This document shows positions 1 through 64,000 of a DNA stretch of 64,000 bases, one piece after another. Every line of letters starts with the position of its first letter. Positions within the stretch are counted from its first letter, which is position 1. Origin of the DNA: Marmoricola sp. GTDB lineage: Bacteria > Actinomycetota > Actinomycetes > Propionibacteriales > Nocardioidaceae. Position numbers and translations under genes: made by a program. The stretch lies in NCBI GenBank assembly GCA_025965195.1, contig JAOPXK010000060.1:1-64000 (forward strand), written 5' to 3'. The notes beneath the pieces were generated by a model, which did not search any database, was not told the DNA's origin, and saw only the letters and a list, made by a program, of their open reading frames with translations.

Positions 1-1313
1 GGCCGGAGCTGCTCGAGCTGGGCAGCCACCGCCAGCAAGGTGGCCTCGGACCCCGGACGGCCGACGAGCTGGACGGCCAGTGGCATGCCGGTCGGTGAGA
101 GTCCGGCAGGCACCGACATGGCGGGCCACCCGGCAAGGTTCCAGGGCGCCGCGAACGGTGCGTAGCGGGCGTTGGACCACAGGTTCGCCAGCCAGCCTCG
201 TTGCGACCACTCGCGTGCCTCAACCGGCTGCTGCGAAAGGGTCGGGGTGATGAGCACGTCGTGGTCGGCGAAGAACGTCTCGGCGCGCTGACGCCACTTC
301 ACCTGGGACCTCTCGCGGGGGAAGCCGGCCCTCGCCATCGCTCGTCCGACGGCTGCGTGGCGACGGGTTCGCCTGGCCAGCAGCGACCGGTCGGCCACGA
401 GCTGGGCGTCGAGCTCGGTGCCGACGGTCCAGCGGACCACCTCGGAGAGGATCAGGGTCTGGCCGTACGCCGGATCGGCCGTCGCGACGGCGTGTCCGGC
501 ACCCCGGAGCAGCTCGCCGGTGGCGATCGTGGCTTCCTTCCAGTGCTTGTCCAGCGGAGTCGCTGCCGCAGGGACGCGGGTCGAGACAGCCACCCGGAGC
601 CGCCCCGGATCGCCGATGACCGCGAGCTCGGGGCGGTCTGCGAGGACCGAGAACATCAGCGCGACGTCGGCAACCGTGGTGGCCAGCGGGCCGTTCTCCG
701 ACATCCCGAACCACGAACCGTTGCCCAGGTCGGCCGGCACGACACCCGAACCGGGCTTGATGCCGACCAGGCCACAGCAGGCAGCCGGGATCCGGATCGA
801 GCCCATCCCGTCGTTGCTGTGCGCGATCGGGACCATGCCCGAGGCGACCGCGGCCGCCGAGCCGCCCGACGAGCCGCCCGGCGTCCGGTTGTGGTCCCAG
901 GGGTTGCGGGTGACGCCGTACGTCGAGTCGGTGGTGCCGAAGATGCACAACTCGGGGACGCGGGTCAGGCCGACCACGACCGCTCCGGCCGCGCGCAACC
1001 GGCGTACGACCTCGTGGTCCTTCGGCTGCGGCGCCGGGTCGGTGCCGGCCGAGCCGATCCGCATTGGCTCACCGGCGACCGGGACGTTGTCCTTGATCGC
1101 AATGGGTACGCCGGCCAGCGGGAGCTCGTGCCTGTCCTCGCGGGCGTCGACCTCGTCCGCTTCGCGCAAGGCGGCCTCGGACCGAACCACCTGGAAGGCG
1201 CCGAGCGGGGGATCGGTCTCGCCGATCCGGGCAAGGGCCGCCTCGACCGCGCCGCGGGCGGTGAGGGTTCCGGAGCGGACTGAGGCGGCGATCTCGGTGG
1301 CGGTAACGTTCAT
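1..1313 (-). CDS. Amidase signature family hydrolase (3' end outside window)
   Basis: Amide-hydrolysing enzyme of the amidase signature family; the substrate cannot be told from sequence. The reading frame opens at ATG 1313 and stays open to position 1, where the residues resemble the usual last helix of the family, so only a few C-terminal codons are probably missing. The catalytic Lys motif GVPIAIKDN lies at residues 68-76 (K74), and the Ser-rich motif TPGGSSGGSAAA lies near positions 845-885. Together these give the Ser-Ser-Lys triad. The gene diverges from the RibD-type reductase that starts at 1389, so the two probably share the short spacer as a promoter region. Family assignment is firm; GatA is unlikely because no gatB or gatC lies beside it in the visible part. 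Confidence 0.9.
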   Translation of the reverse strand, partial: MNVTATEIAASVRSGTLTARGAVEAALARIGETDPPLGAFQVVRSEAALREADEVDAREDRHELPLAGVPIAIKDNVPVAGEPMRIGSAGTDPAPQPKDHEVVRRLRAAGAVVVGLTRVPELCIFGTTDSTYGVTRNPWDHNRTPGGSSGGSAAAVASGMVPIAHSNDGMGSIRIPAACCGLVGIKPGSGVVPADLGNGSWFGMSENGPLATTVADVALMFSVLADRPELAVIGDPGRLRVAVSTRVPAAATPLDKHWKEATIATGELLRGAGHAVATADPAYGQTLILSEVVRWTVGTELDAQLVADRSLLARRTRRHAAVGRAMARAGFPRERSQVKWRQRAETFFADHDVLITPTLSQQPVEAREWSQRGWLANLWSNARYAPFAAPWNLAGWPAMSVPAGLSPTGMPLAVQLVGRPGSEATLLAVAAQLEQLR

Positions 1314-1388
1314 GGGCGGACGCTATCGGGTTTGGCCCCCACCTTCTGCAAACCGATGAGTTCTACAACGAGCAAGGGTCCTACTGGC

Positions 1389-1994
1389 ATGAACGCAACG
1401 ACTTCGACGACCGTGACCTGTGACGTGAGCATCTCGGTGGACGGCTTTGTCGCCGGACCGAACCAGAGCCAGCAGAACCCGCTCGGTGAGGGCGGCATGC
1501 TGCTGCACGAGTGGCACATCGCTCCGCAGGGCGACGACCAGGCGGTCATCGACGAGTGGCAGCGGGCGCCGGGTGCCTACATCATGGGGCGGAACATGTT
1601 CGGCCCCGATCGTGGCGACTGGGATCTCGATTGGCATGGCTGGTGGGGCGACGAGCCGCCGTACGGCGTCCCGGTGTTCGTGCTCGGCCATCAGCCCCGA
1701 GAGCCACTGGCCGTGGGGAGGACGACCTTCCACTTCGTCACCGATGGCATCGACGCCGCCCTCGCCGCGGCAGCTGAGGCCGCGCGGGGCGGGAACGTTG
1801 CCATTGCCGGCGGTGCCAGCACCATCAACCAGTACCTCGCCGCCGGACACATCGACCAGCTCCACCTGCACGTGGCCCCGGTCCTGCTCGGCACCGGGGA
1901 GCGACTCTTCGACGGTGTCGGCCGCCTTGCTCTCAAGCCGATCGAGGTGACCGGCTCCCCGGGCGCCACCCACATCAAGTACGCCGTGGGCTGA
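1389..1994 (+). CDS. Dihydrofolate reductase family protein (RibD C-terminal-like)
   Basis: Small NADPH-dependent reductase of the RibD C-terminal/DHFR-like superfamily. These stand-alone actinobacterial proteins have no known substrate. The protein (201 aa) opens with the family pattern DVSISVDGFVAGPNQS, has the nucleotide-binding stretch GGASTINQYL near residue 140, and ends with the usual HLHVAPVLLGTGERLFDG segment. ATG 1389 was chosen over an upstream in-frame ATG (1332/1359 region) because the homology begins just after it and a purine-rich GAGCAAGG precedes it. A 13-bp direct repeat (GCTGAGTACGTCG at 1990 and 2007) duplicates the stop region. No partner gene is evident. Confidence 0.85.
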   Translation: MNATTSTTVTCDVSISVDGFVAGPNQSQQNPLGEGGMLLHEWHIAPQGDDQAVIDEWQRAPGAYIMGRNMFGPDRGDWDLDWHGWWGDEPPYGVPVFVLGHQPREPLAVGRTTFHFVTDGIDAALAAAAEAARGGNVAIAGGASTINQYLAAGHIDQLHLHVAPVLLGTGERLFDGVGRLALKPIEVTGSPGATHIKYAVG

Positions 1995-2024
1995 GTACGT
2001 CGAGGCGCTGAGTACGTCGGGCCG

Positions 2025-2867
2025 TCAGCCGAGGGCGACACAGGTGACGCTGACCGCGCACAGGGCAAGGCCGATCGCCTGGGTGCGGTGGACCCGCTCC
2101 TTGAGCACCAGGGCGGCCAGGAGCACGGTGCTTGCCGGATAGAGCGAGGTGAGCACGCCTGCCACGGTCAGGTAGCCGCGCTGCGACGCCAGCAGGAACA
2201 TCGCCGTTGCCGTCGTGCCGAGCGGGCCGGCGACGAGCGCCCACCAGACTCGTCTGCCCCGTGGGCGCCAGGCCCCGCGGAGGACGAGCGCCAGCACGAT
2301 CACCGTCGGTACGGAGACCAGTTGGGTCAGGGCGAGCGGCCAGAGCCCGGCCGATCCCGGGACCTGGCCGAGGGTGGCGAACAGCGCGCCGAACCCGAGG
2401 CCGGCGAGGATGCCGTCGACGAAACCGGCGCCCGTCGACTCCGGCGGTTCATCGCCGGCTGGCGCCGACGAGCTCGAGACCAGCCAGATGGCGGGCAGTG
2501 CGGCGATCACTCCGAACCAGACCAGCCACTGCGGGCGTTCACCGCCGAGCAGTCCCACGACCACAGGCACGAGTGCGGCCCCGACGGCTGACACCGGTGC
2601 GACGACGCCCATCCGACCGTTGGCGAAGCCTCGATAGAGGAACCCGGTGCCGATGCCTGAGCCGATGCCCGCGGCGGCGCCCCAGGCCAGGTCCGTGTGC
2701 GTGGCATGGCCGGAGACGATCATCGCCACGACCGCCGTACAGATCATCGAGGAGGACTGACCGACGACGGCCACCGACCAGGCCGACGTACGACGAGCAA
2801 CCAGGCCACCGGCGAAGTCCGAGAGGCCGTAGGCGACGGCGGCAATGAGCGCGAACAGGACCGCCAT
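2025..2867 (-). CDS. EamA/DMT family transporter
   Basis: Ten-helix drug/metabolite-type inner-membrane carrier; the substrate is unknown. The 280-aa protein is almost entirely hydrophobic and falls into two EamA halves: an N-terminal half with YGLSDFAGGLVARR and a C-terminal half ending SLYPASTVLLAALVLKERVH, the classic last EamA signature. The start overlaps the stop of the upstream DUF456 gene by 1 nt (TGATG), so the two are translationally coupled. The pair may act together, but nothing in the sequence shows how. Confidence 0.88.
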   Translation of the reverse strand: MAVLFALIAAVAYGLSDFAGGLVARRTSAWSVAVVGQSSSMICTAVVAMIVSGHATHTDLAWGAAAGIGSGIGTGFLYRGFANGRMGVVAPVSAVGAALVPVVVGLLGGERPQWLVWFGVIAALPAIWLVSSSSAPAGDEPPESTGAGFVDGILAGLGFGALFATLGQVPGSAGLWPLALTQLVSVPTVIVLALVLRGAWRPRGRRVWWALVAGPLGTTATAMFLLASQRGYLTVAGVLTSLYPASTVLLAALVLKERVHRTQAIGLALCAVSVTCVALG

Positions 2868-3346
2868 CAGCTGACGACCACGCCGACTCCCCAGACCACC
2901 GCGGCAAGAAGGGCTGCACCGAACTCGATGAGCATGGCCAGCCCGGCCGCCTGCAGTGCCTGCACGGTCGCCCGCCAGGCGGCGCCGCGGTCACGGAGCC
3001 GGCGGAGCTCGGCCAGGTAGACGCCGAGCACGAAACCGAGCGCCACTCCGACGACCGGTACGACGAAGAAGCCGACGATGCCGAGCAGCCCGCCGAAGAG
3101 GAGGGTCGAGCTCGGGATGCCGCTGGTCTTGAGTCTCCTGCCGGGGATCGCGTACTTCACGATGACGCCGGTCGCGAGCAGCACGACCGCGATGGTGAAG
3201 AAGACCCAGCCGGTCGTCGTGGCGAGGTCCACTGCCCAGAGCAGGATCGCCAGCAGCACGAGGAGTGAGCCGGGCAGCATCGGAATCAGGACGCCGACCA
3301 GGCCAACCGCGATCAGCAGGGCGACGACGACCTCGGTTCCGCTCAC
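2867..3346 (-). CDS. DUF456 domain-containing membrane protein
   Basis: Unknown-function integral membrane protein of 159 aa, the usual length for DUF456. Hydrophobic segments occupy about residues 5-40, 48-64, 80-115 and 135-158. The Gly-rich stretch LLGIVGFFVVPVVGVALGF is the family hallmark (a glycine-zipper-like repeat). It starts with GTG at 3346 and ends by sharing one base with the start of the EamA carrier, so it is the first gene of a two-gene operon. No enzymatic residues are visible. Confidence 0.85.
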   Translation of the reverse strand: MSGTEVVVALLIAVGLVGVLIPMLPGSLLVLLAILLWAVDLATTTGWVFFTIAVVLLATGVIVKYAIPGRRLKTSGIPSSTLLFGGLLGIVGFFVVPVVGVALGFVLGVYLAELRRLRDRGAAWRATVQALQAAGLAMLIEFGAALLAAVVWGVGVVVS

Positions 3347-3367
3347 CCGGTCAGCCTGTCAGAGAAT

Positions 3368-3400
3368 GCCGAAGCCCCGGTCGAGGACCGGGGCTTCGGC
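3368..3400 (-). terminator. Hairpin terminator after the DUF7455 gene
   Basis: Perfect 15-bp inverted repeat: GCCGAAGCCCCGGTC, loop GAG, then the exact reverse complement. It lies 28 nt beyond the stop of the DUF7455 gene and just before the start of the DUF456 gene on the same strand, so it should isolate the two units. There is no long T tract, as is common for high-GC actinobacterial terminators. Confidence 0.8.
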
Positions 3401-3427
3401 AGTTCACCTGAAACAGTGAACGGCGAC

Positions 3428-3655
3428 TCAGGCGTCGTCGGGCGCTTTTGCCGGCTCACCGAGCTTGTTGGTCTCGTCATGGAAGTAAGCGGCGACTTCG
3501 CGCAACTTGTCTCCGTGCTCACGGGCGTGGTGGGCGCAGAAGAGAAGCTCTCCGCCACCTTGGAGCTGTACGCGCAGGTAGGCCTGGGCGCCACAGCGGT
3601 CGCAACGGTCGACTGCTGTCAACGGTGCGGCACTCGGGGCTGTCGCAGTTGTCAC
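3428..3655 (-). CDS. DUF7455 small zinc-ribbon-like protein
   Basis: Conserved actinobacterial protein of 75 aa with unknown function. A CDRCGAQAYLRV motif near residue 18 and CAHHAREH near residue 40 together supply Cys/His ligands suitable for one zinc ion. Start GTG 3655 is preceded by AGAGAGG at good distance. Genes of this family usually sit beside the second GyrB/ParE gene, as here (parE is divergent, downstream of a 458-bp spacer). A nucleic-acid or chaperone-type role is possible but is not shown. Confidence 0.88.
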   Translation of the reverse strand: MTTATAPSAAPLTAVDRCDRCGAQAYLRVQLQGGGELLFCAHHAREHGDKLREVAAYFHDETNKLGEPAKAPDDA

Positions 3656-3920
3656 TAGGGCCTCTCTTTCCGATCATCTGGCTCAACGCACGAGATGGTG
3701 TGGAGATTCCCTCGACTGTGAAGGAGTTCCGTTCCAGGCGCTGTTACCAGAATCAACATCCAATCACGCGGGATCCTTCCCACAAGTCTTCGTCCCCATG
3801 CGTGAGATCGGATGGCGACTTCTGCCTGCGAGCTGAACCTTGGAGCCTTCTCCTACTGTGACTCGGACAACACCCGAACCGTTGCCAAACGCTGCAAACG
3901 GTGTGAGTTGTGCCCCGTTC

Positions 3921-3978
3921 GTGACATCTGGCCACATCATGCTCCGGCGGTGACATCTGGCCCCATCATGCTCCAGGC
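3921..3978. repeat. Two tandem 29-bp direct repeats
   Basis: Copies at 3921-3949 and 3950-3978 share GTGACATCTGG and CATCATGCTCC and differ at only a few positions. Iterated end repeats of this kind occur at the ends of IS21-type elements, so this could be an insertion-sequence scar, but no transposase remnant is visible. It could equally be a tandem protein-binding site upstream of parE. Confidence 0.7.
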
Positions 3979-4053
3979 AGTACCCGATTTGCGGTAACCG
4001 CTCATCTACTCCGCTGCGCGCGTCGCCGCCCGGTTATGGGCGGTCGGGGTCGG

Positions 4054-4059
4054 TAGATT
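4054..4059 (+). promoter_or_regulatory. Probable -10 box of parE (TAGATT)
   Basis: TAGATT matches the common actinobacterial -10 pattern TAGANT. Transcription would begin near 4066, giving a leader of about 48 nt that holds the GAGGGAAG ribosome site at 4102-4109. A convincing -35 box is not visible. This box also contains the in-frame ATT at 4057, which argues against that codon being the parE start. Confidence 0.5.
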
Positions 4060-4113
4060 TGGGGACACCACCGGACCGCACCGACGACCGGGGCACGAAG
4101 CGAGGGAAGACCC

Positions 4114-6167
<2,054 letters not shown>

Positions 6168-6171
<4 letters not shown>

Positions 6172-7052
6172 CGATCTCGCGGAGGACGATGCTGATGGGC
6201 TGGGGTGTGGGTGCAGTCGCCGTCGTCGGTGGTGGCGGCCTGCTCGTCGAGGACGACGTGCTGCCCGGCCGGACCCGGTTGCACGAGCTGCTCGGGCTGA
6301 ACGGGGCCGACGCGCCGCTCCCACACGCCAGCCCGGGCCCGCGCGTCAACGGGTCGTTCGTGTCGCGTGCCCGTGGTGGTGTCCCGACGGGCTGGTCGGT
6401 CTCGTACCCGCCCGGCCATCCGGTTGGTTCGCGGCTTCCGGTGCTGGTGTCGTTGCACGGAGCCGGGGCGTCCCACACGTCGTCGTTCGACACCCTCGGC
6501 CTCGACCGCTTCCTCGCCCTTGCCGTGGCCGCCGGCGTGGCACCGTTCGCGATTGCCTCCGTGGACGGCGGAGCGCACAGCTACTGGCACCGGCGAGCCG
6601 ACGGCAGTGATGCGGGCGCGATGGTGGCTGAGGAGTTCGTCCCGTTGCTCGCGAGGCGTGGACTCGACACGGGTCGGCTCGGGTTGTACGGCTGGTCGAT
6701 GGGCGGGTACGGCGCGCTCCTGCTTGCCGGGCAAGGCAAACTCGCCGTTCGGGCGGTGGCGGTGTCGAGCCCGGCGCTCTTCGAGGCGGCCGGTGCAACC
6801 GCAGCCGGCGCGTACGACGATGCAGCCGACTTCGACGCCCACGACGTCTTCGCCCACCCGGAGTGGTTGTCGGGCACACCCCTGATGGTGGACTGCGGCA
6901 CCGGCGACCCGTTCTACCAGGCAACCAGGGACTACGTCTCGCGCCTGCATCCGAAGCCCGCTGGCGGCTTTCAGCCGGGCGCTCACACTCCCGGCTACTG
7001 GCGCCGGGTCGCGCCGGCGCAGCTGAAGTTCATCGGCGCGCAGCTGGCGTAG
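6168..7052 (+). CDS. Exported alpha/beta-hydrolase (putative esterase)
   Basis: Serine hydrolase of 294 aa, probably secreted. The N terminus SRRTMLMG followed by a Gly/Val-rich hydrophobic stretch resembles a Tat signal. The body has the oxyanion region LVSLHGAG near residue 93 and the nucleophile elbow GWSMGG near residue 178. A late Asp (CGTGDPF) and His (GAHTPGYW) complete a plausible triad. It is similar in layout to the putative esterase / S-formylglutathione hydrolase family; the substrate is unknown. GTG 6168 overlaps the parE stop by 4 nt, so it is translationally coupled to a topoisomerase gene, which is odd and probably reflects genome compaction. Confidence 0.82.
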
Positions 7053-7055
7053 AGG

Positions 7056-7553
7056 TCAGACGCGGTGGTGCAGGAGACCGGTGTCCACGTCGTACATGAA
7101 GCCGCCAACCGCGACGGCTTCGGGGATCAGCGGATGGGACCGGACCCGGCGTACGTCGTCGAGCAGCGCGGCCTCGGGGTCGGGGATCACGTCGAAGGTC
7201 TGCCACGAGACGTCCTGGCCGGCCGACTCTCCGACCCGGGCACGCAGCTCCTCCTCCGATGAGGTCGACATGGCGCAGCGGGTGTGGGGGACGACGAGGA
7301 TGCGCTTGACGCCGAGCAGATGGACACCGAGGACCAGCGCCTCGAGCGCGGACTCGTTCACCCGGCCGCCCGGGTTGCGGAAGATCTTCGCGTCGCCCGG
7401 CTGCAGGCCGAGCATCCCCAGCGGGTCGATGCGCGAGTCCATGCAGGTCACCACGGCGATGCCGGCATGAGCGACACCGTCGAACCCGCTCAGCGTGAAG
7501 GTCTCGGCGAACTTGACGTTGGCGGCGAGGAGGTCGTCGAACTGATTGCTCAC
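7056..7553 (-). CDS. Beta-class carbonic anhydrase
   Basis: Zinc enzyme that interconverts CO2 and bicarbonate in the cytoplasm. Zinc ligands are visible as CMDSRID (Cys, with the Asp/Arg dyad), then His and Cys in VVPHTRCAM. The product is 165 aa from GTG 7553, the size of the small actinobacterial beta-carbonic anhydrases. An in-frame GTG at 7607 would add 18 residues with no homology. No clear ribosome site precedes 7553, so a leaderless mRNA is possible. It is convergent with the esterase gene (stops 4 nt apart). Confidence 0.9.
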   Translation of the reverse strand: MSNQFDDLLAANVKFAETFTLSGFDGVAHAGIAVVTCMDSRIDPLGMLGLQPGDAKIFRNPGGRVNESALEALVLGVHLLGVKRILVVPHTRCAMSTSSEEELRARVGESAGQDVSWQTFDVIPDPEAALLDDVRRVRSHPLIPEAVAVGGFMYDVDTGLLHHRV

Positions 7554-7628
7554 AACCGCAAAGTTAGCCGACGCCGGGCATCGCCGAAGTGAGTGGTCCA
7601 GATACACGCAGGTAGCGTTGCGAAGCCG

Positions 7629-8522
7629 CTAGAGGATCCTCGCCTCGTAGCGGGTGACCGGCTTGAGATCCTTGCCGCAGGACTCGGCACGCTCGCCCGA
7701 GACCGTGGTGCTGACCCGGACCAACCAGGTCCGGCCGTCCCGGTGCGTGACGAGCCAGTCGTCGTCGGCGGCGGTGACGCACAGGTCATGCAGGGCGGTG
7801 ATGTCCTCGGTCCTGCGGACTGCCTCCTCGGCGACCTGGCCGGCGCCGGTCCACGTCGATCGCCCGCGCAGCCCGTCGAGCACGAGCCGGCCCCCGGTCG
7901 CGGCCGTGAGCAGGTCGGCGCTGGCGGCCACGCGGCCGTGCAGGTAGCCCGACGGCAGCATCACGGTCGTGGGCGCGAACCGGTGTCCAGAGGTGTGCGT
8001 GACCTCCCAGACCCGCCCTGGATGGGCGGCAGCGGCCGGGGTGACGCTCAGCCGGCCGAAGAGAGCGCAACAGGTGTCGCGGGTCCCGTTGGTGCAGACC
8101 AGCAGCTGCTCCTCGGCAGCGCGGGTGAGCGTGGGCAGCGAAGCGATGACGGCTTCGGCATCGCCGGCCGCCACCGCGGCCCAGTCGAGCTCCAAGATGT
8201 CCGCGGCGCTGTCCAGATTCCCGGTGAGCAGCCACGGGTCGGCAGGATCCGTGTGCGCGACCAGGACCATCGGAGCAGCCATCAGGTGTGCATCGACGGC
8301 GTGCCGGCCGGGTCGTCGGACGAGGCTCGGCCGGATGCCGTGAGCGGCCGCAAGACGCTCGATCTCGGCGCCGAGGACCGGGTCGAGGTGGCTGGAGGTG
8401 AAGGCCTTCCGTCCCCAGGGACCGGGCTGTTCCAGACAGACCCAGGCCCGGGCATCGGGCGCGCTTCCGATCAGCGGCTCGTCGGCCGCCAGGGATGACA
8501 CCGTGCACACGGGTTCGAGCAT
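7629..8522 (-). CDS. Sucrase/ferredoxin-like (Suc/Fer-like) family protein
   Basis: 297-aa protein of the Suc/Fer-like family, which includes thioredoxin-like [2Fe-2S] ferredoxin folds; its biochemical role is unknown. Seen features: CLEQPGPWGRKAF near residue 29, CTNGTRDTCCALFG near residue 139 (candidate cluster Cys residues), and EVTHTSGHRFAPTTVMLPSG near residue 170. These three blocks are the family pattern. ATG 8522 shares one base with the stop of the upstream MFS gene, making it the last gene of a possible lprG-p55-Suc/Fer operon. Confidence 0.85.
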   Translation of the reverse strand: MLEPVCTVSSLAADEPLIGSAPDARAWVCLEQPGPWGRKAFTSSHLDPVLGAEIERLAAAHGIRPSLVRRPGRHAVDAHLMAAPMVLVAHTDPADPWLLTGNLDSAADILELDWAAVAAGDAEAVIASLPTLTRAAEEQLLVCTNGTRDTCCALFGRLSVTPAAAAHPGRVWEVTHTSGHRFAPTTVMLPSGYLHGRVAASADLLTAATGGRLVLDGLRGRSTWTGAGQVAEEAVRRTEDITALHDLCVTAADDDWLVTHRDGRTWLVRVSTTVSGERAESCGKDLKPVTRYEARIL

Positions 8523-10288
8523 CAGCCTGCCTTCAGTAGTTCGGTCACAGCGGTGCTGCGGGTCTCGACTCCGCGGAACAGCACGACCGAGACGAGGGCA
8601 GCGATGATCGCGCAGATCGCGGCGCCGATGAAGATCGCCTCGACCTGGGTGAGCACGGCCGCGTCGCTCAGGTGGGTGTACTTCGGACAGTTGAACGTGT
8701 CTCCGCACACCGTGTTCATCGAGGGCAGCGCGGCGCGGGCCCGGAAGTAGTGTCGCAGCCCGATGGTGGTGAGCACCGAGATCCCGACCAGCATGCCGAT
8801 CATCCTGGCGACGACGACGAAGGCGCTGGTGACACCGTGGACGGCCGCATCCGTCGAGGCGAGGAGTACGGCGTTGACCGGAGCAAGCGCGAGGCCGAAG
8901 CCGAAGCCGCCGAGCACCAGCGGAACGGTGACGACCGGATGCAGCAGGCTGGTCGGCCCCCACTGTGACATGGCAGCGAAGCCGATCGCGGCGAGCACCA
9001 TGCCGCCCGCCGCGACGACGCCGGCGGGCAGCCGACGGGTCAGGTAGCCGCCGACGACTGCACCTACCGGCAGTGCCACCAGGAACCGGACGAGGACGAG
9101 CGCCGCCTTGAGCTGTGAGTCGGGATAGCTGGTCAGCCGGGCGTAGACGGGGATGTCCACGAGGGCTGCGATCAGCGCAGCACCGATGAAGAAGCTGGCG
9201 AGCAGACTTGCCCAGGCCGGCGTACGACGGAGCGCGGAGCGTGGCACCAACGGATGGTCGGCGCGGCGTACGTGCCAGCCGAATGCGACCGCCAGGATCG
9301 CGGACCCGGCAAGCAACCAGGCGCCGGCGGGTGAGAAGAGCTGCTTCGACGGGTCGGCCGAGGCGAACGCGAGGATCACGCCGGCCAGGGCCAGTCCGAG
9401 GTACGTCGCACCGACGACGTCGGCCTCCCGGAAGGTCCGCCCCCAGCTGCGCAGGTCGACGAGCGGGCGACTGGCCTTCAGGCAGCGGGCCATCAGCGCA
9501 ACGAGGAGCAGGGCGGTCACGAAGGTCAACGGAGCGGCCCACCGGCTGTTGCCGAAGAGCGGCACGAACGGCCAGCCGAGGACGATGTCCCGCACCAGCA
9601 CGCCCGGCTCGGCGAGCATCAGGACCAGGCCGGCGAGGAACAGCGCGAGCAGGACGAGGCCGACCGGGTCGGGAAGGCGCGGTCTCGCTCGACCGGCCGG
9701 GGTCGAGGCGACCCGGGCGATGGCGGCCGCCAGCACCAGCCCGAGCACCATGTTGATCCAGAAGATCCCTTCCCAGTCGGCGAAGGCGAGGACCACCGCG
9801 CCGTACAACGGGCCGAGGACGGAGCCGATCTCCTGGACCGCGGAGACGATGCCGAGTGGCACGGCTCGCTGCGAGACCGGATAGAGGTCGGCGACCAGCG
9901 CGAGGGTCGCAGGCACCAGACCGCCTCCGCCGACGCCCTGGAGGAACCGGCCGGCGACGACCGAGGGCAGGTCGAAGGCGAGCGCGGTGATCAGCGAACC
10001 GAAGGCGAAGACCACCAGCGACGCGGTGAGGACCGGGACGCGGCCGCGCAGGTCGGCGATCCGGCCGATCAGCGGCAACATCGCGACGTACCCGAGCAGG
10101 AAGCCCGACACGATCGGAGCGGCACGCTGGAGCTGGTCGATGCTCAGCCCGACCGTGACCATCATGTCCGGCAGGGCGAGGACGACGACGTAGGTGTCGG
10201 CCGCCGCGAAGGCGACCGCGATCGCTGCCAGACCGAGCAGCCTCCGGGGTGCTGCCGGCGAGGCAGCGCTCCCCGGGATCGTGCTCAC
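8522..10288 (-). CDS. MFS exporter, P55-like partner of LprG
   Basis: Fourteen-helix major facilitator of 588 aa with the DHA2-type motif A (GRIADLRGR near residue 76) and motif C-like Gly/Pro stretch (GSVLGPLYGAVV). The lipoprotein LprG is encoded directly upstream with a 4-nt stop/start overlap. In mycobacteria the LprG-Rv1410 (P55) pair moves triacylglycerides and lipoglycans outward across the envelope, so I infer the same role. The last extracytoplasmic loop has two Cys residues (NTVCGDTFNCPKY) that could form a disulfide. The protein is longer than the mycobacterial one, mainly in loops. Confidence 0.87.
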   Translation of the reverse strand: MSTIPGSAASPAAPRRLLGLAAIAVAFAAADTYVVVLALPDMMVTVGLSIDQLQRAAPIVSGFLLGYVAMLPLIGRIADLRGRVPVLTASLVVFAFGSLITALAFDLPSVVAGRFLQGVGGGGLVPATLALVADLYPVSQRAVPLGIVSAVQEIGSVLGPLYGAVVLAFADWEGIFWINMVLGLVLAAAIARVASTPAGRARPRLPDPVGLVLLALFLAGLVLMLAEPGVLVRDIVLGWPFVPLFGNSRWAAPLTFVTALLLVALMARCLKASRPLVDLRSWGRTFREADVVGATYLGLALAGVILAFASADPSKQLFSPAGAWLLAGSAILAVAFGWHVRRADHPLVPRSALRRTPAWASLLASFFIGAALIAALVDIPVYARLTSYPDSQLKAALVLVRFLVALPVGAVVGGYLTRRLPAGVVAAGGMVLAAIGFAAMSQWGPTSLLHPVVTVPLVLGGFGFGLALAPVNAVLLASTDAAVHGVTSAFVVVARMIGMLVGISVLTTIGLRHYFRARAALPSMNTVCGDTFNCPKYTHLSDAAVLTQVEAIFIGAAICAIIAALVSVVLFRGVETRSTAVTELLKAG

Positions 10289-10980
10289 GAGAGCTTGAGG
10301 GTTTGGGGCTTCGCGATGGTCTTGCCGGTCCCGTAGCTGGAGAACGTCAGCGTGTAGGTGACGTCGCTGACCTTCGGATAGAACGGGCCCGTCAGGACTG
10401 CCTTCACCAACTGGTTCAAGTCATCGAGCGTGAATGTCGCATCGAACGACTTCTTGGTCGCAGCCGTCGGGATGATCTTGGAGATCACCTCGCCGGACAC
10501 CTTGCCGGTGAACGAGGTCACGCGGGTCTTCCCCTCGCGCTGCTCCTTGCCCGCAGAGACGTCGGTGGCTGCGGTCAGTAGCGTGGAGAGGCCGCCGGAT
10601 GGATTCATCAGGGTGGCCGGGTCGGGCGCGTTGTACTGTCCGGGCTCGACGTCGAGCCACTTGCCGAAGTCCACGTAGACGTGGTTGTCGACGGCGATGA
10701 CCGGCAACGTCAGCGGGATGTTCGACTGGAAGACCGTGATCTTCCCGTCGAAGGCCGGCTGGTGGGTGCCGATGCCTTCCGCGGCCAGCAGTCCTGAGAC
10801 CGACTTCGGCAGCTTGGACTTGATGGTGATCTCGACGCCCTTGGTGGTGTCGAAAGCCTTCTTCGCCGCCGTCAGTCGCTGGTCGGCCGGCTCCTTGGAC
10901 ACACTGGACCCGCCGCACCCGCTGAGCGAGAGGGCAAGGGCGACCAGCACGCTGGTCAGGAGGGCGAACCGCTTCGTCAT
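10285..10980 (-). CDS. lprG: LppX/LprAFG-family lipoprotein (LprG-like)
   Basis: Lipid-carrier lipoprotein of 231 aa. The signal peptide ends in the lipobox LSGC (Cys 22), followed by a Ser/Gly linker. The mature part has the family features: LTAAKKAFDTTKGV early on, GKITVFQSNIPLTLPVIAVD in the middle (part of the half-barrel lining the lipid pocket), and VSDVTYTLTFSSYG near the end. In mycobacteria LprG binds triacylated lipids and hands them on with the P55 transporter, encoded here immediately downstream. The gene starts 5 nt after the parC stop region on the same strand, so it may also receive parC read-through. Confidence 0.9.
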   Translation of the reverse strand: MTKRFALLTSVLVALALSLSGCGGSSVSKEPADQRLTAAKKAFDTTKGVEITIKSKLPKSVSGLLAAEGIGTHQPAFDGKITVFQSNIPLTLPVIAVDNHVYVDFGKWLDVEPGQYNAPDPATLMNPSGGLSTLLTAATDVSAGKEQREGKTRVTSFTGKVSGEVISKIIPTAATKKSFDATFTLDDLNQLVKAVLTGPFYPKVSDVTYTLTFSSYGTGKTIAKPQTLKLS

Positions 10981-10984
10981 GGGC

Positions 10985-13474
10985 CTAGCCTGTCATGTCT
11001 TCGACGCCCAGCCGGGGGAGTACCGAAAGGGCCGGACCGGAGCACGCGGTCACCGGTTGGCTGGCCGGAACACCGGAGCCGTCGCGGCGTCCGACCGGCT
11101 CGGGCAGCTCGACCGGTGCGCCGCTCGCAGCTGCTGCCAGGGCCGGTGCCGGACCCGCCCAGGCGAAGACGATTTCGTCTTCTCCCTTGAGGAAACGGTG
11201 GCAGCGAACCCCACCGGTGGCCCGGCCTTTCGCGGGGTACTCCGAGAACGGGGTCACCTTGACCGAGCCGGTGTCGGTGCCCGGGAGCGCGGTGCTCGCG
11301 CCGGAGATGCTGACAACGACGGCACCCTCGGCCGACAGCGCCCCGAAGTACGACGCCGTGGCGCCGGCGGACAGCTTGATGCCGGCGATGCCGCCGCCGG
11401 ACCGGCCCTGCGGCCGGACCGCCGAGGCGTCGAAGTGCAGCAGTTGTGCGTCGCTGGTGATGAAGCAGAGCGTCTCGTCGCCGGTTGCCAGCTGGACCGC
11501 ACCGATCACGCTGTCGCCGTCCTTGAGACCGATCACGTCCCAGTCATCCCGGTTCGAGAGGTACTCCGGCGTCACCCGCTTGACCACGCCCTGCCGGGTG
11601 CCGAGCGCGAGTCCAGCGGACGCTGGGTCGAACGTGGTCAGCGCAAGTGCCCGTTCGCCGGCGTTCAGCGTGACGAACTCGCCGACCGGCTGGCCACCCT
11701 GGAGGTTGGGATGGTTGGCGGTGCTGGGCAGTGTCGGCAGGTCGAGCACGCCGAGCTTGATCACCCGCCCGGCCGTGGTGAGGACGCCGATCTCGCCGCG
11801 CGCCGTGGTCCGGACCGCCGAGACGATCACATCGTGCCGGGCCCGCGCTCCGCTGTCGCCCGGAGGCTCGACCCCGGTCGTGCGTGCAAGCAGGGAACTG
11901 GACGAGAGGTAGACGAAGCAGGGGTCGTCGGCCACCTCGAGAGGCGTGGCCGCGGTCGCCGCGGTCGCGCCCGAGGACTCGAGCAGCACGGTGCGGCGCG
12001 GAGTGCCGTAGGTCCTCGCGACCTCGGCCAGCTCGTCGGAGACGACCTTCCTGAGCTTGGCCTCGTCACCGAGGATCTCGTCGAGCGCGTCGATGGTGCG
12101 CTGCAGTTCGTCGCGCTCCTTGTCGAGCTCGAGCTTGGAGAACCTGGTCAGCCGGCGTAGCGGCATGTCGAGGATGTAGTTGGCCTGGATCTCGGTGAGG
12201 TCGAAGACCGACCTCAGCCGCTCGCGCGCCTGCTCGGCGTTGTCGCTGCCGCGGATCAGCTGGATGACCTCGTCGATGTCGAGGATCGCCAGCAGCAGTC
12301 CTTCCACCAGGTGCAGCCGGTCAGCCGCCTTGCCCCGACGGAACGTCGACCTGCGGCGTACGACGTCGAAGCGGTGTGCCAGGAAGACCTCGAGCATCTC
12401 CTTGAGGCCCAGGGTCCGCGGCTGTCCGTCGACGAGCGCGACCGCGTTGATGCTGAAGGACTCCTCCATCGGAGTGCTCTTGTAGAGCTGTTCGAGCAGG
12501 GCCTCGGGATGGAAGCCGTTCTTCACCTCGATGACGAGGTGCAGGCCCTTCTCGCGGTCGGTCAGGTCGGTGACGTCGGCGATGCCCTGCAGCTTCTTGG
12601 CCTGCACGAGCTTCTTGATCGCGCCGACGACCCGCTCGGTGCCGACGGCGTACGGCAGCTCGGTGACGACGATGCCCTTGCGTCGCCCGATCGTCTCGAT
12701 CCGCGCCGTCGCCCGCATCCGGAACGAGCCACGGCCGGTCTCATAGGCATCGCGTACGCCGTCGAGGCCGATGATCTTGCCGCCCGTCGGGAGGTCCGGT
12801 CCCGGGATGAAGCCGGTGATCTTGTCGATGCCGGCGCTGGGGTGGGTGATCAGGTGCCGCAGCGCCTGGATGACCTCGATCAGGTTGTGCGGAGCGAGGT
12901 TGGTGGCCATGCCGACGGCAATGCCGGTCGCGCCGTTGACGACGAGGTGCGGGATCGCAGCCGGGAGCACGGACGGCTCGAGCTCGCGCCCGTCGTAGTT
13001 CCCCTTGAAGTCGACGGTGTCCTCGTCGATGGAGTCGGTCATCGCCACCGCCGCAGGCGCCATCCGGGCCTCGGTGTAACGCATCGCGGCGGGCGGGTCG
13101 TCGGGGGAGCCGAAGTTGCCGTGGCCGTCGACGGTCGGCACACGCATGGCGAAGGACTGGGCCTGCCGCACCAGGGCGTCGTAGATCGCACCGTCGCCGT
13201 GCGGGTGGAAACGACCCATCACTTCACCGACGACGCGCGACGACTTCACGTGGCCGCGGTCCGGACGCAGGCCCATGTCATACATCGCGTAGAGGATCCG
13301 CCGTTGCACCGGCTTGAGGCCGTCCCTGGCATCCGGGAGCGCGCGCGAGTAGATCACCGAATAGGCGTACTCGAGGAAGCTGGAACGCATCTCGTCGCCG
13401 ACATCGATGTCGACGATGTGTTCCTCGAAGTCCTCATCCGAGGTGGTGGTGCTGCGGTTTCTTCCTCGAGCCAT
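10985..13474 (-). CDS. parC: DNA topoisomerase IV subunit A (second GyrA-type)
   Basis: DNA cleavage/rejoining subunit, partner of ParE at 4114. From ATG 13474 the 829-aa product begins with a short acidic tail and then the core [18 protein letters not shown]. It carries the region around the catalytic Tyr ([12 protein letters not shown]) and the downstream GrlA/ParC core, and ends in a beta-pinwheel domain with degenerate repeats ([12 protein letters not shown]). GGGAGA lies 11 nt before the start. The open frame extends far upstream, but that part is the shadow of the divergent acyltransferase gene. Confidence 0.93.
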
Positions 13475-13540
13475 GCGCGCATTCTCCCTGTATCGGTTGG
13501 GGGTTCGGCCCTTGGGCGCGCCGTGATGCGCATCGGACGG

Positions 13541-13546
13541 TACATT
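13541..13546 (+). promoter_or_regulatory. Probable -10 box (TACATT) for the GNAT/acyl-CoA synthetase gene
   Basis: TACATT lies 6 nt before GTG 13553, spacing that places the transcription start at the start codon, so the mRNA would be leaderless. No clear -35 box. This supports GTG 13553 over the in-frame ATG 13526, which would lie upstream of the transcription start. Confidence 0.4.
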
Positions 13547-13552
13547 TCTGAG

Positions 13553-16282
13553 GTGACAGCGGCCGATCTCCCGGAGGTAAAGCCCCCAGCAGTGGAGGGC
13601 TATCCCGCGCACTGGGAGGCCGACGTACTCCTGCGGGACGGGCGTACTGCCCACCTGCGGCCGATCACCGCCGATGACGATGGCCGGCTGGTCGCCTTCT
13701 ACGAGGAGGTCTCCGACCAGTCGAAGTACTTCCGGTTCTTCTCGGCGATGCCGCGCCTGTCGACCCGGGATGTGCATCGCTTCACCCACGTCGACCACAA
13801 GGACCGCGTCGCGTTCGTGCTGACCGTGGCCGACAAGATCATCGCGGTCGGGCGCTACGAGCGGACCGAGCCCGTCGAGGCCGAGGTCGCGTTCCTCGTC
13901 CAGGACTCCCACCAGAACCGGGGCATCGGCCAGCTGCTCCTCGAGCATCTCGCCCAGGCCGGCCGCGAGAACGGCATCGACCGCTTCATCGCCGAGATCC
14001 TGCCGGAGAACGACCGGATGATCTCGATCTTCCGGGAGCAGGGCTACCGCGTCACCGGTACCTACGACGAGGGCGTGATGCACCTCGAGTTCGACATCGA
14101 CCCGACCGACACCGCGATCGGGGTGATGTCCGCCCGCGAGCACCGCGCGGAGGCAGCATCGATCGAGACCTTCCTCAACGCCCGTTCGGTCGCCGTCATC
14201 GGCGCCTCGCGTCGCCAGGACACCATCGGCGCCGCCCTGGTCCGCAACCTCGTGCTCGGGGACTACTCCGGACGGGTCTATGTCGTGAACCCCGCAGCCG
14301 ACGCGGTGGCGGGCATGCCGGCGTACGCCACGGTCGGAGACATCCCCGGCGAGGTCGACGTGGCGATCGTCGCGGTGCCCGCCGAGGCGGTCCAGGACGT
14401 CGTACTCGACTGCGCGGCCAAGGGCGTCCACGGCCTGGTGGTGATCTCGTCGGGCTTCGCCGAGACCGGTGAGGAGGGTCGCAAGCGCCAACGCAGGCTC
14501 GTCGGGCTGGCTCGCTCCTACGGTCTCCGGCTGATCGGCCCGAACTGCCTCGGCGTGATCAACACCGCCGCCGGCATCTCGCTCAATGCCTCGCTGTCGC
14601 CGATCATGCCCCCGCGCGGCCGAGCCGGCTTCTTCTGCCAGTCGGGTGCGCTCGGTTCCGCGATCCTGGAGAAGGTGCGGGGCCGCGGGCTCGGCCTGTC
14701 GACCTTCGTCAGCGCTGGAAACCGTGCCGACGTGTCGGGCAACGACCTCCTGCAGTTCTGGGAGGAGGACGACGCAACCGAGGTGATCCTGCTCTACCTC
14801 GAGTCGATCGGTAACCCGCGCAAGTTCTCCCGCATCGCCCGCCGGGTCTCGCGCCGCAAGCCGATCATCGCGGTGCGTTCGGGGCGTACGACGCAGGGCG
14901 TGCCGATGGGCCATGCCGTCCGGTCCAACGCTGCTCCGCCCGCGGCCGTCGATGCGATGTTCCGCCAGGCGGGTGTGATCCAGGTCGACACGCTCGATGA
15001 GATGTTCGACGTCGCCCAGCTGCTCGCCCACCAGCCGCTGCCGACCGGGTCGCGGGTGGCCGTCGTCGGCAACTCCGATGCGCTCGGTCTCCTCGCCGCC
15101 GATGCTGCGGCCGCCAGCGGGCTTTCGGTGACCCGGGCGATCGCGCTCGGTGCCGAGGCCACCGCTGGCGACTTCGAAGATGCCCTCGACGCGGCGATCG
15201 ACGACGACGAGGTCGACTCCGTGGTCGCGGTCTACATCCCGCCACTGAACGCCGGCGGAGTCGAGGTGGCCAACGTGCTCGCTGCGGTGGGGGAGCAGTC
15301 CGACAAGCCGCTGGTCTCGAGCTTTCTGGGGCGTGAGGGCGTTCCCGAGCTGCTACGGGTGCCCGACCTCGCCGGCAACACCGCGGGCCGTGGGTCGGTG
15401 CCGTCCTATCCCGCCGTCGAAGCCGCGGTTCGCGCGCTCGCCCGGGTCGTCGAGTACGCCACCTGGCTGGCGCGGGACGACACCGTCGAGCACACGCTCG
15501 ACAGCATCGACTCGGCAGCGGCCAACCGGACCGTCAACAAGGTGCTGATGACCGCGCCCGACGGCCGCGACCTGACCGTGCCCGAGACCATCACCCTGCT
15601 CGGCCACTACGGCATCGAGCTCTGGAACCACATCCCGGTCGACTCGATCGAGGCCGCGGTCAGGGCCGGAGAGGACCTCGGGTGGGACGTCGTGCTCAAG
15701 GCGACCGCTCACGGCCTCCGGCACCGCCCCGACCTTGCGCACGTGTGGCGCAACATCGAGGGCGAGGAGGAGATGGCCGCCGCGTGGGAGTCGTTGAGCG
15801 ACCTGATCACCGAGCCGGGCACTGCCGGATTCGTGGTCCAGAAGACGGCGGCGCCGGGGGTGCCGGTCGATGTCGGTGGTCTGGAGGACCCGCTGTTCGG
15901 TCCGGTCGTGTCGTTCAGTGTCTCCGGGGCCTTGACCGAGCTCGTCGGGGACAAGGCCTATCGGATCCCGCCGATCACCGTGCTCGATGCGGCCGAGACG
16001 GTCCGGGCGATCAAGGCGGCTCCGTTGCTGTTCGGCTACCGCGGCAGCGAGCTGGTCGACGTACCCGCCGTCGAGGACCTGATCCGTCGCGTCGCCCAGC
16101 TCAAGAGCGACCTTCCGCAGGTCCGCTCCGTCGACCTGACGCTGGTGCATGCGACTGCGGATGGCGTCGCCGTCCTGAGCGCAACCGTCCGCGTCGAGCC
16201 CGTCCTGGACCCTCGTTCGGACACGTTCGTGCGCCGGCTCAACGTGCACCCGGGCGACACCGCCACCGACAGGCTCGCGTGA
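13553..16282 (+). CDS. Bifunctional GNAT acetyltransferase / acyl-CoA synthetase-like protein
   Basis: 909-aa fusion related to protein lysine acetyltransferases of the Pat group. Residues about 20-190 form a GNAT domain with the acetyl-CoA loop [15 protein letters not shown]. From about 200 on there is an NDP-forming acyl-CoA synthetase layout: CoA-binding Rossmann fold ([20 protein letters not shown]), succinyl-CoA-ligase-like domain ([18 protein letters not shown]), then an ATP-grasp-like half. The region where active synthetases carry the phosphorylated His reads GHAVRSN, so catalysis may be lost and the domain may only sense ligands. The GNAT-first order is typical of many actinobacteria. 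It diverges from parC. Confidence 0.88.
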
Positions 16283-16294
16283 CAGACTGACGCA

Positions 16295-16882
16295 ATGCGT
16301 TCGCTCACGACCCAAGACAGTGCTCCCGAGCTGGAAGCCGCCATCGAGAAGACCGGTTACTACCCCCAGGTGGTCAAGGCGGGAGTCGCCGCGGCAGTTG
16401 CGGGTGAGCAGGTCGTGTCGTTCCTCGTGCACCACGAGCCGACCATCGATCGCGACGAGGTCCGCCGGCACATCACCGTGGTCGTGCTCACGCCCTCGCG
16501 ACTGATCCTCTGCCACACCGACGAGCACCCGGCCGACGAGATGCTGCCCGAGCCGTACACCTCGACGTCGACCGAGGCGATCTCACTGACCTCGGTGAAG
16601 TCCGTGGTGGTGAACCGGATGATCGCGAACCCAGCCAGCTTCAGCGGCGGCCTGCTGCCGACGTCCGAAGCCGTCCTCACCGTCGGCTGGGGCGGCATCA
16701 GCCGGATCGACCTCGAGCCGGCCGGCTGTGTCGACCCCGACTGCGACGCCGACCACGGCTACACCGGGGTCCTCGCCTCCGATGACTTCTCGCTCCGCGT
16801 CAGCTCGGCGGCCGATGGCCAGCCCGCGGTCGATGCGCTGCTGGCCTTCGCCGACAGCCTTTCGACACGCACCCAGGCCTGA
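16295..16882 (+). CDS. DUF5998 family protein
   Basis: Actinobacteria-specific soluble protein of 195 aa with unknown function. Recognised by the N-terminal ELEAAIEKTGYYPQVV, the central VVSFLVHHEPTIDRDEVRRH and the C-terminal Asp/Cys-rich CVDPDCDADHGYTG segment, which could bind a metal. It lies 12 nt after the acyltransferase gene and 5 nt before the phosphodiesterase gene, so it is probably co-transcribed with both. Start ATG 16295 fits the family N terminus. Confidence 0.85.
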   Translation: MRSLTTQDSAPELEAAIEKTGYYPQVVKAGVAAAVAGEQVVSFLVHHEPTIDRDEVRRHITVVVLTPSRLILCHTDEHPADEMLPEPYTSTSTEAISLTSVKSVVVNRMIANPASFSGGLLPTSEAVLTVGWGGISRIDLEPAGCVDPDCDADHGYTGVLASDDFSLRVSSAADGQPAVDALLAFADSLSTRTQA

Positions 16883-16887
16883 CCTCC

Positions 16888-18018
16888 GTGCCGGCCGCGT
16901 CGACGTTCACCGAGCCGGCGTACCACGGCAGGTCCCTGGGTGACGTGCTCCCTGCGGTCGCGACGGCGATCGGCATCGATGTCGGTTTCCATGACACGTC
17001 GCTGATCCTGCCGCCGGCCCAGAAGTACGTCGTCTTCCTCGTCGACGGCCTCGGCTACGAGCTCGTCCGCGAGCACCGGGTCGATGCGCCCTACCTCCAC
17101 TCGCTGCTCATCCACGGAGAGTCTCCCGCCACAGCCGGGGTCCCCTCGACCACGGCCACCTCGCTGACCTCGTTGGGCACCGCACTGACGCCGGGGGAGC
17201 ACGGGTTGGTCGGCTTCACCTCGCGGGTGCCCGGGACCGACCGGCTGCTCAACGCTCTCTACTGGGACAAGCACGTCGACCCGCTCGAGTGGCAGCCCAA
17301 CCCGACCGCGTTCGAGAGGCTGGCGGGTGCGGGCGTGCACACCACCGTGGTGAGCAAGCGGCAGTTCGTGGACTCCGGGCTGACGGTCTGCGGCCAGCGC
17401 GGGGCAGCGTACGTCGGGGCCGACCGGGTCGGCGAGCGGATTGCTGGCGTGGTTGCGGCCTCGTCCGTCGGACCTTCGGTGACCTACGTCTACGACGGCG
17501 ATCTCGACTGGACCGGCCACCGGTTCGGCGTCGACTCCCCGCAATGGCGCGCCCAGCTGTCGGCCATCGACGACTCGGTCGAGCAGCTCCGCGAGACGCT
17601 GACGACAGACACCAGGCTGGTGGTGATCGCCGACCACGGGATGATCGACAGCCCGATGACCTCGCGGATCGATGTGGACCAGTTCCCGGAGCTGCGCGAC
17701 GGTGTCTTCCTTCTCGGCGGCGAGGCAAGGTTCCGGCACCTCTACTGCTCGGTCGGCGCGACCGACGACGTGGCCGCTGCCTGGCGATCCGTGCTGGGCG
17801 ACCAGGCGCTGGTGCTCACTCGCGACGAGGCGACTGAACGAGGCTGGTTCGGCACCGTCTCGGACCTGGTCCGACCCCGGCTGGGGGATGTCGTGGTCGC
17901 CGCCCGGGACGAGTTCGCACTGATGAGCTCGAAGGACTTTCCCTACGAGATGACCCTCATCGGCCTGCACGGCTCGCTGACCGCACGCGAGATGCTGATC
18001 CCGATCCTCGTCGACTGA
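16888..18018 (+). CDS. Alkaline phosphatase superfamily protein (nucleotide pyrophosphatase-like)
   Basis: Type I phosphodiesterase/alkaline-phosphatase fold enzyme of 376 aa without a signal peptide. Metal-site motifs are visible: VFLVDGLGYEL near residue 50, the Thr nucleophile region GVPSTTATSLTSLGTAL near residue 87, DWTGHRFG near residue 208 and IADHGM near residue 246. The substrate is unknown; a phosphodiester or pyrophosphate bond is expected from the family. GTG 16888 follows the DUF5998 stop by 5 nt. The gene order with DUF5998 and thymidine kinase is common in actinobacteria. Confidence 0.87.
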   Translation: MPAASTFTEPAYHGRSLGDVLPAVATAIGIDVGFHDTSLILPPAQKYVVFLVDGLGYELVREHRVDAPYLHSLLIHGESPATAGVPSTTATSLTSLGTALTPGEHGLVGFTSRVPGTDRLLNALYWDKHVDPLEWQPNPTAFERLAGAGVHTTVVSKRQFVDSGLTVCGQRGAAYVGADRVGERIAGVVAASSVGPSVTYVYDGDLDWTGHRFGVDSPQWRAQLSAIDDSVEQLRETLTTDTRLVVIADHGMIDSPMTSRIDVDQFPELRDGVFLLGGEARFRHLYCSVGATDDVAAAWRSVLGDQALVLTRDEATERGWFGTVSDLVRPRLGDVVVAARDEFALMSSKDFPYEMTLIGLHGSLTAREMLIPILVD

Positions 18019-18043
18019 CCTGCGTTGGTGGCAGACTCCGCCC

Positions 18044-18697
18044 GTGGCTGAACTGACTTTCTGGACCGGGACGATGGACGCGGGCAAGTCGACGCTGGCC
18101 CTGCAGACCAACCACAACCACGCCGCTCGGGGCCGGATCGGCCGGCTGTTCACCAGCCACGACCGCGCCGGCGTGGCCCAGATCTCGTCGCGGCTCGGTC
18201 TGTCGCACGTGGCGGAGGAGGTCGACCAGGACTTCGACTTCTGGCGTTACGTCGTGGACTCGCTCACCCACGGCTCCCGGATCGACTTCCTGATCTGTGA
18301 CGAGGCCCAGTTCTACACACCGCGACAGATCGAGCAGCTCGCCAAGGTGGTCGACGAGCTCCAGATCGATGTCTTCTGCTTCGGCATCCTGACCGACTTC
18401 CGGACGCAGCTGTTCGCTGGCTCCCAACGGCTGGTCGAGCTCGCCGACAAGATGGAGACGCTTCAGGTCGAGGCGCTCTGCTGGTGCGGGAAACGGGCCA
18501 CCCACAACGCCCGGACCGAGAACGGCGAGATCGTCACCGAGGGTGAGGTCATCGTCGTCGGTGACGTGGAGCATCTGGGGGAGCCGGCACCCGAGGTCGG
18601 CTACGAGGTGCTCTGTCGCCAGCACCACCGACGCGGCATGACCTCCGCCCGCGCGCAGGCCGTGTCGATGCTGTCGGAGCCGCTGCCGTTCGGGTGA
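18044..18697 (+). CDS. tdk: Thymidine kinase
   Basis: Type II thymidine kinase that phosphorylates thymidine to dTMP in the salvage pathway. The 217-aa product has the P-loop GTMDAGKST at residues 9-17, the Mg-binding CDEAQF near residue 85, the lasso-region residues around GEVIVVGD, and Zn-type Cys positions (CWCGK, later CRQHH). Start is GTG 18044. It sits 25 nt after the phosphodiesterase gene. Together with dut further on, it contributes to thymidylate supply. Confidence 0.95.
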   Translation: MAELTFWTGTMDAGKSTLALQTNHNHAARGRIGRLFTSHDRAGVAQISSRLGLSHVAEEVDQDFDFWRYVVDSLTHGSRIDFLICDEAQFYTPRQIEQLAKVVDELQIDVFCFGILTDFRTQLFAGSQRLVELADKMETLQVEALCWCGKRATHNARTENGEIVTEGEVIVVGDVEHLGEPAPEVGYEVLCRQHHRRGMTSARAQAVSMLSEPLPFG

Positions 18698-18721
18698 GCA
18701 CCCATCGGGAAGGATGAAGGC

Positions 18722-19557
18722 ATGAGCAACCCAGTGGCCAGTCCGTTGATCGGTGTTGACGAGCTGGGTGGTCTCGACAAGCTCGACCACCGGAGCAAGC
18801 TCGACCACCGGATCACGATTCTCGACGTCCGCTACCAGCTGGGCGGGCCATCGGGTCGCGACGAGTACGCGCGGGGCCACATCCCCGGAGCGGCCTACGT
18901 CGACCTGGACCAGGATCTCGCGGATCCACCCGGCGCCGGCGGCCGGCACCCACTGCCGGAACAGGGTCGCTTCGAAGCAGCCATGCGAAGGGCCGGAGTC
19001 AGCACCGACCGTCCGGTGGTGGTCTACGACGACTGGGCCGGCCGAGCGGCGGCCAGGGCCTGGTGGCTGCTGCGCTACTACGGGCACGAGGACGTCCGGG
19101 TGCTCGACGGAGGCTGGTCGGCCTGGACGGGCGAGGTCGAGACCGGCTCGCCCACCGTGGCGACGGGTGACTTCCACGGGACCCCGGGACAGCTCAAGGT
19201 GCTCGAGGCCGAGGACGTCCTCGCCTTTGCCGCTGCGAACGTGCTGATCGATGCCCGCAACCCGAGCGCTACCGCGGGGAGGTCGAACCGGTCGACCCGG
19301 TCGCCGGCCACATCCCCGGCGCGATCAACGTCCCGACTGGCGTCAACCTGGCCGCCGACGGCCGGTTCCGGACACCCGAGGAGCTCCGGGCCGTCTATGC
19401 CGAGGCGACCGGTGAGGTGGCGACGTACTGCGGGTCGGGCGTGACCGCGGCCCACGACATTCTCGCGCTGGCCAGCATCGGGATCGATGCCGCGTTGTAC
19501 CCGGGTTCGTGGAGTGGTTGGGTCACCGACGAGTCGAGGCCGATCGCGACCGGCTGA
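18722..19557 (+). pseudogene. Rhodanese-type sulfurtransferase, broken by a frameshift
   Basis: Two-domain thiosulfate/3-mercaptopyruvate sulfurtransferase. The first domain reads in frame from ATG 18722 (LDVRYQLGG, RGHIPGAAYVDLDQDL, VVVYDDWAGRAAARAWW). Near 19258-19261, after LIDAR, the frame changes: the expected continuation PERYRGEVEPVDPVAGHIPG appears one frame over and runs to TGA 19557. One base seems to be missing in CGCAACCCGAGC. The active-site loop YCGSGVTAAH lies after the break, so the product of the first frame (stop at 19444) would be inactive. This is either a true lesion or a sequencing error. Confidence 0.85.
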
Positions 19558-19563
19558 CGACGC

Positions 19564-19893
19564 TCAGGACGGCGTGGGGCCGCCCCGGTCCAGGGGCTCG
19601 ACTGCGGTGACCGCGCCGACGGCCAGCGGGCCGTAGAGATGTGGGTAGGTGTCGTTGCCGACGGGGTCCTCGCTCCACGGCACCGTCAGCTGTTCGGTGT
19701 CGATCGTCAACAACACAAGGGGTTCCTCGGAGTCGGCATAGAAACTCGCGAAGACGCCGGCCACCTGCTCGCGACGAGAGGCGTGGATGAAGCCCTCCTC
19801 GGCCAACGACCGTCCCCGGGTCGAGGTGGTGTACTCGCCAGCCGACTTCGCCGCGGCCCAGTCAGTCGCCGTGGCGATGTGGAAGATGTTCAC
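19564..19893 (-). CDS. DUF952 domain-containing protein
   Basis: 109-aa protein of the DUF952 family, related in fold to glutathione-S-transferase-like or ADP-ribosyl-type small domains, with unknown function. Signature blocks: IFHIATATDWAAAKSAGEY at the start, EEGFIHASRREQVAGV in the middle, and TYPHLYGPL near the end. GTG 19893 lies 6 nt after the stop of the acyl-CoA reductase gene on the same strand, so the two probably form one transcript. It is convergent with the broken sulfurtransferase gene. Confidence 0.88.
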   Translation of the reverse strand: MNIFHIATATDWAAAKSAGEYTTSTRGRSLAEEGFIHASRREQVAGVFASFYADSEEPLVLLTIDTEQLTVPWSEDPVGNDTYPHLYGPLAVGAVTAVEPLDRGGPTPS

Positions 19894-19899
19894 CCGGGC

Positions 19900-21906
19900 C
19901 TACCAGTGCACGCCGGGCAGGACCCGGGACATCGCGAGCTGTTCCTTGGTCGGCTCGACCGGAGCCGCGCCCTTGGCGGCCGCGGAATCGGGGAACACCT
20001 TGTAGGCGAGGTTCAGCACCCGGAACACCGAACGCGGGGCGACGGTGTGCGCGACCGCGCCGAGGTTGCCCATCGCGGTGTTGATCTCGTGGGGCTGCTC
20101 GACGAGCGCCGTGATCACCTTCTGGGCGGCCTGCCCCGGACTGATCGTCGGGAACCGGTCGTAGAGCTTCGTCGGCGCGATCATCGGGGTTCGCACCAGC
20201 GGCATGTGGATGCTGGTGAAGGAGATGCCGTCGCCGACGACCTCGGAGGAGACCACGTTGCTCCAGGCGTCGAGCGCCGCCTTCGAGGCGACGTACGCGC
20301 TGAAGCGTGGCGGGTTGGTCTGTACGCCGATCGACGAGACGTTCACGATGTGACCCGAATGGTTCGCCCGCATCATCGGCAGCAGGCCCATCACCAGCCT
20401 GATCGCGCCGAAGTAGTTCAGCTGCATGGTCCGCTCGAAGTCGTGGAAGCGGTCCTCGCTGAGCTTCAGCGAGCGGCGGATCGAGCGGCCGGCGTTGTTG
20501 ACGACGTAGTCGATGTGCTCGAAGTCCGAGGACAGCTCGGCGCACAGTGCGTCGATCGCCTGCAGGTCGGACAGGTCGCAGCCATAGGCGTACGCCGTGC
20601 CGCCCTGGGTCTCGATCATCGTCTTGGTCGACTCGAGCTTGTCCTTGCCGCGGGCGACGAGGATCGGGATCCCGCCGGCCTTCGCAACCTGGACCGCGGT
20701 GACCAGTCCGATGCCCGAGGAAGCGCCGGTGATCACCACCGTCTTGCCGGTCAGTGCCCTGACGACCGCGGCGTCGGCCTTGATGGAGTCGTCGAGGAAC
20801 TCCTCCCAGTAGGACCACAGCGCACCGGCGTAGGTCTCGAGCTCGGGGACGCCGATTCCGGATCCGGCCAGTGCCTTCTGGGTGTGCCTGGAGGCGTAGG
20901 TGGTCGGCATCCCTGCATGCTCGACGACCTCGGCAGGAATGCCGAGCCGGCCGAGCGTCTGGTTGAGGGCGTACTGCACCGGCGCGGAGCGCAGCCCGGC
21001 AATCAGGAAGGTGGAGGGCCGGATCATCTTCGGAAGTGCGGACGTGGGCAGCCTGGAGAGGAACGTCCGGTCGACCGGCACCGCGAACTGCGGCGCCTTG
21101 GCCGCGGCCGCAAACGTGTTGAGCATGTCGACCGTTGCCTGCGGCTCGGGATTGACCAGGTGGAAGGTCTCGCCGTCGCGGTCGGGCGCGTGCGCGAGGT
21201 GGTCCATCGCCTTGGCGACGTAGTCGACCGGCACGATGTTCGTGTCGCCCAGGTCGACGCCGATCAGCGGCAGCCAGTTGGGCAGGTGGTCGCGAAGCTT
21301 TCGCAGCAGCGGGAAGAAGTAGTAGGGACCGTCGATCTTGTCCATGGCGCCGGTCTCGCTATGACCGACCACGATCGCCGGCCGGTAGATCCGCCAGGGG
21401 ACGGTGGCCTCGGTGCGGACGATCTGCTCGGACTCGAACTTGGTCCGGTGGTACGGCGAGGGCAACCCCTGGCCGACGTCGAACATCGTCTCGTCGAAGA
21501 CGCCGCGGTAGTCACCGGACGCGGCGATCGAGGAGACCTGGTGGAAGGTGCCGACCTGCAGGGCGGCGGCGAGCGAGAGCGCCTTGCGGGTGCCGCCGAC
21601 GTTGAGCTCGTCGTTGACCGCATCACCGGCGGTCATGTCGTAGATGGCAGCAAGGTGGAAGAAGTGGTCGACCTTTCCGCGGTGTGCGGCGACCCAGGCG
21701 TTGTCGACGCCGAGCTCGTCGGCCTTGAGGTCCCCGATGACCGGGACGACGCGGTCTCCCGCGCCCCACTGCCGGGCGAGAGCCTCCAGACGCGTCACCG
21801 AGCTCGCCCGGCAGAGCACGAAGATCTCGCCGTCGCGGTTGTCGAGAAGTTCCTGGATCAGGAAGCGGCCGATGAAGCCCGTGGCTCCGGTAACGAAATA
21901 GGACAT
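19900..21906 (-). CDS. Two-domain fatty acyl-CoA reductase (SDR family)
   Basis: Large 668-aa reductase with two Rossmann units. Residues 1-370 are an extended SDR (male-sterility/NAD_binding_4 type) with TGATGFIG at 6-13 and the YxxxK pair Y152/K156. Residues from about 385 form a classical SDR with TGASSGIG, NNAG and YVASK. This arrangement matches actinobacterial and marine-bacterial fatty acyl-CoA reductases that make fatty aldehydes or alcohols for wax esters, so I infer long-chain acyl-CoA or aldehyde reduction. It stands between genes of otherwise conserved core order (sulfurtransferase and sepH), which suggests an insertion. Confidence 0.85.
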   Translation of the reverse strand: MSYFVTGATGFIGRFLIQELLDNRDGEIFVLCRASSVTRLEALARQWGAGDRVVPVIGDLKADELGVDNAWVAAHRGKVDHFFHLAAIYDMTAGDAVNDELNVGGTRKALSLAAALQVGTFHQVSSIAASGDYRGVFDETMFDVGQGLPSPYHRTKFESEQIVRTEATVPWRIYRPAIVVGHSETGAMDKIDGPYYFFPLLRKLRDHLPNWLPLIGVDLGDTNIVPVDYVAKAMDHLAHAPDRDGETFHLVNPEPQATVDMLNTFAAAAKAPQFAVPVDRTFLSRLPTSALPKMIRPSTFLIAGLRSAPVQYALNQTLGRLGIPAEVVEHAGMPTTYASRHTQKALAGSGIGVPELETYAGALWSYWEEFLDDSIKADAAVVRALTGKTVVITGASSGIGLVTAVQVAKAGGIPILVARGKDKLESTKTMIETQGGTAYAYGCDLSDLQAIDALCAELSSDFEHIDYVVNNAGRSIRRSLKLSEDRFHDFERTMQLNYFGAIRLVMGLLPMMRANHSGHIVNVSSIGVQTNPPRFSAYVASKAALDAWSNVVSSEVVGDGISFTSIHMPLVRTPMIAPTKLYDRFPTISPGQAAQKVITALVEQPHEINTAMGNLGAVAHTVAPRSVFRVLNLAYKVFPDSAAAKGAAPVEPTKEQLAMSRVLPGVHW

Positions 21907-21915
21907 GGGGTGACG

Positions 21916-22887
21916 CTACTCGGCCTTGCCGCCGCCGAACATGATCTCGTCCCAGGTGGGCACGGAGGCGCGCCCCTTCTTCTTCGGCGGAGCGGGGTGC
22001 CCGTCATCAGTGGTGTCGACAGGCTCCTCCGTCGTCGGCTCGTCGACCGGTGCAGCTCCGTCGACCGGAGACGCGATCCAGTCGGCATCTGCGGTGTCCG
22101 CGGTGAGCTCGTCGTCTGCGCGGTCGTCGGTGGCGCGGATCGCGTTGACGGTCGCGCTCAGGTCGACGGTGTCCTCGTGCGGGCCGCTGACCATCTCGAT
22201 CGCGTCGTCACCGAGGGGCAGCTCGTCCTGGTTGGGTACGGCGGACAACCGGCGGGCAGTGCCAGCACTGCCACCAGTGCCCTCACGCGGCTCGCCGGCT
22301 TCCTTGCGATGCAGCTCGCCGGTCAGCGTGCGCGCCTCGTCGTTGTCGGCGACGACGTAGCGCCCGGGCATGTCGTAGGTGAAGACCGCGTGCCGCGGCC
22401 GCCCGCCCGCCGCATAGTCGGCGGTCAGGGTCCAGCGACCGTCCTCGCGACGCCAGGCATCCCACTCGACGTCCTCGCTGTGCAGGTTGAGATCGCGGAA
22501 GACCAGGCCGGCCGCCTCGCCCAGGGTGCGGGCGGCGGACGAGGTCTCGGCGGACTTGCGCCGGACCGAGGAGTTCTGGGCACTGAGCGCGACGTGGGCC
22601 CGCTCGGCGAGGACCGGCCCGGCGAAGACCATGATCTTCTCGATGGTGGTCTGGGCGGCCAGCGCGACGTCCTCGGGGGACTCGCCCGAGCGGATGCGAG
22701 TCTGGATGTCTCGGGGGCGCAGGGCGCTTTCCATCTTCATCTCCAGCTGGCCGAGTCTCGGGTCATCACCGCGCAGTGCCACGCGGAGCCGCCGGTCGAA
22801 GGGGACTGCGAATTCCTCTCCTGCGGCACTGATCAGGATGAGGTGCAAGCCATCCTTGCTCAGGCCCACAGGTACGAGGTCTTGCAT
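21916..22887 (-). CDS. sepH: Septation protein SepH
   Basis: Actinobacterial cell-division protein that binds FtsZ through an N-terminal DUF3071 domain. The 323-aa product has that domain with a predicted helix-turn-helix (RPRDIQTRIRSGESPEDVA), a variable acidic middle, and the conserved C-terminal motif SVPTWDEIMFGG. ATG 22887 was chosen because AAGGAG lies 9 nt upstream and the family begins MQDLVPVGLS; an upstream in-frame start would add seven unconserved residues. It is divergent from the TRIC channel gene. Confidence 0.93.
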   Translation of the reverse strand: MQDLVPVGLSKDGLHLILISAAGEEFAVPFDRRLRVALRGDDPRLGQLEMKMESALRPRDIQTRIRSGESPEDVALAAQTTIEKIMVFAGPVLAERAHVALSAQNSSVRRKSAETSSAARTLGEAAGLVFRDLNLHSEDVEWDAWRREDGRWTLTADYAAGGRPRHAVFTYDMPGRYVVADNDEARTLTGELHRKEAGEPREGTGGSAGTARRLSAVPNQDELPLGDDAIEMVSGPHEDTVDLSATVNAIRATDDRADDELTADTADADWIASPVDGAAPVDEPTTEEPVDTTDDGHPAPPKKKGRASVPTWDEIMFGGGKAE

Positions 22888-22968
22888 CGTCGGGGTACTC
22901 CTTCTCACCGCTTGCTGGCGAGCCTACTTCAGGCGGGCGGGTCGCACCGGCGCCCGACGCGCCACCTC

Positions 22969-22974
22969 TAGGGT
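22969..22974 (+). promoter_or_regulatory. -10 box (TAGGGT) of the TRIC gene, leaderless
   Basis: TAGGGT ends 6 nt before ATG 22981, spacing that places transcription start on the start codon. No ribosome site precedes the gene, consistent with a leaderless mRNA. Confidence 0.45.
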
Positions 22975-22980
22975 CTCCTT

Positions 22981-23610
22981 ATGTTCGGTTCGAGTCCGGT
23001 GCTGGTGTCGCTCGACCTCGTCGGCATCTTCGTGTTCGCGATCTCCGGCGCGCTGGTCGCCGTCCGCAAGGGTCTGGACATCTTCGGGGTGCTGGTCCTC
23101 GCCGGTACGACGGGCCTGGGTGGTGGTTTCCTGCGCGACGTACTCATCGGCGCGACGCCACCAGCCGCCCTTGCCGACTGGCGCTACCTGATCGCTCCAG
23201 TCGTGGCCGGGCTGGTCACGTTCTACTTCCACCCGGCACTGGGCCGGATGGAACGCGTGGTGACGATCTTCGACGCTGCCGGGCTCGGGCTGTTCTGCGT
23301 GACCGGGGCGGTCAAGGCCCTCGACCACGGTCTCGGTCCGATCCCTGCCGCCCTGATGGGGATGGTCACCGGCATCGGTGGGGGCATGGCTCGCGACCTC
23401 CTCGCCGGACGGGTGCCGGTGGTCTTCTCCAGCGAGCTCTACGCGACTCCGGCCCTCGCCGGTGCCAGCTGGGCGGTCCTCGCGACCCGGGCGGACTGGA
23501 ACATCTGGCTGGTTGTCCTGCCCGGAGTGCTGCTCTGCTTCGGCTGGCGGATCCTCGCGATCACCCGCGACTGGCGGGCTCCGCTGCCGAGCGGGCCGTC
23601 CTCGGTCTAG
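22981..23610 (+). CDS. Trimeric intracellular cation (TRIC) channel family protein
   Basis: Inner-membrane protein of 209 aa with seven hydrophobic segments in the pseudo-duplicated TRIC/UPF0126 layout. Each half carries the Gly-rich pore motif: TTGLGGGFLRDVL near residue 43 and TGIGGGMARDLLAGRVP near residue 130. Prokaryotic members form trimeric potassium-permeable channels. The stop codon overlaps the stop of the convergent oxidase gene through the shared four bases CTAG. Confidence 0.92.
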   Translation: MFGSSPVLVSLDLVGIFVFAISGALVAVRKGLDIFGVLVLAGTTGLGGGFLRDVLIGATPPAALADWRYLIAPVVAGLVTFYFHPALGRMERVVTIFDAAGLGLFCVTGAVKALDHGLGPIPAALMGMVTGIGGGMARDLLAGRVPVVFSSELYATPALAGASWAVLATRADWNIWLVVLPGVLLCFGWRILAITRDWRAPLPSGPSSV

Positions 23611-24902
23611 TCGCCGAGGATCCTGCGCAGGTAGGTGTTGCCGAACACCCGGTCGGGGTCGAGTCGGTCCCGGATGGCCTGGAACTCCGCCCAGCGCGGG
23701 TACGCCGGTTCGAGGTCGGCGGCGGTCCGGGTGTTGAGCTTGCCCCAGTGCGGACGGCCGTCATGGCTGCGGAGCAGGTCCTCGACGGCCGTGAAGTACG
23801 CCGTGTGGTCGGTCTGGGCGTTCATGTGGAACGCGAGGTACATCGAGTCGCGTCCCGATGCGGTGGACAACGCGATGTCGTCGGCGGGTGCGACGCGGAT
23901 CTCGACCGGGAAGCTGATCTTCCAGTCCTTGTCGTCGATCAGCGCACGGACCTCACGCAACGCCTGCAGGCCGGCCTCGCGCGGGACGGCGTACTCCATC
24001 TCCCGGAAGATCACCCGCCGCGGTGAGGTGAACACCTTGTGAGGTACGTCGGAGAAGGTACGGGCCGACAGCGCCCGGCCGGAGAACTCGTTGAGCCGCG
24101 GGATGAGTCCGGGCCGCCGGTTGCCGATCTTGTTGACGAGGGCGAACACCCGGTTGGAGAGCAGCTCGTCGTCGACGTACCCCCGGACCCGGGACAGCGG
24201 CGCCGCCTCGTCGAGCGTCCGGTTGTTGCGCTTGGTGAGCATCCGGTCGGTGTGCGGGAACCAGTAGGCCTCGAAGTAGTGGTTCTCCGCGGCCTGCTGG
24301 TCGAAGGTCGCGAGCGCCTCGTCCCAGAGCATCGGGCTCTCGTCGGCCTCGAGGGTGAAGACCGGCTCGACATGAAAGGAGATCGAGGTGATCACTCCCA
24401 GGGCGCCGAGGCCGAGACGGGCCACGGCGAAGACATCCGGGTTCTCGGTCTCGTTCGCTCGGATCAACGAACCGTCACCCGTCACAAGCTCGAGGCCGGC
24501 GATCTGGGCACTCAACGAGGCGACCACACCACCGGTGCCGTGGGTGCCGGTCGATGTTGCGCCGGCAAGGGTCTGCTCGGCGATGTCGCCCATGTTGTGC
24601 AGGGTCAGGCCGAGTGCCTCGAGGTTCGCGTTGAGCTCGTGAAGAGGCGTCCCTGCCAGTGCGGTGACGGTCATCGCCTCCCGGTCGACGTTGGTGATCC
24701 CGGTCAGCCGGGTCGGGTTCAGCTGGAGGCCTTCGGGGGCACCGATCGCCGTGAACGAGTGGCCGGTGCCGACCATCTTCACCGTCAGGTGCTGGTGTTT
24801 CGCGGCGACGACGGCGTCGGCCACCTCGCCGGCGTCGCGCGGGCTGATGACCTGGGTCGGATGGGTGGTCGTCAGTCCCGACCAGTTGGTCCACGTGCTC
24901 AT
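23607..24902 (-). CDS. FAD-binding D-arabinono-1,4-lactone oxidase-type protein
   Basis: Flavoprotein of 431 aa in the sugar-1,4-lactone oxidase family. The N-terminal PCMH-type FAD domain shows VVAAKHQHLTVKMVGTGHSF, where the His is the usual flavin-linking residue, and GATSTGTHGTGGVVASLSAQ. The C-terminal ALO domain has EMEYAVPREAG and ends with the HWGK block (PHWGKLNTR) and RDRLDPDRVFGN. The physiological substrate in actinobacteria is uncertain. The MFS carrier gene stops 10 nt upstream on the same strand, so the two are probably one operon. Confidence 0.9.
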   Translation of the reverse strand: MSTWTNWSGLTTTHPTQVISPRDAGEVADAVVAAKHQHLTVKMVGTGHSFTAIGAPEGLQLNPTRLTGITNVDREAMTVTALAGTPLHELNANLEALGLTLHNMGDIAEQTLAGATSTGTHGTGGVVASLSAQIAGLELVTGDGSLIRANETENPDVFAVARLGLGALGVITSISFHVEPVFTLEADESPMLWDEALATFDQQAAENHYFEAYWFPHTDRMLTKRNNRTLDEAAPLSRVRGYVDDELLSNRVFALVNKIGNRRPGLIPRLNEFSGRALSARTFSDVPHKVFTSPRRVIFREMEYAVPREAGLQALREVRALIDDKDWKISFPVEIRVAPADDIALSTASGRDSMYLAFHMNAQTDHTAYFTAVEDLLRSHDGRPHWGKLNTRTAADLEPAYPRWAEFQAIRDRLDPDRVFGNTYLRRILGD

Positions 24903-24912
24903 GAAGCGCAGG

Positions 24913-26106
24913 CTAGTCGGTCAACCGGGCGATGGTCGGCCGAGCCACGGTCACCCAGACGAACAGGGCAGCAACGCCGCCGGATGCGGCACAGACCCAG
25001 TACGCCTGCGAGCCGCCGGAGTGGTCTGCCACCACACCGGCGAAGTACGCGCCAGGGGCGATCCCGGCGGACAGGCCGCTCTGGACGAAGCCCATCGACT
25101 CGGTGAGCCGCGACCGTGGCGAGCTCGCCTCGAGCAGCGAGAACATCGCGATCAGGGTGGGCGCCAGGGTGAAGCCGGCGACGAACAGCATCGGGCCGAG
25201 CACCCAGATCGAGCCGATGAACGGGAGCACGAACATGGACGCGGCGAGCGCGACCATGCCGAGCCGGAACCGGGTCAGCGTCGGCGTCCGCCACTGATGG
25301 GCCCCGGCGAGGACACCGGCGAGCATGCTGCCGAACGAGAGGATTGCGAGCAGCAGCCCGGAGACCGACTTGTGGCCGGCGTCGCCGGCGAAGGCGACGG
25401 TCGCGACCTCGAGCGCTCCGAAGAGGCAGCCCAGCGATGCGGCGCTCAGGGTGATCGGCAGCAGTGCGAGCCACGGCAGCGGCGGGACGGTCTCGTCCGC
25501 GGCGGCGACGTTGACCGGTGGCTCGGTCCGGTGTTGGGCGGCCAGCGCGACCGTCCCGAGCGTGCCCGCAACGAGCGCCACCAGGAGTCCGGCCTGCGGC
25601 GCATAGATGGTCGAGAGGAAGGTGACCAGCGGCGGACCGGTGACGAAGACCATCTCGTCCGCGATCCCTTCGACCGCGAACGCGGTGTGCAGGTCGCGCT
25701 CGCTGCCGAGCAGGTGCGCCCAGCGCGCGCGGACCAGCGAGCCCACCTGCGGGATGGCGGCGCCGGCCAGCGCAGCGAACAGATGTGGCCAGGGGAAGGG
25801 CCAGTGCTGGGTGGTCGCCTGGACGAGCATCCCGGTGGCGAGGGCGAACACGACGGCGTCGACGTACAGCACCCGGCCCTGGCCGAAGCGGTCTGCCAGC
25901 CGGCCGTGCGGGATCGCGACCACCGCGTTGCCGATGATGTACGCCGCCGAGACCTGTCCGGCCGTCGCATAGGACCCCGACAGCGTGCTCACCAGCAGCA
26001 CGATGCCGAGCGTCATCATCGAGATCGGCAGCCGCGCCACCAACCCGGTCGCCGAGAACGTCGCCGCACCTCGATGGGCGAAGACACGGCGATAGGAGGT
26101 GAGCAC
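24913..26106 (-). CDS. MFS transporter
   Basis: Twelve-helix major facilitator of 397 aa; substrate unknown. The intracellular loop between helices 2 and 3 reads PHGRLADRFGQGRVLY, the motif A of the superfamily. Helices 4-5 and 10-11 are Gly/Ala-rich as in small-molecule exporters. GTG 26106 is the probable start. It is divergent from hemH, with a spacer of 49 bp that must hold both promoters. Confidence 0.87.
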   Translation of the reverse strand: MLTSYRRVFAHRGAATFSATGLVARLPISMMTLGIVLLVSTLSGSYATAGQVSAAYIIGNAVVAIPHGRLADRFGQGRVLYVDAVVFALATGMLVQATTQHWPFPWPHLFAALAGAAIPQVGSLVRARWAHLLGSERDLHTAFAVEGIADEMVFVTGPPLVTFLSTIYAPQAGLLVALVAGTLGTVALAAQHRTEPPVNVAAADETVPPLPWLALLPITLSAASLGCLFGALEVATVAFAGDAGHKSVSGLLLAILSFGSMLAGVLAGAHQWRTPTLTRFRLGMVALAASMFVLPFIGSIWVLGPMLFVAGFTLAPTLIAMFSLLEASSPRSRLTESMGFVQSGLSAGIAPGAYFAGVVADHSGGSQAYWVCAASGGVAALFVWVTVARPTIARLTD

Positions 26107-26142
26107 CCGGTGACTCTATGAGGAAGCTGACCGGCCGGTCTC

Positions 26143-26148
26143 TAGGAT
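26143..26148 (+). promoter_or_regulatory. -10 box (TAGGAT) of hemH, leaderless
   Basis: TAGGAT lies 7 nt before ATG 26156. No ribosome site is present, so hemH is probably transcribed from its own start codon. Confidence 0.45.
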
Positions 26149-26155
26149 TGCCGGC

Positions 26156-27241
26156 ATGCCCGGTTCCGAGCCGTACGACGCCCTCCTCCTCGTCTCCTTC
26201 GGAGGCCCGGAGAAGCCCGAGGACGTGGTCCCGTTCCTGCGTAACGTGACGGCCGGCCGCGGAATCCCGGACGAGCGGCTCGCCGAGGTCGGGACGCACT
26301 ACTACGGCTTCGGGGGCCGGAGTCCGATCAACGACCAGAACCGCTCGCTGCTCAAGGCGATCGAGGAGGACCTGCACGCCGCCGACGTCAAGCTCAAGGT
26401 CTACTGGGGCAACCGCAACTGGGATCCCTACCTCGTCGAGGCGATCACCCAGATGCGCGACGACGGCGTACGTCGCGCTGCGGTCCTGGTCACCTCTGCG
26501 TACTCGTCCTACTCGGGCTGCCGGCAGTACCGCGAGGACCTCGCCGAGGCGGTCGCCCAGGTGCCGGGCGCGCCGCAGCTCGACCGGCTGCGCGCCTACT
26601 TCAACCACCCGGGCTTCATCGAGCCGATGGTCGACAACACCCTTGCTGCGCTGGCGGATCTACCCAACGAGGATCGCCGCGACGCTCACCTCGTCTTCGT
26701 GACGCACTCGATCCCGACTGCGATGAACGACGTCAGCGGCCCCGTGGGTGGGGCTTACGTCGCCCAGCACCGCAGCGTCGCCGACGAGATCATCGAACGG
26801 GTCCGTGAGGAGACCGGACACCGGTATCCCTCGACGCTCGTCTACTGCTCGCGCTCGGGTGCTCCGCACGTTCCGTGGCTCGAGCCCGATGTCAACGACC
26901 ACCTCGAGACCCTTCACGAACGCGGCACCCAGGCGGTCGTGCTCGTCCCGATCGGGTTCGTCTCTGACCACATGGAGGTCATCTACGACCTCGACACCGA
27001 GGCGAGGGCGACAGCCGGGCGTCTGGGACTCACGCTCGAGCGGGCGGCCACGGCCGGTGTCGACCAACGCTTCGTCGCGATGGTCCGGGACCTCCTCCTC
27101 GAGCGCGCCGCCGCCGAGCGAGGCGAGGATCCGAAACGTGCGGCCGTTGGCGCGCTGCCGGCGCCCTGGGACAGGTGTCAGCCGGGTTGCTGCGCCAACC
27201 TGCGCGGTCCGAAGCCGGCGCTGTGCGGGACCGACTCGTGA
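26156..27241 (+). CDS. hemH: Ferrochelatase (coproporphyrin-type)
   Basis: Inserts iron into a porphyrin in heme synthesis. In actinobacteria the substrate is usually coproporphyrin III, so the coproporphyrin ferrochelatase name (cpfC) also applies. The 361-aa product has [15 protein letters not shown] at the start, [15 protein letters not shown] near residue 115, the catalytic-His motif [11 protein letters not shown] near residue 182 and [11 protein letters not shown] near residue 265. The C terminus has [13 protein letters not shown] plus a final Cys, matching the [2Fe-2S] cluster ligands of actinobacterial enzymes. The stop overlaps the suhB start by 4 nt. Confidence 0.95.
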
Positions 27242-28041
27242 CCCGGGTCGTCGGGACCGAGCTGCTCGAGCTGGCTGTTCGGGTTGCGCGCGAGGCCGGC
27301 GAGCTGGTCCAGACCATGCGCGCCGTGGGCGTCGACGTGGCCGGCACCAAGTCCAGCGACATCGACATCGTCACGAAGGCGGACAAGGCGTGCGAGGACC
27401 TGATCCGCACGCGGCTGCTCGACGCGCGTCCCGGTGACGGGTTCGTCGGCGAGGAGGGCAGCAACCTGGTCGGCACGAGCGGGGTCAGCTGGGTCGTCGA
27501 TCCGATCGACGGCACGGTCAACTACCTCTTCGGGATCCCGCAGTACGCCGTGTCCATCGGTGTCGCCGTCGATGAGGAGATGGTCGCCGGCGTGGTGCTC
27601 AATCCGGCGTCGGGGGAGGAGTACTCGGCTTCCCTGGGCGGCGGCGCGACCCTGGCCGGCAAGCCGATCCGGGTGCGGGCCGACGTTCCCCTGAGCCAGT
27701 CGCTGGTCGGCACCGGCTTCAACTACGTGACCGAGGTCCGGGTCCGGCAGGGCGAGTCAGTCGCCCGGATGCTGCCACACGTCCGCGACATCCGGCGGAT
27801 GGGGTCGTGCGCGCTCGACCTGTGCGCGGTGGCCTCCGGCCGCCTCGATGCCTACGTCGAGGAGGGCGTGAACCCGTGGGACCACGCCGCCGGAGGGCTG
27901 ATCGCCCAGGAGTCCGGAGCGAGGATCGAGGTCACCGACGGGGCCTCCGGGCAGTCCCTGATGATCTGTGCGACGGACGCTGGATTTGGTCGCTTCCGTA
28001 CGCTCGTGGCCGCCAGCGGATTCCTTGCAGCGGGCGCCTGA
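27238..28041 (+). CDS. suhB: Inositol monophosphatase family protein
   Basis: Mg-dependent phosphomonoesterase of 267 aa. Metal and substrate motifs are complete: FVGEEGS near residue 65, [15 protein letters not shown] near residue 85, and the C-terminal [17 protein letters not shown] near residue 210. It probably makes inositol from inositol phosphate for phosphatidylinositol or mycothiol-type metabolites, though other sugar phosphates are possible. GTG 27238 overlaps the hemH stop (GTGA), so translation is coupled. A small hairpin with arms GGGTGT and ACACCC at 28090-28108 follows. Confidence 0.9.
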
Positions 28042-28061
28042 GCACGGACTTCGAAGATGTG

Positions 28062-28087
28062 GGAACATCCGCCGTACCAACTGCGTT
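28062..28087 (+). promoter_or_regulatory. SigR/SigH-like promoter upstream of the DUF4193 gene
   Basis: GGAAC (28062-28066), 18 nt, then GTT (28085-28087) fits the consensus of the disulfide-stress ECF sigma factors SigR (Streptomyces) and SigH (mycobacteria), namely GGAAY-N18/19-GTT. Transcription would start near 28093-28095, leaving a leader of about 120 nt before ATG 28214. Confidence 0.5.
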
Positions 28088-28118
28088 GTGGGTGTTCCTA
28101 AGACACCCGACTGATGGA

Positions 28119-28146
28119 TGTGCACTTGTCACCGAGATAGTGCACA
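28119..28146. repeat. Perfect 8-bp inverted repeat in the DUF4193 leader
   Basis: TGTGCACT and AGTGCACA are separated by 12 nt. The repeat lies 67 nt before the DUF4193 start. It could be an operator for a dimeric repressor or a stem in the leader RNA; no regulator is encoded next to it. Confidence 0.6.
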
Positions 28147-28213
28147 ATCTGGCGCCGACGACGACTTGTAGAGCGACCAAGGCCACCTGGGATTCGGGGG
28201 CAGGAGAAGAGAC

Positions 28214-28504
28214 ATGGCAACAGATTACGACGCACCACGCAAGACCGAAGAAGAGCAGAACGAGGACAGCCTCGAAGAGCTCAAGGCGCGACGGCACGAC
28301 AAGAACTCCGGGAAGGTCGACGAGGACGAGGCGGAAGCCGCCGAGTCCTTCGAGCTCCCTGGCGCGGACCTCTCCCACGAGGAGCTCGCCGTTGAGGTGA
28401 AGCCTCGGCAGGATGACGAGTTCACCTGCATGAGCTGCTTCCTGGTGCACCACCGCAGCCAGCTCGCGGACGAGAAGAAGATGATCTGCCGCGACTGCGC
28501 CTAG
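28214..28504 (+). CDS. DUF4193 domain-containing protein
   Basis: Small acidic actinobacterial protein of 96 aa with unknown function. The first half is charged and probably disordered. The second half has CMSCFLVHHRSQLA and a terminal MICRDCA, so two CxxC pairs form a likely zinc ribbon that resembles those of RNA-polymerase or ribosome-associated factors. GGAGAAGAG precedes ATG 28214. The gene has its own promoter region and a strong terminator, so it is monocistronic. Family members are nearly always encoded between suhB and dut. Confidence 0.92.
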   Translation: MATDYDAPRKTEEEQNEDSLEELKARRHDKNSGKVDEDEAEAAESFELPGADLSHEELAVEVKPRQDDEFTCMSCFLVHHRSQLADEKKMICRDCA

Positions 28505-28537
28505 CAGCCGCGCGCGACCAGCACCCAGAGCAGAACA

Positions 28538-28571
28538 GGCCGCCATCCCGTTGAGGGGTGGCGGCCTTTTT
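28538..28571 (+). terminator. Rho-independent terminator after DUF4193
   Basis: GGCCGCCA at 28538 pairs with TGGCGGCC at 28559, with further pairing in the loop, and is followed by five T residues (28567-28571). It is one of the few classic T-tailed terminators in this window. Confidence 0.9.
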
Positions 28572-28588
28572 GTAGGATCGGTGTCGGG

Positions 28589-29002
28589 TCAGGCTTTGGT
28601 CTTGCTGGCCTTCTTCTTCGACTTCCGGCTGGCCTGCTCCGCCTCGAGCCGGGCGTCCTCGGCCTGGATCGCTTGCTGCTCGGCAGCTTCCTCGGCGTCC
28701 GAGCGCAGCCCGGGAGGCAGCTTGCCAGTCGACTTGGCGTAGTAGTCGGCGGCCTTGCGGGTCGCGAGCATCCGGGCGATCCCGACGAAGGTGCCGCTCG
28801 CTGCTGCCCAGGCGACGGCCTCACCGATGTGGACGTCCGGGTCGGCGGGGTTGGTCGGAGGCTTCTTGCCGGTTGCCGCGCGCCAGGAGGAGTTCAGCAC
28901 CTTCTTCGCGATGTTGGCACCAAGAAGTGCAGCGACGACGGAGAGGAGGCCCCAGGTCTTGGCGCCCTTGTTGGCAGCCTTCTTGGCCTTCCGCTTCCCC
29001 AT
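28589..29002 (-). CDS. DUF4235 domain-containing protein
   Basis: 137-aa protein with unknown function. A basic N terminus (MGKRKAKKAANKGAK) leads into a hydrophobic stretch at about 17-36 and a second one at about 66-82 (WAAASGTFVGIARMLAT), and the C terminus is a Glu/Lys-rich coiled-coil-like tail. It is probably membrane-attached with its charged ends inside. ATG 29002 shares one base with the stop of the DUF3093 gene upstream, so the two are translated together. DUF4235 normally spans the part up to about residue 90. Confidence 0.85.
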   Translation of the reverse strand: MGKRKAKKAANKGAKTWGLLSVVAALLGANIAKKVLNSSWRAATGKKPPTNPADPDVHIGEAVAWAAASGTFVGIARMLATRKAADYYAKSTGKLPPGLRSDAEEAAEQQAIQAEDARLEAEQASRKSKKKASKTKA

Positions 29003-29490
29003 CAGTTCCTCCGCGACTGGTCGCTGGCTGGTTGCCCTGCCCACCCTAGTGCCTGCGCCAGCCGCTCGGGATGACGTGTGGAGAGGAGCCAGTACGGCGT
29101 GGGATCGGCCGGGTCGTCGATGGTGACCTTGACCGCTTTCTTCAGATACGGGCGGGTCAGAAGGAACGCGCGAGCATCGGCATCGACCCCGTGCACGCGT
29201 CGCGCCCCCTCCGCATCGAGAGGCTGCGCGTCGCCGAGCAGGGCAACCGGGATGTGCGCCTTGCCGGCCTTCAGCACGCCGCCGGAGATCTCGATCCGGG
29301 CGGAGCTGATCAGCCAGAACAGGCCGTACGTCGTGGCAACCAGCACCCCGGTCGCTGCCCAGGCGACCCAGGCCGGGAGCGCGACGATGAAGGCGAGCCA
29401 GATCGTGGCGAGGAACATCGTTGCCTGGACCCACCAGCGCAACGGAACACCGAGGCGCTCGTCGTACGCAGGTTTCAGCGTGCCAGTCAT
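29002..29490 (-). CDS. DUF3093 domain-containing protein
   Basis: 162-aa membrane protein of unknown function. Two hydrophobic segments (about residues 22-40 and 42-62) are followed by a soluble domain with IEISGGVLKAGKAHIPV and LLTRPYLKKAVKVTIDDP, the DUF3093 hallmarks, and a final YWLLSTRHPERLAQAL. AAGGAGGA lies ahead of ATG 29490 and settles the start. It is divergent from dut, the standard order in actinobacteria, and is followed by DUF4235 with a 1-nt overlap. Confidence 0.9.
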   Translation of the reverse strand: MTGTLKPAYDERLGVPLRWWVQATMFLATIWLAFIVALPAWVAWAATGVLVATTYGLFWLISSARIEISGGVLKAGKAHIPVALLGDAQPLDAEGARRVHGVDADARAFLLTRPYLKKAVKVTIDDPADPTPYWLLSTRHPERLAQALGWAGQPASDQSRRN

Positions 29491-29549
29491 CGAGTTGGTT
29501 CCTCCTTGTGGTGGCTTAGCCTGACATCCGGCTCCCAGCGACTCGCCGG

Positions 29550-29555
29550 TAGGGT
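29550..29555 (+). promoter_or_regulatory. -10 box (TAGGGT) of dut, leaderless
   Basis: TAGGGT ends 8 nt before ATG 29564; no ribosome site intervenes, which suggests a leaderless transcript. Confidence 0.4.
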
Positions 29556-29563
29556 CGCGGACC

Positions 29564-30046
29564 ATGGTGGAGATCTCGATCCGACGGCTCGACGACGGCC
29601 TGCCGCTGCCGTCGTACGCCCATCCCGGCGACGCCGGCGCCGACGTGTTCGCGACCCAGGACGTGACGCTCGCGCCGGGGGAGCGGGCACTGGTCCCGAC
29701 CGGCATCGCGCTGGCGCTGCCCGAGGGGTATGTCGCCCTGGTGCACCCGCGTTCGGGTCTTGCCAACCGCCATGGCATCTCGATCGTGAACGCTCCCGGC
29801 ACGATCGACGCCGGCTATCGCGGTGAGGTGAAGGTGTTGCTGGTGAACCTGGACCCGACGACGCCTGTGACACTGCACCGTGGTGACCGGATCGCCCAGC
29901 TGGTCATCCAGCGCTTCGAGACGGCGAACTTCGTCGAGGTCGACGACCTGCCCGACTCCGCGCGCGGCGTCGGGGGTTACGGTTCAACTGGAGGCTTTGC
30001 CAGCGCGCAGGCCCCAACCCAGACAATTCATCAGGAGGATGCGTGA
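29564..30046 (+). CDS. dut: dUTP diphosphatase
   Basis: Trimeric dUTPase that splits dUTP to dUMP and pyrophosphate, keeping uracil out of DNA and feeding dTMP synthesis. All five motifs are present in 160 aa: HPGDAGADV (1), PRSGLA (2), [13 protein letters not shown] (3), RGDRIAQLV (4) and the flexible C-terminal [10 protein letters not shown] (5). The stop region overlaps the DUF3710 gene by 4 nt (GTGA). Pairs functionally with the thymidine kinase gene at 18044. Confidence 0.96.
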
Positions 30047-30669
30047 GGCTGCGCCGCAAGTCCGATACGACGTCCGAGACGCTCGACGGCCCGGGCGAGG
30101 AGGTCGAGGAGGGCGTCCAGATCTTCGGCCCCTTCGACTCCGGAGACGTGGAGCTCGAAGACTTCGAGGGCATCGACCTCGGCAGCCTGCGGATCATCCC
30201 GCCGGATGGCACCGAGCTGCGCCTGCAGGTCGATGAACAGACCGGCGAGGTGATCGCCGTCGTGATCGTGGGCGAGAACGGTGCACTCGAGCTCCGGGCG
30301 TTCGCCTCACCCCGTGAGGGTGACATCTGGAGCGACGCCCGGCGCGAGATCGCCGCCGACACGACCCAGCGGGGCGGCACGGCCACCGAGACGGAGGGCG
30401 CCTTCGGTCCCGAGCTGACGTGCATGATGCCGCTCCCCACCGAGGACGGTCAGTCGGTGATCCAGCCTTCGCGCGTCATCGGCATCACCGGCCCGCGCTG
30501 GTTGCTGCGTTGCTCGCTGATGGGCCTGCCGGCCACCGATGGCGCACTCGGTGTGATGTGGGAGGACACGATCCGCGGGATCGTCGTACACCGGGGGAGC
30601 GAGGCCATGGCGCCGGGCGAGCCGCTGCCGCTCCATCTCCCGCCCGAGGCCAAGCGCGTCGACGGCTAG
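30043..30669 (+). CDS. DUF3710 domain-containing protein
   Basis: 208-aa soluble protein with unknown function, specific to actinobacteria. The N terminus is highly acidic, followed by the conserved core [21 protein letters not shown] and [22 protein letters not shown], and then DGPRWLLR-type sequence ([16 protein letters not shown]). GTG 30043 overlaps dut by 4 nt. It is co-transcribed with dut and the OB-fold gene in most actinobacteria, which hints at a nucleic-acid-linked role, but no motif shows it. Confidence 0.9.
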
Positions 30670-30672
30670 GCT
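30667..30672 (+). promoter_or_regulatory. -10 box (TAGGCT) of the OB-fold gene
   Basis: TAGGCT overlaps the DUF3710 stop codon and ends 6 nt before ATG 30679. It could supply a leaderless internal transcript within the dut operon. Confidence 0.4.
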
Positions 30673-30678
30673 TGAGTC

Positions 30679-31044
30679 ATGTCCGAAACCAAGGGACGGC
30701 TGCGCGGCCAGCTGAGTCGCTGGGCGAGCGCGCCACACGAAGAAGCGATGGAGCTTCAGCGGGACACCGTGAAGTCCGGCTGCAGCTCGATCTCCAACGC
30801 GCCCGACCGTGAGCTGGTGACCGTCCAGGGCACCCTTCGCACGGTGACACTGCGGCCCCGCGGTGGGGTGCCGGCACTCGAGGCGGAGCTCTACGACGGC
30901 TCCGGCACCATCACCGTCCTCTGGCTGGGCCGCCGCCGGATCGCCGGCATCTACCCGGGCCGGTCGTTGCAGGTCCAGGGCCGGATCGGCGTACACGATG
31001 GGGTGCGGATCATCTATAACCCGCGCTACCAGCTGAGGTCCTGA
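30679..31044 (+). CDS. OB-fold nucleic acid-binding domain protein
   Basis: 121-aa protein with one OB fold: strands VTVQGTLRTVTL, LEAELYDGSGTITVLWLG, and SLQVQGRIGVHDGVRIIYNPRYQL. The fold resembles the tRNA_anti-type OB domain found in RecG/DnaE-like proteins, so single-stranded DNA or RNA binding is expected. It lies between DUF3710 and DUF3159, a fixed position in actinobacterial genomes (Rv2694c in Mycobacterium, from memory). Confidence 0.88.
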   Translation: MSETKGRLRGQLSRWASAPHEEAMELQRDTVKSGCSSISNAPDRELVTVQGTLRTVTLRPRGGVPALEAELYDGSGTITVLWLGRRRIAGIYPGRSLQVQGRIGVHDGVRIIYNPRYQLRS

Positions 31045-31046
31045 CC

Positions 31047-31754
31047 TTGACCGAACCTCCCGCGACGGATGCCACCCGCACCGTCGAGGAAGTTGTCCGC
31101 GGCCAGCTCTCCAAGGCACTCGGTGGCGCCCGCGGCATGCTCGAGGCGGCGGTGCCGACCGCCGTCTTCACGATCTGCTTCCTCACCACCCATCACCTGA
31201 AGCTGGCCGTGATCATCAGCGTGGCGTGCGCGTTGGTGCTGCTCGTGGTCCGGATCGTGCACCGCTCGACGCCGCAGTTCGTGCTCAACGCACTCTTCGG
31301 GATCGGCATCGGCGCCTACTTCGCCTGGCGCGCGGCGCGAGGCGGTGGTGACGCGGGTGACCAGGCGCTCGCCTACTTCCTGCCCGGCTTGATCTACAAC
31401 GCCGCCTACAGCGCCGGCATGGTGTTCACGATCCTGATCCGCTGGCCGTTGGTCGGGTTCTTCATCGGCAGCGTCACCGGTGATCCGACCGCTTGGCACG
31501 AGGACCGGCACGTGGTGAAGCTGTGCAGCCGGTTGACCTGGTTGCTGGTGCTGCCGTGCGTGGTCCGGCTCGTCGTACAGGCGCCGATGTACTTCGCCGG
31601 TCACAACGGCTGGTGGGACAAGGACGCCGCCGTGGGCGCGCTCGGGGTCTCCAAGCTCGCGATGGGCTGGCCGCTCCAGATCGCCGCCCTTGCCGCGATG
31701 GTCTGGCTACTCAGCCGGAACGCGACGCCGCTCGAGCCCGACGAGCGTCTCTGA
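31047..31754 (+). CDS. DUF3159 domain-containing membrane protein
   Basis: 235-aa integral membrane protein of unknown function. About six hydrophobic segments are visible, in pairs around residues 38-70, 78-98, 110-140 and 160-185, then a last one near 210-228. The family signature AAVPTAVFTICFLT and YFLPGLIYNAAYSAGMVFTILIRWPLVGF is clear. The start is TTG 31047, two bases after the OB-fold stop. Its 3' end overlaps the convergent P450 gene by 48 bp. Confidence 0.88.
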   Translation: MTEPPATDATRTVEEVVRGQLSKALGGARGMLEAAVPTAVFTICFLTTHHLKLAVIISVACALVLLVVRIVHRSTPQFVLNALFGIGIGAYFAWRAARGGGDAGDQALAYFLPGLIYNAAYSAGMVFTILIRWPLVGFFIGSVTGDPTAWHEDRHVVKLCSRLTWLLVLPCVVRLVVQAPMYFAGHNGWWDKDAAVGALGVSKLAMGWPLQIAALAAMVWLLSRNATPLEPDERL

Positions 31755-33191
31755 TCCGGTCGCGACTGATCCCGGTGTGCGCGGCGTCAGGGTGAGCTCG
31801 AAGCCCTCCGGCTGCAGGGTGAGGCGCTCGGACACGACCAGGTCGTAGGCCGGGTCTCCGGCGACGTCGTAGCGGTGCAGCAACCGCGCGAGCACCAGGA
31901 CCGCCTCGTGCAGGGCGAACTGACGGCCGATGCAGGCCCGCTCGCCGGTGCCGAACGGCTTGTAGGAGTGCGGCTGCCGACCACGTGACCGGGCCGGCAG
32001 GAAGCGGTCCGGATCGAACGCCTCAGCGTCGTCGCCCCAGGCCTCGGGATCGCGGTGCACCATCGGCAGCATCACGATCGCCCAGTCCTCCGGACGCATC
32101 ACCACGCCGTTGGACAACGTGGTGGTCTCCCGCGGGCTCCGACCGAAGGCGGGAGCCGTCGGCCACAGCCTCAGGCCCTCGTCGAGGGCGCGGCGCAGAT
32201 AGCGGAACTTCGCGACCTGCTCGAAGGTCGGTTCGGCATCGGGGTCGTCGCCGAGGATCTGGTCGGTCTCCTGCTGCGCCTTCGCGAGCAGGTCCGGGTC
32301 GCGGGAAAGGTAGTACAGCGCGAAGGACAACGCGCCCGACGTGGTCTCGTGCCCGGCCACCAGGAAGGTCAGGATCTGGTGTCGGATGTTGACGTCGTCG
32401 AGGCGCTCGCCGGTCTCGGGGTGGGCCTGGTTGAGCATGATGCCGAGCAGGTCGCCCTGTCCGGTGTCGCCCGATGCACGTCGTACGGCGATCAGCTCGT
32501 CGAGCATCGACTCGACGTACTCGAGATGGTGGGCGTTCTTCTCGTTCAGCCGACGCACCATCCGCTTCGCAAACGGCATGGTCTTCAGGGTGCCCTTGCG
32601 CTGGCCGGTCGTCAGCGCGGCGATCATCGCCGGCACGAACGGGTGCACCTCGGGACTGGTGAACGATCCGAAGTCATGGCTGAAGGCAGCCCGGCTGATC
32701 GTCTCCATCGTCAGCTTGGTCATGTCTCGCGAGATGTCGGCCGTGATGCCAGCCGTGTCGGGTCCGACCGCCTTGGCCTCCCAGTAGGCAAACAGCTCGC
32801 GGGTCGCCTCGAGCATGATCGGGTGGTAGCCCTGCATCGCGGACTTCGTGAACGCCGGCAGCAGGAGGTCGTGCGCGAGCTGCCAGTTCGTCTCGTCGTT
32901 GTAGGCCGTGAACAGGCCGTCTCCGGCGAAGTCCCGCAACGCCTCGAGGGCGGGCGGCAGCCCCTTGCGGAACCTCGACTCGTCGCACAGCTCAGCGGCG
33001 ACCTCGGCGCCGGTGACGAAGACGAACTTCGTCGAGAACACCTTCAGCTCGAACATCGGGCCCAGTCCGCGGCTTCGTCCCATCGTGCTCTGCAACGGGC
33101 GGGTACGGTCCGCGCCCGCGACGTCGCCGATCAGCGGACGCCGCCCCGGGGGATGGGGGAAGGTGTGGCCGGACCAGTCGTTGACGATCAC
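31707..33191 (-). CDS. Cytochrome P450 (CYP102-like heme domain)
   Basis: Heme monooxygenase of 494 aa without a fused reductase. Motifs: I-helix AGHETTS near residue 287, the K-helix EGLR (ExxR) near residue 345, and heme loop FGTGERACIGRQF with Cys 420. The sequence style is closest to the fatty-acid-hydroxylating CYP102-type heme domains, so a fatty acid or similar chain is a reasonable guess. No ferredoxin or reductase gene is adjacent, so electrons must come from elsewhere. GTG 33191 has GAGGAG upstream. It diverges from a TetR gene, its likely regulator. Confidence 0.92.
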   Translation of the reverse strand: MIVNDWSGHTFPHPPGRRPLIGDVAGADRTRPLQSTMGRSRGLGPMFELKVFSTKFVFVTGAEVAAELCDESRFRKGLPPALEALRDFAGDGLFTAYNDETNWQLAHDLLLPAFTKSAMQGYHPIMLEATRELFAYWEAKAVGPDTAGITADISRDMTKLTMETISRAAFSHDFGSFTSPEVHPFVPAMIAALTTGQRKGTLKTMPFAKRMVRRLNEKNAHHLEYVESMLDELIAVRRASGDTGQGDLLGIMLNQAHPETGERLDDVNIRHQILTFLVAGHETTSGALSFALYYLSRDPDLLAKAQQETDQILGDDPDAEPTFEQVAKFRYLRRALDEGLRLWPTAPAFGRSPRETTTLSNGVVMRPEDWAIVMLPMVHRDPEAWGDDAEAFDPDRFLPARSRGRQPHSYKPFGTGERACIGRQFALHEAVLVLARLLHRYDVAGDPAYDLVVSERLTLQPEGFELTLTPRTPGSVATGSETLVGLERRRVPAE

Positions 33192-33216
33192 GATCGAGCT
33201 CCTCTATTGGACTTGA

Positions 33217-33247
33217 GTTCATTAGTCAGCGTCCGACATTACTGAAC
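33217..33247. promoter_or_regulatory. Candidate TetR operator between P450 and its regulator
   Basis: Half sites GTTCATTAGTC (33217-33227) and GACATTACTGAAC (33235-33247) are inverted copies apart from a two-base length difference. The right half covers ATTACT at 33238-33243, a possible -10 box 6 nt before the regulator's start. The regulator could therefore repress itself and the P450 from one site. Confidence 0.5.
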
Positions 33248-33249
33248 CC

Positions 33250-33897
33250 ATGTCAAGTAGCATGGCCGTCATGGCCACCAGGACCCGCCTCAGCCCCGAG
33301 GAGCGGCGCGCCCAGCTGCTCGACCTCGGCGCCGAGCTGTTCGCCGCACATCCCTATGAGGACGTGCACATCGAGGCGGTCGCGGAGACGGCTGGTGTCT
33401 CGAGGGGGTTGCTCTACCACTACTTCCCGAACAAGCGGGCGTTCCTGGCAGCGCTGCTCCAGCGCTCGTCGGCGGAGATCCTGGCGGCCACCACGCCCGA
33501 CCCGGCGCTGGGTCCACTCGAGCAGCTGAACCGGGGGATCGAGCTCTATCTCACGTACTGCGAGGCCAACAAGCACGCCAGCAGGGCAGTCCACCGTGGT
33601 GCCGCGAGTGCCGACCCGGAGGTGCTCGAGATCCTCGAGCGCGCCGTGCAGGTCCAGGAGCAACGGATCGTCGACGCTCTCGAACCGGACCGGAAGGCGC
33701 ATCCGCTGCTGGTGATCGCAGTACGCAGCTGGATCATGTTCCAGCGCACGGTGTGCCAGGAATGGCTGGAGAGCCCGCAGGTCACGCTCGCGGACGCCCG
33801 CGACCTGTGCGTGAACACCCTGGTCGGCGCGGTTGCCAACCTTCCCGAGAAGGCCCGCCCCAAGCTGGTGGCCGAGCTACTGCTCCCGCAGGACTGA
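33250..33897 (+). CDS. TetR/AcrR family transcriptional regulator
   Basis: 215-aa repressor-type regulator. The N-terminal DNA-binding domain (about residues 10-60) has RRAQLLDLGAELFAAHPYEDVHIEAVAETAGVSRG in its helix-turn-helix region, followed by LLYHYFPNKRAFLAALL; the rest is a ligand and dimer domain of low conservation. It is divergent from the P450 gene with a 58-bp spacer containing an inverted repeat, so it most likely controls that gene. ATG 33250 is taken as the start, but the in-frame ATGs at 33262 and 33271 are equally possible. Confidence 0.9.
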   Translation: MSSSMAVMATRTRLSPEERRAQLLDLGAELFAAHPYEDVHIEAVAETAGVSRGLLYHYFPNKRAFLAALLQRSSAEILAATTPDPALGPLEQLNRGIELYLTYCEANKHASRAVHRGAASADPEVLEILERAVQVQEQRIVDALEPDRKAHPLLVIAVRSWIMFQRTVCQEWLESPQVTLADARDLCVNTLVGAVANLPEKARPKLVAELLLPQD

Positions 33898-33913
33898 CGA
33901 ACGACCCAGGTTC

Positions 33914-34582
33914 CTAGTGGTGCTCGCTCGGCGCGAGCAGGTGCTCCAGCTCGTCCTCGACCTCGGCTCCGACGACGAACAACAGCTCGTCGCCGGCCTC
34001 GACCGGCTGCTCGGGGTCAGGGGTGTAGACCTGTCCGTCGCGCAGGATCGTGACGAGCGACACGTTCTCCGGGAACGGAATCAGCCCTGCCGGCTTGCCG
34101 ACGTACGGCGAATCCGCAGGCAACGTCATCTCCACCAGGTTCGCGTTGCCCTGGCGGAAGGTGAACAAGCGGACCAGGTCGCCGACGGTGACGGCTTCCT
34201 CGACCAGCGCCGACATGATGCGCGGGGTCGACACGTTCACGTCCACGCCCCACGCCTCGGTGAAGAGCCACTCGTTGTTGGGGTGGTTGACGCGTCCGAC
34301 CGTGCGGGGCACACCGAACTCGGTCTTGGCGAGGAGCGAGGTGACCAGGTTGGCCTTGTCGTCGCCGGTCGCGGCGATGACCACGTCGCAGTTCTCCAGG
34401 CGGGCCTCCTCGAGCGAGGACAGCTCACACGAGTCGGCGAGCAGCCACTCGGCGTCAGGGACCCGGTCGGGCTTGATGGCCGAGGGCTCCTTGTCGATCA
34501 GCAGCACCTCGTGTCCGTTGCCGATCAGCTCTCGGGCGATCGACCTGCCGACGGCGCCGGCTCCAGCAATTGCCACCCTCAT
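33914..34582 (-). CDS. ceoC: TrkA/RCK potassium-uptake regulatory subunit (CeoC-like)
   Basis: Cytoplasmic gating subunit of a potassium transporter, 222 aa. The RCK_N Rossmann motif VAIAGAGAVGRSIA opens the protein, with NGHEVLLIDKEP where the NAD(H)/ATP ribose is bound. From about residue 140 there is a TrkA_C domain (EMTLPADSPYVGKPAGLIPFPENVSLV). It follows a second RCK gene with a 1-nt overlap (TGATG). In mycobacteria the pair is ceoB-ceoC. No TrkH or KtrB membrane gene is nearby. Confidence 0.9.
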   Translation of the reverse strand: MRVAIAGAGAVGRSIARELIGNGHEVLLIDKEPSAIKPDRVPDAEWLLADSCELSSLEEARLENCDVVIAATGDDKANLVTSLLAKTEFGVPRTVGRVNHPNNEWLFTEAWGVDVNVSTPRIMSALVEEAVTVGDLVRLFTFRQGNANLVEMTLPADSPYVGKPAGLIPFPENVSLVTILRDGQVYTPDPEQPVEAGDELLFVVGAEVEDELEHLLAPSEHH

Positions 34583-35244
34583 CAGTCTTCCTCCGGGCCG
34601 TCATCGAAGACGGTGTAGGCGCGGGCGGCGTTCTCCTCGCGCATGACGAGGTGCAGCAGGTCGCCTTCCTGGATCACCGACTCACGGGTGGGCAGCATGC
34701 CCTCGCCGAGTCGGTCGATCCAGGCGATGCGGCACTGGGACTGCTCCTGGAAGAGCACGGTGCGCTGCCCGATCCAGGCCTCGGTGGCCAGGATCGCATC
34801 GAGCCGGATGGTGCCCGACGGGTCGCGGTAGTCGGGCTCGGCGCCCGCGGGGAGCAGCCGGCGCAGCACCTGGTCGGCGGTCCACTTCACCGTGGCAACG
34901 GTGGTGATGCCGAGCCGCTGGTAGACCTCGGCCCGTCCCGGGTCGTAGATCCGGGCGACGACCTGCTGGATTCCGAAGGTCTCGCGGGCCACCCGCGCAG
35001 CGATGATGTTGGAGTTGTCACCGCTGCTCACGGCGGCAAAGGCGTCGGCTCGCTCGATACCTGCTTCGGAGAGCGTCGCCTGGTCGAAGCCGTAGCCGGT
35101 GACCTTCGTTCCGTTGAACGACGGCCCGAGCCGGCGAAAGGCATCGGGGTTGCTGTCGATCACGCTGACGGTGTGGTTCCGGTCTTCGAGAGAGCGCGCG
35201 AGAGTCGAACCGACCCGGCCACAACCCATGATCACGACATGCAC
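34582..35244 (-). CDS. ceoB: TrkA/RCK potassium-uptake regulatory subunit (CeoB-like)
   Basis: Second RCK subunit, 220 aa, from GTG 35244 (HVVIMGCGRVGSTLARSLE). It has an RCK_N domain with SVIDSNPDAFRRLG and DAFAAVSSGDNSNIIAARVARE, and a C-terminal TrkA_C-like part. A longer upstream frame exists but lies under the permease promoter and lacks homology. It is the first gene of the ceoB-ceoC pair and is divergent from the APC/KimA-type permease, which is the likely partner membrane protein. Confidence 0.9.
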   Translation of the reverse strand: MHVVIMGCGRVGSTLARSLEDRNHTVSVIDSNPDAFRRLGPSFNGTKVTGYGFDQATLSEAGIERADAFAAVSSGDNSNIIAARVARETFGIQQVVARIYDPGRAEVYQRLGITTVATVKWTADQVLRRLLPAGAEPDYRDPSGTIRLDAILATEAWIGQRTVLFQEQSQCRIAWIDRLGEGMLPTRESVIQEGDLLHLVMREENAARAYTVFDDGPEED

Positions 35245-35304
35245 GGGGCAGACGCTACTAGACCCCGGACGGTCACCGGCGCCACGTCTCCGGCCGATGT
35301 GCTC

Positions 35305-35310
35305 TAACCT
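35305..35310 (+). promoter_or_regulatory. -10 box (TAACCT) of the KimA-type gene
   Basis: TAACCT ends 8 nt before GTG 35319, so the mRNA is probably leaderless. There is no room for a c-di-AMP riboswitch in the 74-bp spacer. Confidence 0.4.
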
Positions 35311-35318
35311 GTTGGCTC

Positions 35319-37346
35319 GTGGGCGTCGGTGACATATCCAAGCGGATCCTGATTGGGCAGAAGCTCCGGAGCTCACAGCTCGGGGAGACGCTGTTGCCCA
35401 AGCGGGTGGCCCTTCCCGTCTTCGCAAGTGACGCCCTGTCGTCCGTCGCCTATGCGCCTGACGAGATCTTCATCATGCTGTCGCTCGCCGGTGTCTCGGC
35501 GTACGCGTTCAGCTGGAAGATCGGCATCGCGGTCGCGCTGGTGATGCTCACCGTGGTGGCGTCGTACCGGCAGAACGTGCACGCCTATCCCAGCGGCGGC
35601 GGTGACTACGAGGTGGCGACCGTGAACCTCGGACAGACCGCTGGCGTGACGGTGGCGGCGGCGCTGTTGGTCGACTACGTCCTGACCGTGGCGGTGTCGG
35701 TGTCATCGGGCGTGCAGAACGCCGGTTCGGCCGTGCCCTTCATCTATGACCATCCGACGCCGGTTGCCTGTGCACTGGTGGTGCTGCTCGCGGCGATGAA
35801 CCTGCGAGGCGTCCGTGAGTCCGGGTCGCTGTTCGCGATTCCGACCTACGGCTTCATGTTCGGCGTCATCGGGATGGCGATCTATGCGGCGGTCCGGGCA
35901 GCCAGCGGCAACCTGCCCAAGGTCGAGAGCGCCCACCTGGACATCATTCCGGCGCATGGCTACTCCGGGAGCATCGGCACGCTCGCGATGATCTTCCTGC
36001 TCGCCAAGGCGTTCTCGTCCGGCTGTGCGGCGCTGACCGGCGTCGAGGCGATCTCCAACGGGGTGCCGGCGTTCCAGAAGCCGAAGAGCAAGAACGCCGC
36101 GACCACGCTCTTCCTGCTCGGCTCGATCGCGGTGACGATGTTGTTGAGCATCGTGGTGCTGGCCCGCCAGATGGGTCTGCGGTACGTCGACCCGAACGAC
36201 CCCAAGGCCCTCGAGCGGCTCAGGGAAGCGAACGGCCACGCGCTGAGTGGCGACTTCGTCCAGCACACCGTGATCGCGCAGATCTCCAAGGCGGTCTTCA
36301 GCAACTTCCCGCCCGGCTTCTACTTCCTGGTCGCGATGACCGGCATCATCCTGATCCTTGCGGCGAACACGGCTTTCAACGGCTTCCCGGTACTCGGCTC
36401 GATCCTGGCCAAGGACGGCTTCATGCCGCGGGCGCTCGGCCAGCGCGGCGACCGGCTCGCCTACAGCAACGGCATCCTGATCCTGGCCGGCTTCGCCGCG
36501 GTCCTGATCATTGCGTTCCGGGCCGAGCCGACCCGGCTGATCCAGCTCTACATCGTCGGCGTCTTCGTGTCCTTCAACCTCAGCCAGCTCGGCATGATCC
36601 GGCACTGGACGCGGCACCTGAAGACCGAGACGAACCAGGCCGCCCGCCGCAAGATGGTGCGCTCGCGGATCATCAACACGTTCGGCCTGGCGATGACCGC
36701 AGTGGTGTTCGTCGTCGTGCTGCTGACGAAGTTCCTCGCCGGCGCCTGGATCGCGATCCTGGCGATGTTCATCTTCTTCGCGATCATGAAGGGCATCCGG
36801 CGGCACTACGACCGGATCGAGGAAGAGCTGGCCATCGGGGACTCCGACCAGATGCTGCCGACCCGGGTGCACGCGATCGTGCTGGTCTCCAAGCTGCACA
36901 AGCCGACGATGCGCGCACTCGCCTATGCGAAGGCGAGCCGTCCGAATCTCCTCGAAGCGGTGTACGTCGAGGTCGACCGGCCGTCGACCGACAAGCTGCT
37001 GGCCGAGTGGGACAACGCGCACATCGACATCCCGCTGAAGGTCCTCTACTCACCGTTCCGCGAGATCATCCGGCCGATCGTGCAGTACGCGATCGAGATC
37101 CGGGAGTCCAACCCCCGCGGCGTCGTCGCGGTCTACATCCCTGAGTACGTCGTCGGAAAGTGGTGGGAGCAGTTGCTCCACAACCAGACAGCCCTTCGCC
37201 TCAAGGGCCGGCTGCTGTTCACGCCTGGCGTGATGGTGACCTCGGTGCCCTACCAGCTGCGCGGGTCCGAGGTGGGCAAGGACCGCACTGACTGGGAGCT
37301 CCAGCGGCTCCGGCCGGGCGACGTCCGACGCGGCCGCACCAAGTGA
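35319..37346 (+). CDS. APC-superfamily permease, KimA-like potassium transporter candidate
   Basis: 675-aa protein: twelve hydrophobic segments up to about residue 480, then a roughly 180-aa cytoplasmic tail. Key stretches are LPVFASDALSSVAYAPDEI (helix 1 unwinding site), YPSGGGDYEVA, and ALTGVEAISNGVPAF in helix 6. This layout, with a C-terminal cytosolic domain, matches the KUP/KimA-type potassium importers (B. subtilis KimA) better than amino acid permeases. The facing ceoB-ceoC genes also argue for potassium. GTG 35319 is the start. The stop overlaps the methyltransferase gene by 4 nt. Confidence 0.85.
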   Translation: MGVGDISKRILIGQKLRSSQLGETLLPKRVALPVFASDALSSVAYAPDEIFIMLSLAGVSAYAFSWKIGIAVALVMLTVVASYRQNVHAYPSGGGDYEVATVNLGQTAGVTVAAALLVDYVLTVAVSVSSGVQNAGSAVPFIYDHPTPVACALVVLLAAMNLRGVRESGSLFAIPTYGFMFGVIGMAIYAAVRAASGNLPKVESAHLDIIPAHGYSGSIGTLAMIFLLAKAFSSGCAALTGVEAISNGVPAFQKPKSKNAATTLFLLGSIAVTMLLSIVVLARQMGLRYVDPNDPKALERLREANGHALSGDFVQHTVIAQISKAVFSNFPPGFYFLVAMTGIILILAANTAFNGFPVLGSILAKDGFMPRALGQRGDRLAYSNGILILAGFAAVLIIAFRAEPTRLIQLYIVGVFVSFNLSQLGMIRHWTRHLKTETNQAARRKMVRSRIINTFGLAMTAVVFVVVLLTKFLAGAWIAILAMFIFFAIMKGIRRHYDRIEEELAIGDSDQMLPTRVHAIVLVSKLHKPTMRALAYAKASRPNLLEAVYVEVDRPSTDKLLAEWDNAHIDIPLKVLYSPFREIIRPIVQYAIEIRESNPRGVVAVYIPEYVVGKWWEQLLHNQTALRLKGRLLFTPGVMVTSVPYQLRGSEVGKDRTDWELQRLRPGDVRRGRTK

Positions 37347-38512
37347 CGAGCCCGGAAAGTCGTGTCGGGGACCGGGTCGAGGTGACCGTCGGCCCCATCG
37401 CGCACGGCGGCCATTTCGTTGCCCGCGTCGAGGGTCAGGTCATCTTCATCCGGCACGCGTTGCCCGGGGAGCGGGTCGTCGTCCAGGTCACCGAGGTGGG
37501 CAAGTTCCTCCGCGGCGATGCCGTCGAGATCCTCGAGGCCTCGCCGCACCGGGTCGCCGCACCGTGTCCGCTGGCCCACCCTGATGGCTGCGGAGGTTGC
37601 GACTTCCAGCACGTGTCGCTCGACGAGCAACGGGCGCTCAAGGCCTTCGTCGTACGCGAACAGCTGGCCCGGCTCGCCGGACTCGACCGGGACGTCCTCG
37701 TCGAGCCCGTGCCCGGTGACGACAACGGCCTCCGCTGGCGCACGCGGATGCAGTACGTCGGGCTGCCGCGAGGCCCGCAAGGACGCCGACGCGGACTGCG
37801 CAAGTACCGCTCGCACGAGGTGATCGAGGTCGACGACTGCCTGATCGCCCGCAAGGACGCTCGCGTCGCCCGGCGGCCCGAAGCGGTCGCGCCGGTCGCG
37901 ACCGCAGACGTCGTGTCCGGCGGCGCGACCATCGTGGAGCACGTCGAGACGACGTCTGGAAACCACGACTTCGAGCTTGCCGAGGACGGCTTCTGGCAGG
38001 TGCACCCCGGTGCTCCGACCGCGCTCGTCGAAGCGGTGCTAGCGATGTTGCAGCCAAGACCGGGGGAGCAGGTGCTCGACCTCTACTCGGGCGTCGGCCT
38101 GTTCTCGGCGTTCCTGGCCAAGGCTGTCGGTGAGGACGGCAAGGTGTTCGCGGTCGAGAGTGACCCGATGGCCGCGGCGTACGCCGACGCGAACCTCGCC
38201 GACTTCGCCTGGGCATCGGCCGTCACCGGCCGGGTGGACCGGATGCTGGCCTCCTGGCAGGGCGCGAGCACCGATCTCGTCGTACTCGATCCTCCGCGGA
38301 GCGGTGCGAAGAAGCAGGTCGTCGACCCGATCGCGGCGATGGGCCCGAGAGCCATTGCGTACGTCGCCTGCGACCCGGCTGCACTGGCCAGGGACATCGC
38401 CTATTTCGCAAAGGTGGGCTACGAGCTGGCCGACCTCCGGGCCTTCGATCTGTTCCCGATGACCCACCATGTCGAGTGTGTGGCCCTGCTGGTCCCGGCC
38501 CAGAACGTTTGA
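37343..38512 (+). CDS. TRAM-domain class I SAM-dependent RNA methyltransferase
   Basis: 389-aa RNA (uracil-5-) methyltransferase of the RlmD/TrmA group; the target base and RNA cannot be told from sequence. An N-terminal TRAM domain (about 1-65) is followed by CPLAHPDGCGGCDFQH, which with a later Cys supplies [4Fe-4S] ligands. The SAM fold follows (LDLYSGVGLFSAFLA), then the catalytic motifs LDPPRSG and YVACDPAALARD, and the C-terminal MTHHVECVALL. GTG 37343 overlaps the permease stop by 4 nt. Confidence 0.92.
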   Translation: MTSPESRVGDRVEVTVGPIAHGGHFVARVEGQVIFIRHALPGERVVVQVTEVGKFLRGDAVEILEASPHRVAAPCPLAHPDGCGGCDFQHVSLDEQRALKAFVVREQLARLAGLDRDVLVEPVPGDDNGLRWRTRMQYVGLPRGPQGRRRGLRKYRSHEVIEVDDCLIARKDARVARRPEAVAPVATADVVSGGATIVEHVETTSGNHDFELAEDGFWQVHPGAPTALVEAVLAMLQPRPGEQVLDLYSGVGLFSAFLAKAVGEDGKVFAVESDPMAAAYADANLADFAWASAVTGRVDRMLASWQGASTDLVVLDPPRSGAKKQVVDPIAAMGPRAIAYVACDPAALARDIAYFAKVGYELADLRAFDLFPMTHHVECVALLVPAQNV

Positions 38513-38517
38513 TACCG

Positions 38518-38539
38518 TGTATCTTGACGTCAAGATACA
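38518..38539. promoter_or_regulatory. Perfect 22-bp palindrome upstream of acnA
   Basis: The half site TGTATCTTGAC is followed at once by its exact reverse complement. It starts 6 nt after the methyltransferase stop and 135 nt before the acnA start. The centre contains TTGACG (38524-38529), a good -35 box; a weak -10 (CATGAT) lies at 38549-38554, 19 nt downstream. A regulator bound here would block or steer RNA polymerase at acnA. Confidence 0.7.
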
Positions 38540-38652
38540 TAAGTTGAGCATGATCCTGCTTCCCAGCTAGGGCGGCGGGTGGGCAAGATGGCCCCAACGT
38601 GTCCCTTCACCGGGATGTGTTTTCCCCGAGCTTCTATTGAAGGAGTCCGCCG

Positions 38653-41334
<2,682 letters not shown>

Positions 41335-41349
41335 TCCTTCGAGCTTGGC

Positions 41350-41385
41350 CGGTCCCGGTCCCCTCACGTGAGGGAACCGGGACCG
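41350..41385. terminator. Bidirectional hairpin between acnA and a convergent gene
   Basis: The arms CGGTCCCGGT ... ACCGGGACCG extend inward through CCCTCAC/GTGAGGG with one mismatch, giving a stem of about 17 bp. It lies 16 nt after the acnA stop and before the stop of the convergent gene at 41429, so it should serve both strands. No T tract. Confidence 0.8.
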
Positions 41386-41428
41386 TTCGGCTGTCCTGGC
41401 TGGTCGGCGGTGGTCGCCAGGTCCCGCC

Positions 41429-42175
41429 TCACGATCCGGCCAGCGCGGTGGCGAACGCGACGCGGCTGTCCGCGTCGAGAGCGGCGAGATGGCTGGTGAA
41501 GAGCGCCCGGCTGGCCTCGGAGAGCGTGTGCAGCATGGTGGCCGCCTCGTCGTAGGCCCCAGCGTCGGCAGCCTCGGTCATGACGCTGGCGTGGGCACGG
41601 CCGGGGAGCTTGTCGATGATCTTGTCCAGCGCGGCGTGGTCCTCGGTGTAGAGCGCGATCCTCAGCAGCTGCAGGCCGGTCGCCTCCGCGACAACCTGCA
41701 GTGCGGCGCTCACGTCGACCACCGACACGAAGCTGCCCAGGGCGATGAACTCCTCACGCGCCAGCACCCTCCGGCCGACCTCCACGATCACCTTCTCGGG
41801 CAGCGCCTTGATGATCGGTGCGACCTGAACCGGATTGATCCGCAGGCTGACCTCGGTGAGGAAGGCGGGGTTCAACCGCTCGACAAGGCGTACGGCGTCA
41901 CCGGGCTCCATCACCGCAGCGACCCGGGCGCTGACCAGCGGGCCGATGGCGAGCTCCGCGATCTTCGCGATGATCGGTCCCGGCAGCAGCCTGCTGAGAC
42001 CCGCCACCCGACGGAACTTCGCGTCGTGACGAAGGAAGAGGGCGGTCGAGATCGACGTCCGCAGGTCGCGGATGTCGCTCACCGAGCAGGTCTCGAGGAA
42101 CCTCAGGTCCTCGTCGGGTACGCCGAGCTCACGGGCCAGCTTCGAGATCTCCAGCCGGGTTGCGAGCTCAGCCAC
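41429..42175 (-). CDS. Conserved hypothetical helical protein
   Basis: 248-aa protein with no firm family. It is all-helical by composition, without membrane segments, and repeats short blocks of the type LPxxxxxxI/VxxxA (for example LLPGPIIAKIAELA, ALPEKVIVEVGRRV, KLPGRAHASVMTEAA). Such blocks recall the MgtE N-terminal or HEAT-like superhelix. GTG 42175 overlaps the upstream small gene by 8 nt, so translation is coupled. Function unknown; a scaffold or binding role would fit the repeats. Confidence 0.65.
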   Translation of the reverse strand: MAELATRLEISKLARELGVPDEDLRFLETCSVSDIRDLRTSISTALFLRHDAKFRRVAGLSRLLPGPIIAKIAELAIGPLVSARVAAVMEPGDAVRLVERLNPAFLTEVSLRINPVQVAPIIKALPEKVIVEVGRRVLAREEFIALGSFVSVVDVSAALQVVAEATGLQLLRIALYTEDHAALDKIIDKLPGRAHASVMTEAADAGAYDEAATMLHTLSEASRALFTSHLAALDADSRVAFATALAGS

Positions 42176-42410
42176 CGGTGCCCTCGGGGAAGAGCAGCCT
42201 GGTGGCCCGGCCGCGCAGCGGGCGCGGGACGAACCGCACCGCTTCCTGCAGGCCGGTCTCGACCGCCTCGTCCTCGGCCGCCATTGCGCCGGCCACCGCC
42301 AGGTCGAGCCTGGCCAGGTCAGCCTCGGCGAGCTGGGCCAGCGGCAACGTCGTGTCGGCGGACACCCCCAGCCGTTCGTTCAGCGCGGTGAGAGCTTTCG
42401 ACACGGTCAA
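42168..42410 (-). CDS. Small hypothetical protein
   Basis: 80-aa soluble protein of unknown family, with a helical N terminus (MTVSKALTALNERLG) and a basic Pro/Arg C terminus (RFVPRPLRGRATRLLFP). It is the first gene of a two-gene minus-strand unit; its last 8 bases overlap the start of the next gene. Codon usage matches the neighbours, which supports it as real. No function can be assigned. Confidence 0.6.
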   Translation of the reverse strand: MTVSKALTALNERLGVSADTTLPLAQLAEADLARLDLAVAGAMAAEDEAVETGLQEAVRFVPRPLRGRATRLLFPEGTGG

Positions 42411-42486
42411 CCTTCCACAGCAGCGATGAGAAGCCCTGACTCTAGTTGGGTGGGGTGTGGTGGGGACCGCGTGTCGACTGCTGGAT

Positions 42487-42492
42487 TACGGT
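42487..42492 (+). promoter_or_regulatory. -10 box (TACGGT) of the MTH1187-type gene, leaderless
   Basis: TACGGT ends 6 nt before ATG 42499, with no ribosome site between. This is the reason for preferring ATG 42499 over the upstream in-frame GTG-type start. Confidence 0.4.
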
Positions 42493-42498
42493 GATCGC

Positions 42499-42804
42499 AT
42501 GATCGTCGCCATCAGCATCAGCCCTTCCGGAGCGGACCAGACCGGAGGTGTCAGCGAGTCGGTCGCCGACGCCGTACGCGTCATCCGTGAATCCGGCCTG
42601 CCCTGCGAGACCAACGCGATGTTCACCAACATCGAAGGCGAGTGGGACGAGGTGATGGCGGTCGTCAAGCAAGCTGTCTTCAAGGTCGCCGAGACCTCGC
42701 CCCGCGTCGGACTGGTCCTCAAGGCCGACCTTCGGCGCGGCTTCGACACCGGCCAGATCACCGCGAAGGTGCAGCGCGTCGAGGAGCACCTGAGTGCGGA
42801 GTGA
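42499..42804 (+). CDS. MTH1187 family thiamine-binding protein
   Basis: 101-aa protein of the MTH1187/YqgV (DUF77) family, whose crystallised members form tetramers that bind thiamine or its hydroxymethylpyrimidine part. Signature: IVAISISPSGADQTGGVSE at the start, CETNAMFTNIEGEWDEVM in the middle, and VGLVLKADLRRG near the end. It overlaps the YjbQ gene by 11 nt, so both proteins are translated together. A carrier or salvage role in thiamine metabolism is inferred from this pairing. Confidence 0.87.
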   Translation: MIVAISISPSGADQTGGVSESVADAVRVIRESGLPCETNAMFTNIEGEWDEVMAVVKQAVFKVAETSPRVGLVLKADLRRGFDTGQITAKVQRVEEHLSAE

Positions 42805-43198
42805 GACTCGGTCCTACCGGACGGGTGACCACGAGGTGGTGCTCGACCTCACCGAGGACTGTGCGGCGTTCGTCGCGAGTGGGAGCGACGGACTGCTCCA
42901 GCTCTTCGTGCCACATGCCACTGCGGGCATCGCGATCATCGAGACCGGAGCCGGGAGCGACGAGGACCTCTTGATGGCCCTTGGCGACCTGCTCCCGGCC
43001 GACGAGCGCTGGCGGCATCGCCATGGCAGCGCCGGGCATGGCCGCTCGCACGTGATGCCGGCGTTCCTCCCGCCGTATGCAACCGTGCCCGTGCTCGACG
43101 GGCGACTCGCCCTGGGGACCTGGCAGAGCATCTGCCTGGTCGACCTGAACATCGACAACGACGTCCGTGAGGTTCGGTTCTCGTTCCTCGCGGGCTGA
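42794..43198 (+). CDS. YjbQ family protein (secondary thiamine-phosphate synthase type)
   Basis: 134-aa member of the YjbQ/UPF0047 family, which can replace thiamine-phosphate synthase weakly in E. coli. Conserved residues: VPHATAGIAI near residue 39, RHRHGSAGHGRSHVMPAFL near residue 74 and LALGTWQSICLVDLN near residue 106. GTG 42794 lies inside the 3' end of the MTH1187-type gene. No TPP riboswitch-like sequence was recognised upstream of the pair. Confidence 0.87.
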   Translation: MRSETRSYRTGDHEVVLDLTEDCAAFVASGSDGLLQLFVPHATAGIAIIETGAGSDEDLLMALGDLLPADERWRHRHGSAGHGRSHVMPAFLPPYATVPVLDGRLALGTWQSICLVDLNIDNDVREVRFSFLAG

Positions 43199-43205
43199 GC
43201 ACCTC

Positions 43206-43211
43206 TAGGCT
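43206..43211 (+). promoter_or_regulatory. -10 box (TAGGCT) of the NUDIX gene, leaderless
   Basis: TAGGCT ends 6 nt before ATG 43218, just past the stop of the YjbQ gene. It suggests that the NUDIX-SMP-30 pair has its own leaderless transcript. Confidence 0.45.
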
Positions 43212-43217
43212 CGGCGC

Positions 43218-43643
43218 ATGCCAAGACTCGCGGTGATCCTGTTGGTCGACCGACGTGGTCATGTGCTGCTTCAGGAGCGTGACGAGTTCGCACCTCGGGC
43301 CGCCAACCAGTGGGGGATGGTCGGCGGCCATGTCGAGGACGGCGAGGACTTCGAGCCTGCGGCGTACCGCGAGCTCGAGGAGGAGACCGGCATCGTGCTG
43401 TCCCCGGGAGAGCTCGAGCTGTGGCGCGACGCCGAGTTCGCCTACTCCGACGGCCACGAGGGCCGCTATCACGTGTACGTCGCACCAGTGGATCTGTGTG
43501 ACGAGGACATCGTCGTGGGGGAGGGCCGGCAGATCGTCTTCGTCGCGCCTGCGGATGTCGCGGCTCTGGACAAGTCAGAGTCCTGTGCGCACTTCGTGCC
43601 TGCGTTCCTTGCATCGGACGCCTACGAGAGGCTGTGTTCATGA
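43218..43643 (+). CDS. NUDIX hydrolase
   Basis: 141-aa pyrophosphohydrolase. The NUDIX box is complete: GGHVEDGEDFEPAAYRELEE followed by ETGI, with the Glu residues that bind Mg. The N-terminal strand RLAVILLVDRRGHVLLQERD and the WGMVGGH segment fit ADP-ribose or nucleoside diphosphate type hydrolases, but the substrate is unknown. The stop overlaps the next start by 4 nt (ATGA). Confidence 0.92.
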   Translation: MPRLAVILLVDRRGHVLLQERDEFAPRAANQWGMVGGHVEDGEDFEPAAYRELEEETGIVLSPGELELWRDAEFAYSDGHEGRYHVYVAPVDLCDEDIVVGEGRQIVFVAPADVAALDKSESCAHFVPAFLASDAYERLCS

Positions 43644-44560
43644 AGACACCCCTGCGAGTGATTCCCGTGCCTGCCAAGGGCGCGGAGGATGTCCTGGTCG
43701 ACGCGAGCGGGCTGCTCTGGACCGGCACGGAGGACGGCAGCATCTGGCGGCTCCGTCCGGACGGGACCAAGATCGACAGGATCGGCAACACCGGCGGCCG
43801 GCCACTCGGGCTCGAGCTCCTGCCCGACGACCGGATCCTGATCGCCGATGCCCACAAGGGGCTGCTCGCGATGGACGACTCCGGGCGGATCGAGTCGCTG
43901 GTCAGCGATGTGCACGGCTTCCCGATGATCTTCTGCAACAACGCGGCCGTCGCCGGCAACGGTGACATCTACTTCTCCGACTCCTCGATGCGCTACTCCG
44001 TCGAGCGCTGGAAGGACGACTTCGTGCAGAACACCAGGACCGGGCGGCTGCTGGTACGTCGCGCGGACGGGACGGTCGAGGTGCTGCTCGACGGACTGGC
44101 GTTCGCCAACGGGGTCGCGCTCGCGGCCGACGAGTCGTTCGTTGCCGTGGCGGAGACCGCCGGGCGGTCCGTCGTACGACTGTGGCTGACCGGCCACACC
44201 GCCGGCCAGCACGACTTCCTGGTCAGGCACCTCCCGGGCTACCCGGACAACATCGCGCGTGGCTCGGACGGCCTGATCTGGGTCACGATCGCGTCGCCCC
44301 GCGACCCGCTCGTCGAGCGTCTCCAGCGCGCTCCGATGCGGGTCCGGCGTACGGTGACCCGCATCCCGGACCGGCTCCAGCCGCAGCCCAAGCGCACCGC
44401 CCGGGTGCAGGCGTACGACGACCAGGGCGTCCTGGTGCACGACATCGACGCCGACCCCGAGCACTTCCACATGGCCACCGGGGTCCGGGAGCACGACGGT
44501 CAGGTCTGGCTCGGCAGCCTCGTGGAACCATCCATCGCGTTGGTTGAGACGAACCACTGA
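43640..44560 (+). CDS. SMP-30/gluconolactonase/strictosidine synthase-like protein
   Basis: 306-aa six-bladed beta-propeller of the SMP-30/gluconolactonase or strictosidine synthase-like group. Repeated blades show LLPDDRILIADAHKGL, NGDIYFSDSSMRYSVERW and LAFANGVALAADESFVAVAE; the last is the conserved blade with the metal- or substrate-lining Asn. No signal peptide. A lactone or ester hydrolase activity is plausible; the substrate is unknown. ATG 43640 overlaps the NUDIX stop. Confidence 0.82.
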   Translation: MKTPLRVIPVPAKGAEDVLVDASGLLWTGTEDGSIWRLRPDGTKIDRIGNTGGRPLGLELLPDDRILIADAHKGLLAMDDSGRIESLVSDVHGFPMIFCNNAAVAGNGDIYFSDSSMRYSVERWKDDFVQNTRTGRLLVRRADGTVEVLLDGLAFANGVALAADESFVAVAETAGRSVVRLWLTGHTAGQHDFLVRHLPGYPDNIARGSDGLIWVTIASPRDPLVERLQRAPMRVRRTVTRIPDRLQPQPKRTARVQAYDDQGVLVHDIDADPEHFHMATGVREHDGQVWLGSLVEPSIALVETNH

Positions 44561-44570
44561 ACCAGCCGTC

Positions 44571-44576
44571 TAGACT
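44571..44576 (+). promoter_or_regulatory. -10 box (TAGACT) of dxs
   Basis: TAGACT is a near-consensus -10 box 28 nt before ATG 44605. Unlike many neighbours dxs has a short leader with a CAGGAGAGAGG ribosome site. Confidence 0.5.
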
Positions 44577-44604
44577 CTGAGGTTCAGCCAGGAGAGAGGT
44601 ATCG

Positions 44605-46512
44605 ATGGGTCACCTCGAGACGATCAGGAGCCCGCAGGACCTGCGCGGGCTCGACGACCGTCAGCTCGCCGAGCTCGCCAGCGAGATCCGTGACTTCCTC
44701 GTCGAGAAGTGTTCTCCGCGGGGCGGTCACCTCGGCCCCAACCTCGGCGTCGTCGAGCTGACGATCGCGATGCACCGGGTCTTCGACTCACCGCGCGACC
44801 GGATCGTGTTCGACACCGGCCACCAGGCCTACGTACACAAGATCCTCACCGGCCGGGTGGAGGGCTTCGACAAGCTCCGCCAGGAAGGTGGCCTCTCCGG
44901 CTACCCGAGCCAGGCCGAGTCCGACCACGACATCGTCGAGAACTCCCACGCCTCCACCGCACTGTCGTACGCCGACGGGCTGTCGAAGGCCTATGCGATT
45001 CGCGGCGAGGACCGGCACGTGGTCGCCCTGATCGGTGATGGCGCGCTGACCGGCGGGATGGCCTGGGAGGCGCTGAACAACATCGCCGACACCGAGCACG
45101 CCGGCGCGCCGCGCAAGCTGGTGATGGTCGTGAACGACAACGGCCGCTCCTACACCCCGACGATCGGCGGCCTGGCGACCGCGCTCACCTCGCTGCGCAC
45201 CAGCCCGCGCTACGAGCCGGTCCTCGAAGCGGTGAAGCGCCGCCTCAACGGCGTCCCGGGCGTCGGCCCTGCGGTCTATGACGCGTTGCACGCGATGAAG
45301 AAGGGCATGAAGGACGCCCTTGCGCCACAAGGACTCTTCGAGGACCTCGGCCTCAAGTACGTCGGCCCGATCGACGGCCACGACCGGCCGGCTGTCGAGC
45401 AGGCGCTGGCCAATGCGAAGAAGTTCGGTGGCCCGGTGATCGTGCACGTGATCACTCACAAGGGCTTCGGGTACGACGCCGCAGAGCGCCACGAGGCCGA
45501 CCAGTTCCACAGTCCGGGCGCGTTCGACATCGAGACCGGTGAAGAGGTTCCGAAGGGCCGGATCTGGACCGACGTCTTCTCCGATGAGATGCTCGCCCTC
45601 GGTTCCGAACGCAAGGACCTGGTCGCGATCACCGCCGCGATGCTGCACCCGGTCGGGCTCGACAAGTTCGCCAAGAAGTTCCCCGAGCGCACCTTCGACG
45701 TCGGCATCGCCGAGCAGCACGCCGCCACCTCGGCCGCCGGTCTCGCCATGGGCGGTCTGCACCCCGTCGTGGCCGTCTACGCGACCTTCCTCAACCGGGC
45801 CTTCGACCAGGTGCTGATGGATGTCGCGCTGCACAAGTGCGGTGTCACCTTCGTCCTCGACCGCTCCGGGGTGACCGGCGACGACGGAGCCAGCCACAAC
45901 GGCATGTGGGACATGTCCATCCTTCAGGTGGTCCCCGGCCTCCGGCTGGCTGCCCCGCGCGATGGCGCCCGGCTGCGGGAGCTGCTGCGTGAGGCGGTGA
46001 CGGTCGACGATGCGCCGACCGTGCTGCGGTTCCCGAAGGGGCCGCCCAACGACGACATCCCTGCGGTCGGCAAGGCCGGCGGTTGCGACGTACTGGTCCG
46101 CAAGGGTGCGAAGGACGTGCTGATCATCGGCGTCGGCTCGATGGCCGCCACGTCGGTCGATGTCGCCCAGCGCCTTGCAGACCAAGGGATCGGGGTCACC
46201 GTGATCGACCCGCGCTGGGTCAAGCCGGTCGACCCCGCGATCGTGGAGCTGTCCCGCGAGCACCGGCTGGTCGTCAGTGTCGAGGACAACGGTCGGGTCG
46301 GTGGCGTCGGGTCGTGCGTCCTGCAGGCCCTCAACGACGCCGGTGTCACCACGCCGTTCCGGCTGCACGGGATCCCGCAGGAGTTCCTTCACCATGCCAA
46401 GCGGGCGCGCATCCTCGAGCAGATCGGTCTCAACCCCCAGGCCCTCGCGCTCGGCATCGTCGAGGACGTCACCGCCCTCGATGCCGGGCACACCCTGATC
46501 CACGCCGACTGA
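44605..46512 (+). CDS. dxs: 1-deoxy-D-xylulose-5-phosphate synthase
   Basis: Thiamine diphosphate enzyme that opens the MEP isoprenoid pathway by joining pyruvate and glyceraldehyde 3-phosphate. The 635-aa product has [16 protein letters not shown] and the [12 protein letters not shown] region at the start, the ThDP-binding [16 protein letters not shown] near residue 148, and [15 protein letters not shown] with the catalytic Glu near residue 366. The C-terminal domain ends [16 protein letters not shown]. Its need for thiamine cofactor fits the nearby thiamine-linked pair, though a functional link is only inference. Confidence 0.96.
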
Positions 46513-46518
46513 CGGCCC

Positions 46519-47778
46519 ATGGCAAGACATCTTTCGGCGTGCCTGTTGCTCGTCGGAGTGGTTGCCGGTCTCGTCGCCGGCTGCGGGGGTCCCGATGAGA
46601 GCCTGCTCGGCAACGAGGACGTCCCCACCCAGCGCGCGGACGAGCAGGCGATCATGGACCAGCAGGCGCAGGCGGTCGCGGACCACAGTCTGGTGAACTT
46701 CATGGCCAGCGTCGACCGCACCGACAAGGCGTTCGTCGCCCGTGAGCGGCGGCTCTTCCGGAACCTCAGCCAGCTCCCGCTGGAGAAGTTCGGCTACACC
46801 GTGCTCGACCGGACCTGGCCCGACACCCTCGTTGATCCGGCGTGGGGCAAGAACGTGCGGCTGCCGGAGGTCCTGGTGACCACGCAGCTCGAGGGCTTCG
46901 ACCAGCGGCCCGTGCAGCAGGTGACCGGGTTCGCCTTCGCGGAGAAGGACGACTCGCTCCTGCTCGTGTCCGATCGCACCCGCACCGGCGACGTCTTTCC
47001 CGGCTCACATCCGGCGCCGTGGGATCTCACGAAGATCCATGTCAAGAGCTCCTATGACGTGCTGGCCATCTTCGACGACGCGATGTGGCCGAAGGCCCAG
47101 CAGATCAGCGACGCCGTGCAGCAGGGGATCTGGGACGACGACTCGGTCCTCCCCTTCACCTGGTCGGACCGGGTGGTGGTCTACGCCGTCGACAACAAGG
47201 CGGTGCTGGGCTCCTTCGACGCCGTACCCGGTGGCGACATCAACCACGTCGGGGCACTGACCTTCCCGGTCTACTCCGATGTCGACCGCCGGGTCCCTGC
47301 CGGGACCCGGTTCATCGTGCTGCCGAGCTCCGTCAACGCCGGCGAGCCGTTCATGGGCGAGACCATCCGGCACGAGATCTCCCATGTCGCCATCGGCACC
47401 CGCGACGACGGAGACCCGCGCTGGGTCTCGGAGGGGATCGCGGAGTACCTGGGCGCGCACCCACTCTCCAGGAACCTTCGCCGGATCCCGACGATCGCGC
47501 TCGGCCGGGCGCAACAGGGCGCCACCTCGATGCCGGACTCCCAGACGTTCAACGGTCCCGACGCCGAGTGGAACTACGCCCTGTCGTGGATGGCCATCGA
47601 CTACATCGCCGCGACCCAGGGCGAGTCGAAGATCTGGGCGCTGATGGACGCGTTGCACAACGGCGGCTCCGGCACCACCGACGCCAACCAGGACACCGCC
47701 GTTCGTCGGGTGCTCGGCTTCGACACTCACGAGCTGGCTCGCCGGGCAGCCGCGCGGATCGTCCAGCTCTACGGCTGA
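46519..47778 (+). CDS. Lipoprotein with gluzincin metalloprotease motif
   Basis: 419-aa exported lipoprotein: hydrophobic signal ending in LVAGC (Cys 22). The C-terminal part has HEISH at residues 285-289 and SEGIAEYLG with E305/E309, the two zinc-site elements of gluzincin proteases (peptidase MA-like). The N-terminal 250 residues have no recognised domain. It starts 6 nt after dxs and may be co-transcribed. It is convergent with the AlkD-like gene and overlaps it by 10 nt. Confidence 0.78.
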   Translation: MARHLSACLLLVGVVAGLVAGCGGPDESLLGNEDVPTQRADEQAIMDQQAQAVADHSLVNFMASVDRTDKAFVARERRLFRNLSQLPLEKFGYTVLDRTWPDTLVDPAWGKNVRLPEVLVTTQLEGFDQRPVQQVTGFAFAEKDDSLLLVSDRTRTGDVFPGSHPAPWDLTKIHVKSSYDVLAIFDDAMWPKAQQISDAVQQGIWDDDSVLPFTWSDRVVVYAVDNKAVLGSFDAVPGGDINHVGALTFPVYSDVDRRVPAGTRFIVLPSSVNAGEPFMGETIRHEISHVAIGTRDDGDPRWVSEGIAEYLGAHPLSRNLRRIPTIALGRAQQGATSMPDSQTFNGPDAEWNYALSWMAIDYIAATQGESKIWALMDALHNGGSGTTDANQDTAVRRVLGFDTHELARRAAARIVQLYG

Positions 47779-48530
47779 AGCCGCTTGAGTGCCTCGCGTT
47801 GCGAGAGCCCGGACAGCGACTCCGACCGAGCAGTCACGAAGTCCCTGACCCAGTCGGGTGCGGTGCGTGCATGGTCGCGCAGGGCCCAGCCGATCGCCTT
47901 GCGGATGAAGAAGTCCCGGCCGTACGGCGACAGTGCCGGGGTCCCTCGCGTGGAGCCGTCGAGGTTCGCATCGATCGCGTCGCGGAGCAGGTCCTGGTCG
48001 ACGTCGGCCCGTAGGCCGACCTGACAGATGATCGCGGACCGGCGTACCCACAGATCGTCGGCGACCGCCCAGGTCCGGAGCTCGGGCGTCAGCGTGGACC
48101 GGTGCCGCACCAGCAGGCCTCGCACCAGATGGGTGGCGACCTCGTCGACGTGGTCCCACCACGCGCCGGTCCAGATCAGGTGCTGGTAGAGCCCGAGCGT
48201 CTGCGGTTGCTGATGTTCGCGGTAACGACGATGACGTGCGAGGGCGATGGCGGCGTACCTCTCCTCGCGGAACTCCGCACCGTCCCAGAGCGCCCGGATC
48301 GCCTCCTGCCAGGAGTCCTCGTCCGGCAACACGTTCGCGTCGAAGATCCGGCGGCAGAGGGCGGTCATCGGGACCGAGCTGACGCCGCGGTACGGCATCG
48401 CCGACTTCATGTACGCCTGCATGGCCGGGGCCTTGACCGGGTCGGCCAGGGTGGCGATCGCCCGCCGGACGAGGGCCGCCAGCTCGAGCGGCCGGACCGT
48501 GTCGACTTCCTCACGCTCGGTAGCGGGCAT
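47769..48530 (-). CDS. DNA alkylation repair protein (AlkD-like)
   Basis: 253-aa HEAT-like superhelical DNA glycosylase of the AlkD family, which removes bulky or positively charged alkylated purines. Seen: GVSSVPMTALCRRIF near residue 42, REERYAAIALARHRRY, TWAVADDLWVRRSAIICQV and the C-terminal PYGRDFFIRKAIGWALRDHA with the Asp/Trp positions typical of the family. ATG 48530 was chosen because a TAGCGT box on the minus strand at 48538-48543 leaves 7 nt to the start. A longer upstream frame is spurious. Confidence 0.88.
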   Translation of the reverse strand: MPATEREEVDTVRPLELAALVRRAIATLADPVKAPAMQAYMKSAMPYRGVSSVPMTALCRRIFDANVLPDEDSWQEAIRALWDGAEFREERYAAIALARHRRYREHQQPQTLGLYQHLIWTGAWWDHVDEVATHLVRGLLVRHRSTLTPELRTWAVADDLWVRRSAIICQVGLRADVDQDLLRDAIDANLDGSTRGTPALSPYGRDFFIRKAIGWALRDHARTAPDWVRDFVTARSESLSGLSQREALKRLQP

Positions 48531-48537
48531 AATCCGA

Positions 48538-48543
48538 ACGCTA
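48538..48543 (-). promoter_or_regulatory. -10 box (TAGCGT, minus strand) of the alkD-like gene
   Basis: Seven nucleotides separate TAGCGT from ATG 48530, so this mRNA is probably leaderless. It faces the PAC2 promoter across about 20 bp. Confidence 0.4.
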
Positions 48544-48559
48544 GCCGGGTTGCCGCTAC

Positions 48560-48565
48560 TAGGGT
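48560..48565 (+). promoter_or_regulatory. -10 box (TAGGGT) of the PAC2 gene
   Basis: TAGGGT places transcription start near 48572, leaving a leader of about 28 nt with the AGAGAGGAAG ribosome site before GTG 48601. Confidence 0.45.
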
Positions 48566-48600
48566 GGATCAGACGACCACCGCAAGAGAGGAAGCAACTC

Positions 48601-49518
48601 GTGACCAAGGCACGTTTCGTGCACATCGTCGACGACGTCCCGGAGCTCGAGGGACGCAGCGACGGGCCAGCGATGGTGGTCGCGATGGACGGTTTCCTCG
48701 ACGCAGGCAACGCCTCGGCGTTGACGGTCGCGCACCTGACCAAGGACTCACCGGGACGGGTGGTGGCGAGCTTCGAGGTCGACGAGTTCTACGACTACCG
48801 CGCGCGGCGTCCTGCGCTGACGTTCCTGGAGGACCGCTACACCGACTACGACGCCCCGCGGCTCGTGGTACGCCTGATGTCCGATGCGATGGAGTCGCCG
48901 TACCTCCTGCTCACCGGTCCCGAGCCAGACGCCCGCTGGGAGGCCTTCATCGAGGCCGTCGCCCGCGTCGTCGAGCACTTCAAGGTTCGGCTGGTCGTGT
49001 CGATCGGCTCGGTGCCGATGGCCGTGCCGCACACCCGGCCGGTCCAGCTGACCAATCACGCCACCGCCCAGCGCCTGCTGATCCAGGACAACGTCTGGAA
49101 GGGCGAGATCCGGGTGCCCGCGAGCGCGCAGGCGGTGCTGGAGATCCGCCTCGGCGAGAAGGGGCACGACGCGATGGGTTTTGTCGCGCACATCCCGCAC
49201 TACGTCGCGCAGTTCGACTACCCGCAGGCATCGATCGCCCTGCTCGAGGGTGTCGAGGACGTCACCGGACTCCAGTGGGACCACAGCGCGCTCCGGACGG
49301 CGGGGGAGACCAAGCAGGTCGAGATCGCCACCCAGATCGCCGACTCCGACGAGGTTCGTGACGTCGTCCACGGCCTCGAGCAGCAGTACGACGCGTTCCA
49401 CACCGGCCAGCAGGGCGGGAACCTCCTCGCCAACGACCAGCCGCTGCCCTCGGGCGAGGAGCTCGGCGCCCAGTTCGAGCAGTTCCTGGCTCGGCTCGAC
49501 CAGCACGACGAGGACTGA
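48601..49518 (+). CDS. PAC2 family (proteasome assembly chaperone-like) protein
   Basis: 305-aa protein of the PAC2/DUF75 family found across proteasome-bearing actinobacteria and archaea. Conserved blocks: AMVVAMDGFLDAGNASA near residue 24, FEVDEFYDYRARRP near residue 58, LLTGPEPDARWEAF and GFVAHIPHYVAQFDYP near residue 195. The precise role in bacteria is unknown. GTG 48601 follows a strong ribosome site; an upstream extension of the frame lacks homology. It is followed 3 nt later by tesB. Confidence 0.9.
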   Translation: MTKARFVHIVDDVPELEGRSDGPAMVVAMDGFLDAGNASALTVAHLTKDSPGRVVASFEVDEFYDYRARRPALTFLEDRYTDYDAPRLVVRLMSDAMESPYLLLTGPEPDARWEAFIEAVARVVEHFKVRLVVSIGSVPMAVPHTRPVQLTNHATAQRLLIQDNVWKGEIRVPASAQAVLEIRLGEKGHDAMGFVAHIPHYVAQFDYPQASIALLEGVEDVTGLQWDHSALRTAGETKQVEIATQIADSDEVRDVVHGLEQQYDAFHTGQQGGNLLANDQPLPSGEELGAQFEQFLARLDQHDED

Positions 49519-49521
49519 CGG

Positions 49522-50385
49522 GTGCCGAAGAACGTCCAGGAGCTCATTGATCTCCTCGACCTCGAGGTGATCGAGGACAACCTCTTCCGCGGCCGGCAGC
49601 CGGACACCTTGATGCAGCGCGTCTTCGGTGGACAGGTGGCGGCGCACGCCCTCGTCGCGGCGGCGCGGACCACGAAGCCGGAGTTCCATGTGCACTCGCT
49701 GCACTCGTACTTCCTGCGTCCGGGCGACACCTCGGTGCCGATCGTGTACGACGTGGAGCGGATCCGTGACGGGCGGTCCTTCTCGACCCGCCGGGTCGTC
49801 GCACGCCAACACGGCAGGGCGATCTTCGGACTGACCACGAGCTTCCAGATCCCCGAGGAGGGGTTCGAGCACCAGGACGTGATGCCCGACGTACCCGGCC
49901 CGGAGGAGTGCATCGGGCTCGGCGAGGCGCGCGCGGAGAGCAGCGACGCGAGCCAGGCGTGGAAGCAGGAGTGGGCTGCCCTCGATGTGAGGTACGCCGG
50001 CGACTCGCGTCCTGGCGGCAACCTGGAGGACCCCAGCTTCCCTGCGCGCGCCCGGCTCTGGATCCGCGTCAACGGGGAGCTGCCCGATGACGCGCTCCAG
50101 CACACGACCGCCTTCACCTATGCCAGCGACATGACCCTGCTCGCGGCAACGCTCGTGCCCCACAAGGTGATCATCGGCGAGCCCGACCTGCACGCGGCGT
50201 CACTCGACCATTCGATCTGGTTCCACCGGCCGTTCCGCGCGGACCGCTGGTGGCTCTACGACCAGTCGTCACCGTCGGCGTCGGGGGGCCGCGGGCTTGC
50301 GATCGCCCGGGTGTTCACCCAGGAGGGCATCCTCGTCGCCAGCGTGGCCCAGGAGGGCCTGATCCGGCAGCACAAGCCGGCCTGA
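49522..50385 (+). CDS. tesB: Acyl-CoA thioesterase II (TesB-type)
   Basis: 287-aa double-hotdog thioesterase that splits medium- and long-chain acyl-CoA to free fatty acid and CoA. Family blocks: FGGQVAAHALVAAART near residue 35, HSLHSYFLRPGDTSVPIVYDVERIRDG, and the C-terminal LDHSIWFHRPFRADRWWLY with the active-site Asp, plus a Gln/Thr pair in HTTAFTYASDM. GTG 49522 follows the PAC2 stop by 3 nt. It is convergent with the htdX gene, placing it at the edge of the lipid module. Confidence 0.93.
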   Translation: MPKNVQELIDLLDLEVIEDNLFRGRQPDTLMQRVFGGQVAAHALVAAARTTKPEFHVHSLHSYFLRPGDTSVPIVYDVERIRDGRSFSTRRVVARQHGRAIFGLTTSFQIPEEGFEHQDVMPDVPGPEECIGLGEARAESSDASQAWKQEWAALDVRYAGDSRPGGNLEDPSFPARARLWIRVNGELPDDALQHTTAFTYASDMTLLAATLVPHKVIIGEPDLHAASLDHSIWFHRPFRADRWWLYDQSSPSASGGRGLAIARVFTQEGILVASVAQEGLIRQHKPA

Positions 50386-50389
50386 CGGG

Positions 50390-51262
50390 TCAGCGGGTGC
50401 GGCCGACCAGGTGCGGCGACGCGTTCTTCGGGTTCGTGAGCGAGAAGTCGATCCCGCCTGCGACGACCCGGGAGCCGAAGGCCACCGTGCCGGGCAGGAA
50501 GATCGGCTTCTTGAACTCGACCTCGACGGTCACGTCGTCCGCGAGTCGTGTGTCGAACGCGGCGACGCAGCGCGCCTTGCTCCACATCCCGTGCGCGATC
50601 TGACGATGGAAGCCCAGCGCCTTGGCGGTCAACGGGTAGAGGTGGATCGGATTGTGGTCACCCGACACCGCGGCGTACCTGCGGCCGAGGTTGGCGGGGA
50701 GCTTCCACTCCGTGCCGTTGCTGGGCACCACGTCGAACGGCTCGCGCACATCGGCACCTGCCGTGGGATCTGACCGGCTGATCCGGAGGTACTCCGAGGT
50801 CGACTCCCACACGGTGTCCTCATCGGATGTCACGGTGCTGACGAAGTCGAAGACCTTGCCCTTCGGGTGTGGGCGCAGGTTGTCGGCTCGGGCCGACACG
50901 GTCAGCCGCTCGGTCGGCTTGATCGGCCGGTGCTGGTGGATGCTGTTGGCGAGGTGCACGGTGCCGATGGCCGGGTAGGGAAACGTCCGGTCGGTCATCA
51001 GGGCCATGTGCAGCGGGAACGCCAGCATGTGTACGTAGGTCAGCGGAATCGTCTCGCGCCTCTCGAACCCGCACACCCGGGCGTACGCCGCGACGTGCGC
51101 CCGGTCGATCGCGACGTCGTTCCGGGTGAGCGTCAGGTCGGGCAGGTCCCCGCCCTTCTTGGCCACGCCGGGGACGAGGTTCACCCCGGGGATGGCCGGA
51201 AGCGCAGCCTTCAACATCACGGGCAGCCCGCCCCTGATGTCATCGACGTTGCGCTCGACCAT
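50390..51262 (-). CDS. htdX: MaoC-type (3R)-hydroxyacyl dehydratase (HtdX-like)
   Basis: 290-aa double-hotdog hydratase. The C-terminal half has the hydratase-2 motif YAAVSGDHNPIHLYPLTAKA followed by HGMWSKARCVAAFD, with the catalytic Asp/His pair. The N-terminal half is degenerate, as in mycobacterial HtdX (Rv0241c). It follows fabG4 with a 2-nt gap. The htdX-fabG4/fadA2 order matches M. tuberculosis Rv0241c-Rv0243 (from memory), so I infer 3-hydroxyacyl-CoA or -ACP turnover in fatty acid metabolism. ATG 51262 is the start; a longer frame lies under fabG4. Confidence 0.9.
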   Translation of the reverse strand: MVERNVDDIRGGLPVMLKAALPAIPGVNLVPGVAKKGGDLPDLTLTRNDVAIDRAHVAAYARVCGFERRETIPLTYVHMLAFPLHMALMTDRTFPYPAIGTVHLANSIHQHRPIKPTERLTVSARADNLRPHPKGKVFDFVSTVTSDEDTVWESTSEYLRISRSDPTAGADVREPFDVVPSNGTEWKLPANLGRRYAAVSGDHNPIHLYPLTAKALGFHRQIAHGMWSKARCVAAFDTRLADDVTVEVEFKKPIFLPGTVAFGSRVVAGGIDFSLTNPKNASPHLVGRTR

Positions 51263-51264
51263 GC

Positions 51265-52599
51265 TCAGGCCCCCAGCATCATCTGGCCGCAGACCCGGAC
51301 CACGTTGCCGTTGACGGCGGTGGAGCCGGGGGAGGCGTACCAGGCGATGGCCTCGGCGACGTCGACCGGCAGACCGCCCTGGTTCATGGCGTTCAGGCGC
51401 TGGCCGACCTCCCGGGTGGCGAACGGCACCGCGGCCGTCATCTGGGTGATGATGAAGCCCGGCGCCACCGCGTTGATGGTGATGCCGTCCTTCAGGCCCG
51501 CGGCGAGCGAGTCGACGAAGCCGATCACGCCCGCCTTCGAGGCGGCGTAGTTGGTCTGGCCGAGGTTGCCCGCGATGCCGGCGATCGACGAGACGCCGAT
51601 GATCCGGCCGTTCTTGTTGATCAGGCCCTGGGACAGCAGCTCGGCGGTGATCCGCTCGGGAGCGATCAGGTTGACCGAGATGACCGACTGCCAACGGTCC
51701 TCGGCCATGTTCGCGAGCTTCTTGTCGCGGGTGATGCCGGCGTTGTGCACCACGATGTCGACGCCGCCGAACTCCTTCCTGACGTGCTGGGCAATGCGCT
51801 GGGGAGCGTCGGTGCCCGTGATGTCGAGCGTCAGGTAGTCACCGTCGAGCTCCTTCATCAGGGACTGCAGCTCGCTGGCCGCCTGGGGTACGTCGACGCC
51901 GAGCACGGTCGCGCCGTCCCGGTGCAGCACCCGGGCGATCTGCTCACCGATGCCGCGCGAGGCGCCGGTGACGATGGCGATCTTCCCGTCGAGCGGCTTG
52001 GTCTGGTCGGCGACCGGTTCGGCCTTCGTGGTGCCGGTGGCGCCGAGCCGGACCACCTGGCCGGAGACATACGCGCTCTTCGGGGAGAGGTAGAACGCCA
52101 GCGTCGACTCGATCGTGGACTCGGCGCCGGGTGCGACGTACACGAGGTTGACGCAGGTGCCCTTGCCGATCTCCTTGCCGAGGGAACGGGTCACGCCCTC
52201 GAGCGCGCGCTGCGCGATGCGCTCCTCACCCTCGAGGAGCTCGGGCACGGTGCCGAGTACGACGACGCGCGCGCAGCTCCTGAGACCGCGGAGCAGCGGG
52301 GTGAAGAACTGCTGCAGGCCGACGAGCTCCTCGGCCTTCGTGATGCCGGTGGCGTCGAAGACCAGGGCCTTGTACTTCTCGCCCTCGGTCGGTGTCTTGA
52401 CGTTGGCCACCCCGAGCGAGTCCAGGGCCGCAGAGATCGCGGCGCCGAGGCGTCCGTCACCACCGACGACGACGCTGCCGTCGACGACGGGGGAGCCCAC
52501 CTTCCAGCGATCCAGCCTCACCGGGTTCGGGATGCCGAGGTTCTTGACGAAGAGCTGCCCGAGGGGGCTCGAGGTGAAGGACTGGTAGCGGTCACTCAT
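51265..52599 (-). CDS. fabG4: High-molecular-weight 3-oxoacyl-ACP/CoA reductase FabG4
   Basis: 444-aa two-domain SDR that reduces 3-oxoacyl thioesters with NAD(P)H. The N-terminal 200 residues are a degenerate flavodoxin-like domain (GGDGRLGAAI). The C-terminal SDR has TGASRGIGEQIA near residue 216, HNAGITRD, the Ser in GVSSIAGIAG and the YAASKAG Tyr/Lys pair. This long form is typical of the FabG4 (Rv0242c) group. GGAGGAA precedes ATG 52599. It is divergent from fadA2, with a 210-bp spacer that holds the proposed TetR motif. Confidence 0.93.
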   Translation of the reverse strand: MSDRYQSFTSSPLGQLFVKNLGIPNPVRLDRWKVGSPVVDGSVVVGGDGRLGAAISAALDSLGVANVKTPTEGEKYKALVFDATGITKAEELVGLQQFFTPLLRGLRSCARVVVLGTVPELLEGEERIAQRALEGVTRSLGKEIGKGTCVNLVYVAPGAESTIESTLAFYLSPKSAYVSGQVVRLGATGTTKAEPVADQTKPLDGKIAIVTGASRGIGEQIARVLHRDGATVLGVDVPQAASELQSLMKELDGDYLTLDITGTDAPQRIAQHVRKEFGGVDIVVHNAGITRDKKLANMAEDRWQSVISVNLIAPERITAELLSQGLINKNGRIIGVSSIAGIAGNLGQTNYAASKAGVIGFVDSLAAGLKDGITINAVAPGFIITQMTAAVPFATREVGQRLNAMNQGGLPVDVAEAIAWYASPGSTAVNGNVVRVCGQMMLGA

Positions 52600-52656
52600 G
52601 GGGGGTTCCTCCGGTGGAGTCAGCGGTGAAGTCAGGCAGTCAGAATGTAACTGGAG

Positions 52657-52670
52657 GTGTAACTCAGTGT
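52657..52670 (+). promoter_or_regulatory. Motif GTGTAACNNNGTGT, copy 1 (fabG4/fadA2 spacer)
   Basis: GTGTAACTCAGTGT, 58 nt before the fabG4 start and 139 nt before the fadA2 start. The same motif recurs at 54952-54965 (minus strand) and at 57542-57555. A separate TGTAACT lies 11 nt earlier (52646-52652). The rest of this 210-bp spacer shows no other clear element. Confidence 0.65.
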
Positions 52671-52809
52671 CCAAATTTCGTGACGTGGCCCTCAGAACGT
52701 TTCTTTTCACATGCTCCCGCGCAAGGATGATGCCGCACAACGTCCGACTCTCCGGTTGGCATTCGGTGCCCCACATTCGACCTGTCCACTGATCAGGAGC
52801 ACAGCACCC

Positions 52810-54105
52810 ATGCAGGCAAAAACCCGTCGCGTCGCCATCATCGGCGGCAACCGCATCCCGTTCGCCCGGTCCAACACCGTCTACAAGACGGAGTCCAACC
52901 AGGACATGCTGACCGCCGCCCTCAACGGCCTGGTGGACCGGTTCAACCTGGAGGGCGAGCGGATGGGCGAGGTGGCCGCAGGCGCCGTCATCAAGCACTC
53001 GCGCGACTTCAACCTGACTCGCGAGAGCGTGCTCAGCACCAGGCTCGCGCCCGAGACCCCGGCGGTCGACATCCAGCAGGCGTGCGGCACCGGTCTGCAG
53101 GCGGCGATCTACATCGCCAACAAGATCGCGCTCGGCCAGATCGACGCCGGCATCGCCGGTGGTGCGGACACCACCTCCGACGCGCCGATCGGCGTCAGCG
53201 AGAGCCTGCGCGAGAAGCTCCTCGAGCTCAACCGCGCGAGGGATCTCAGGAGCCGGCTCGCCGTTGCCGCGAAGATCCGCCCGACCGACTTCGGAGTCGA
53301 GATCCCGCGCAACAGTGAGCCCCGCACCGGCTTGGCGATGGGTGACCACGCCGCGCTGACGGCTCTCGAGTGGCGGATCACCCGCGAGGCGCAGGACGAG
53401 CTCGCGGTCAAGTCGCACCACAACCTGGCGAAGTCCTATGACGACGGCTGGCAGGACGACCTGGTCACGCCGTACAAGGGCGTCACCATCGACAAGAACC
53501 TGCGCGCCGACTCCTCGCTCGAGAAGCTCTCCACCCTCAAGCCCGTCTTCGGCAAGGGCGAGTCCGCGACGATGACGGCAGCCAACTCCACGCCGCTGAC
53601 CGACGGTGCATCCGCCGTACTGCTCGCATCGGAGGAGTGGGCCAAGGAGCGCAACCTCCCCGTCCTCGCGTACCTCACCGAGTACGAAACGGCTGCGGTC
53701 GACTTCGTGCACGGTCGCGAGGGGCTGCTGATGGCTCCGGCGTACGCCGTGCCGCGGATGCTCGCGCGTGCCGGGCTGACCCTTCAGGACTTCGACTACT
53801 ACGAGATCCACGAGGCGTTCGCATCACAGGTGCTCTCGACGCTGGCGGCCTGGGAGGACGACGTGTTCTGCAAGGAGCGTCTCGGCCTCGACGCGCCGCT
53901 CGGCTCGATCGACCGCGACAAGCTCAACGTGAAGGGTTCCTCGCTGGCCGCCGGTCACCCGTTCGCCGCGACCGGTGGCCGCCTCCTCGCCAACGCCGCG
54001 AAGCTCCTCGACGCGAAGGCCAGCTCTGGTGGCAGCACCGGCCGGGTCCTCATTTCGATCTGCGCCGCCGGTGGCCAAGGTGTCGTCGCCATCCTGGAAC
54101 GTTGA
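52810..54105 (+). CDS. fadA2: Acetyl-CoA C-acetyltransferase (FadA2-like thiolase)
   Basis: 431-aa thiolase, last step of beta-oxidation (cleaves 3-ketoacyl-CoA) or its reversal. Catalytic residues: nucleophile C92 in QQACGTG, H334 in YEIHEAFASQ, H383 in AAGHPFAATGG and acid/base C418 in ISICAAGGQG. ATG 52810 follows AGGAG. The gene faces fabG4 across a 210-bp spacer and ends in a repeated hairpin region before the convergent tetR gene. It is the counterpart of Rv0243 in the same neighbourhood (from memory). Confidence 0.94.
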   Translation: MQAKTRRVAIIGGNRIPFARSNTVYKTESNQDMLTAALNGLVDRFNLEGERMGEVAAGAVIKHSRDFNLTRESVLSTRLAPETPAVDIQQACGTGLQAAIYIANKIALGQIDAGIAGGADTTSDAPIGVSESLREKLLELNRARDLRSRLAVAAKIRPTDFGVEIPRNSEPRTGLAMGDHAALTALEWRITREAQDELAVKSHHNLAKSYDDGWQDDLVTPYKGVTIDKNLRADSSLEKLSTLKPVFGKGESATMTAANSTPLTDGASAVLLASEEWAKERNLPVLAYLTEYETAAVDFVHGREGLLMAPAYAVPRMLARAGLTLQDFDYYEIHEAFASQVLSTLAAWEDDVFCKERLGLDAPLGSIDRDKLNVKGSSLAAGHPFAATGGRLLANAAKLLDAKASSGGSTGRVLISICAAGGQGVVAILER

Positions 54106-54226
54106 GTTGGGTCTCCGTCACCGTTGAGTAGGGCCTCGGTCACGCTCGCCGTGTGACTAAGGCCTGACTCAACGGCAACCAAGGCTCAACTCAACGGCAA
54201 CCAAGGCCCAACTCAACGGGAATTGG
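54100..54226. repeat. Array of 22-bp repeats in inverted arrangement, bidirectional terminator
   Basis: A 22-bp unit (GTTGAGTTGGGCCT, then TGGTTGCC in its best copy) occurs about five times. Two copies lie in direct orientation at 54100-54143 and three, the last one partial, in the opposite orientation at 54151-54226. Left arm 54121-54143 pairs with 54151-54175 around a 7-nt loop with few mismatches. The array fills the whole space between the fadA2 and tetR stops and would form a strong hairpin on either transcript. Confidence 0.8.
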
Positions 54227-54928
54227 TCAGCCGCCGGCGAGGGCCCGGGCAGACGCGACCAGGTAGCTCTTCACCTGTTCGGACGAGACCGGGGTGATGG
54301 TGGGGATGCCGGGCGCGGACTCGCGGACCAGGATGCCGACGCGGGCGAGCTGCATGGCGCCCAGGCCCGACGCGTACATGTGGTTGGCCAGCATGGTCGA
54401 GTCGTGCGGCTTGAAGACGCCGGTCTCCAGTCCCTTGTCGAGCGCGCTGCTCAGCATCGCCAGGCAACCGGAGATGCCTCGTCCGAGCCGGAACAGGGCG
54501 CTCTCGCTGATCTCCTCGAGGAGCTCGGGTCCGGGCCGGCGCATCAGGGTCTGCGCGCAGTCGACGAATGCGGGGTACTCGACACCGAAGTCGACGAACG
54601 CCTCCACCAGGGCGACGAGCTGGTCGACGGGATCCGAGACCTGGGCGACCGACTTCTCAAGTCGTTCGTGGAGCTCGTCGAGGTAGCGCACCAGGGTCAG
54701 CGCGAACAGCTCTTCCTTGCCACTGAAGTGCCGGTAGATGATCGCGCGGTTGATCCCGACCGAGCGGGCGATGTCCTCGATCTGTGCATCCCGTACGCCG
54801 TTCTCGTCGAACAGCCTCCGGGTGGCGTCGAGGATCTCCTTCTCGCGGGCGCGTCGTCGGGCGGCCGCGGCGGTATGCCGGTTCGTGCCCTGCACGGGCG
54901 CGTCCTTCACCGGCTTGGTGGGCGTCAT
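54227..54928 (-). CDS. TetR/AcrR family regulator of the lipid module
   Basis: 233-aa regulator. A 25-residue unstructured basic N terminus precedes the DNA-binding domain (about residues 27-75) with RRLFDENGVRDAQIEDIARS and GINRAIIYRHFSGKEELF. The ligand domain begins near residue 85. Motif GTGTAACNNNGTGT covers its own -35 region and appears upstream of fabG4/fadA2 and mce, so I infer autorepression and control of lipid genes, possibly released by an acyl-CoA. The position next to fadA2 resembles Rv0238 in mycobacteria (from memory). Confidence 0.9.
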   Translation of the reverse strand: MTPTKPVKDAPVQGTNRHTAAAARRRAREKEILDATRRLFDENGVRDAQIEDIARSVGINRAIIYRHFSGKEELFALTLVRYLDELHERLEKSVAQVSDPVDQLVALVEAFVDFGVEYPAFVDCAQTLMRRPGPELLEEISESALFRLGRGISGCLAMLSSALDKGLETGVFKPHDSTMLANHMYASGLGAMQLARVGILVRESAPGIPTITPVSSEQVKSYLVASARALAGG

Positions 54929-54937
54929 GGCAGCACT

Positions 54938-54967
54938 GTATTACGGTTGCAACACCCTGTTACACAA
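54938..54967 (-). promoter_or_regulatory. tetR promoter with motif GTGTAACNNNGTGT, copy 2
   Basis: On the minus strand, TTGTGT (-35, 54967-54962), an 18-nt spacer and TAATAC (-10, 54943-54938) lead to a start near 54931, three bases before the ATG at 54928, so the mRNA is nearly leaderless. The motif GTGTAACAGGGTGT (54965-54952) overlaps the -35 box and spacer, as expected for an autorepressor site. Confidence 0.65.
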
Positions 54968-54991
54968 GTGTTTGACGCCTGTGACGCCAGC

Positions 54992-56515
54992 TCAGCCGAG
55001 ACCGGCCAGCGCGCGCACCGTCTGGACCGTGTCGGTCTCCGAGGCAGGCTTGTCGTCGCGGTAGCCGAGGACCCGGGCGAATCGGAGCGCCATCCCGCCG
55101 GCGTACCTCGTCGAGCGCTGGATGCCGTCGAAGGCGATCTCGACGACCTGCTCCGGGCGGACGAACACGACATGGCCTTCGCGATGGGTCTCGAGCTCGA
55201 GGAACCGCTCGGTCTGCCAGGCGAGCATCTCGTCGGTCATCCCCTTGAACGTCTTGCCCAGCATCACGAACTCGCCGCTCTCCGGGTCGCGCGCGCCCAG
55301 ATGGATGTTGGAGAGCCAGCCCTTGCGGCGACCGCTTCCCCACTCAACGGCGAGGACCACCAGGTCGAGGGTGTGCCGCGGCTTCACCTTGACCCAGGCC
55401 GCGCCACGGCGCCCGGCTTCGTACGCCGAGTCGAGCTGCTTGAGGATCACACCTTCCTGGCCATCGGCGATCGCAGCCTCGAACCAGGCAACGGCTCTGG
55501 CCGGATCACTGGTGACGAGTCTCGTGACGCGCTGGTTCGCGGGCACGACGGAGTCGAGCCGGTCCAGACGCTCGCGGGCGGGCCGCTCGATCAGCTGGTC
55601 GTCGTCGTGGAGGAGCAGATCGAAGTAGAAGGGGTGGACGCCGCGGTCGGTCGCCTCGCGGGTCGAGGTGCGCGACGCGGTCTCCTGGAACGGTCTCGGC
55701 CGGCCGGCCGCATCGAGCGTGAGCGCCTCTCCGTCGAGGATCAGGTCGCGGGCCGGAAGCGCCCGGGTGAGGTCGACGATGTCGGGCAGCCGGGCGGAGA
55801 TCTCGTCGAGGCTGCGGGTGAACACCAGCACCTCGTCGCCGTGCTTGTGCACCTGGATCCGGATGCCGTCGAGCTTGGTGTCGACGGCGAACTCGGTGTC
55901 GACCTCGACGAGCTTGGTGACGCCGGCCGCGACGTCGGGCGCCGTCGACGCGAGCATCGGCCGGACCGGCCGGCCGACGACGAGCGAGAAGTCCGCCAGC
56001 GCCTCTGAGCCTCCGGTCAGGGCGGCCTGCGCGATCGGACCGGACAGCGCCGAGAACATCGCGGCACGGCGTACGTCGGAAGGGGGTACGCCGGCAGCGA
56101 CTGCGATCGCATCGAGCATCACCGAGTCGAGTGCGCCCTGCCGGACGCCGCCGGTGAGCAGGGCTCGAAGGAACTCCTGCTCGGGCGCGGTCAGTGCTCC
56201 GAAGAGGCTGGCGAGCGCCTCCGCGCGTGCACCTGCCGACCCCGGCCCGGCGAGCACGCTGATCGACTCGATCGCGTCGTTGACCTCATCGAGGTGCAGG
56301 GTCGCATCGATCGCAGGTGGGGGGAGCGTCGAGACGCTGCGCCAGCCGACACCGGTGCGGCGCTGGGGGAGCGTCCCGGAGAGGTACGCCGTCGCGAGCT
56401 CGATCTCGGGCCCGGTGGCCAGGCGCAACAGCCCGGCGATCAGGTCGCGCTTAGCGAGCCGGGACCGGGTCGCGGCAACGGAGCCGGAGACCTCAACGAG
56501 CTCGAGCAGCAGCAT
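54992..56515 (-). CDS. ligB: ATP-dependent DNA ligase (LigB-like)
   Basis: 507-aa ATP-dependent ligase, the same length as M. tuberculosis LigB. The N-terminal 190 residues form the ligase-specific DNA-binding domain. The adenylation domain follows, with nucleophile K214 in KLDGIRIQ, motif III (HPFYFDLLLHD) and motif IV (QEGVILKQ), then motif V (AAWVKVKP) and an OB fold. It is not the essential NAD-dependent LigA; a role in repair is expected. ATG 56515 is preceded by CACAAT 6 nt upstream, a possible leaderless -10. It diverges from an AlkA-like glycosylase, so two repair genes face each other. Confidence 0.93.
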   Translation of the reverse strand: MLLLELVEVSGSVAATRSRLAKRDLIAGLLRLATGPEIELATAYLSGTLPQRRTGVGWRSVSTLPPPAIDATLHLDEVNDAIESISVLAGPGSAGARAEALASLFGALTAPEQEFLRALLTGGVRQGALDSVMLDAIAVAAGVPPSDVRRAAMFSALSGPIAQAALTGGSEALADFSLVVGRPVRPMLASTAPDVAAGVTKLVEVDTEFAVDTKLDGIRIQVHKHGDEVLVFTRSLDEISARLPDIVDLTRALPARDLILDGEALTLDAAGRPRPFQETASRTSTREATDRGVHPFYFDLLLHDDDQLIERPARERLDRLDSVVPANQRVTRLVTSDPARAVAWFEAAIADGQEGVILKQLDSAYEAGRRGAAWVKVKPRHTLDLVVLAVEWGSGRRKGWLSNIHLGARDPESGEFVMLGKTFKGMTDEMLAWQTERFLELETHREGHVVFVRPEQVVEIAFDGIQRSTRYAGGMALRFARVLGYRDDKPASETDTVQTVRALAGLG

Positions 56516-56547
56516 GGCCTCATTGTGGCCGAGGACGCCGACAGTCC

Positions 56548-56553
56548 TACGCT
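56548..56553 (+). promoter_or_regulatory. -10 box (TACGCT) of the AlkA-like gene, leaderless
   Basis: TACGCT ends 7 nt before ATG 56561 with no ribosome site. Confidence 0.4.
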
Positions 56554-56560
56554 GCAGGAC

Positions 56561-57499
56561 ATGACCGCCGCCGCGCCCCTCGTCCGGGTCTGGCGCCCGG
56601 ACTGGCCCTGCCCGGTGGCACGGATCCTCTCCCCGCTGCGGCACGGGGCCGGCGATCCGACGTACCGCGTCGCGGCGGATGGCGCGCACTGGCGAGGCAT
56701 CCGTACGCCGACAGGCCCGGCGGCGCTCCAGATCCAGGGCGACCCGACCGCTGGCCTGGTCACCGGCACCGCCTGGGGAGCCGGCGCGCAGTGGGCGCTC
56801 GCACAGCTCCCGCGGATGCTCGGTGCCGACGACGACCCGAGCGGCTTCGAGCCACAGCATCCGCTGCTTGCCGAGGCCTGGCGCCGGCATCCGAACTGGC
56901 GAATCGGCTCGAGCGACCTGGTGATGGAGTCCCTGGTGCCGGCGATCATCGAGCAGAAGGTCACCGGCCAGGAAGCGTTCGCGGCGTACCGCAAGCTCGT
57001 CCTTCGCTTCGGCGAGCGCGCACCCGGTCCGAACGAAGACCTCTGGATCCAGCCGGCGCCCGAGGCGCTCCGCCAGATCCCGTCGTGGGAGTGGCTGCGG
57101 CTACCGGTCGACGGAGGCCGGTCGAGGCCGATCCTGCAGGCCGCGCGCGTTGCCGGGTCGCTCGAACGTGCCCGTCTCAGCGGCCCGGACGTCTTCGACC
57201 GGAGGCTTCGCAGCCTGCCGGGGATCGGCGTCTGGACCAGTGCGGAGGTGCGGAGCCGAGCGCTCGGTGACGCGGACGCGGTGAGCTTCGGCGACTATCA
57301 CATCGCGAAGGACGTGGGCTGGGCGCTGACCGGCGTCGAGGTCGATGACGATGGTCTGGCCGAGCTCCTCGAGCCGTACCGACCGCACCGGCACCGGGTC
57401 CAGCGGCTGGTCGAGATGACCGGTGCCGGGCGGCCCAGACGAGGCCCGCGGATGGCTCCACGCACGCATTTGCCGGGACGAACCGCCAAGACGGACTGA
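56561..57499 (+). CDS. DNA-3-methyladenine glycosylase family protein (AlkA-like)
   Basis: 312-aa HhH-GPD base-excision glycosylase. The helix-hairpin-helix LRSLPGIGVWTSAEVRSRAL near residue 218 leads into GDADAVSFGDYHIAKDVGWALTG, where the Asp after FG is the expected catalytic residue. The middle helix IIEQKVTGQEAFAAYRKLV is the family's second block. The N-terminal part is an AlkA-type beta-rich region. It diverges from ligB. ATG 56561 was chosen from the leaderless -10 spacing; the longer upstream frame is antisense to ligB. Confidence 0.9.
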   Translation: MTAAAPLVRVWRPDWPCPVARILSPLRHGAGDPTYRVAADGAHWRGIRTPTGPAALQIQGDPTAGLVTGTAWGAGAQWALAQLPRMLGADDDPSGFEPQHPLLAEAWRRHPNWRIGSSDLVMESLVPAIIEQKVTGQEAFAAYRKLVLRFGERAPGPNEDLWIQPAPEALRQIPSWEWLRLPVDGGRSRPILQAARVAGSLERARLSGPDVFDRRLRSLPGIGVWTSAEVRSRALGDADAVSFGDYHIAKDVGWALTGVEVDDDGLAELLEPYRPHRHRVQRLVEMTGAGRPRRGPRMAPRTHLPGRTAKTD

Positions 57500-57541
57500 G
57501 ATTGCCGCGCTGCGCGCCAGATTCCGAAAGTCATGGACGTG

Positions 57542-57555
57542 GTGTAACTCGGTGT
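57542..57555 (+). promoter_or_regulatory. Motif GTGTAACNNNGTGT, copy 3 (upstream of yrbE-mce)
   Basis: GTGTAACTCGGTGT, 80 nt before the yrbEA start. It differs from copy 1 by one base over 15 (both preceded by G). It lies in the 136-bp spacer that must carry the mce promoter; a clear -35/-10 pair was not resolved. TTGCAG at 57561-57566 is a possible -35. Confidence 0.65.
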
Positions 57556-57635
57556 GTACCTTGCAGACACTGGAAGGCAACATCGGGTTCCGTAGTCCGT
57601 GCGGACCTGGCGTGCGTGCCGACGGAGGCGACTCA

Positions 57636-58463
57636 ATGAGTGCGATGGCGGCGCTGGGCAGGTCGGGCTTCGACTCGATGCTCGACCGGGCCAGGGCCGG
57701 CACCACGACGAGCGGCAAGCTGGTCATCCTGGCGCTCGGGTCGGTGATCGCGCTGGTCACCGACATCATCGCCCGGCGGTTCTCCTGGACCGAGTTCCTG
57801 CTCCAGGCCTGGTTCATGACCCGCGTCTCGCTGTTGCCGGCGATCCTGGTGTCGATCCCGTTCGGTGTCATCACCTCGGTGCAGATCGGCGGCGTCGCCT
57901 CCCAGATCGGCGCCAGCTCGTTCAGCGGTGCGGTCAACGGCATCGGCGTACTCCAGCAGGGCGCGCCCCTGGTGACCTCGCTGATCATCGCCGGGGCGGT
58001 GGGGTCCGCGATCACCTCCGACCTCGGCGCGAGGACCGTGCGCGAGGAGATCGACGCCCTCAAGGTGATGGGCATCAACCCCGTTCAGCGGCTGGTCGCA
58101 CCCCGCATCCTCGCCGCCCTCATCGTCTCGCTGATGCTGACCGTGATCGTCGCGATGACGGCCATGGTCACGGCGTTCTTCATCAACGTCGGCAACGGCT
58201 CGATCAGCTCGGGCACCTACCTCGGATCCTTCATCTCGTTCAGCCAGCCCGCTGACCTGATCCTCGCCGAGTTCAAGGCGCTGGTCTTCGGGTTCATCGC
58301 CACGGTCGTCTGCTCCCACAAGGGTCTGAGCGCTTCCGGCGGGCCGAAGGGCGTCGCCGACGCGGTCAACCAGGCCGTGGTCCTCAGCGTGATCCTGCTG
58401 GCCGCCGCGAACGTCGCGATCACTCAGGCGTACACGATGCTCTTCCCGGCAAGGCTGGTCTGA
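57636..58463 (+). CDS. yrbEA: MlaE-family ABC permease YrbEA
   Basis: 275-aa first permease subunit of an Mce-type lipid importer. Typical MlaE signatures: SLLPAILVSIPFGVITSVQIG near residue 65, the coupling-helix region SDLGARTVREEIDALKVMGINP near residue 125 and FGFIATVVCSHKG near residue 232. Five hydrophobic segments are visible. GGAGG precedes ATG 57636. The stop overlaps the next gene by 1 nt (TGATG). The ATPase (MceG/Mkl) is not in this window, as usual for distant mkl genes. Confidence 0.93.
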   Translation: MSAMAALGRSGFDSMLDRARAGTTTSGKLVILALGSVIALVTDIIARRFSWTEFLLQAWFMTRVSLLPAILVSIPFGVITSVQIGGVASQIGASSFSGAVNGIGVLQQGAPLVTSLIIAGAVGSAITSDLGARTVREEIDALKVMGINPVQRLVAPRILAALIVSLMLTVIVAMTAMVTAFFINVGNGSISSGTYLGSFISFSQPADLILAEFKALVFGFIATVVCSHKGLSASGGPKGVADAVNQAVVLSVILLAAANVAITQAYTMLFPARLV

Positions 58464-59314
58464 TGGCCGACCCGAAGGGCATCGCCGGCAACGCCGCCGT
58501 CTCCGTCGTCGACGCGACGATGGCGAGCCTGGCCGAGGTCGGGAGCTTCTCCACCTTCGCCGGCAAGGTGGTCGGGTCGGTGCCCTACACCTTCGTGCGT
58601 TACCGCGACGAGATGCTGCGGCAGCTGAAGGACATCGCCTGGGGCAGCGGCGCGATCATCGTGGGCGGTGGCACCGTCGGCGTGATGGTCCTGCTGTCGA
58701 TCTCGGCTGGTACGTCGCTCGGCATCCAGGGGTTCAACGGCCTGGAGCTGGTCGGCCTCTCGCCGCTCACCGGCTTCCTCTCCGCCAGCGCGAACACCCG
58801 TGAGCTGGCCCCGATCATCGCCGCGCTCGCGCTCGCGTCCCAGGTCGGCTGTCGATTCACCGCCCAGCTCGGGTCGATGAAGATCCACGAGGAAGTCGAC
58901 GCCCTGTCGGTGATGGGCATCAACCCGATGCGCTATCTGGTCACCACCCGGGTGATTGCGACGGCCATTGCGATCGTGCCGCTCTACCTGATCGGCCTGC
59001 TCGGCTCCTACATCGCCTCCGAGGCGTCCGTGGTGATCCTCTTCCACCAGTCGCCGGGCCAGTACGAGCACTACTTCGCAACGTTCATCTCCGGCCGCGA
59101 CATCTTCTACTCCGTGATCAAGATCCTGGTCTTCGCCACCGCGATCACCCTGCTGCACTGCTGGTACGGCATGAGTGTGAGCGGCGGCCCGCAGTCCGTC
59201 GGCGAAGCGACCGGAAAGGCCATTCGCGCCAGCATCGTGTCGGTCGTCCTGCTCGACATGGTCATGACGCTGATCTTCTGGGGCACCAACCCCGGTTTCA
59301 GGGTCTCGGGTTAG
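58463..59314 (+). CDS. yrbEB: MlaE-family ABC permease YrbEB
   Basis: 283-aa second permease subunit, forming a heterodimer with YrbEA. It has the same blocks: LAPIIAALALASQVGCRFTAQLG, MKIHEEVDALSVMGINPMRYLVTTRV and TLLHCWYGMSVSGGPQSVGEAT. ATG 58463 shares one base with the yrbEA stop. Nine bases separate it from mceA, so all genes here are one operon. Confidence 0.93.
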   Translation: MADPKGIAGNAAVSVVDATMASLAEVGSFSTFAGKVVGSVPYTFVRYRDEMLRQLKDIAWGSGAIIVGGGTVGVMVLLSISAGTSLGIQGFNGLELVGLSPLTGFLSASANTRELAPIIAALALASQVGCRFTAQLGSMKIHEEVDALSVMGINPMRYLVTTRVIATAIAIVPLYLIGLLGSYIASEASVVILFHQSPGQYEHYFATFISGRDIFYSVIKILVFATAITLLHCWYGMSVSGGPQSVGEATGKAIRASIVSVVLLDMVMTLIFWGTNPGFRVSG

Positions 59315-59323
59315 GCGCGCGAG

Positions 59324-60427
59324 ATGGCCAGCAGTGCTGTCCGCAAGGACCTGAAGAGGTCCGACTACGCCAGGCGTGGCCTGCTCACCATCGTGGGTGG
59401 CGTGGTCGTACTCGTGCTGATCTTCGCGAAGTCGACCGGCGCGATCGGCGGCAAGGACGTGGTCAGCGCACATGTCGGCAATGCCGGTGGCGCGCTCCGC
59501 AAAGGCTCGGACGTCAAGATGCGCGGCGTCATCGTCGGCAGGGTCTCGGGCATCAGCCGGGCACTGGGCGGAGAGGTCGATGTCGACCTGACGATGAACA
59601 AGGGAACCCTCAGCGAGATCCCGTCCAACGTGGTGGCCCGGATCCTGCCCGCAACCGTGTTCGGTACGACGTTCGTCGACCTCACCACCCACTCACCGGA
59701 CTCGCCGACACCCCTGAGGGCCAGGGCCATCGTGCCGGCCGACCGGACCCAGGGGACCCTGGAGCTCCAGCAGGCGCTGGACGACATCGACTCCCTGACC
59801 AAGGCGCTCGGGCCGGCCGAGCTCGCCTCTGCGCTCGGATCCGCAGCGGCGGCTCTCGACGGCCGTGGCGCGAAGATCGGGGAGACGATCGACGACCTCG
59901 ACGCCTACCTGCACGAGCTGAACCCGACGATGCCGGTGGTCCGGGTCGACGCACGCAAACTGGTCGCCAACCTGCAGCTGGCGCAGCGGGCGTTGCCCGA
60001 CACGCTCACCGCCGTCGATGACGGTCTGACGACGGCGAACACGATCGTTGCCGAGAAGGCGACGATCGCCGCGATCATCACAGGCGGCACCTCGCTCGTG
60101 GAGCAGGCGAACAGGTTCATCGGATCGAACCGGGACGCCCTGGTCGGCTGGCTGAACACGAACGGGAAGGTGGTGGACGCGTTCTACGACAACCGGCAGG
60201 CGGCATTCGCGGGCGGGTTCGCCACCGACCGGCTGCTCGCCAGCAAACTCGGCGAGGTCATCCACCACGGCTGGCTGGACTCGACCTCGATCATCGAACT
60301 CGACGTTCCCGGGTACTACACCGTCGCTGACCGCCCGAACTTCTCGAGCTCGGGTGCCCGCGCGCCCGCCGGTGGACTCGACCGTGCGTCGGTCAGCTCG
60401 ATGCTGAAGGGGTCCGGGAACCGATGA
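59324..60427 (+). CDS. mceA: Mce family protein, position A
   Basis: 367-aa substrate-binding tube subunit. One N-terminal membrane helix (about residues 19-38) is followed by the MlaD/Mce domain (GKDVVSAHVGNAGGALRKGSDVKMRGVIVG) and a helical region to about residue 270. The Mce hexamer carries lipids from outside to the YrbE permease. ATG 59324 follows yrbEB by 9 nt; the 3' end overlaps mceB by 4 nt. The polar C terminus lacks the RGD seen in some Mce1A proteins. Confidence 0.92.
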   Translation: MASSAVRKDLKRSDYARRGLLTIVGGVVVLVLIFAKSTGAIGGKDVVSAHVGNAGGALRKGSDVKMRGVIVGRVSGISRALGGEVDVDLTMNKGTLSEIPSNVVARILPATVFGTTFVDLTTHSPDSPTPLRARAIVPADRTQGTLELQQALDDIDSLTKALGPAELASALGSAAAALDGRGAKIGETIDDLDAYLHELNPTMPVVRVDARKLVANLQLAQRALPDTLTAVDDGLTTANTIVAEKATIAAIITGGTSLVEQANRFIGSNRDALVGWLNTNGKVVDAFYDNRQAAFAGGFATDRLLASKLGEVIHHGWLDSTSIIELDVPGYYTVADRPNFSSSGARAPAGGLDRASVSSMLKGSGNR

Positions 60428-61440
60428 GCGGACTCACGTCGATCGGGATCAAGTTCGGCGCCTTCGCGCTGGTGTCACTGCTGTTGGGCGCGCTGCTCCT
60501 CAACACCATGCTCAACGGTGTCCCGGGCAGCAACCGGACCTTCAAGGCGAGGTTCACCGATGTCAGTGGCCTGTCCCAGGGCGACGACGTCCGGGTTGCC
60601 GGCGTCCGCGTCGGCCGGGTCGCGAAGATCGCGATCGCATCCGGCGGAGGTGCGGAGGTGCAGTTCCAGGTCGAGGACCAGCAGCCGGTGCTCTCCACGA
60701 CGCACGTGATCATGCGCTACCAGAACCTGCTCGGCCAGCGGTACCTCTCCCTGGAGCAGAGCGGACCTCGGGGCAGCACCCTCCACGCAGGGGCGACGAT
60801 CCCGAAGACGCTGACCAGTCCGGGCTTCGACCTCACCGAGCTGCTCAACGGCTTCAGACCGCTGTTCGACATCCTCAACCCGACAGACGTGAACCAGCTG
60901 GCGAACTCGCTGGTCAAGGTCCTGCAGGGCGAGGGCGGTTCGGTGGAGTCATTGCTCCAGCAGACCAGCAAGCTGACGAACTTCGTCGCCGACCGCGACA
61001 AGGTGTACGGCGACGTGCTGACGAACCTGACGCCCGTGCTGAAGGACATCGCCGGCCAGGGCACCGAGCTGCACTCGACGGTCACCGAGCTGAAGCTGCT
61101 GATGGCCGGGCTGGCCAAGGACCGCCAGTCGATCGGCAGCTCCATCGACGGAGTCAGCAACCTGATCGTGTCGACCTCGGACCTGCTGGCCCAGGCCCGG
61201 CAGCCGCTCTCGGACACGACCCACCAGCTCCGCACGGTGGCGCAGATGCTTGCCGTCAACCGCGGCGTGGTGGTCAAGGCACTCCAGTCGTTCGGGTCGG
61301 TGTTCGAGTCCCTCGGCCGGCCGACGTCGTACCAGAGCCAGCTCAACGTCTATCTCTGCACCGTCTGGGTGACCGGTGCGGGGCTGCAGCTGAACCTGGC
61401 CGGCGGCCAGGGCGGACCCTGGTCGAAGGTGTGCCAGTGA
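60424..61440 (+). CDS. mceB: Mce family protein, position B
   Basis: 338-aa Mce subunit with N-terminal helix (about residues 8-28) and MlaD domain (ARFTDVSGLSQGDDVRVAGVRVGRV). The helical half contains VEDQQPVLSTTHVIMRYQNLLGQRYLSLEQ and long amphipathic helices. Two late Cys residues (YLCTVW, SKVCQ) may form a disulfide. It overlaps mceA by 4 nt upstream and mceC by 4 nt downstream through GTGA at 61437. Confidence 0.92.
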   Translation: MSGLTSIGIKFGAFALVSLLLGALLLNTMLNGVPGSNRTFKARFTDVSGLSQGDDVRVAGVRVGRVAKIAIASGGGAEVQFQVEDQQPVLSTTHVIMRYQNLLGQRYLSLEQSGPRGSTLHAGATIPKTLTSPGFDLTELLNGFRPLFDILNPTDVNQLANSLVKVLQGEGGSVESLLQQTSKLTNFVADRDKVYGDVLTNLTPVLKDIAGQGTELHSTVTELKLLMAGLAKDRQSIGSSIDGVSNLIVSTSDLLAQARQPLSDTTHQLRTVAQMLAVNRGVVVKALQSFGSVFESLGRPTSYQSQLNVYLCTVWVTGAGLQLNLAGGQGGPWSKVCQ

Positions 61441-61478
61441 AGGTGCCAGTGACGATGCCAGTGAAGGTGCCAGTGAAG
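61431..61478 (+). repeat. Four 12-bp tandem repeats over the mceB/mceC junction
   Basis: The unit GTGCCAGTGAAG is repeated four times (one copy GTGCCAGTGACG, the third beginning ATG). It encodes repeated Val-Pro-Val-Lys at the N terminus of MceC and contains the mceB stop. Each unit offers a SD-like GAAGGTG and a start codon (GTG 61437, 61443, 61449, ATG 61455). Confidence 0.85.
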
Positions 61479-62450
61479 AGGCTGGAGAACCAGGACCCGT
61501 TCAGGCTGGGCCTCGTTGCGTTCGCGGTGGGGCTGCTGGTCTGCATCGTGCTCGTGGTGGTCAGCATCGTCCCGTTCGGTCACTCGACCTACACCGCGAT
61601 GATCGAGAACACCGCCGGTCTGAAGTCCGGAGAGGACGTGGAGATCTCCGGCGTCTCCGTCGGCCAGGTCCGGAGCGTCTCACTCGACGGCGACCAGGTG
61701 AAGGTCCGGTTCACCGTCAAGAACGGCATCAGGCTCGGGTCCCTGACGACCGGCACCGTGAAGGTCGCGACCCTGCTCGGCACCCACTACTTCCAGCTCG
61801 ATCCGTTGGGTGGCGGCTCGCTGGCCAACGACACCATCCCGGTGTCGCGTACGTCGGTCCCGTACAACCTCCAGGACGTGCTCGACAAGGGGAACTCCCA
61901 GCTCGGGAAGCTGGACCCGGTCGCCCTGGCCAACATGCTCACCGCCATCACCGACACGATCGGCCCGGCCGAGGACGACATCGGGCCGGCGCTGACCGGC
62001 GTCGCCCGGCTCTCCGACGCGGTCGCTGCCCGGTCCGACCAGACCGGCCAGCTGCTGACCGCGGCGCAGAGCGTGACGAACCAGCTGTCCGACAGCAGCG
62101 CCGACCTGATTCAGCTGATGAAGCAGACCAACCTGGTCGTCGGCGAGGTGACTGCCCGACGTGCCGCGATCCACAAGCTGCTCGTGGAGACAACTGCCCT
62201 GTCGACCAACCTGACCGGGGTCATCACCAGGAGCCGCGCCGACATCCAGCCCGCCCTGTCGAACCTGAACCTGGTGCTCACGACCCTTCGCGCGCAGGAC
62301 AAGGCGCTCAAGCATGTGCTCGACGTGATGGCACCGAGCATCCGGTACCTCACCAACGCGAGCGGCAACGGGCCGTGGGTCGATCTCGGCGCCCCGGCAC
62401 CGGCGATCCCGCCGGACGACGTTCTCTGCAAGATGGGGAACTGCTCATGA
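61437..62450 (+). CDS. mceC: Mce family protein, position C
   Basis: Up to 337-aa Mce subunit. After the repetitive Val/Pro/Lys start there is one membrane helix (about residues 22-45), an MlaD domain (AMIENTAGLKSGEDVEISGVSVGQV) and a helical part with VPYNLQDVLDKGNSQLGKLDP. The start could be any of several in-frame GTG/ATG codons inside the 12-bp repeats; GTG 61437 is taken because it overlaps the mceB stop. The 3' end shares ATGA with the next gene. Confidence 0.9.
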   Translation: MKVPVTMPVKVPVKRLENQDPFRLGLVAFAVGLLVCIVLVVVSIVPFGHSTYTAMIENTAGLKSGEDVEISGVSVGQVRSVSLDGDQVKVRFTVKNGIRLGSLTTGTVKVATLLGTHYFQLDPLGGGSLANDTIPVSRTSVPYNLQDVLDKGNSQLGKLDPVALANMLTAITDTIGPAEDDIGPALTGVARLSDAVAARSDQTGQLLTAAQSVTNQLSDSSADLIQLMKQTNLVVGEVTARRAAIHKLLVETTALSTNLTGVITRSRADIQPALSNLNLVLTTLRAQDKALKHVLDVMAPSIRYLTNASGNGPWVDLGAPAPAIPPDDVLCKMGNCS

Positions 62451-63496
62451 AGCGCGTGATCGCACTGCTGCTGACGGTCGTGCTGCTCGTCGCGGGTTCG
62501 GGCTGCGGACGGCTGGGTGGTGGCACGTTCAGGGTCTCGGCGCTGTTCAACGACTCCGCTGGTCTCTTTGTCGGGAACGACGTCGGCATCCTCGGCGTAC
62601 CCGTCGGGAAGGTCGTCTCGATCACGCCCCAGGGCGCAGACGTCAGGGTGACGATGGAGATCAACGACGGCCAGGCGATCCCGGCGAACGCCGGCGCCGT
62701 CGTGGTGTCCCGCTCCGTCGCCACCGACCGGTACGTCGAGCTGACGCCGGTCTACCACGCCGGTCCGAGGATGACGGCCGGCACGGTGATCAACGAGGAC
62801 AGGACCAGGACACCGGTCGACTTCGACCAGGTCCTCGCCGCCCTCAACACCTTCGCGACCGGCATCTCCGGCTCGAAGGCGACCCGGGATGCGGTGAAGC
62901 GGACCCTGGCCGTCCAGTCCCACGCACTCGACGGCAACGGGGTCAAGCTGAACAAGACGATCCACTCGCTGAGTGCAGCGGTGAACGGCGTCGCGGGCGA
63001 GCGCAACAACCTGACGTCGACGCTGCTCGCGCTGGACAACCTCACCACGACCCTGGCCGACAACCAGGCAACCGTGCGGACGTTCATCCAGCAGGTCTCC
63101 GAGGCGAGCCAGCTGCTGGCCGCCGAGCGTGGTGACTTCCGGACCTCACTGACCAGCCTGAGCCAGGCCGTCGAGGTGGTGGCGCAGTTCACCAGGACCA
63201 ACAAGGCCTCGATCGTGAAGACGCTGAACAACACCACCGGCGTCGCGAAACAGGTGCTGTCGAGTCGACAGCAGATCGTCGAGGTCCTCAACGAGTTCCC
63301 GGTGGTGCTGCAGAACCTGCAGCGGGCCTACAAGAACGGTCGCATCACGGTGCGGATCAACCCGACGGTCCTGCTCCCGCTCGGCGGATTCCTCGACCAG
63401 ATCTGCGCGGCCCTGCCGATTCCGCTCTGCAACGCCTTCGGCACCGATCCGCTCGGCGTGAGCAATCTGCTCGACCAGCTGCTGGGAGGCAAGTGA
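62447..63496 (+). CDS. mceD: Mce family lipoprotein, position D
   Basis: 349-aa Mce subunit with a lipoprotein signal: MKRVIALLLTVVLLVAGSGC, so the mature N terminus is lipid-modified Cys 20 rather than an anchored helix. The MlaD domain follows (VSALFNDSAGLFVGNDVGILGVPVGKV). The helical domain has NGVKLNKTIHSLSAAVNG and QTFIQQ-like coils, and there are two late Cys residues (QICAALPIPLCNAF). In many mce operons only the E protein is a lipoprotein, so this is somewhat unusual. ATGA overlap with mceC. Confidence 0.9.
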   Translation: MKRVIALLLTVVLLVAGSGCGRLGGGTFRVSALFNDSAGLFVGNDVGILGVPVGKVVSITPQGADVRVTMEINDGQAIPANAGAVVVSRSVATDRYVELTPVYHAGPRMTAGTVINEDRTRTPVDFDQVLAALNTFATGISGSKATRDAVKRTLAVQSHALDGNGVKLNKTIHSLSAAVNGVAGERNNLTSTLLALDNLTTTLADNQATVRTFIQQVSEASQLLAAERGDFRTSLTSLSQAVEVVAQFTRTNKASIVKTLNNTTGVAKQVLSSRQQIVEVLNEFPVVLQNLQRAYKNGRITVRINPTVLLPLGGFLDQICAALPIPLCNAFGTDPLGVSNLLDQLLGGK

Positions 63497-64000
63497 TGCA
63501 GCGCCGAAGTGCAGCGCTCGCCGCCACCGGTGTGGTGGGCGCGCTCCTGCTCAGCGGTTGTGGGCCGACCCTCGGTGACCTGCCGCTGCCCGGTTCGGGG
63601 GTGTCCGGGCAGACCATCGAGCTCAAGGCCGACTTCAACGAGGCGCTGAACCTCGCGGTGGGTGCCACGGTCAAGGTCAACGGCGTTGATGCCGGGAAGG
63701 TGCAGAGCGTCACCGTCCATGACTTCAAGGCCCAGGCCGACATGTTGGTCCGCACGAGTGCGCACATGCGGCAGGGCGCCACCGCCCGGCTCCGCTACAC
63801 CACGCCGCTCGGCGAGCTGTTCGTCGACGTGACGAACCCTGACGGCGGAGCCGAGCTCAAGGACGGCGCCCTGATGGGCACCAACGTGACGAGCACGGCG
63901 CCGACGGTCGAGGACTCGCTGGCATCGGCGTCGTTGCTGATCAACGGTGGTGGGCTCGCCCAGCTGCAGACGATCACCGAGGAGTCCAACAAGGCGCTCG
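63496..64000 (+). CDS. mceE: Mce family lipoprotein, position E (cut by window end)
   Basis: First 168 residues of the MceE-type lipoprotein. The signal ends at LLLSGC (Cys 22). An MlaD domain follows (LKADFNEALNLAVGATVKVNGVDAGKV), with SVTVHDFKAQADMLVR and YTTPLGELFVDVTNPDGG. ATG 63496 shares one base with the mceD stop (TGATG). The rest, and probably mceF, lie beyond 64000. Confidence 0.9.
   Translation, partial: MQRRSAALAATGVVGALLLSGCGPTLGDLPLPGSGVSGQTIELKADFNEALNLAVGATVKVNGVDAGKVQSVTVHDFKAQADMLVRTSAHMRQGATARLRYTTPLGELFVDVTNPDGGAELKDGALMGTNVTSTAPTVEDSLASASLLINGGGLAQLQTITEESNKAL

Follow-up and report, generated by a model that had tools for sequence, protein, structure and literature searches.

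A SigR-type promoter motif, accompanied by a second conserved box, upstream of the DUF4193 gene in Marmoricola sp. suggests a probable link to disulfide stress

The window analyzed here is a stretch of 64,000 nucleotides from Marmoricola sp. (Nocardioidaceae; contig JAOPXK010000060.1, positions 1 to 64,000 of the forward strand). It carries a ferrochelatase gene, then an inositol monophosphatase-family gene and, after an intergenic gap of 172 bp, the gene for DUF4193 (Table 1). The DUF4193 product scores 143.1 bits against PF13834, for which the gathering cut-off is 25. The terminator-like hairpin 3' of the gene suggests that DUF4193 is transcribed alone. The gene is present in 196 of 196 genomes of the class (completeness of 90% or more) and in 59 of 61 genomes of the family. 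Some genomes contain two to four matches (G042, G046, G047, and G054 of the family, and several class genomes); the second match in G042 is partial and lies at a contig end.

Table 1. Features between the inositol monophosphatase-family gene and the 3' flank of the DUF4193 gene (positions in the window)
Feature	Position	Strand	Basis or remark
Inositol monophosphatase-family gene, upstream neighbour	stop codon 28039-28041
P1 -35 element, GGGAACA	28061-28067	+	direct reading; consensus of 96-site profile GGGAA[TC]A
P1 -10 element, CGTTG (N18 between GGAAC and GTT)	28084-28088	+	direct reading, conservation
Inverted repeat GGGTGT-N7-ACACCC, just 3' of P1	28090-28108	.	direct reading
P1 transcription start, predicted	28096 (about ±2)	+	analogy with the M. 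tuberculosis Rv2699c start
Left arm of inverted repeat, TGTGCACT	28119-28126	.	direct reading
Conserved box P2, TAGTGCACAATCTG here, family consensus TGGKGCACAATCTG	28138-28151	+	family alignment
Right arm of inverted repeat, AGTGCACA	28139-28146	.	inside conserved box
AGGAG, likely ribosome-binding site	28202-28206	+	direct reading
DUF4193 gene (PF13834), 96 aa	28214-28504	+	Pfam
Terminator-like intrinsic hairpin with T tail	28537-28567	+

The DUF4193 protein has an acidic N-terminal part and ends in the pattern C-x2-C-x16-C-x2-C. The two CxxC pairs that the first-pass annotation had pointed to are present (CMSC and CRDC), and all four Cys are invariant among 30 aligned members, the 29 other proteins being 72–93% identical to that of the window. 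The pattern is reminiscent of the DksA/TraR zinc finger; this likeness is not claimed here, as four correctly translated members gave no Pfam match to it at E up to 10 in a search in which HMMER filters drop most weak matches. The AlphaFold2 model is of low confidence (pTM 0.29); searched with it, Foldseek gives no match at E 0.001 and VIA no significant one (best Z 2.0). A profile search of solved structures finds no relative, the best E being 0.66. In Mycobacterium tuberculosis, the orthologue Rv2699c is upregulated 10.4-fold in starvation (passages of PMC3898074), and the title of a 2024 abstract, as quoted in a citing paper, calls it a Zn-binding protein.

The intergenic region contains a promoter-like element, P1. 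Direct reading gives GGAAC (28062–28066), 18 bases, and GTT (28085–28087), or with flanks GGGAACA-N16-CGTTG at 28061–28088. This had been noticed as a match to the SigR/SigH type, and the match is borne out by the conservation of the motif, its N18 spacing, and its position, and by its recurrence before sigR. In the 300 bp before DUF4193, GGAAY-N18-GTT is found at 96 of 121 Nocardioidaceae loci (131 upstream regions before near-duplicates and short stretches were removed), against a mean of 0.8 and a maximum of 3 in dinucleotide shuffles of the same loci; each other spacing from N8 to N28 occurs at 0 to 4 of them. Across loci of about 3.3 kb (n = 120, window left out), the sense strand carries 98 sites between -300 and -100 and 2 outside that interval, and the opposite strand carries 2.

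P1 is conserved, though not family-wide. It is found at 79 of 80 named loci, but these are the best 80 named records (Nocardioides, Marmoricola, and otherwise unclassified Nocardioidaceae and Propionibacteriales), closest relatives and hence biased upward relative to the family. In a less biased family sample, of whose 61 genomes 51 were used, P1 is present at 26 of 51 loci, in 11 of 22 genera, and absent from the other 25 loci. The genus of the window has it at 6 of 6 loci, the window included. The expectation that the same promoter precedes DUF4193 in other genera thus holds within the family; other families mostly have a GGCAY form. GGAAY-N18-GTT occurs twice in the 64-kb window, both strands counted; the other site, GGGAAT-N18-GTTG at 3711-3684 (minus strand), precedes, by about 340 bp, a DUF456 gene that is also on the minus strand. 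At three family loci (L041, L047, and L098), a pair of GGAAY-N18-GTT sites 45–49 bp apart stands before one DUF4193 gene.

The genome also encodes the matching sigma factor and its putative switch, which adds to the case for a SigR-type promoter. sigR scores above the curated cut-off in 56 of 61 family genomes, the present one included, and here rsrA adjoins it. RsrA is a redox switch in other organisms. The element GGGGAAT-N18-GTTC precedes sigR in this genome, and in the family GGAAY-N18-GTT is found in the 400 bp before sigR at 28 of 30 loci, with one further match at N11 and one at N19. In the whole genome, GGGAAY-N18-GTTG has 17 sites compared with 3 for the reversed pattern; across seven genomes of the genus, the present one included, GGGAAYR-N17-GTTS has 106 sites compared with 9 for the control.

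At ten of the 17 sites, about 160 bp or less separates the site from the first start codon of an ORF whose product is named by Pfam. The ten products are DUF4193, HSP70/DnaK, RbpA, an Rv2466c-like protein, a DSBA protein, an ECF sigma factor, a sigma-70 factor, a zinc-type dehydrogenase, an MFS transporter, and a glycosyltransferase. SigR targets include RbpA and DSBA proteins. The remaining seven sites are intragenic, at more than 300 bp from a gene, or near no ORF. In M. tuberculosis, SigH targets include dnaK, sigE, and Rv2466c, and sigB is also under SigH control (passages of PMC4803200). The glycosyltransferase is taken, from its sequence, for MshA, and mshA is a member of the Streptomyces coelicolor SigR regulon (passages of PMC4255298).

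P1 can be compared with two known systems. The S. coelicolor SigR consensus is given as GGAAT-N18-GTT and the M. tuberculosis SigH consensus as GGGAACA-N16-CGTT (passages of PMC2375139), or GGAAYR-N17-GTT (PMC4803200). The window agrees with the S. coelicolor promoters in the -35 element (with Y), the -10 element, the exact spacing, the SigR/RsrA pair, and the element before sigR; it differs in having GGGAAC as its -35 instead of GGAAT. It fits both published SigH forms at all fixed positions. The DUF4193 genes of these organisms look different: that of Streptomyces (SCO5864) seems to have GGCAC-N18-GTT instead, at four loci taken to be Streptomyces, and mycobacteria-like loci, unlike the window, have GGCAC-N18-GTT together with a CRP-type palindrome. 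The main text of a SigH ChIP-seq paper contains no mention of Rv2699c. Among the passages found by family and locus names, none names DUF4193 as a SigR target, although such a statement may be in print. Tentative locus tags for Corynebacterium are absent from two SigH papers, and the matches listed for them are all unrelated papers; tentative tags for Mycobacterium smegmatis are absent from a SigH/hypochlorite paper.

Judged from the sequence, P1 can be called a putative SigR-type promoter with good confidence. We infer that DUF4193 belongs here to the SigR (SigH-type) disulfide-stress regulon, P1 being read by SigR and induced by stress; for this reading as a whole, our rough probability is 0.85. 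In the unstressed cell, the ECF sigma factor SigR would be held by the zinc anti-sigma factor RsrA. Disulfide stress would oxidize RsrA and free SigR, and SigR-RNA polymerase would then start transcription at P1 near 28096, a position predicted from the 11-nt step between GTT and start in M. tuberculosis (table in PMC4117774). Expression of DUF4193 would go up along with that of chaperones, thiol proteins, RbpA, and other sigma factors, and the conserved box P2 would probably serve basal expression or bind a regulator. The product, we infer, would be a small Zn(Cys)4 protein that is useful under thiol stress. DUF4193 would thereby join an already known kind of regulon. With a SigR-type promoter, disulfide stress would be the condition to which DUF4193 belongs, SigR/RsrA its regulator, and the co-regulated genes its partners, which would make its role directly testable.

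Other explanations of P1 have to be weighed against SigR. The element might be read mainly by a SigE-like factor of the cell-envelope or general stress response, or by both factors. The genome encodes a second ECF sigma factor with its own GGGAAY-N18-GTTG site; in M. tuberculosis, SigE and SigH overlap in recognition, a purine at the sixth -35 base favouring SigH (passages of PMC4803200), and expression data group Rv2699c with sigE, hsp, and Rv2466c (passages of PMC1884158). The N18 spacing and GTT, however, agree with the promoters of sigR itself, and the sixth base of P1 is a purine at 93 of 96 family loci, a SigH-favouring but weak argument, since the rule fails at the family's own sigR promoters (G in 10, C in 9, and A in 9 of 28). 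As proof of SigH, the rule was dropped because of those nine C. A SigE-like reader is unlikely on this balance. Far less credible still is the idea that P1 matches by chance or arises from constraint acting on the 3' end of suhB. The upstream stop codon seems to fall within GGGGAATAG in some relatives, as seen by eye without regard to frames; in the window, however, the whole of P1 lies 3' of that stop codon, the enrichment is found at N18 only, and the reversed pattern is rarer genome-wide.

Two readings concern the leader rather than P1. The first-pass annotation had described an 8-bp inverted repeat there, and TGTGCACT/AGTGCACA is present as described, with a spacer of 12; one such repeat in the 172-bp intergenic region, against 0.095 expected from shuffles, is mildly unusual. 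Because the hexamer GTGCAC in each arm is its own reverse complement, two copies in direct orientation also read as an inverted repeat. The repeat could serve as operator for a regulator that binds as a dimer, or fold into a hairpin in the leader RNA of P1: arms of at least 6 bp occur at 15 of 103 loci compared with about 2.5 expected from shuffles, the GTGCA of the left arm keeps a distance of 22–23 nt from the box at 25 of 103, and the predicted folding of the leader RNA is a little better than that of shuffled sequences (z -1.6; equalled or surpassed by 12 of 200). But the full 8-bp arms are found at 1 of the 103 loci, the window itself, and arms shorter than 5 bp at 67 (38 with 4 bp and 29 with fewer). 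The conserved box accounts for the right arm, no family reaches its gathering score in an Rfam scan, and the spacer of 12 differs from the 6 of the CRP operator TGTGA-N6-TCACA. A functional repeat is improbable, and the 8-bp repeat does not hold up as an element of its own; a conserved RNA hairpin was rejected on the z of -1.6, the Rfam result, and the unconserved arms. The box itself contains GCACAATC, found at 103 of 121 family loci; as this served as the alignment anchor, the invariance of the core is by construction. A T stands at -4 in all 103 anchored loci. It is possible that CACAAT (28143–28148) is a -10 element, or that the box is an operator. A housekeeping sigma factor might read P2 and provide the main expression, with P1 as a minor stress boost, an arrangement compatible with the SigR explanation. 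CACAAT keeps A2 and T6 of the -10 hexamer, and the variants CAGAAT and CAAAAT of other families also fit a -10. Nevertheless, the window contains no consensus -35/-10 hexamer pair at 16–18 nt, TTG at a 17-nt spacing is found at 4 of 103 loci only, and a -10 would be expected to vary more than the box and the T at -4 do. The chances of a housekeeping P2 are considerable, if somewhat short of even. The box pattern TGNKGCACAATC has 0 matches in the genome of the window because the window has A at one of its positions.

The distance between P1 and the box varies, and its values may follow the DNA helix. In the six genomes of the genus, the window included, it is 45, 54, 56, 66, 77, and 88 bp, with R 0.93 at a period of 10.75 bp and P 0.0025 against random spacings (periods of 10–11.25 allowed). 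The 25 loci of the family sample that have P1 as well as the box give P 0.001, and the named loci, reduced to their 14 unique values, give 0.00075; the phasing was noticed after the fact, and these statistics ignore the kinship of the loci. When the genus of the window is left out, the remaining 19 loci give a P of only 0.04 and a best period of 13.25. In the same six points, the interval between P1 and start codon too reaches a high value, R 0.88 at 9.5 bp, and that between box and start codon has R 0.35 at 10.75 at 44 loci of the family sample. A tendency to about 10.75 bp in the spacing of P1 and GCACAATC is seen at the window (28062–28149) and 85 related loci. The pattern suggests helix phasing but is suggestive only; since the P1-box distance looks phased, whatever binds the box may communicate with P1.

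Outside the family, GGCAC or GGCAT mostly stands in place of GGAAC or GGAAT. In a wider set of 67 DUF4193 loci from 31 other families (near-duplicates kept), GG[AC]A[CT]-N18-GTT is found at 49 loci and in 21 families, and other spacings (N10–26) at 0 to 5 loci; the GGCAY form accounts for 42 of the 67 loci compared with 8 for GGAAY. Of 32 pairs of box and GGCAY form (family and class loci, near-duplicates kept), 27 have the GGCAY form 18–23 bp 3' of the box. Loci in which GGCAY-N18-GTT keeps a fixed distance from a CRP-type palindrome, or a nearly fixed one from the box, include L054–L058, L066, L067, L071, L072, L075, and L219–L223. In eight genomes, GGGCACRA-N15-CGTT matches at DUF4193 in six, as the sole match in two and as one of 2, 3, 3, and 5 in the four others; it is absent at DUF4193 in the remaining two, that of the window included. 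From these match counts over eight genomes, no regulon of the GGCAC form is recognized.

For the variant form, a published transcription start is informative. The loci of one family are taken to be those of mycobacteria and relatives; the GGCAC form is present at 10 of these 12 mycobacteria-like loci, and in all ten the first G of GTT is 51.5 bp from a CRP-type palindrome. Among the CRP ChIP-seq sites of M. tuberculosis, the second strongest is centred 62.5 bp upstream of the Rv2699c start (passages of PMC4117774). Taken together, the two offsets place GTT at -11 and GGCAC at -34 of the start. With offsets from the mycobacteria-like loci, the published M. tuberculosis start falls where predicted, which is evidence, by analogy, that GGCAC-N18-GTT acts as a promoter.

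A broader proposal would make DUF4193 a core actinobacterial thiol-stress protein whose control was remodelled on a single plan, with an ECF-type promoter GG[AC]AY-N18-GTT coupled to the box GGCACAATC and a box-binding factor touching SigR-RNA polymerase through a DNA loop. The promoter would lie 18–23 bp downstream of the box in other orders and, in part of the Nocardioidaceae, 45–129 bp upstream, tending to keep to the same helix face. We consider this proposal doubtful, because the distance from box to start codon shows some period of its own and the best period outside the genus is non-helical. The possibly phased box and the widespread GGCAY-N18-GTT raise the question of the sigma factor serving the GGCAC form and of the binding partner of the box; the two together, if true, would surprise specialists.

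The CRP link differs between groups of loci. The CRP-bound Rv2699c promoter resembles the present locus in its orthologous gene and regulated intergenic region. The CRP-type palindrome, however, belongs to the mycobacteria-like loci, with a weaker TGTG-type site in some Nocardioidaceae, and not to the spacing group of the window, in which a loose CRP-type pattern has 1 match, at -166, among 21 loci. In the group with a P1-box spacing of at least 76 bp (23 loci), TGTGD-N6-NSRCA has 15 matches at -45, -46, or -51 and 2 elsewhere. These CRP-like sites sit 45–51 bp upstream of the box (e.g. L004, L005, L011, and L045).
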